A stretch of DNA of 24,916 nucleotides, taken from a virus. The notes under the pieces are model-generated. The model was not told the origin of the DNA. It was given only the letters and a program-made list of their open reading frames with translations, and ran no database searches. The stretch lies in IMG/VR virus record IMGVR_UViG_3300032092_000232, positions 1 to 24,916 of that record; one strand, written 5' to 3'. Every line of letters starts with the position of its first letter. Within the stretch, counting starts at the first letter, position 1. Of the stretch, positions 1 through 24,916 are shown piece after piece. The translations under genes were made by a program, and so were the position numbers.

Positions 1-1
1 T

Positions 2-2188
2 TTTGATTTACAGGACGAACTTAACAGTAAAATTTGGATTAAGACAAAGGGTGATAACTATGTTATTTCACAAAAAGTTAGAGAAAAACTTTTGGAAATC
101 GCTTACGAATTTATCGAGTCCTTAAAAGTGGATATCATTGTTTCAGATGTTCATTTAACAGGTTCTTTGGTAAATTACAATTGGTCCCAATATTCTGATT
201 TTGATTTACACATCATTGCGGACTTTAATCAGTTTCCAAAAAAAAGCCTACCTCTTTATGAAGAGTTGTTCAAACTAAAAAAAACAATATTTAATTCCGA
301 ACAAAATATTAAAATATACGGATACGATGTTGAGGTCTTTGTTCAGGATGAAAATGAAAAGGGTCATTCCGCAGGTATCTTCTCCCTAATTTCAAATGAT
401 TGGTTAGAAAAACCAAAAAAAGAAAAATTCGAAGTAAATAAGTCCGTTCTTAAAAAGAAGATAAACCAATGGACTGAAAAAATAGATAAGATTCTTGAGT
501 CAGCCGAAGAAGAAAAAGACCTACAAAAATCCAAAAAAATTATTAATAACCTAAAAACCAAGTTAAAAGAATATAGAAAAATTGGTTTAGAAAAGGGTGG
601 AGAAATGTCGTATGAAAATCTTGTATTTAAATACTTGAGAAGAAGTGGACATATTGAAAAATTGTTTAGTTTCAAAAAAGAAAGATTGGATAAGGGACTT
701 TCATTAAAAGAACAAGAGGAAGGTGGTATAAAAAACTTTATTAAAAATCTTTTTGGTTCTAAAGAAAAGAGAGAAAAAGTAGATGACCCAAAAAAGGCGG
801 ATTTAATTGAGCCTGATGTTGAGGAATTTTATAAAAATTTGGAATCAATAAAAGAGCCCGTATCACAACAGAAAAGAGGAAATATGAATTTCCAAAAAAA
901 TGTTGAGACAATTCAAATCGGTTTGAGTCTTTTAGGTTATGAATTACCTAAATTTGGTGTTGATGGTTTATATGGACCAGAAACTGGTGCTGCGGTTGAG
1001 AAATTTAAGATTGAAAATATAGGAGAAAAGGAGAAAGAATCTGATGTGTCATCATCAGATGATAAATCTAAAGTTATGCCTCCACTTTCTATGTCAAATA
1101 TTACTTCTAAATTTGGGCTAAGATGGGGTAGGATGCACTCAGGAGTAGATATAAAGGCAGTTTCAGGTACTGAAATTAAATCACCATCCGATGGTGAAGT
1201 CGTAGAATCCGATTTTAAACCAGGTGGCTGTGGAGGAACAATTGCTATAAAACACGGTGACAATATGAAGACAAGATATTGTCATTGTAAAAGAATTGAT
1301 GTTTCTAAAGGTGATACAGTTAAACAGGGCGATGTTATAGGTCTTTCAGGTGGCGGATATTCAGATAAAGGAAAAGGTAACTCAGAAGGTCCTCATTTAC
1401 ATTTTGAGGTTTATTCTAACGGAATACCTATTGACCCACTTACAGTGGTTGATAAAAAATACATAGGGAAATATGATTCATCTACATCACAGGATATAAC
1501 GGACTCAATCGCAACTCCTGAAATGGTATCAGTTATGATTGATAAATTAAAAACTAACGGTATTAAATCTGACGATTTAAAAAAATATTTAGATATAGTT
1601 AATACTGGTGGTGGTACCAACTTTATAGATTTAGATTTGACTACGGATTATGGATATAACACATATAAAAATATTTGTCAAAATTTCATAAATTCTCAGA
1701 ACTCAAATTTGTTAAACATTACAGGAAAAATGTTAGCCGATGCCGCTAAAGACACATATGAAAATCATAAAAAATATGTACCACCACAATTGGCGTTATC
1801 TCAATTAGCGATAGAAGGAGGTTTTAGTAGTAATCCTAACGCACGTACAATTAAAACTAAAAATCCATATAATGTAGGAAACGTGGATAGCGGAGAAAAT
1901 GTTTATCACTCAAGTGTAGAGAATGGTATACGTAAATATTATGATTTGATTGGTAGGAATTATTTAAGCGGCGGTAAAACCGCTTCCGATTTGGTTCAGA
2001 ATTTTGTTAACAAAAACGGTAATAGATATGCCTCCGCATCTAAATATGAAGAATCTTTAAAATCACTAATAAGTCGAATAAATAAAAATAATGTTAAGTC
2101 AGTAGTTTCTGATTTTTCTGATGTCTCTAATATTGAATCCTCAGATAACAAATTAAGTAAAGAAAAAACTAAAACAGATAAAATATAA
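2..2188 (+). CDS. Nucleotidyltransferase-like / peptidoglycan hydrolase fusion (5' partial)
   Basis: The frame is open to the left edge, so the true start lies outside; the first possible in-frame start inside is a TTG at 92. Residues are counted from the first full codon at base 2 (728 seen). Residues ~20-120 carry a polymerase-beta-type nucleotidyltransferase signature: G54-S55, then eleven residues later D66-F-D68. A charged helical stretch follows (~110-250). Residues ~295-340 resemble a PG_binding_1 domain (FGVDGLYGPET). Residues ~365-480 are an M23/LytM metallopeptidase with its zinc ligands H379xxxD383 and H465xH467, plus H428. Residues ~575-690 resemble a glucosaminidase or lysozyme-fold domain (QLALSQLAIEGGF, candidate acid E605; NPYNVGN). 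The cell-wall part probably cuts both peptide and glycan strands, as a tail-tip lysin or an endolysin. I see no membrane segment. The role of the nucleotidyltransferase domain is unknown. Confidence 0.88.
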   Translation, partial: FDLQDELNSKIWIKTKGDNYVISQKVREKLLEIAYEFIESLKVDIIVSDVHLTGSLVNYNWSQYSDFDLHIIADFNQFPKKSLPLYEELFKLKKTIFNSEQNIKIYGYDVEVFVQDENEKGHSAGIFSLISNDWLEKPKKEKFEVNKSVLKKKINQWTEKIDKILESAEEEKDLQKSKKIINNLKTKLKEYRKIGLEKGGEMSYENLVFKYLRRSGHIEKLFSFKKERLDKGLSLKEQEEGGIKNFIKNLFGSKEKREKVDDPKKADLIEPDVEEFYKNLESIKEPVSQQKRGNMNFQKNVETIQIGLSLLGYELPKFGVDGLYGPETGAAVEKFKIENIGEKEKESDVSSSDDKSKVMPPLSMSNITSKFGLRWGRMHSGVDIKAVSGTEIKSPSDGEVVESDFKPGGCGGTIAIKHGDNMKTRYCHCKRIDVSKGDTVKQGDVIGLSGGGYSDKGKGNSEGPHLHFEVYSNGIPIDPLTVVDKKYIGKYDSSTSQDITDSIATPEMVSVMIDKLKTNGIKSDDLKKYLDIVNTGGGTNFIDLDLTTDYGYNTYKNICQNFINSQNSNLLNITGKMLADAAKDTYENHKKYVPPQLALSQLAIEGGFSSNPNARTIKTKNPYNVGNVDSGENVYHSSVENGIRKYYDLIGRNYLSGGKTASDLVQNFVNKNGNRYASASKYEESLKSLISRINKNNVKSVVSDFSDVSNIESSDNKLSKEKTKTDKI

Positions 2189-2209
2189 AGACATTTTATA
2201 ATAACGATA

Positions 2210-2217
2210 TATTTATA
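2210..2217 (+). promoter_or_regulatory. Candidate late promoter octamer TATTTATA
   Basis: Exact TATTTATA, 16 bases before the ATG at 2234, in the 45-base gap after the lysin fusion gene. It belongs to the set of identical octamers found before several late genes in this window. The promoter role is inferred. Confidence 0.5.
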
Positions 2218-2233
2218 AACAAATATTAAAACT

Positions 2234-2428
2234 ATGCCAGGATTCTACGTTTCAGCTTGTACAACATATACCGCAGGTACATATAATTACCTGACAGGTA
2301 CTTTTTCGGGAGGTTCAAATACCGCAACTTTGCGAACACCATATCCTATATACACTGACGTAAATAATTGCGTTGTAATCCAAAGAACGAGCGTTGCTAT
2401 AGGCGGATTCGACGGACTTAACTCTTAA
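2234..2428 (+). CDS. Small hypothetical protein, possibly virion-associated
   Basis: A 64-residue protein I do not recognise. It is rich in Thr, Gly, Tyr and Ser, with three cysteines (residues 9, 47 and one of the early Thr-rich stretch aside), no obvious helix, no signal peptide and no membrane segment, so probably a small beta-structured protein. The ATG follows an A-rich leader (AAAACTATG) with no Shine-Dalgarno sequence and sits 16 bases after a late-promoter-like octamer. It stands between a cell-wall hydrolase and head genes, all on the same strand. A decoration or fibre accessory role is possible but unsupported by any motif. Confidence 0.6.
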   Translation: MPGFYVSACTTYTAGTYNYLTGTFSGGSNTATLRTPYPIYTDVNNCVVIQRTSVAIGGFDGLNS

Positions 2429-2449
2429 ACAAAATAAAAACTATATAAA

Positions 2450-3844
2450 ATGGGAAAACTAAAACCTATCGGAAGTGAAAAGTTAGAAGGTCTTGAAAAA
2501 ATCCAAAGAATAATGGAAATTGCAAGATATAAAGAAAATATACCCAACTCAATCAATGAGGTAAATTCAAATCATTATAATATAAAATTGGTTGATGGTA
2601 ACACATACCATATAGAAAAAGAAAAAAATGGTTACGTAATTAAAAGAACCGTAAATGAGGGTCAGTTGGATTATATTGAACCTATGAAAAACAGAAAGTA
2701 TTATCAATCTTATTCTCAAGCCTTAAAACGTTTAAATTTGATTACAAAAGAAGTTAATACTTTATCCGGTAATGAAGAAGGGGTTTCATTGTTTTCTGAA
2801 CAAAAAAAGTTTGTGTTAAAAACACCAAAGCCTGAAACACCACCGGCTCCCGCACCTGAACCCGCGCCCGCGCCGGCACCAATGCCATCCCCTGAACCAA
2901 TGGCAGGAACAGAAACTACACCTGATATGGGAATGGGGTCTGAAATGCCAACTGATGATATGCCTGATGATGATATGGGAATGGGTGAACCTTCAGATGA
3001 TATGCCTGATGATGATATGGGAATGGGTGAACCTTCAGATGATATGCCTGAAGAGGATGGTATTGTTTCGTTCAAAACAATTCAGAAGTTGACCGGCAAA
3101 TTAGGACAAAAATTAAGAAAAATTAATCAAGGTGAAGAGCCAATATCTGCGGATGATACAAAATATGTTATAAATTCTATATTATCTGCACTTGATTTGT
3201 CTGTGTTGTCAGATGAAGATATGGAAGAAATAATTGGTAGATTAGAAGATTCGGATTTTGAATCTGAAGATGATACCGATATGGAAGAACCGTCTGACGA
3301 TATGGAACCTGAAATTGAAGAACCAATGCCTGAATTACCTGAAGGTGAAATGACCGAGGAAGATATGTACGAATATATCGAAGGTATGATTGGTGGAGGA
3401 GACGATTTAGGGTTTAAAAAAGAACCAAAAGAAGTGAACATACCAAAGGCAATTGCTAGTGCATATGCTAAAGAGGCAAGAAATCAATTAGGCGATATGT
3501 TAGAATCGGATGATTTAGACGGAGTTGAGGGTATTTTTGACTCAGTTTTTTCAGAATCTAAAGTTGACAGTATAATTAAATCATATTTCGTAAAAACCGA
3601 TTCAGAAAAAAAATTCATTCAAGAGCAAAAACAAAAAAAGTTCTTAACTGAAAAGGCGAAAAAAGTAAAAATTATGAGAGAGGTTAAAACATTGTCTGAA
3701 TCATATCAGCAAGAAAGTATCTCATCAAAATTTTTGGACAGATATACAAAAGCAAATTTCATCGGAAAAACTAATAAGAAAAATTTAGTTTTTGAGGTGA
3801 ATGGTAAACAATACAAAATCACCCCAGACGGAGCAATTCTATGA
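2450..3844 (+). CDS. Acidic, proline-rich phage protein, probably virion or prohead component
   Basis: A 464-residue protein of unknown function. Residues ~1-120 form a basic, mixed alpha/beta N-terminus. Residues ~125-150 are a Pro/Ala-rich linker made of PAPAP steps. Residues ~155-205 are an acidic Met/Asp/Gly tract with a 14-residue unit (DDMPDDDMGMGEPS) in tandem. Residues ~205-265 are a predicted helical domain (FKTIQKLTGKLGQKLRKI), followed by a second acidic tract and a charged, helical C-terminus. No transmembrane segment is seen. The stop overlaps the next gene's start (ATGA at 3841-3844), so the two are probably translationally coupled. Its position just before packaging genes suggests a head protein; this is inferred. 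Confidence 0.75.
   Translation: MGKLKPIGSEKLEGLEKIQRIMEIARYKENIPNSINEVNSNHYNIKLVDGNTYHIEKEKNGYVIKRTVNEGQLDYIEPMKNRKYYQSYSQALKRLNLITKEVNTLSGNEEGVSLFSEQKKFVLKTPKPETPPAPAPEPAPAPAPMPSPEPMAGTETTPDMGMGSEMPTDDMPDDDMGMGEPSDDMPDDDMGMGEPSDDMPEEDGIVSFKTIQKLTGKLGQKLRKINQGEEPISADDTKYVINSILSALDLSVLSDEDMEEIIGRLEDSDFESEDDTDMEEPSDDMEPEIEEPMPELPEGEMTEEDMYEYIEGMIGGGDDLGFKKEPKEVNIPKAIASAYAKEARNQLGDMLESDDLDGVEGIFDSVFSESKVDSIIKSYFVKTDSEKKFIQEQKQKKFLTEKAKKVKIMREVKTLSESYQQESISSKFLDRYTKANFIGKTNKKNLVFEVNGKQYKITPDGAIL
2954..3037 (+). repeat. Two 42-bp in-frame tandem repeats (acidic tract)
   Basis: Two copies of a 42-base unit (2954-2995 and 2996-3037) that read identically by eye, with a third partial copy from 3038. 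Each encodes DDMPDDDMGMGEPS. The length is a multiple of three, so copy number can change without a frameshift. Confidence 0.85.
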
Positions 3845-4254
3845 GTTATCTAATTTATGTTAATGGGCTTGGACCAAATTATAAAGGTGATAACATTTAT
3901 GAATTTATTTTTTCAGATGTTAAAGAAGAAGTTTGGGGAGAAGGTTGGGAATCAAAACCATCTAATGGGAATCCTCTACCCCCTAATATAGAGTTCATAC
4001 GTAAAGTCGGGGTCTTGAAAAATGCAGAGATAAAACTCTCACTGATTCAGGACTCCGATTTTTTTTCAATGATTGACGCACTTGACGATGTAATCGCATT
4101 GGCTTGGGAAAGTGATGACTCTGATATAAATTTTGACATTGAAAAAAGATTAGTTTTCAGATACGGTGAAGACGAAAAGAAAATAAAAGATAAACTATAT
4201 GAACGAGATATAGTTTTAGAATTTGATAAACAAGTGGTTTATGAAAAAGAATAA
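3841..4254 (+). CDS. Conserved hypothetical phage protein
   Basis: A 137-residue acidic protein with no recognised catalytic motif. The N-terminus (YVNGLGPNYKGDNIYEFIFS) resembles uncharacterised proteins I recall from uncultured marine phages; that is memory, not a search. The middle (IKLSLIQDSDFFSMIDALDD) looks helical and acidic. It starts inside the stop of the upstream gene (ATGA), and its last 14 bases overlap the next gene, so it lies in a translationally coupled run leading to the terminase. Function unknown; a head-assembly or packaging accessory role is suggested only by position. Confidence 0.75.
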   Translation: MSYLIYVNGLGPNYKGDNIYEFIFSDVKEEVWGEGWESKPSNGNPLPPNIEFIRKVGVLKNAEIKLSLIQDSDFFSMIDALDDVIALAWESDDSDINFDIEKRLVFRYGEDEKKIKDKLYERDIVLEFDKQVVYEKE

Positions 4255-5002
4255 ACTAGCATTTAAATTAATTGATATGGGACTCAAAGCAGAAACATTA
4301 TCCAACTTAACAGAATCTCAATTAAGATTATTGTATAATAAATTAAACGAGGGTAAAAAAGAAACCAAGGAAGTTGAGAAGGTAACTACCACAAAATTAG
4401 TTGCTTCAGATAGCGAAGTGAAACAAGGGGTTTCAACTCAAGGTTTGACTACAGTGAAAAAGAGACCTGATGGTAAATACGAATTTACAGAAGCCAAGAA
4501 AAAAGGTACTAAAAAGAAATATAATCCTTTTGCGATATGTACAGCATCAGTTGGTCGTAAAGATAAAGAAAAATATGAAAGATGTGTGATGGGTATTAAG
4601 GAATCGATTAAGGAAGGAAAAGACCCCGTAAATTTGTTTTTGGAGGAAAAGATTCTATCTTTGCTAGAAAAACATATTCAACCAAAAATAACTAAAGGGG
4701 AGTTTTTACAAATGATTTCAGAAACAGAAACCGCACCATCGAAACCAAAGGAGAAAGAAAAAACTGAAAAAGGTAAACCTAAAACTCCGTTTAGTCCAAA
4801 ACCCGGTGTAAAACCAGCTCCAAAGGCTAAAAAAGAAACAAATGAGGCCGAAACTGCTGAACCAATTGTAAAACCTAAAACACCTACAACTAAACCGAAA
4901 ACTCCGTTTAGTCCAAAACCTGGAGTGAAACCGGCACCTAAAGCGGGTAAAAAATCAGTACCTACTTGGTTAAAGTGGGATAATTTCGGTCTTAAATTTT
5001 AA
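4241..5002 (+). CDS. Basic PK-repeat protein with short Cys module; candidate internal head protein
   Basis: I chose the ATG at 4241 (253 residues) over an upstream in-frame TTG at 4223, which would deepen the overlap with the preceding gene. The N-terminus carries LTESQLRLLYNKLNEG, similar to a helix-plus-LNE motif in other proteins of this window. The middle has a short two-cysteine module (NPFAICTASVGRKDKEKYERC). The C-terminal third is rich in Pro, Lys and Thr and holds two copies of PKTPFSPKPGVKPAPKA. The protein is strongly basic overall, as expected of something that touches DNA. I infer a packaged or scaffold-associated head protein; no enzyme motif is visible. Confidence 0.72.
   Translation: MKKNKLAFKLIDMGLKAETLSNLTESQLRLLYNKLNEGKKETKEVEKVTTTKLVASDSEVKQGVSTQGLTTVKKRPDGKYEFTEAKKKGTKKKYNPFAICTASVGRKDKEKYERCVMGIKESIKEGKDPVNLFLEEKILSLLEKHIQPKITKGEFLQMISETETAPSKPKEKEKTEKGKPKTPFSPKPGVKPAPKAKKETNEAETAEPIVKPKTPTTKPKTPFSPKPGVKPAPKAGKKSVPTWLKWDNFGLKF
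4778..4945 (+). repeat. Two copies of a 17-codon Pro/Lys repeat with synonymous divergence
   Basis: Copies at 4778-4828 and 4895-4945 encode the same 17 residues (PKTPFSPKPGVKPAPKA) but differ at several third positions, so the peptide has been kept while the DNA drifted. The 66 bases between are Glu/Thr/Pro-rich. Confidence 0.8.
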
Positions 5003-5011
5003 TTTAAAGTC

Positions 5012-6247
5012 ATGGCAAAATATAGAAAAAACATTAGTGAAGCACCAATTGATTACGAAGGTCCTGAAAGAATGGACCCAAGTATTGAAAGAAAAATTAC
5101 AACTAAAACTACGCCTTATGCGGACCATCCAGGTTTACCTAAACTTGACCGAGATATTGTAGAAATTATATCCTCAGAGAGATTCAAACAATCTGTTGAG
5201 AACATAAGAAGATTTATGGGTGACACCTCGTCAATACAAGGACCACCTCAACAAGTTCTTATGCAGTTAATAACATCCGCTATGAAATTGTTTCCAAAAA
5301 TTGCAAGTATCGAGCAAGGACACAATGAATTTTTGGAAAAATTAGCGGTTGATTTAGTCGTTAAAGAAATGGCGATTCCTGATGGAGCACTTCAATTTGA
5401 TGCTAAATTGGAATCGAGTATGATGAGTGCAGCCGAAGGAATGAGAGGTGAATCGGAAGAACCTTCACCTGACGAAATTAAAGACGCCTTTGGTGGTGCA
5501 AACGAAAACGCCGATGAGTTAGAGGCTTTTATGGATGCTATGGAACAGTTTGACCAACAAAAGGCTAAAAGAAGATTTATTAATGCACTTATTGGTGGAG
5601 CGTCCAAAAAAGGTCACTATATGTACCAATTAGTTGGTGAAGAATTAAATAGATTACATCCTGAATTAGTTCGTCTATATGGTATGTCACAATCCATATT
5701 AGACCATCTCTATTGGATTTACCCTGAAAGTATGTCATCAGCTATGGCCGCCGCTGGTGAAGGTCAAGCCGGTCAATCAGAAATCGACACTGAAACTGAC
5801 CCACCTACAGTAATTGCTCGTGGTGTTACTTTCCCAATTTTATTACACGAATTAGTTAAAGGTGTTTTCGAAGTATTAGGGACTCACGGTTTACCTGATG
5901 ACCCTCGTCAAGCGGAAATGGTTATTGCATCACAAGATACAGTTCCTGCTGAGATTTGGGATTTAAGATTAGGACCTATTTTTTGGGAGAAATTCACCGC
6001 AGCATATCCCGATGAACTATTCGAGGAAGATAAAAAATACATTCAACATTACTTATTCCAAAGATTCTCGGCACTTGACCCAAAGAAATTTTTCAAATTA
6101 ACGAAATTTATTTTGTCAGGTGACCCTAAAGGTAATCAAGTTCTTCAAATTATGGTTGATGAAATCGTAGAAGAATTAAAACAACAAGATAAAGATTCTA
6201 TGTTTGGAAGTAATGATGACGATGAAGATGAAGAACCATTTGTATAA
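5012..6247 (+). CDS. Conserved protein upstream of terminase; unknown function
   Basis: A 411-residue, mostly helical acidic protein with no known catalytic motif. Residues ~55-130 are regular amphipathic helix. Residues ~140-190 are a Glu/Asp/Ser/Gly-rich insert. Residues ~190-360 are a more ordered region with many Trp, Tyr, His and Pro residues (HPELVRLYGMSQSILDHLYWIYPE; TFPILLHELVKGVFEVLGTHG, described here in two parts). The C-terminus is a run of Asp and Glu. The final bases overlap the terminase start (TAATGA at 6244-6249). This is where many tailed phages place the small terminase subunit, but the protein is much longer than T4 gp16 (about 160 residues) and shows no clear DNA-binding helix-turn-helix, so I do not assign that role. 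Confidence 0.8.
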   Translation: MAKYRKNISEAPIDYEGPERMDPSIERKITTKTTPYADHPGLPKLDRDIVEIISSERFKQSVENIRRFMGDTSSIQGPPQQVLMQLITSAMKLFPKIASIEQGHNEFLEKLAVDLVVKEMAIPDGALQFDAKLESSMMSAAEGMRGESEEPSPDEIKDAFGGANENADELEAFMDAMEQFDQQKAKRRFINALIGGASKKGHYMYQLVGEELNRLHPELVRLYGMSQSILDHLYWIYPESMSSAMAAAGEGQAGQSEIDTETDPPTVIARGVTFPILLHELVKGVFEVLGTHGLPDDPRQAEMVIASQDTVPAEIWDLRLGPIFWEKFTAAYPDELFEEDKKYIQHYLFQRFSALDPKKFFKLTKFILSGDPKGNQVLQIMVDEIVEELKQQDKDSMFGSNDDDEDEEPFV

Positions 6248-8022
6248 TGAGTTATACTAAAGAACAAGTATTAATAGAATATGTGAAGTGCGTAAAGGAT
6301 ACCCCTTACGCACTTCGTACATATTTAGAAACCTATGATAATACTGTTTCAAAATATGTTCCTTTAGAGTTATTTCCCGACCAAGTATCTTTATTGGATG
6401 ATTACGAAAATTACAATGAAAATATTGCATTAAAGTATCGTCAGGCAGGTGTATCTACCGTAACTGCGGCATGGGCATCTAAAAAATTAGTATTCGCCAA
6501 AAAAACAAAACCTGAAAAACTTCTAATCATTGCAAATAAACTTGACACCGCTCAAGAAATGGCAAATAAGGTTAGGTCGTTTGTTGACCAATGGCCGTCT
6601 TGGGTTGATGTTGGATTCGCCAAAGAAAAAAATTCACAAAGACATTACAAATTAACAAATGGTTGTGAGGTTAAAGCGGTTGCAACATCTAAAGATGCTT
6701 TACGTGGATATACACCAACAATTCTTATTTTTGATGAGGCGGCGTATATTGAAGCCGATGCCGATTTTTGGTCTGCTTGTATGGCATCACTATCTACGGG
6801 TGGTAAAGTTATAGTTATTTCAACACCAAACGGTCACGACCCAATTTATTATGAGATTTATGACCAATCTATCAGAACGATGAATGATTTTAAAATCTCT
6901 GAAATGTATTGGTATAAAGACCCACGATACACTAAGGATTTATATTTGGTACAAACGGATGATATAATTGATTATTTTTTAAATAAAGAAAATTATAGTC
7001 AAGATTTAATTAAAGTAATGGATGACTATGACGTTACAAATCCGGAACAATATGAGAAACTGAAACATTATATGTCCTTAGGGTACAAACCGTCGTCAAC
7101 TTGGTTTGAATCTATGGTAAAAAAACTAAAGTACGACAAACGAAAAGTTTCTCAGGAATTGGAATGTAATTTCTTGGGTTCGGGTGATAACGTATTTGAT
7201 TCTAAAACATTACAAAAAATTAGAGAGAATCAGATTACGGAACCACAAAACAAGATGATGTCAAACTCTCTTTGGATTTGGAATGAGCCGGTAACAGGAC
7301 ATAAATACGTAATGGGTGTCGATGTCTCAAGAGGAGATTCTGAAGACTTTTCAACATTTCAAATTATTGACTTTGATACAAGAGAGCAGGTCGCCGAATT
7401 CGTTGGGAAACTACCTCCTGATATTATGGCGGAGATTTGTTTTAAATGGGCCAATATGTATTCAGCGTTTGTAGTAATTGATATCACCGGTGGTATGGGA
7501 GTATCTACATCAAGAAAAATGCAAGAACTCGGATATAAAAATTTATATGTTGATGGTGTAGATTATCAAAACAAATGGAAATATGACCCAAAACAAGCCG
7601 AAAAAATACCGGGAATCAACTTTAACGCAAAAAGAGTTCAGATTATCGCTGCGTTAGAGGAATCAGTTAGACACGATTTCAAATTAAAGAGTCCAAGGTT
7701 ACTAAACGAGATGAATAGTTTCGTGTATATTAATGGTAGACCTGACCATCAAAAAGGTGGACACGACGACTTAATTATGTCAATCGCTATGGCAATGTAT
7801 GTTGCAGAGGCATCATTTAGTCAACTAACCAAAGTAACAGAACAAACAAAGGCGATGATAAATTCTTGGACCATGCAAACTGACGATACCCCATCGAAAT
7901 CAATTGCCTTTAACCCACAAATCCCTAATTTTCCATCAAGATATGACGACCCTAATTTAAATTCTGGGGCATCAAGAGAGGATTATATTAAATACGGTTG
8001 GTTATTTGGGGGGATGAGATAA
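6247..8022 (+). CDS. 17: Terminase large subunit (gp17-like)
   Basis: The 591-residue DNA-packaging motor, an ATPase fused to a nuclease, which docks on the portal and fills the prohead. The ATPase half shows a Walker-A-like P-loop YRQAGVST (residues 64-71), where the usual GKT/S is replaced by GVST, and a Walker B ILIFDEAAYIE with D163-E164. The RNase-H-like nuclease half shows its three acidic clusters: VMGVDVSRGD (D359), VVIDITGG (D412) and GGHDDLIMS (D507/D508). The length is close to T4 gp17 (610 residues). It starts inside the upstream stop. Unlike T4, the next gene is the portal rather than sheath and tube genes. Confidence 0.97.
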   Translation: MSYTKEQVLIEYVKCVKDTPYALRTYLETYDNTVSKYVPLELFPDQVSLLDDYENYNENIALKYRQAGVSTVTAAWASKKLVFAKKTKPEKLLIIANKLDTAQEMANKVRSFVDQWPSWVDVGFAKEKNSQRHYKLTNGCEVKAVATSKDALRGYTPTILIFDEAAYIEADADFWSACMASLSTGGKVIVISTPNGHDPIYYEIYDQSIRTMNDFKISEMYWYKDPRYTKDLYLVQTDDIIDYFLNKENYSQDLIKVMDDYDVTNPEQYEKLKHYMSLGYKPSSTWFESMVKKLKYDKRKVSQELECNFLGSGDNVFDSKTLQKIRENQITEPQNKMMSNSLWIWNEPVTGHKYVMGVDVSRGDSEDFSTFQIIDFDTREQVAEFVGKLPPDIMAEICFKWANMYSAFVVIDITGGMGVSTSRKMQELGYKNLYVDGVDYQNKWKYDPKQAEKIPGINFNAKRVQIIAALEESVRHDFKLKSPRLLNEMNSFVYINGRPDHQKGGHDDLIMSIAMAMYVAEASFSQLTKVTEQTKAMINSWTMQTDDTPSKSIAFNPQIPNFPSRYDDPNLNSGASREDYIKYGWLFGGMR

Positions 8023-8031
8023 TATTTATTA

Positions 8032-8072
8032 TAACTACAAAACTATTGTTTATCTATTTATACTTGTAGTTA
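8032..8072 (+). promoter_or_regulatory. Candidate late promoter TATTTATA inside a 9-bp inverted repeat
   Basis: The 60-base gap before the portal holds an exact TATTTATA at 8055-8062, 20 bases before the ATG. A related TATTTATT lies at 8023-8030. The exact octamer sits within a perfect 9-bp inverted repeat: TAACTACAA at 8032-8040 and TTGTAGTTA at 8064-8072. The repeat could be an operator or an RNA hairpin; its role is unknown. Confidence 0.5.
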
Positions 8073-8082
8073 ATTTTATTAT

Positions 8083-9906
8083 ATGGAAAATAATCAAAAT
8101 CTTACAGTTTGGCAGAGACTGAGCAAAACATTTGGACCGTATTCATTGTTAGGACAGGACTACCCAACTTATCAATATGACAAAACGGAGTTATTAAAAA
8201 CAAACTCTAAACAACAATACGAAAAAGAAAAGTTACAGGCTCAACAAACTTATTACTTAGCCAATCAGTGGACTAAAATTGAGAATAATTTATATTCTCA
8301 AGCAACATATTATGAACCAACGAGGTTGGCGTCATTTTACGATTTTGAATCAATGGAGTATACGCCAGAGATTTCTGCGGCACTTGACATTTACGGTGAG
8401 GAATCAACTACGGTAAATCAAGATGGACAAATGGTTCAAATTTATTCTGATTCACAAAGAATAAAATCAATTCTAACTGATTTATTTAATAACGCCTTAG
8501 ATATCAACACAAATTTAACGATGTGGACAAGAAATACTTGTAAATACGGTGATAATTTTGTGTATTTGAAACTTGACCCTGAAAAGGGAGTTGTGGGTTG
8601 TATGCAATTACCTAACATCGAAATCGAAAGATTGGAGATGGGTATGGCGTCCAAAACTTATAATACTGAAGCAGACCCAAAAAACACAGGCTTGAAATTT
8701 AAATGGAAGGCCCGTGATATGGAATTTAATTCTTGGGAGGTTGCACATTTTAGGTTGTTAGGTGATGATAGAAAACTTCCATATGGAACATCTATGTTAG
8801 AAAAAGCGAGACGTATTTGGAAACAATTAGTATTAGCGGAAGACGCGATGTTAATTTATCGTACCTCAAGAGCCCCTGAAAGAAGAGTTTTCAAGGTATT
8901 TGTAGGAAATATGGATGACCAAGATGTAGAAGCATACGTACAACGTGTTGCAAATAAATTCAAACGTCAACAAGTGGTAGACCATAAAACAGGAAATGTC
9001 GATATGAGATTCAACCAAATGGCGGTTGACCAAGATTATTTTGTTCCTGTACGTGACCCTGCACAAGCAAGTCCTATAGATACACTACCCGGAGCAACTA
9101 ACTTGGCGGAAATTGCTGATATTGAATACATCCAAAAGAAATTATTAACCGCACTTCGTGTTCCAAAAGCGTTTTTAGGTTTTGAGGAACCTGTTGGTGA
9201 TGGTAAGAATCTATCATTGATGGATATTCGTTTTGCAAGAACAATTAATAGAATTCAAAAAAGTATGTTGGCTGAAATGAATAAAATTGCCATCATACAT
9301 TTATTCTTATTAGGTTTTGAGGACGAATTAAGTAATTTTACACTTGGGTTAAATAATCCATCTCGCCAAGCGGATTTGTTGGCAATTGACGTATGGAAAG
9401 AGAAGATTATACTTTATAAAGACGCCGTTACCGCAATTGAGGGTATCGCTCCTGTATCTGTTTCTTGGGCTAAAAAACACGTACTTGGATTCTCTGACGA
9501 AGAAATCAAACTAGACTTACAACAACAAAGAATTGAGAAAGCGGTGGCTGCTGAACTTACAAATACCCCAACAATTATTGTTCATACGGGTATATTTGAT
9601 AATGTCGATAAACTATATGGTCAACAAACAGGTACAACCGCCGCCGCGGGTGCTACACCACCACCACCTCCTGAAGGCGGAGGAGGAATGGGTGATATGG
9701 GAGGAGGCGAAATTCCACCGCCACCGCCAGGTCCTGAACCAGGTGGCGAAGCAGGAGTTACTCCCGAATCAAAAAGAAGAGATAATATGAATATATTACT
9801 CGAAAGTAATGATTTAATTAATGAAGATGACTTCATAGATTTATCAAGAGCGAGAAATTCTTTGGGTGATATTGGGGATGAACTTGATAGAATACTAAAT
9901 GACTAA
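8083..9906 (+). CDS. 20: Portal protein (gp20-like)
   Basis: Forms the dodecameric ring at the unique capsid vertex, nucleates prohead assembly and is the DNA channel to which terminase and neck attach. The gp20 core is easily recognised: LPYGTSMLEKARRIWKQLVL begins at residue 232, followed by a segment reading IYRTSRAPERRVFKVFVGN, then FVPVRD and DIEYIQKKLLTALRVPKAFL. At 607 residues it is longer than T4 gp20 (524). The extra length is mainly a C-terminal tail with Pro and Gly runs (~525-560) and an acidic end. The start is an ATG with no Shine-Dalgarno sequence, 20 bases after a late-promoter-like octamer. Confidence 0.97.
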   Translation: MENNQNLTVWQRLSKTFGPYSLLGQDYPTYQYDKTELLKTNSKQQYEKEKLQAQQTYYLANQWTKIENNLYSQATYYEPTRLASFYDFESMEYTPEISAALDIYGEESTTVNQDGQMVQIYSDSQRIKSILTDLFNNALDINTNLTMWTRNTCKYGDNFVYLKLDPEKGVVGCMQLPNIEIERLEMGMASKTYNTEADPKNTGLKFKWKARDMEFNSWEVAHFRLLGDDRKLPYGTSMLEKARRIWKQLVLAEDAMLIYRTSRAPERRVFKVFVGNMDDQDVEAYVQRVANKFKRQQVVDHKTGNVDMRFNQMAVDQDYFVPVRDPAQASPIDTLPGATNLAEIADIEYIQKKLLTALRVPKAFLGFEEPVGDGKNLSLMDIRFARTINRIQKSMLAEMNKIAIIHLFLLGFEDELSNFTLGLNNPSRQADLLAIDVWKEKIILYKDAVTAIEGIAPVSVSWAKKHVLGFSDEEIKLDLQQQRIEKAVAAELTNTPTIIVHTGIFDNVDKLYGQQTGTTAAAGATPPPPPEGGGGMGDMGGGEIPPPPPGPEPGGEAGVTPESKRRDNMNILLESNDLINEDDFIDLSRARNSLGDIGDELDRILND

Positions 9907-9914
9907 TATTTATT
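9907..9914 (+). promoter_or_regulatory. Variant late promoter-like octamer TATTTATT
   Basis: TATTTATT, one base off the exact motif, lies 16 bases before the ATG at 9931, directly after the portal stop codon. Spacing matches the exact copies. Weaker support because of the mismatch. Confidence 0.35.
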
Positions 9915-9930
9915 ATAAAATATTTGCAAA

Positions 9931-10656
9931 ATGAAAATAGGTGTATTAAAATCAAGAGTTGAGAAATTACTTTCTGAGTCTTACGGAAAAGGAACTTTTA
10001 AAGATGAGATTAAAAATTTCAATAGAAATGTTTTATCAAATAAAAACATATCTAAATTATTTTTTCTTTACGACGAATTATCGACAAATAAAGGATATGA
10101 CCAAAAATTGGCGGAGGATTTTGTTTTTGAATCAATCACGATGTTTGAAAACATTATTAATAAGACAGACAAAAGAGATTTAGAAAAACTTAAAAAGTGG
10201 TCAATTGGTATTAACTCTCACAATCAATACACAGATATAGATAACTTGTTTTATAATACAGGAGATGTGTTACATTTGGAAAACAAAGTTAGAAGTAAAA
10301 AAGTAATTGTTGAGGGATTAAAAAAGACTCCTGTTGTTGAAAGCAAGGAAACAATTCTGTTACCTTTGAGTTCTATGGTCAAAGTTGCGAATAAATCTAT
10401 TGAAGAATTTGTATCTAATTTAAACGAATCCGAAAAGAAAGAACTTAATTTATTCCTTAAAGAAGATGAGTCAGTTTTATCTGAACAATTTCAAAATTTG
10501 AAGGATGAAGCGGTAGTTAAATTAGTTGTTGTTTTAGAATCTGAATCTGACGAATTAGTTAAAAACACAATTAATGAGACAATAGATAATATTAAATCTA
10601 AAAAATTTGACAGATTAGAGTATTTTAAGTTAAAGAATTTGGTTAATACACTATAA
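9931..10656 (+). CDS. Hypothetical protein in the gp67/gp68 position (candidate prohead core protein)
   Basis: A 241-residue, highly charged, almost entirely helical protein, rich in Lys, Glu, Asn and Ile. I recognise no family. The N-terminus (MKIGVLKSRVEKLLSESYGKG) is an amphipathic helix ending in a possible prohead-protease-like site (LSE|S). In T4 the small core proteins gp67 and gp68 lie between portal gene 20 and protease gene 21; this gene and the next occupy that place. The prohead core role is inferred from position and composition alone. It begins 24 bases after the portal gene with a TATTTATT element between. Confidence 0.7.
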   Translation: MKIGVLKSRVEKLLSESYGKGTFKDEIKNFNRNVLSNKNISKLFFLYDELSTNKGYDQKLAEDFVFESITMFENIINKTDKRDLEKLKKWSIGINSHNQYTDIDNLFYNTGDVLHLENKVRSKKVIVEGLKKTPVVESKETILLPLSSMVKVANKSIEEFVSNLNESEKKELNLFLKEDESVLSEQFQNLKDEAVVKLVVVLESESDELVKNTINETIDNIKSKKFDRLEYFKLKNLVNTL

Positions 10657-10659
10657 ATT

Positions 10660-10691
10660 TTTGACATTCTGACAAACTTTATCTAACTTTT
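10660..10691 (+). promoter_or_regulatory. Possible host-type promoter
   Basis: TTTGACA at 10660-10666 is followed about 20 bases later by TAACTTTT (10684-10691), a near match to the Bacteroidetes TTTG / TAnnTTTG pair with the last G missing. No TATTTATA occurs before this gene. Tentative. Confidence 0.25.
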
Positions 10692-10718
10692 TTTCAGGTA
10701 AATAAACTCTGAAAAAAA
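10688..10718 (+). promoter_or_regulatory. Leader hairpin next to the start codon
   Basis: TTTTTTTCAG (10688-10697) and CTGAAAAAAA (10709-10718) are perfect 10-bp inverted arms around an 11-base loop, 7 bases before the ATG at 10726. A second ATG at 10718 reads only three codons to a stop. The weak A/T stem and lack of a following T run argue against a plus-strand terminator. It may affect translation initiation. Confidence 0.35.
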
Positions 10719-10725
10719 TGAGAGA

Positions 10726-11178
10726 ATGAAGAAAGGAAAAACCGCTAAATTAAGCGGGTTCAAATCGTCAAAAATTAGTTATGGAACAGTAGATTCAAAA
10801 AACTTAAAATCAGTTTACATTAACATTCAAACTTGGGTTCAACCAAAAGACGATTATGAGAATTGGACAAGAATTGTCCTAAATATGTCAAGAGCAATTA
10901 AGCACGTTGTATACAATTGTATTGACAAAGAAATGTTCGACGAAAAATTTATTGCCGATTTGGATTTAAGAACAAGCGGTATTCAATACAAAAAAAGGTC
11001 TTTTATGAATTTAGAAATTAATCTTTATTTATTAGAAGAAATGGACTTCAAGTCAACAAAGTTAAAAAAATCAATAAAATCTATCGTAAGTTGTATTCAT
11101 TCAGACATCTTCAGAAAAAATGAATATTTTGATTTTCACTTAAGCAAAAAAGACAAAACTGAACTCGTAGAGGTATAA
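10726..11178 (+). CDS. Hypothetical protein in the gp67/gp68 position
   Basis: A 150-residue basic protein of unknown family, alpha/beta in appearance. The N-terminus is Lys/Ser-rich (KKGKTAKLSGFKSSKISYG). A central beta-like stretch reads VYINIQTWVQPKDDYENWT, and the C-terminal half is Lys-rich and helical. No membrane segment or catalytic motif is visible. It lies between the portal/core region and the protease gene, same strand, with a 69-base gap upstream that holds a hairpin and a possible host-type promoter. That could mean expression timing different from its neighbours. Function unknown; a core or regulatory role is only a guess from location. Confidence 0.7.
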   Translation: MKKGKTAKLSGFKSSKISYGTVDSKNLKSVYINIQTWVQPKDDYENWTRIVLNMSRAIKHVVYNCIDKEMFDEKFIADLDLRTSGIQYKKRSFMNLEINLYLLEEMDFKSTKLKKSIKSIVSCIHSDIFRKNEYFDFHLSKKDKTELVEV

Positions 11179-11193
11179 ATATAAAGTTCGAGG

Positions 11194-11201
11194 TATTTAT
11201 A
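11194..11201 (+). promoter_or_regulatory. Candidate late promoter octamer TATTTATA (with inverted partner)
   Basis: Exact TATTTATA 13 bases before the gp21 ATG. Its reverse complement, TATAAATA, lies at 11174-11181, overlapping the stop codon of the previous gene. The two form an inverted pair 12 bases apart. Confidence 0.5.
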
Positions 11202-11214
11202 TAAAAATATCGAA

Positions 11215-11943
11215 ATGAACGAACTTAAAATATTGAAACCCTATGAATCTGGAAAAGGGATTCTTATTGAGTATGATGCAGGATATGTGTCACCAAAAGA
11301 ATTTGGAAATCAAAATATTTTGATGGAATCCAAAAGTTTCATGGACCACAGTAAACCATTTGAGTTTTATGCGGTTCTACAAAAATATAATACACCAAAT
11401 CGTAATGGTAGGATTTATCCTGAAAAAATATTAAAAAGAGAAGCGGAAAATTATAAGAAAATGATTAATAAGGGTGTTTCACTTTCTGAGTTGAACCACC
11501 CTGAATCATCTTTAATTGATTTGGATAGAGTTTCTCATATTATCACTGAAGTATGGTGGGATGGAATAATATTGATGGGTAAATTAAGATTACTAACATC
11601 ACCCGGATTCCATGAAAGAGGGATTTGTTCTACAAAGGGAGATTTAGCAGCAAATTACTTAAGACAAGGCGTTACTTTAGGTATTTCATCAAGAGGTGTT
11701 GGTTCCCTTAAAAAGATAGGAGAACAAAATGAAGTTCAGGACGATTTTGAATTAATTTGTTTTGACTTAGTTTCTTCACCGTCAACACCAGGTGCGTATC
11801 TTTTTTCTAAACCTGAAGAAAGGGGTAATTTTGAGGAGAACTTGGAGGAGGAGAATAAAACACAAAGAGAACGTCACGTAGGACCCGAAGCAAACAATTC
11901 ATTAGATTTAATGAAACGATTAAATACATATCTCGATAAGTAA
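11215..11943 (+). CDS. 21: Prohead core protease (gp21-like)
   Basis: The serine protease that matures the T4-type prohead by cutting capsid, scaffold and core proteins, then itself. At 242 residues it is close to T4 gp21 (212). The family's three catalytic regions are all present: ELNHPESS with H95, LGISSRGVGS with S158/S159, and FELICFDLVSSPSTPGAYL with D184. The opening FYAVLQKYNTPNRNGRIYP is also typical. The C-terminal ~40 residues are Glu-rich and look like a self-cleaved tail. A matching cleavage site occurs in this window's capsid protein. The start follows a late-promoter-like octamer by 13 bases. Confidence 0.94.
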   Translation: MNELKILKPYESGKGILIEYDAGYVSPKEFGNQNILMESKSFMDHSKPFEFYAVLQKYNTPNRNGRIYPEKILKREAENYKKMINKGVSLSELNHPESSLIDLDRVSHIITEVWWDGIILMGKLRLLTSPGFHERGICSTKGDLAANYLRQGVTLGISSRGVGSLKKIGEQNEVQDDFELICFDLVSSPSTPGAYLFSKPEERGNFEENLEEENKTQRERHVGPEANNSLDLMKRLNTYLDK

Positions 11944-11971
11944 TCCTTGATTTTATAAAATGTTTTGATGA

Positions 11972-11980
11972 TATTTTATA
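11972..11980 (+). promoter_or_regulatory. Late promoter-like variant TATTTTATA
   Basis: TATTTTATA, the octamer with one extra T, lies 12 bases before the ATG at 11993. Weak on its own. Confidence 0.25.
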
Positions 11981-11992
11981 AAAAATAAAACT

Positions 11993-12208
11993 ATGAACGA
12001 AAAATATTTCATTGCAAAACTTTACTATGAATTTCCTGATGAAGAAACAGGTAAAGTAAAAAAAGTAAAAGAAGAAAAACTTGTAAAGGCATATAGTCCG
12101 ACTGATGTTGAGGCTAAGATTACAAAAAGGTATAGTGAATTAACTTGGGATTGGAGAATCACATCAATTGCGGAAAGCAAAATTGACGAAGTTATAGAAG
12201 TATTGTAA
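11993..12208 (+). CDS. DUF4494-type small protein
   Basis: A 71-residue protein whose pattern matches what I know of DUF4494: an N-terminal strand (YFIAKLYYEF), the DEETGKVKKVKEEKLV core, a middle DVEAKITKRYSEL helix and a closing strand (WRITSIAESKIDEVIEVL). The family is small, uncharacterised and seen mainly in Bacteroidetes genomes and their phages, which supports the host assignment. It sits between the prohead protease and the scaffold, a place where T4 has no gene, and a terminator follows. No catalytic residues are evident. The start has the same AAAACTATG leader as the gene at 2234. Confidence 0.8.
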   Translation: MNEKYFIAKLYYEFPDEETGKVKKVKEEKLVKAYSPTDVEAKITKRYSELTWDWRITSIAESKIDEVIEVL

Positions 12209-12230
12209 ATTTTTTTCTTAAAAGTTTAAT

Positions 12231-12262
12231 AAAAAGGGGTCTCGAAAGGGTCCCCTTTTTTT
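12231..12262 (+). terminator. Rho-independent terminator
   Basis: AAAAAGGGG (12231-12239) pairs with CCCCTTTTT (12252-12260) around a 12-base loop and runs into a T tract. It lies 23 bases after the DUF4494 stop and separates that gene from the scaffold/capsid unit. Confidence 0.85.
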
Positions 12263-12322
12263 ATTTATTTAATTTTTTTTAAATCAAAACCACAGAAAAT
12301 GAATTTTTTACGTATATGACAA

Positions 12323-12330
12323 TATTTATA
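12323..12330 (+). promoter_or_regulatory. Candidate late promoter octamer TATTTATA
   Basis: Exact TATTTATA 22 bases before the scaffold ATG and 61 bases after the terminator, so the scaffold-capsid pair probably starts its own transcript here. Confidence 0.55.
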
Positions 12331-12352
12331 TGAAAAATATACATTTAAAAAA

Positions 12353-13858
12353 ATGGCAAAAGAAAAAAATTTGGTTGAGGACGCTCTTATTCAAATGAAA
12401 AATTTGGAAGAGGCGGTAGCCGAAAATGCAAAAGGAATACTTGCATCTACAATGAAGCAAGAAATCAAAGAATTAGTAAAAGAATCTATCGTGTCAGAAC
12501 AAGGTGACGATGACGAGGAGATTGAAACAGATGATGAAATGGGTATGGACATGGATTCTGATGATATGGACATGGATATGGATTCTGATGATGATATGGA
12601 CATGGATATGGATTCTGATGAAATGGAAATGGATATGGATTCTGATATAAGTGATATTGGAATGTCCGATGATGATGATATTATCGATTTGTCAGGAACT
12701 GACTCTGATGGTGAACCATTAATCTCTGATGAGGACCTTTTAAAGGTTTTCTTATCAATGGACCAAAATGACGGTATCATAGTAAAAAAAGATAACAATA
12801 TGGTTAATCTAAAAGATGATAATACAGATAAAGAATACATGATTCAAATGGAATCTTACGATGAAATGGAAGAATCATACGATGAAATGGATGAGTCTTA
12901 TGAAGAAATGGAAGAATCATACGATGAAATGGATGAGTCTTATGAAGAAATGGATGAATCTATGAATATTAATGATATCATTGATTCAGTATTTGGTTCT
13001 AAAGATTCTGAAGAGTCTTATGGAAAAGAAGATGAGGACGAAGAAACTGTTTATGAGATTGAAATGGATGAAATGGATGAAATGGATGAAATGATGGATG
13101 ACGAAGAAGATATCCAAATGGAGTCCACTAAACCTAAAATCGGTAGCGGTGCTAAAATTGGTAAACCTAAATTCTCTTATAAGAAAACTTCAGGCGGATT
13201 CAAAGAAGACATGAAACAAGGTACAAGAGGTGTTGGAATGGGTAAACCTAAATTCGAATTTAAAGAGGGAATGAAAAAAGAAAAGATGGATGATTCTAAA
13301 CTTATGAAAAAAGGAAAACCGTCGTCTATGTTCTACTCTGGTAAAAAAGAAGAAACTAAAGAAGCGTCACGTACATATGCTTTCGGCTCGAAAGATGGAA
13401 GTCGCGGTCTTAGAAAAGGTATTACACCAAACAGAAACCTTACGTTTGAAAACGAACAAAAATACGAAGAACAAATCAAAGTTTTAAGAGAGAAAAACGA
13501 AGAATATCGTAAAGCTCTAAATGTGTTCAGAGATAAACTTAACGAAGTTGCTACTTTCAATTCAAATTTGGCATACGCGACAAGACTGTTCACTGAACAT
13601 TCAACATCTAAACAAGAGAAAATTAACATCTTGAGAAGATTTGATGATGTTGAAACTATCAAAGAATCAAAAAATTTGTATCGTACAATAAAAAGTGAAT
13701 TAACAACAACAAACAAAACGTCGATTGCGGAATCGATTGAAGTGAGAATCGAAAAAACTCCTTCTTCAGGTTCGGCTTCGACACTAATCGAATCTAAAAC
13801 TTATGAGAATCCTCAATTCTTAAGAATGAAGGATATTATGAGTAAGATTATAAAATAA
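12353..13858 (+). CDS. 22: Prohead scaffolding core protein (gp22-like)
   Basis: The 501-residue protein lies directly before the major capsid gene, where T4 gp22 lies, and has the expected composition and ending. T4 gp22 forms the core around which gp23 assembles and is then degraded by gp21. Residues ~45-120 and ~165-255 are extremely acidic, built from MDMDSDD and SYDEMDESYEEM steps. Residues ~256-345 switch to Lys/Gly-rich (KIGKPKFSYKK; GKPKFEFKEG). Residues ~366-410 are coiled coil. The C-terminal conserved part includes LAYATRLFTE, INILRRFDD and LYRTIKSEL. It is nearly twice the T4 length (269), almost entirely through low-complexity insertions. It has its own promoter-like octamer and shares a transcript with gp23. 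Confidence 0.86.
   Translation: MAKEKNLVEDALIQMKNLEEAVAENAKGILASTMKQEIKELVKESIVSEQGDDDEEIETDDEMGMDMDSDDMDMDMDSDDDMDMDMDSDEMEMDMDSDISDIGMSDDDDIIDLSGTDSDGEPLISDEDLLKVFLSMDQNDGIIVKKDNNMVNLKDDNTDKEYMIQMESYDEMEESYDEMDESYEEMEESYDEMDESYEEMDESMNINDIIDSVFGSKDSEESYGKEDEDEETVYEIEMDEMDEMDEMMDDEEDIQMESTKPKIGSGAKIGKPKFSYKKTSGGFKEDMKQGTRGVGMGKPKFEFKEGMKKEKMDDSKLMKKGKPSSMFYSGKKEETKEASRTYAFGSKDGSRGLRKGITPNRNLTFENEQKYEEQIKVLREKNEEYRKALNVFRDKLNEVATFNSNLAYATRLFTEHSTSKQEKINILRRFDDVETIKESKNLYRTIKSELTTTNKTSIAESIEVRIEKTPSSGSASTLIESKTYENPQFLRMKDIMSKIIK
12869..12952 (+). repeat. Two exact 42-bp in-frame tandem repeats in the scaffold gene
   Basis: Copies at 12869-12910 and 12911-12952 each encode EESYDEMDESYEEM and read as identical. 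Diverged copies flank them. A shorter MDMDSDD-type repeat occupies about 12541-12650. Confidence 0.85.
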
Positions 13859-13887
13859 AAATAAACTTAAAAAATAATTCCAAAAAA

Positions 13888-15699
13888 ATGGGAGCATTAT
13901 TAGAATCAGGTCTTGTTGGTAACATCGGGTTAAAACACCTTAAAGTTATCAAAGAAGATACTATCAACAAATGGGACAAACTAGGGTTCCTTGAAGGTCT
14001 TAAAGGCCACCTAAAAGAAAATGTTGCACAACTTTATGAAAACCAAGCATCACATTTGATTAACGAAGCATCTTCAGAATCTTCTAACGGAGCATTTGAA
14101 ACAGTTGTTTTCCCAATCGTGAGACGTGTTTTCTCTAAATTGTTAGCAAACGAAATCGTATCAGTACAAGCGATGAACTTACCAATCGGTAAATTGTTCT
14201 ACTTCGTACCTAAAATCCAAGGATATTCAGGAGGAACTTCTGATATGTCAGGAGAACATTACGCACCTGTAGGTTCGCCAGGTAATTATCCTGGTAATCC
14301 AAATTCAGGTTATGATGGTTCAGGCGCATACGCTAAAAATCTTTATGATTTATTTTATGAAGGTGGTGAAGCAGGACTTGACCCTCCAGGATTGTTCGAC
14401 TACTCAAAAGGTCGTTGGTCAGCAGTTACAGGTATAACTGTTACTTACGCATGGAGTCCGACAACAGGTGAATTAATCCAATCAGGATACACTAGTGGTA
14501 CTTACAGAAAGGCAATCATCGTTATGTCAGGATTCTCTGATTCAGGAGCTGGAAAATTAATTGGTCCTGATGGTCAAGAGATTGATTCTGAAACATTCCT
14601 TTCTGACCTAAAAATCATCGGTGTTACGACTAATACAACCACATCTGCTAACGCATTAAATCCATATTTGTTCAGAGTTGTGACTCAGAAATATGGTAAA
14701 GGTATGGTACAATACGGAAGTAATGCATCAACAACATTCCCAGGTTCAGGAAATGGTGGTTCATATAATAATATTTGTAATGCAGCAGGATTCATCTTCT
14801 TAGAAGTTGATTTACAGGTTCCTGCTTGTATTAACTGTGGTTCAGACTCTTTGGACGGATACACAGGTTCAACATTCTCGTCATCAACCGCTACAAACAA
14901 CGCATTTACTGCAGTTTGGAGACGTTATGCGGAACTTGAATTTGAAGATAAAATTGGTGAGGTTTCTTTTGACCTACAGTCAGTGACCGTATCGGTTTCT
15001 GAAAGAAAACTAAGAGCACAATGGTCACCTGAACTTGCACAAGACGTTGCAGCATTCCATAACATCGATGCGGAAGCTGAATTGACAGCGTTATTGTCTG
15101 AACAAGTTGCAGCTGAAATCGACCGTGAAATTTTACGTGACTTACGTAAAGGAGCGGCTTGGAACCTTCGTTGGGACTACAACGGATGGAAACGTCTGTC
15201 TTCAACAGGAACTACTCCATACACTCAAAAAGACTGGAACCAAACTTTGATTACAGCAATTAACCAAATTTCTGCACAAATCCACAAGTCAACTCTTCGT
15301 GGTGGCGCTAATTGGATTGTTGTATCTTCTGAGGTTTCTGCAATTTTTGATGACTTGGAATACTTCCACGTATCAAACGCTTCACCTGAGCAAGACCAGT
15401 ACAACATGGGTATTGAAAGAGTAGGTACATTAGCAGGTCGTTACCAAGTGTTCCGTGACCCTTACTTCCCACCAAATACGGTGTTGATTGGTCACAAAGG
15501 TACTTCGTTACTTGACACAGGTTACATTTACGCACCGTATGTACCTCTACAATTAACTCCAACTATGTACAATCCATTTAACTTCACACCTATCAAAGGT
15601 ATCATGACACGTTACGCTAAGAAAATGGTTAATAACCGTTTCTACGGACGTATCACAGTTGATGGTGTACGTACATTCGACTTGAGAGAATTGAGATAA
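13888..15699 (+). CDS. 23: Major capsid protein precursor (gp23-like)
   Basis: HK97-fold major capsid protein of the T4 type, 603 residues against 521 in T4. The N-terminal propeptide keeps the T4 layout (INKWDKLGFLEGLKG, LYENQ) and ends at HLINE|A, a consensus prohead protease site with cleavage expected after E60. The core matches strongly: LRAQWSPELAQDVAAFHNID, EAELTALLSEQVAAEIDREI, then AGRYQVFRDPYFPPNTVLIGHKG (two segments) and a YIYAPYVPLQLTP strand. Extra length lies in a Gly/Ser/Tyr-rich region at about residues 115-330. Its codon use is visibly richer in C-ending codons than its neighbours, as expected for a very highly expressed gene. It follows the scaffold gene by 29 bases with no promoter motif between. 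Confidence 0.98.
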   Translation: MGALLESGLVGNIGLKHLKVIKEDTINKWDKLGFLEGLKGHLKENVAQLYENQASHLINEASSESSNGAFETVVFPIVRRVFSKLLANEIVSVQAMNLPIGKLFYFVPKIQGYSGGTSDMSGEHYAPVGSPGNYPGNPNSGYDGSGAYAKNLYDLFYEGGEAGLDPPGLFDYSKGRWSAVTGITVTYAWSPTTGELIQSGYTSGTYRKAIIVMSGFSDSGAGKLIGPDGQEIDSETFLSDLKIIGVTTNTTTSANALNPYLFRVVTQKYGKGMVQYGSNASTTFPGSGNGGSYNNICNAAGFIFLEVDLQVPACINCGSDSLDGYTGSTFSSSTATNNAFTAVWRRYAELEFEDKIGEVSFDLQSVTVSVSERKLRAQWSPELAQDVAAFHNIDAEAELTALLSEQVAAEIDREILRDLRKGAAWNLRWDYNGWKRLSSTGTTPYTQKDWNQTLITAINQISAQIHKSTLRGGANWIVVSSEVSAIFDDLEYFHVSNASPEQDQYNMGIERVGTLAGRYQVFRDPYFPPNTVLIGHKGTSLLDTGYIYAPYVPLQLTPTMYNPFNFTPIKGIMTRYAKKMVNNRFYGRITVDGVRTFDLRELR

Positions 15700-15720
15700 T
15701 CAATTTAACATCTAATACTG

Positions 15721-15749
15721 AAAAGGGACGAGAAATCGTCCCTTTTTTT
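15721..15749. terminator. Strong terminator between convergent genes
   Basis: AAAAGGGACGA (15721-15731) pairs perfectly with TCGTCCCTTTT (15736-15746) around a GAAA loop and continues into Ts. It ends the capsid transcript and, since the arms also begin with A/T runs, may stop minus-strand transcription of the gene ending at 15748. Confidence 0.92.
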
Positions 15750-15966
15750 ATTTAGACAATAATCTAATACATTTAGATATAACTTCAGTTTCACCTATAT
15801 TATATAATCCCCGCTCATAAGCATATTTAACCGCATGAATTAGAAATACGGTGGCAATTTCATTATTAAGAGTTTGTAATATAGTCTCTAACTGTTCTTC
15901 CGTCTGTATTTCTAATCTCCCGAACAAAACTGCTAGGGATTGGTTTGATTCGTCTTCCATTTCCAT
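15748..15966 (-). CDS. Small hypothetical protein
   Basis: A 72-residue acidic helical protein of unknown family (EEQLETILQTLNNEIATVFL; YAYERGLYNIGETEV). The start ATG on the minus strand follows an A-rich run (TTAAAAATG). Its first 101 bases overlap the end of the upstream minus-strand gene in another frame. It ends against the capsid terminator. The regular helical pattern and absence of internal stops support a real gene, but no function can be given. Confidence 0.6.
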   Translation of the reverse strand: MEMEDESNQSLAVLFGRLEIQTEEQLETILQTLNNEIATVFLIHAVKYAYERGLYNIGETEVISKCIRLLSK

Positions 15967-16096
15967 TTTTAATTTTTGATTTTACAAATTCAAAAGTTGC
16001 TACATCAATATCATCTATGTAATGATAATTGTCCAATATAACTTTATTAAATTCTTGTGTTAGTTCGGGTGTCCAAACAAAATTTTCGTACAACAT
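15866..16096 (-). CDS. Small hypothetical protein
   Basis: A 76-residue protein of unknown family, with a plausible helical N-terminal half (FVWTPELTQEFNKVILDNYH) and a basic C-terminal half that overlaps the next gene by 101 bases. It diverges from the gene at 16146; the 49-base gap between them holds TATAAATA on its coding strand, 19 bases before this ATG. The N-terminal half looks more protein-like than the overlapped half, so the C-terminus may be only weakly constrained. No function assigned. Confidence 0.55.
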   Translation of the reverse strand: MLYENFVWTPELTQEFNKVILDNYHYIDDIDVATFEFVKSKIKNGNGRRIKPIPSSFVREIRNTDGRTVRDYITNS

Positions 16097-16115
16097 AAAA
16101 TTGATAGTGTTATGA

Positions 16116-16123
16116 TATTTATA
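16116..16123. promoter_or_regulatory. Octamer between divergent genes (TATTTATA / TATAAATA)
   Basis: Reads TATTTATA toward the plus-strand gene (22 bases before its ATG) and TATAAATA, the T4 late consensus, toward the minus-strand gene (19 bases before its ATG). It may serve one or both. Confidence 0.45.
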
Positions 16124-16145
16124 ATAATAAGAATATTATTTCAAA

Positions 16146-16859
16146 ATGACAAACGATAAAAAAATAAATGAAGCGACATCAACATCCATTTCTTCGGGTA
16201 AATACCAACAACCTATGGGTCCTGGTATTCGTTTATTTAATAAACAGGAAATGCAACCCTATTATATACCAACATCAAAATATGATGATGCAGAATTGGC
16301 TTACGATAGTTATGATGGTAAAATGTCTATACCTAAAAATGAAATAAAGAAAAAAGAATCTCAAGCAAGAAAAATGTCTAAATATATTAAAAACCACCCA
16401 ACCGAAAGTGATGATGAAGGTAACAATATTAATAGTGGAAACGGACCTTCAAAACCTTTAAAAAAAGAAAACATTGACCAACTTATTCATAATATATTAA
16501 AAGAAGATTTAGCCGTTTGGTTTGGTACTAAAAAGAAACCTAAAGGTTCAAAACAACCAAAAGGTCCTTGGGTTAATATTTGTCGTAAAAAAGAGGGTGG
16601 TGGACACCCTCCTTGTGGTAGACCTGAATCATCTTCTAAAGGTTATCCGAAATGTCGCGCCGCAGGTGTTGCATCTAAAATGACTGATTCACAAAAGAAA
16701 AGTGCTTGTCAACAAAAAAGAAGTGCTGAAAAATCAGAACCTAAGACGGGTACAGGTAACAAACCAACTATGGTTTCTTACAAACCAAAGAAGAAAAAAA
16801 CAAACGAAAATTTAAGAAGTCTTATAAAGAATATTCTTAATGAAATTAAATCTTCTTAA
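16146..16859 (+). CDS. Basic Cys-rich protein; candidate internal head protein
   Basis: A 237-residue Lys/Ser/Pro-rich protein. Residues ~105-120 (NIDQLIHNILKED) and the C-terminus (NLRSLIKNILNEIKSS) are two versions of the helix-plus-(L)xE motif found in other proteins here. Between them is a module with four or more cysteines and many Gly/Pro residues (WVNICRKKEGGGHPPCGR; YPKCRAAGVASKMT; SACQQKRSAEK), which I recall from uncharacterised phage proteins without a name I can trust. The Cys spacing could bind a metal. The first ~100 residues look disordered. Its 3' end overlaps the convergent minus-strand gene by 14 bases. A DNA-associated, packaged role is inferred from charge and motif. Confidence 0.72.
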   Translation: MTNDKKINEATSTSISSGKYQQPMGPGIRLFNKQEMQPYYIPTSKYDDAELAYDSYDGKMSIPKNEIKKKESQARKMSKYIKNHPTESDDEGNNINSGNGPSKPLKKENIDQLIHNILKEDLAVWFGTKKKPKGSKQPKGPWVNICRKKEGGGHPPCGRPESSSKGYPKCRAAGVASKMTDSQKKSACQQKRSAEKSEPKTGTGNKPTMVSYKPKKKKTNENLRSLIKNILNEIKSS

Positions 16860-17265
16860 GAATATCCGTTAAAGAACAATTGATTTGTGAATGAATTACC
16901 GTTTCGTAAGATTTTCTACGTTGTTCAATTTCATTACCGAATAAATAATTAACTCTCTCCCAAACTCTAGCGTCCATCAATATAGAATAATGGTATACGT
17001 GGTTTGTAACAAACGCTTGTTGATGTTGTAATGTCAACACAATACCCAACCTATCGTTTATAATGATTTTCTTTTCTGATACGGGGGCAAATATCAATTC
17101 AGTATCACTTTGTTTAAGTAATTTTCTTGCGATATGGAAACAGGTTTGTTGATACCTATTCATCGCGGGGTCAACCTTTTGGTCTAATGGCCTCTTGTTT
17201 AACCAAAGGTGGTATCTAAGAAATACTCGTTTGATTTTTCTTTTAACAAATTGATAAAGTGTCAT
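16846..17265 (-). CDS. Conserved hypothetical protein, likely host-promoter controlled
   Basis: A 139-residue protein with a strongly basic N-terminus (KRKIKRVFLRYHLWLNKRP) and an ordered alpha/beta remainder (ELIFAPVSEKKIIINDRLGI; AFVTNHVYHYSILMD; ARVWERVNYLFGNEIEQRR). It looks like a compact folded bacterial or phage protein; I recognise no characterised family. It is the only minus-strand gene here with a good TAnnTTTG element, 19 bases before its ATG, and has no late octamer, so early or middle expression by host RNA polymerase is plausible. Its tail overlaps the convergent gene by 14 bases. Confidence 0.75.
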   Translation of the reverse strand: MTLYQFVKRKIKRVFLRYHLWLNKRPLDQKVDPAMNRYQQTCFHIARKLLKQSDTELIFAPVSEKKIIINDRLGIVLTLQHQQAFVTNHVYHYSILMDARVWERVNYLFGNEIEQRRKSYETVIHSQINCSLTDILKKI

Positions 17266-17284
17266 AGGGGATGTTTTGTGGATA

Positions 17285-17292
17285 CAAAGATA
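17285..17292 (-). promoter_or_regulatory. Bacteroidetes-type -7 element TATCTTTG
   Basis: On the minus strand, TATCTTTG fits TAnnTTTG exactly, 19 bases before the ATG at 17265. The -33 TTTG is not convincing (the expected place reads CTGT). Confidence 0.45.
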
Positions 17293-17308
17293 TAAAAGTT
17301 TTCTGATA

Positions 17309-17797
17309 TTAACAGTACGGCGGAGAACATTTTTTCTTTCCGTCTAAACCGGGCATTTTTCCTTTACAAACTTGTACTCCGTAACCGTTCGAATATGCTG
17401 AGGGAAATACTTTGTATTTTGATTTTGCCGCAGAATATCCTCTAGAACATAATTTTGTTCCTGTTTTTTTTCTACCTTCTTCCATCATACCTGTGAAAGA
17501 CGCATCCTCAATATCTTGTACGCCATCACCTTTAATATGATTCATCATAAAGTCAAATACTTGGTCCATATTGTTTTTGGCTTCAGCGATATGGTCCTGA
17601 GCCCAATCGTGACCGTCATCTAATATTTCAGTTACCATATCTTGGTCTAACTCTAATAACATATCACATTGTCTTCTCATTTGTTCTAAATTTGAAAAGA
17701 ACATATATCTATCAGAATAATCTTCGTGAGATTCATTTAATACTTTTTTAACAATACGACTTAAATCGGATTCCGTTAACTTAACTATTTTTTTCAT
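17309..17797 (-). CDS. Small Cys-containing protein with prohead-targeting-like N-terminus
   Basis: A 162-residue protein with three parts. Residues 1-23 (LTESDLSRIVKKVLNES) are an amphipathic helix ending in LNE|S, close to a T4 prohead protease site. Residues ~25-105 are acidic and helical. The C-terminal ~50 residues form a basic module with four cysteines (LCSRGYSAAKSKYKVFPSAY; VQVCKGK; CSPPYC). That module resembles small domains I recall from many uncultured phage proteins, with no function known to me. The ATG overlaps the stop of the upstream structural gene (ATGA). I infer a virion or core protein processed by gp21. Confidence 0.75.
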   Translation of the reverse strand: MKKIVKLTESDLSRIVKKVLNESHEDYSDRYMFFSNLEQMRRQCDMLLELDQDMVTEILDDGHDWAQDHIAEAKNNMDQVFDFMMNHIKGDGVQDIEDASFTGMMEEGRKKTGTKLCSRGYSAAKSKYKVFPSAYSNGYGVQVCKGKMPGLDGKKKCSPPYC

Positions 17798-19287
17798 TTT
17801 TTATTTACAATTTGAAATTTTATTTGTTTTTTATATGTTGTTACTTCACTATTAATATTCAACTTTAAGTCTACAAAATACTCGTTTGGAATTTTATCCC
17901 TTGTATCGAATATAAAATAATATTCATTTGGTGTTTTGTTGACTTGTGTCCAATCTTGAACTTGTACTTCTGTTTGTCCTTCCTTAACATATATCCTATA
18001 ATATGCTTTGATTTTGTTAAGTGGTTGATTTGAGGTATATTCTTTTTTGATGATAACACCAACTTTTCTGATGTCGGTATTTAATATCTTTTCATCTTGT
18101 TTTATACCATAGTAATCAAAACCATAAGAAGAGGGTTCGTTAGTTGACGTACCGATTGAAATTGAGGACGAATAAGGTCTCATAATCAACTCATTTTCAA
18201 CATCAGGTAACTCAACACCATTTAGAGATAAATTACTCCATACATCGGTAAATGTACAAGGCGTTTTATATCCTAAAAGAGCGGGTATTGTGACTTCATA
18301 AACACCTTGAGTTTTTCTACATGTTGTAAGGGCTGTAAGTCCTTCTATAGGGTCACCTGTACTATCGTAAATTGTAACAGATGGATTTGAATCCAAATTA
18401 ATAGGACTTCCGTCTTCGTACAAATACAAATATAATTTGTTCGCTTTTCCTAATGAAAATAAATCTCTATCGTCTTGAATTAAGTCATCATAATTTGTTT
18501 GTAAATAAGGTTCATAAAACGTTTGTGTGTGACGAGTAAAAAACCCTACAGAATAATAAGAAGTTAATCCTGTTAATAATTCGATATTCGGTTTAAATGC
18601 TACACCCCATCCTGCAATACCTGTTATTGTACCATTTAATATTCCGTTTATTTCATTGGTCATATCAAATGATATGTTCTCATTTCCAAATTCAAAATGT
18701 TGTTCTGCAATAATTGTAAGTGCTGAGTAATTTAAACCTGTAATACCTGTTAATGAATTTTCATTATTATAAATTCCGGGAGTTGTCCAATCATTTGTTA
18801 ACATTCTTTTGAACCAATTTGAGGGTTCTGTTGAATAGTTTTCTCTTGCAAAAATTGACTCAGTATCATTTACCTGAATACCTAAATCATATACGGACGA
18901 CAACCCCTCATCCCAAGTTTGTACGGTACCTGTAGTTCCTGACGATAAAGGAATTCTAAATAAAATTAAATCAAAACCACTACCTCTTGTTATTTCACCA
19001 CCGAATCTAAGAGACTTCAACAAATCAGGTGATGAAAATGCGGTATTAGTCATAATAAGAGTATGAGTCATCGCTGTTGTACAACCTGTTTGGATTATAC
19101 CGTCTGAAATTTTTTGTTGTAATAGTGATAGGTCTATATCAAAAATAAATCTTGAATAAACAGGTGTTGGATTTTCAGGATTTATATTTCCAAAATATAG
19201 TTGTGTTACAGGAGCCTGTCCTGTGTTAGTAAAGACATTAGATAATATCGTATTATTTCTATTGAAATATGAATTATTTATAGACAT
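17794..19287 (-). CDS. Virion structural protein with DNRLRE-like fold
   Basis: A 497-residue, beta-rich, low-cysteine protein. The first ~275 residues follow the pattern of DNRLRE-type domains: an early YSRFIFDIDLSLL strand, a central DWTTPGIYN segment, ISFDMTNEINGILNG, then GVAFKPNIEL and a FFTRHTQTFYEPYLQTNYD ending. Such domains occur in secreted and fibre proteins. The C-terminal half has further beta-sandwich-like strands. A tail fibre, baseplate wedge or decoration role fits the neighbourhood of baseplate genes. It begins a transcription unit with the late octamer 13 bases before its ATG. The domain assignment rests on pattern memory only. Confidence 0.72.
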   Translation of the reverse strand: MSINNSYFNRNNTILSNVFTNTGQAPVTQLYFGNINPENPTPVYSRFIFDIDLSLLQQKISDGIIQTGCTTAMTHTLIMTNTAFSSPDLLKSLRFGGEITRGSGFDLILFRIPLSSGTTGTVQTWDEGLSSVYDLGIQVNDTESIFARENYSTEPSNWFKRMLTNDWTTPGIYNNENSLTGITGLNYSALTIIAEQHFEFGNENISFDMTNEINGILNGTITGIAGWGVAFKPNIELLTGLTSYYSVGFFTRHTQTFYEPYLQTNYDDLIQDDRDLFSLGKANKLYLYLYEDGSPINLDSNPSVTIYDSTGDPIEGLTALTTCRKTQGVYEVTIPALLGYKTPCTFTDVWSNLSLNGVELPDVENELIMRPYSSSISIGTSTNEPSSYGFDYYGIKQDEKILNTDIRKVGVIIKKEYTSNQPLNKIKAYYRIYVKEGQTEVQVQDWTQVNKTPNEYYFIFDTRDKIPNEYFVDLKLNINSEVTTYKKQIKFQIVNKK

Positions 19288-19300
19288 TTTAAGGTTTTTC

Positions 19301-19308
19301 TATAAATA
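19301..19308 (-). promoter_or_regulatory. Candidate late promoter octamer TATTTATA (minus strand)
   Basis: The plus strand reads TATAAATA, so TATTTATA faces the gene starting at 19287, 13 bases ahead. The orientation relative to the gene is the same as on the plus strand. Confidence 0.5.
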
Positions 19309-19322
19309 TCAATACTTTTGAA

Positions 19323-20885
19323 TTAGTTAATTCTAATGTTTTGATTAAGGATTGTTTGATTGGAATTCAGAATTTTTTGGAGTATATCTGAAGCCAAAGT
19401 ACCGTCTTGGGCGGTAGGTACTGGAGGTAATCCGTGATAAGGATGAACGTGAGCAATCATAAATTTAACGATTAGATTAAGTAAGTCCATTAAGGCTTCT
19501 CCTCTAACCATTGGTTCTGTAAGTTGTTGTATTCTTGCTAGTTTGTCTTCTTTAATACCATATATAGTATCACGTAAATCTATTGAACCTTTTTGAGTTG
19601 CACTTTCGTGGGACAACAAATAAATTTTATCGGAACCAAGTACACCATATGTTACAGGTTTTGACGATATGTTTTCAGGTCTTATAGAACTTTTGATTTT
19701 TTTTGTTGGTGGGGTTGGAGTGTCTTTTGAATATAAGATACCGAATCCGAAATCCTTTGCTCCGGGATTAAGTTTAATATTATTGTAAAATCTTGTTATG
19801 TTAATACTCTCAATTAATTCAAGGCCCGCAGAATTTAAATCATTTGTATTGGTCCATTTTAAAAATGTTCGTCTTGAGGGTCTAAAGGCGAATGGGAATG
19901 GTGAGTTATTAGCATATTCGAATACCGCATTATTCCACTCGTTTATAAAATTATTTATTTGAGTAATAACTTCATTAAAAGAAACCGGACCTATTTCTAG
20001 TTTTTTTGCAATTTTACTTGAACTAACTATAGTATCAACATTGGTATCTACTTTGAAGTTTTTAGTATTAATCTTTTCATCATTACTTTCTATTTTATAT
20101 ACGTTAACGTAGGCGGTAAACATATTTTGCTCATTTTCAGGATTTTGGATGTCCCACTCAATTAAATAAGATAAATTAGGGTATTGAATTGTACGTTTTT
20201 CTGTTTGTTGTACGGGCTCTATTACGGTTCTTGATTTGAACACGGACATTTGTAGAAATGCTCTTTTGTCATACACACTTGGTTGTCCTGAATCTAATGG
20301 AACCAAATTCAAGGTCTTACCTGCTCTTAATAATAAATCATCTTCTTTTAAAATTATATCCGTTGAGCCACGACCAAGAATTGCATTGTCGTCAGGTTCG
20401 GGAAATAACCCAAATATACTTTTTGGTATAACTCCGCCAACCTCTTTATAACTTTTTGATTGTCTAATATTGTCACCAAGTGGGGTATTTGATTTTGTTA
20501 CATTATAATTTTCGAAACCAACTCTGTTAGGTGTCGTTGGGGACATGGGTACATAATACTTAAAATTATCTGTATACCTTTTAAATGTAGAGTGAGAGTT
20601 TTGAGCAATCGGATAAACCAACATTACAAGTTCGTCGGTTTTTGGTGTTATTTTAAGGAAAAAAGGTAGTAAAGGTCTAACTAAAAATGGGTCGTCTTTA
20701 GTCCATTTACATGAATCTTTTATACCAACGGTTGTTCCATTACTTTTTACTGCACATTTATCAGGGATTGATACTTCGATTACTTTTTGATTTTCATCTA
20801 AAGGTACCACACGTAACCTACCTAATCTATCAATATCATCATTATCAAGAACCTTACCAAAATATATTATCCTATTTAACTCCAT
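19323..20885 (-). CDS. Baseplate hub/spike OB-fold protein (gp5-like N-terminus)
   Basis: A 520-residue protein. Residues ~6-26 (IIYFGKVLDNDDIDRLGRLR) and ~80-92 (KTDELVMLVYP) match the strands of the OB fold that opens T4 gp5 and related spike proteins. The C-terminal part has a conserved stretch with HVHPYHGLPPVP at residues ~479-490, a motif I associate with phage baseplate proteins. There is no lysozyme domain, unlike T4 gp5, and no obvious triple-helix repeat. It would sit at the centre of the baseplate below the tail tube. Its start overlaps the end of the 67-residue gene by 14 bases, so the two are likely coupled. Confidence 0.75.
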   Translation of the reverse strand: MELNRIIYFGKVLDNDDIDRLGRLRVVPLDENQKVIEVSIPDKCAVKSNGTTVGIKDSCKWTKDDPFLVRPLLPFFLKITPKTDELVMLVYPIAQNSHSTFKRYTDNFKYYVPMSPTTPNRVGFENYNVTKSNTPLGDNIRQSKSYKEVGGVIPKSIFGLFPEPDDNAILGRGSTDIILKEDDLLLRAGKTLNLVPLDSGQPSVYDKRAFLQMSVFKSRTVIEPVQQTEKRTIQYPNLSYLIEWDIQNPENEQNMFTAYVNVYKIESNDEKINTKNFKVDTNVDTIVSSSKIAKKLEIGPVSFNEVITQINNFINEWNNAVFEYANNSPFPFAFRPSRRTFLKWTNTNDLNSAGLELIESINITRFYNNIKLNPGAKDFGFGILYSKDTPTPPTKKIKSSIRPENISSKPVTYGVLGSDKIYLLSHESATQKGSIDLRDTIYGIKEDKLARIQQLTEPMVRGEALMDLLNLIVKFMIAHVHPYHGLPPVPTAQDGTLASDILQKILNSNQTILNQNIRIN

Positions 20886-21075
20886 TACGTTTCTGATATT
20901 CTTTTAATAATTGATTATAGGTTTTTTCTAAACTATCTAAATAATACGTAGAATCAATAATATTTTTTTTAGTTTTATTAAACTCTTCATTTATATAATC
21001 CATCACCAAAGTAAGGTCCTTATTTGGTTTATTTTTATAATCTTGAATTATTTCTTTTAGTTTTTCAGTTTCCAT
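20872..21075 (-). CDS. Small coiled-coil protein
   Basis: A 67-residue Lys/Glu/Asn-rich protein that is helical throughout, with heptad-like spacing (DYINEEFNKTKKNIID; YLDSLEKTYNQLLKEY). It starts 2 bases after the stop of the 631-residue gene and overlaps the baseplate gene start by 14 bases, so it is held tightly in the operon. Probably a chaperone-like or structural partner of one of these neighbours. No family recognised. Confidence 0.72.
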   Translation of the reverse strand: METEKLKEIIQDYKNKPNKDLTLVMDYINEEFNKTKKNIIDSTYYLDSLEKTYNQLLKEYQKRNGVK

Positions 21076-21077
21076 AA

Positions 21078-22973
21078 TTAAGTTGGTATTCCTGAGAATT
21101 TTGATGGTGCAGTTGACACCACACCCACGGCTAAAGGAGGAATTGCAAATTCAATCTTACCATTTTCAAGATTTTCTTTTGACGACCCCTCAAGTTGACT
21201 TGTTATTGCGATTAATGCTAAATTTGGTGAACCATCGGGTAGAGGTCCTGTTGGTAAACCATTTTTTTGTAATTCCTCAATTGTGTTTTTTAAGGCTCTT
21301 TTTTGTGAAAATCCTGAACGTAAAGGGGCCGCAAGTAACAATGGTAATGGTAGACTACTTGGTAACCCAGGTAGTTTTAATAAGGCTAGTATTTGGTCCA
21401 ATATACTTTTACATTGTCTCCAATCATTTATAATTTGGGCGACCTGAATCAAGAGTTTTACTAACGATAAAATAATAATAATTTTATTACCTGCTTTTTC
21501 TTTTTGTAAATCTTTAATAATAGTCTGTAAAAGTTGAGTTATTTCTTTTTTCAAAATCCTAAACAATTCTTTCACAAATAAACTACCAATCTGTGATGAT
21601 ACCTCAACAAAAAATTCTTTATACTTTTTTGCAAAATCCATCATAGAATTAATTTCAAGCTGAGCTGTTGCGGCACTAGCCTTTAACATAATTAAAATTG
21701 GTAGAAATATTTTAGGAGTAAAAATTGAAAATATTAAAGATTTTGGTATCTCTTTTATTATTGAAAAATCAAAAGATAATTTAAGATTTATGCTACCTCC
21801 AATACCAATCCCTTCAGCACTATTTGTAAAAGTATTAGTTAGATTATCAAAAGCCTTTAATAAATCATTGTCATTGTTATCATCCACTTTATTAATTTCC
21901 TCAAGAGCGTTCAATACTTCAAACGAATTAACAGGGAATTTTATGTTATCACAACCCTCCAATTCAACAGATTGATTTTGTATGTTGGCGATTCTTTGGT
22001 CTACTTTAAGTAAATCTAATTGAGAAAATTCAAAAAAACTATCATCAAGATTATCCAATTCTCCGACTTTTGCGACACCACTAACGTCAATTTGTTGTCT
22101 ATTGTCAAAACATAAACCTAAAATCCTTGCTAATATTAAACCAAATTTTGATTGGTCTTTCATAGTTTCTAATCCCGCATTGGCTTGAATAGACACCGCC
22201 CCAAGTATAATATCCATTAATATTGAAAATATGTTTGTGTACTCAACAAACCTCATTTTCTTATAATAGTCTTTTACAAAGTCGGCAATTCTATTATCTA
22301 AAGTTAATCTGTCTTTTAGTACTACTTTAAAAAAATCACCGGTTTGACCCAAGTCATTTGTTATTTCATAACTAATATCAAATAAGTCTTGTCCTGAAGC
22401 TCCTACGAATGTATAAACCTGACCCTGTTCAACTATTCTTTGATATAGTTGTCTATTCATTGGGTATTTACTCTGACCGCTCGATAAATCTTTTTGTTTT
22501 TCGTATTTTACTGAACCTATTTTAGTGTTTGGGTCACTCTTCAATAAATTAATAAAATCTACACTACTGACCTTAAGATAAATTGCCTGATTGGCTTGAT
22601 ACTCTTGTTGTTCAGAACATCCCAAAGTTCTTATTACTTCTGTAACAACGATGTTTTCAATATCAGGTTTTATTTTTCTGAAAGTTTTTATTAAAGTTCT
22701 TTTTAAGTATTTTGTTGTATCCGTACCTTTACCTGTTTTTGAGGTAATCAATTTAATCATTTGGTCAAATTGAGATTGGACCTGTTGCTGTGCCTTATTC
22801 TTAATCTTCTCGACTTCACTTAAACTATTTGAGATTGCAGAATTAGACTCTTCCATTGAGGAGTTAACCCTTTTTTGCAAATCCTTTAAATCAGTACTTA
22901 CTTGATTGTAAGTTTGAATACCCTGAATTTGTTTGTTAGCGTCGTCATACCCTTGATTTAAGTCTGTAGGCAT
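21078..22973 (-). CDS. Large structural protein, probably baseplate-associated
   Basis: A 631-residue protein of unknown family. Residues ~20-75 are coiled coil rich in Gln, Ser and Glu. Residues ~75-330 are mixed with many charged residues. Residues ~405-432, ~494-515 and ~535-552 are three strongly hydrophobic stretches (SLIFSIFTPKIFLPILIMLK; KIIIILSLVKLLIQVAQII; SLPLPLLLAAPL), possibly membrane-interacting. The C-terminus is Gly/Pro/Ser-rich. It is expressed just before the gp5-like baseplate gene with nearly no gap. Hydrophobic segments in a tail protein could mean a role in crossing the host envelope or in tape-measure-like function. I cannot tell which. Confidence 0.7.
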   Translation of the reverse strand: MPTDLNQGYDDANKQIQGIQTYNQVSTDLKDLQKRVNSSMEESNSAISNSLSEVEKIKNKAQQQVQSQFDQMIKLITSKTGKGTDTTKYLKRTLIKTFRKIKPDIENIVVTEVIRTLGCSEQQEYQANQAIYLKVSSVDFINLLKSDPNTKIGSVKYEKQKDLSSGQSKYPMNRQLYQRIVEQGQVYTFVGASGQDLFDISYEITNDLGQTGDFFKVVLKDRLTLDNRIADFVKDYYKKMRFVEYTNIFSILMDIILGAVSIQANAGLETMKDQSKFGLILARILGLCFDNRQQIDVSGVAKVGELDNLDDSFFEFSQLDLLKVDQRIANIQNQSVELEGCDNIKFPVNSFEVLNALEEINKVDDNNDNDLLKAFDNLTNTFTNSAEGIGIGGSINLKLSFDFSIIKEIPKSLIFSIFTPKIFLPILIMLKASAATAQLEINSMMDFAKKYKEFFVEVSSQIGSLFVKELFRILKKEITQLLQTIIKDLQKEKAGNKIIIILSLVKLLIQVAQIINDWRQCKSILDQILALLKLPGLPSSLPLPLLLAAPLRSGFSQKRALKNTIEELQKNGLPTGPLPDGSPNLALIAITSQLEGSSKENLENGKIEFAIPPLAVGVVSTAPSKFSGIPT

Positions 22974-22977
22974 AATT

Positions 22978-23340
22978 TTACTTCAATTTGAACGTTTTAT
23001 TATTCTCTACGTCTTTTTTAATTAAATCATCAATTAAATCATCATCCATATCTGAAATCGAAAATGACTCCTCCCTACTTGAAGATTTTTCCCAAATAGA
23101 TGATTGTAGTTTGGATAATTGTAGTTTTTTCTCAACACAATCATTAATTATTTTTTGTTGTTTTTCTATAACAGGACCTATTAAGGTCATATCTTCAGGG
23201 TCTTTCATCATCGACAACATCTTGTTCTGTATCCTGAGAGCAGTACTTCGTTGTTCAACTAATTCGTTATATATCTCTTGCATAAGAGATAATAAAGACT
23301 CTTTTGTTAGTTCAATTTTATTTTTTTGTGGTCTAGACAT
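22978..23340 (-). CDS. Small coiled-coil hypothetical protein
   Basis: A 120-residue charged, helical protein (KIELTKESLLSLMQEIYNEL; IEKQQKIINDCVEKKLQLSK) with a Ser/Asp-rich C-terminus. It lies between the gp55-like sigma gene and the 631-residue structural gene, 4 bases from the latter. The first ATG is only 3 bases after a late octamer, which would leave almost no leader; the next in-frame ATG, at 23283, would give 101 residues and a normal leader. I keep the longer form because the N-terminal Lys-rich stretch looks coding. Function unknown. Confidence 0.68.
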   Translation of the reverse strand: MSRPQKNKIELTKESLLSLMQEIYNELVEQRSTALRIQNKMLSMMKDPEDMTLIGPVIEKQQKIINDCVEKKLQLSKLQSSIWEKSSSREESFSISDMDDDLIDDLIKKDVENNKTFKLK

Positions 23341-23343
23341 ATT

Positions 23344-23351
23344 TATAAATA
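23344..23351 (-). promoter_or_regulatory. Candidate late promoter octamer TATTTATA (minus strand)
   Basis: The gap between the sigma gene stop and the next ATG contains TATTTATAAATA on the coding strand, which includes both orientations of the octamer. It is unusually close to the ATG (3 bases). Confidence 0.4.
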
Positions 23352-23352
23352 C

Positions 23353-24099
23353 TTATTTTACCATATTTTGAATTAAATCAAAATAAACTTTTTTGTATTT
23401 TTTCATACTTGACCTAATTTCTTTGGTAGATAGATTGGTCATATCTCTCAATGAGAGTAGTATAATGTTTTTATTGAACTTGTTATTATCGGTACTTACA
23501 AATATTTGGTCGTAATTAATGAACACCTCGTAAAGAGATTCTCCTAATTTTTTTTCGTTTTCTGATAAATTTTGGTCCTGTAAAATCACATACAATCTTG
23601 CCAGAAAAGATTCTATAACCCTTTCAGTGTCAAAATCGTCATCATTATCTATATAGTAGATTAAATCCTCACGGTCATTGTTCTCCAAATCCGAAGATAT
23701 ATCTTCATATGATATTTTCCTATTAGTATCTTTTTGGTCTTTTATAATTTGACCCATAAGATAATTCTTACAAATAGTACCGAAATAGGAGTACGCTTTC
23801 TTTTCTTTTGACGGTTTGAATTTGTCAATTTTCGTCATCAAAAAAGAATGGGTGTCAGTATGGATTTCTTGAAAGTCCATATCTTTTCGGTATAATTTAT
23901 ATCGTCTAATAATTGACGATATCATCTTATCTAGTGGTTTTCTAAGACTTAGGTTGTATATTTTGTTCTTTTCCTCAAATGTAGTAGCCGACAAATATAA
24001 TCTTACCGCAAGTTCTTCTTTTTCATCAAAATAATTATCCGACTTTGGTTTTCTCCCTTTCTTTTTTAAATCATCAGTTTGTTTTTCATCTTGATTCAT
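23353..24099 (-). CDS. 55: Late transcription sigma factor (gp55-like)
   Basis: A 248-residue protein resembling the sigma factor that directs host RNA polymerase to T4-type late promoters. After a basic N-terminus, residues ~60-140 match sigma region 2 as seen in gp55 relatives: a helical stretch with MDFQEIHTDTHSFLMTKIDK, then KKAYSYFGTICKNYLMGQII followed by DQKDTNRKISYEDI. A variable acidic part follows. Residues ~212-240 (LLSLRDMTNLSTKEIRSSMK) look like a helix-turn-helix, where T4 gp55 (185 residues) has no region 4. The start overlaps the stop of the glycosyltransferase gene by one base (TAATG). Its presence fits the repeated octamer before late genes. Confidence 0.85.
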   Translation of the reverse strand: MNQDEKQTDDLKKKGRKPKSDNYFDEKEELAVRLYLSATTFEEKNKIYNLSLRKPLDKMISSIIRRYKLYRKDMDFQEIHTDTHSFLMTKIDKFKPSKEKKAYSYFGTICKNYLMGQIIKDQKDTNRKISYEDISSDLENNDREDLIYYIDNDDDFDTERVIESFLARLYVILQDQNLSENEKKLGESLYEVFINYDQIFVSTDNNKFNKNIILLSLRDMTNLSTKEIRSSMKKYKKVYFDLIQNMVK

Positions 24100-24905
24100 T
24101 AAACAGTTTCGGGTTCGAATTTTATATCCCTGTCAACAGTGAAGAAATGTTCTTTTTTTGCGGAATCAATCCAAAATTTTATTTCTTCAGGTGTCATAGA
24201 TTCAGAGCCGTTTTTATAATTCCAAAAAATTGACCCTTCTCTGAGATTAAGGTGTTTATAACCAATTTTTGGTATGGTCATAATCTTTAAATTGTTATAC
24301 GTTAATCTCAACATTAGTTCATAAACAAATGTTAATTTTATCGAAGGTTTAAATTTACCGTGTTGTTCGAAAACTTCTTTTTTGATTACCATACCAGATG
24401 ATTGGAAATTTTGATAATTTTGTAGAGTTTCGTTTGTTAAAATTCCCATCTCTTGTGAGAAATTTGCTGCGAATGTTGCCTCATTTGTGAATCCTGCAAA
24501 TAATCCTTTACTATCTACGTCAACCACAATTGGTAAAAACGCATCTGCATTTGAATATGCCTCAGAATAAAGTTTTACATTCTTAAACCAAATATTTGAA
24601 TATTCGTCATCAAATTCATAAAAAGATACCCACTTAGATTTGGAATTTTCTACACCATAATTAATCTGTGCTTGATAGTTAGGAGCATCTTTCCAAATTA
24701 ATTTTTTAACATTAAGTTCTCCAAAATCAAAACCTTCTAAATGACTAACTAATTTGTCTTCGTCAGTATGGACTATAATTAATTCATTGAAATTAGTTTT
24801 TTGTGTTTTTAATGCTTCGATGCTTTTTTCAAACAATTCTGTAAAGTCTTTAGCAGATGCTGACTTTATTGGTAGTATTACTGATAAGTCTATAAAGTTT
24901 TCCAT
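24099..24905 (-). CDS. Family-2-like glycosyltransferase (GT-A fold)
   Basis: A 268-residue protein. The GT-A signature is visible: LSVILPIK at residues 7-14, ELIIVHTDED at 41-50, the NYGVENSKSKW stretch at 82-92, and a YEFDDEY acidic motif around 98-100 in the DxD place. A later KKEVFEQHGKF segment is also family-like. Such enzymes transfer a sugar from a nucleotide sugar to protein, lipid or modified DNA; the acceptor here is unknown. No signal peptide or membrane segment, so cytoplasmic. It begins 11 bases from the window edge and leads into gp55 with a one-base overlap. Confidence 0.8.
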   Translation of the reverse strand: MENFIDLSVILPIKSASAKDFTELFEKSIEALKTQKTNFNELIIVHTDEDKLVSHLEGFDFGELNVKKLIWKDAPNYQAQINYGVENSKSKWVSFYEFDDEYSNIWFKNVKLYSEAYSNADAFLPIVVDVDSKGLFAGFTNEATFAANFSQEMGILTNETLQNYQNFQSSGMVIKKEVFEQHGKFKPSIKLTFVYELMLRLTYNNLKIMTIPKIGYKHLNLREGSIFWNYKNGSESMTPEEIKFWIDSAKKEHFFTVDRDIKFEPETV

Positions 24906-24916
24906 ATTAAGATTCT

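What the first reader, a model, noticed from the sequence alone, without database searches (positions are those of the whole stretch)
2..2188. Nucleotidyltransferase domain fused to a two-enzyme cell-wall hydrolase
One reading frame joins a polymerase-beta-type nucleotidyltransferase signature (GS x11 DFD) to a peptidoglycan-binding domain, an M23 peptidase with all zinc ligands, and a glucosaminidase-like domain. The lysin half alone is unusual because it could cut peptide and glycan bonds in one chain. I know of no described function for a nucleotidyltransferase attached to it. It may modify a host molecule, regulate the lysin, or be a virion-delivered toxin-like enzyme. The downstream baseplate protein lacks a lysozyme domain, so this protein might supply the tail's cell-wall activity.
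Basis: partly seen in the sequence, partly recalled or inferred. Interest (0 to 1): 0.78.

Follow-up and report, generated by a model that had tools for sequence, protein, structure and literature searches.

The report
Nucleotidyltransferase carrying swappable cell-wall hydrolases
Many aquatic phages carry an enzyme that probably attaches nucleotides to some target, and in some of them, including this one, interchangeable cell-wall-cutting enzymes are fused to its end; a relative of the first enzyme has been detected in phage particles, so the whole protein may be delivered into the host at infection.

Summary
Window 2-2188 is one frame (about 9 start codons missing): a Pol-beta-fold nucleotidyltransferase (NTase; residues 1-237, all three catalytic motifs), a PG-binding domain, an M23 peptidase (all ligands) and a probable glucosaminidase. 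It is not an assembly artefact: 15 distinct NTase-lysin fusions were found, arising at least twice. The NTase belongs to a phage-restricted family of unknown function (phrog_36119), usually a stand-alone ~245-aa protein. In the window's relatives gene order is fixed, but the hydrolase tail after NTase residue 237 is an exchanged cassette: DNA identity of 77-90% stops at nt 711-712 and resumes near the next gene. Tails include M23, Amidase_2, Phage_lysozyme2, VanY, GH19 and a beta-lactamase-like domain. The NTase of cyanophage S-CREM2 (gp156) is in that phage's published virion proteome. Other members carry T4-like capsid-targeting leaders, and NTase-free versions of this lysin carry a propeptide-like leader where the NTase sits. 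Best reading: a virion-packaged multi-enzyme entry protein with unknown NTase substrate. Virion location of the window protein itself is inferred, not shown. Rivals: endolysin with an NTase passenger, or tail lysin. New variant of a known kind.

The parts
2..2188 (+). NTase-lysin gene, 5' end cut by the contig start (about 9 codons missing)
   Evidence: open frame; relatives give the start
2..712 (+). nucleotidyltransferase domain, residues 1-237, phrog_36119
161..205 (+). catalytic signature GSLVNYNWSQYSDFD, residues 54-68
   Evidence: invariant G, S, D, D in A2; position
332..334 (+). third catalytic carboxylate E111 (VEVF)
   Evidence: invariant in A2 and A3
698..712 (+). LSLKE: end of the NTase, 5' border of the exchanged cassette and possible protease site
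   Evidence: DNA identity to L004, L016 and L019 stops at 711-712; junction list
713..2188 (+). hydrolase cassette
   Evidence: NTase-free homologues
896..1006 (+). peptidoglycan-binding domain, residues 299-335
   Evidence: PF01471 E 5e-4, slightly below cut-off; above it in homologues
1130..1438 (+). M23 peptidase, residues 377-479; H379, D383, H465, H467
   Evidence: PF01551 E 6.5e-28; residues
1763..2083 (+). probable glucosaminidase, residues 588-694, candidate catalytic E605
   Evidence: PF01832 E 3e-4, below cut-off, repeated in homologues; weak model whose best PDB match is LytB
2450..3844 (+). next gene of the conserved block, MGKLKPIG protein with leader-like N-terminus; function unknown
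   Evidence: synteny; leader profile on homologues
6247..8022 (+). terminase large subunit
   Evidence: phrog_2 E 1.4e-38
8083..9906 (+). portal protein
   Evidence: phrog_213 E 3.5e-67
11215..11943 (+). head maturation protease
   Evidence: phrog_207 E 2.2e-42
13888..15699 (+). major head protein
   Evidence: phrog_138 E 2e-65

Best explanation
The protein is a virion-carried, multi-enzyme entry protein of a T4-like myovirus. Its constant part is an active Pol-beta-fold nucleotidyltransferase. Its variable part is a cassette of peptidoglycan hydrolases exchanged between related phages at a fixed border, the end of the NTase. Proposed working: the protein is packaged during head assembly and leaves with the DNA; the hydrolases open peptidoglycan at entry and the NTase transfers a nucleotide to a host target in the cytoplasm, in the manner of T4 Alt. 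A head-protease cut at LSLKE may separate the halves. Shown here: fusion, intact motifs, cassette exchange, at least two fusion origins, restriction to phages in the data searched. Shown in the literature for a stand-alone homologue: presence in virions (S-CREM2 gp156). Inferred: virion location of the window protein, early action, cleavage, catalytic activity. Unknown: the NTase substrate.
For: Catalytic motifs invariant across fused and stand-alone forms. Homologue S-CREM2 gp156 is in the virion proteome, 6 unique peptides, 15.2% coverage (PMC10665884; family membership). T4-like capsid-targeting leader on 18 of 70 NTases against 13 of 608 other genes, including the NTase-lysozymes L126 and L130. 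In S-CREM2 the same pattern picks 5 of 219 genes, 4 of them non-structural virion proteins (Fisher p 0.012). NTase-free homologues of this lysin carry a conserved propeptide-like leader in the NTase's place. The gene sits in the head-gene block. A free ~200-aa Amidase_2 protein exists in fused genome G001, so the fusion is an additional hydrolase there. Cassette border at nt 711-712 in three comparisons.
Against: No virion data for any fused protein. Window-clade NTases lack the cleavable leader of the cyanophage lineage. MS of CsCl virions can include contaminants, and coverage of gp156 is modest. The leader pattern was chosen after seeing NTase N-termini, and related sequences are not independent. 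A hydrolase inside a head would have to leave through the tail tube and act from the correct side of the wall; how is not explained. NTase activity is untested.
Confidence: 0.48

Rival explanations
1. It is an endolysin: made late, kept in the cytoplasm, released by a holin to lyse the cell. The NTase came from the neighbouring gene by stop-codon loss and is a passenger or tunes lysis timing.
For: The hydrolase domains and PG-binding domain are those of known endolysins. L024 shows what looks like a gene-gene junction, with a lysin leader inside the fusion. The S-CREM2 evidence concerns a stand-alone NTase only.
Against: Free endolysin candidates exist in the same phage group, including one in a fused genome. 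Homologous lysins carry a propeptide-like leader. The gene sits with head genes.
Confidence: 0.27
2. It is a tail-associated virion lysin, with the NTase on the tail or baseplate.
For: M23 and Phage_lysozyme2 domains are common in tail lysins (PF18013 is named phage tail lysozyme). The family is virion-associated in S-CREM2, and that study does not say where in the particle.
Against: No tail structural domain in the fusion; the gene is next to head and packaging genes. Leaders resemble those of head cargo.
Confidence: 0.15
3. The two halves have unrelated jobs in the infected cell (for example nucleotide or RNA metabolism for the NTase) and the fusion is a neutral accident of gene order.
For: The NTase is stand-alone in 77 of 103 tree rows, sits beside Hsp20, regA and DNA polymerase genes in some cyanophages, and is also joined to other partners such as a deaminase.
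Against: Fusion to hydrolases arose at least twice, in well-separated lineages and with different hydrolases. The frame is kept open through every cassette.
Confidence: 0.1

Closest known systems
phrog_36119, including S-CREM2 gp156, S-CRM01 g125, Caulobacter phage Cr30 and Maribacter phage Molly_1 proteins
   Same: The NTase domain is a member over its full length
   Different: Those members are stand-alone; the window protein has a hydrolase tail
Polyvalent proteins of phages and conjugative elements (Iyer et al. 2017, PMC5512222)
   Same: Unlike enzymes in one chain, wall hydrolases among them, proposed to be packaged and injected
   Different: No MuF, relaxase, portal or Ard-type domain found; another NTase family (theirs is RelA/SpoT-like); one fixed domain with exchangeable tails
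T4 internal head proteins and Alt (PMC9026906)
   Same: Enzyme or cargo carried in the head and ejected; N-terminal targeting leader in part of the NTase family
   Different: Alt is an ADP-ribosyltransferase; no T4 internal protein has a wall hydrolase; window-clade NTases lack the cleavable leader
Modular multi-domain phage lysins and endolysins
   Same: Same hydrolase and PG-binding domains
   Different: N-terminal module is an NTase, and the other candidate endolysins are separate genes
Aminoglycoside and lincosamide nucleotidyltransferases (AAD(9), AadA, LinB), MNT, CCA enzyme
   Same: NTase core; best PDB fold matches
   Different: TM-scores 0.2-0.3, no sequence-level family match, different helical half

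Membership tests
Pol-beta nucleotidyltransferase superfamily | hG[GS], [DE]h[DE]h and h[DE]h motifs | tested here: met
   G54 S55, D66 F67 D68, E111
Pol-beta nucleotidyltransferase superfamily | NTase core fold | tested here: met
   AlphaFold2 pLDDT 87; most top PDB matches are NTases, though TM-scores are low
Pol-beta nucleotidyltransferase superfamily | nucleotide transfer activity | not testable with these tools
   needs an enzyme assay
phrog_36119 | full-length profile match | tested here: met
   E 1.3e-39, profile positions 21-247 of 247
RlaP, RelA/SpoT or SMODS-type NTases | Pfam profile match to these families | tested here: not met
   Pfam at E up to 10 gives only NTP_transf_2 and MTPAP-like among NTases
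M23 peptidase | HxxxD and HxH metal and catalytic residues in a profile match | tested here: met
   E 6.5e-28; H379, D383, H465, H467
Glucosaminidase (PF01832 / GH73-like) | profile match above the curated cut-off | tested here: not met
   21.8 bits against 30.2; similar sub-threshold hits in four homologues
Glucosaminidase (PF01832 / GH73-like) | fold | tested here: inconclusive
   pLDDT 61; best match LytB 7pj3, E 0.17, probability 0.93
T4-type capsid-targeted internal protein | N-terminal leader with [FYL] at about 4 and 7 and a [LI]xE end | tested here: not met
   absent in the window clade; present in 18 of 70 NTases of the other lineage
T4-type capsid-targeted internal protein | presence in the virion | tested here: inconclusive
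   met for stand-alone homologue S-CREM2 gp156 in the literature; no data for the window protein
Polyvalent protein | domains of disparate activity in one chain, in late-gene context | tested here: met
   domains; head genes downstream
Polyvalent protein | packaged and injected | not testable with these tools
   needs virion proteomics
Endolysin (sole lysis enzyme) | no other candidate endolysin in the genome | tested here: not met
   free Amidase_2 protein in fused genome G001; the window contig itself is too short to tell

The most novel reading that the evidence does not exclude
A widespread phage NTase is a virion-delivered effector that nucleotidylates a host target early in infection, and it doubles as a platform on which phages exchange wall-opening enzymes to match host peptidoglycan: an entry-enzyme counterpart of exchangeable receptor-binding tips.
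Probability: 0.33. Interest if true: 0.83.

Novelty: new variant of a known kind. Interest (0 to 1): 0.64.

Why it matters
It gives a first functional lead for an abundant NTase family of unknown function (593 relatives in one capped viral scan) and links it to the virion. If the virion reading is right, the NTase joins T4 Alt as a host-modifying enzyme carried in by T4-like phages. The sharp cassette border gives natural fusions of many wall hydrolases to one carrier. The leader patterns offer a simple, testable way to predict which unknown phage proteins are virion cargo.

Tried and rejected
Assembly artefact or frameshift: rejected, many independent contigs. Bacterial origin of the NTase: 13 hits in 84,980 species genomes, all MAG contigs. 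Defence-system NTase: only weak PADLOC hits, none for the window domain. DrrA-like AMPylator: DrrA is the best PDB profile hit (E 0.003), but the match covers only the shared core, so it is not used. Prohead cleavage at LSLKE: fused proteins have [LIM]xE at or close to the junction, but many stand-alone relatives end in the same letters, so it is only suggestive. Lysin genes beside stand-alone NTases: found only in Cr30 and L150 (GH19-like), not a rule. bS21 gene as a link to the Bacteroidota lake phages of PMC9723584: the two reverse-strand ORFs tested next to the major head protein are not bS21, so the host assignment stays uncertain. Structure of the glucosaminidase segment: model too weak. 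Literature on an NTase-endolysin fusion: none found. Virion data for Maribacter phage Molly: no proteome in the paper.

Full report
OBSERVATION. The frame 2-2188 is open over 728 codons. Residues 1-237 match phrog_36119, a family of unknown function, over nearly its full length (E 1.3e-39). The signature is G54-S55-x10-D66-F-D68 with E111 as third carboxylate. These residues are invariant across 33 fused and stand-alone relatives and, with S55 replaced by G in cyanophages, across 20 divergent ones. The AlphaFold2 model (pLDDT 87) has the NTase core followed by a helical half; its PDB matches are mostly NTases (AAD(9), MNT, CCA enzyme, LinB, AadA), with low TM-scores. The lysin half holds a PG-binding domain, an M23 peptidase with all ligands and a probable glucosaminidase. 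Relatives show that only about nine N-terminal residues are missing.

FAMILY. The NTase is phage-restricted in the data searched: hundreds of viral relatives, 45 phage records, and only 13 MAG contigs among 84,980 bacterial and archaeal species. Most copies are stand-alone, about 235-260 aa.

FUSION AND EXCHANGE. In the window's clade the usual order is a 275-aa gene, a ClpA-like gene on the reverse strand, often Hsp20, a KTSC-like 80-aa gene, NTase, the MGKLKPIG protein, two or three further genes, terminase, portal (the names ClpA, Hsp20 and KTSC are my reading of the sequences, not a profile result). In some contigs the NTase stops at or just after LSL(x)E; in others a hydrolase tail continues in frame. 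Tails found: M23 + glucosaminidase (window, L022, L023; L024 with two M23), Amidase_2 + PG-binding (L004), Amidase_2 + M23 + PG-binding (L016), M23 + Phage_lysozyme2 + VanY (L002), the same plus a beta-lactamase-like domain (L017), PG-binding + Phage_lysozyme2 (L021), VanY (L020), M23 + PG-binding + GH19 (L048), M23 alone (L060), and others. At DNA level the window matches L004 at 90% from 1 to 711, then not at all until 2425, then at 84% over 4.6 kb; L016 and L019 give the same 5' border at 711-712. The border is thus the end of the NTase. A second lineage (L126, L130; cyanophage-like) has the NTase joined through a hydrophobic stretch to other lysozymes: GH24-like in L130 and phrog_5867 endolysin in L126. 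On a tree of 103 representatives the lysin label needs five changes, at least two forced by strongly supported branches.

WHERE IT ACTS. Three lines point to the virion. First, S-CREM2 gp156 is a family member and is in Table 3 of that phage's published virion proteome, with 6 unique peptides and 15.2% coverage (PMC10665884). Second, T4 internal proteins enter the head through a 10-19 residue N-terminal leader, with positions 4 and 7 important for targeting and 8 and 10 for processing (PMC9026906). A pattern for such a leader picks out 18 of 70 NTases against 13 of 608 other genes. In S-CREM2 it picks five genes, four of them non-structural virion proteins: SAM hydrolase, an APH-like kinase, a cytidylyltransferase and gp13. 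I wrote the pattern after seeing NTase N-termini, so the first count is partly circular and its rows are related; the S-CREM2 count is a separate check but small, and gp156 itself does not match the strict pattern. Third, a search with the lysin half returned NTase-free homologues that nearly all start with a conserved leader ending in a hydrophobic-x-E pattern (18 distinct). Where the NTase is present it stands in the leader's place, and L024 keeps a leader-like stretch at the junction. A profile of this leader also matches unrelated proteins of these phages: 34 at E up to 1 against 4 for shuffled sequences, 11 against 1 at E up to 0.1. That these leaders target the head is an inference.

AGAINST A PLAIN ENDOLYSIN. 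The longest fused contig (G001, 261 kb) and four long stand-alone contigs carry an orthologous free ~200-aa Amidase_2 protein, and several stand-alone genomes have a free GH19 lysin. The NTase-lysin is therefore an additional hydrolase, at least in G001. The window contig (24.9 kb) cannot be tested for this.

MECHANISM. Most likely (0.48): a virion-packaged protein whose hydrolases help entry and whose NTase modifies a host target. Shown: domains, intact motifs, exchange, repeated fusion and, for one homologue in the literature, virion presence. Packaging of the window protein, timing, cleavage, activity and substrate are inferred or unknown. Window-clade NTases lack the cleavable leader of the cyanophage lineage, which is the main internal weakness.

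COMPARISON AND NOVELTY. Injected multi-enzyme proteins with wall hydrolases are known as polyvalent proteins (PMC5512222), and head-packaged enzymes are known from T4. The use of this NTase as a fixed platform for exchangeable hydrolases in T4-like phages was not found in the literature searched. I rate it a new variant of a known kind.

Noticed in passing
window 17309-17797 (-); L037:2679-3182; L200; L203; head-block genes of L043-L045: Unrelated proteins of this phage group share an N-terminal leader ending in a hydrophobic-x-E pattern, perhaps a head-targeting signal of this lineage.
   Followed up: partly
L017:5971-9399, residues 999-1119: The largest NTase-lysin (1142 aa, four hydrolase-type domains) ends in a class A beta-lactamase-like domain (PF13354, E 3.8e-10).
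   Followed up: no
L026:5971-8298 and L092:5968-8154, C-terminal ends: Both fused proteins end in a segment that reads like an alpha/beta hydrolase (GFSKGG / GFSQGG) without a Pfam hit.
   Followed up: no
L262, L264, L265: The lysin's PG-binding region is joined to an N-terminal domain that reads like a DHH-type phosphoesterase (HQDLDG motif), another odd enzyme-lysin fusion.
   Followed up: no
L172:3137-4693: NTase fused behind a dCMP-deaminase-like domain (PF00383, E 1e-12) and a segment with an HExxH-like motif.
   Followed up: no
L176-L179 (S-CREM2 genome): A T4-like leader pattern picks out four of the non-structural proteins of the S-CREM2 virion proteome, which could serve as a general predictor of virion cargo.
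   Followed up: partly
L023:4029-5629 and L025:3224-4921: A second leader-bearing lysin lies just upstream of the NTase-lysin (one gene in L025, split in two in L023), so some phages carry two such hydrolases in tandem.
   Followed up: partly
window 9931-10656 (+): Weak match to the C-terminal domain of TubZ-like tubulins (PF22453, E 0.0026, below cut-off), between portal and head protease.
   Followed up: no
window 24099-24905 (-): Probable family 2 glycosyltransferase (PF00535, E 5.7e-5).
   Followed up: no
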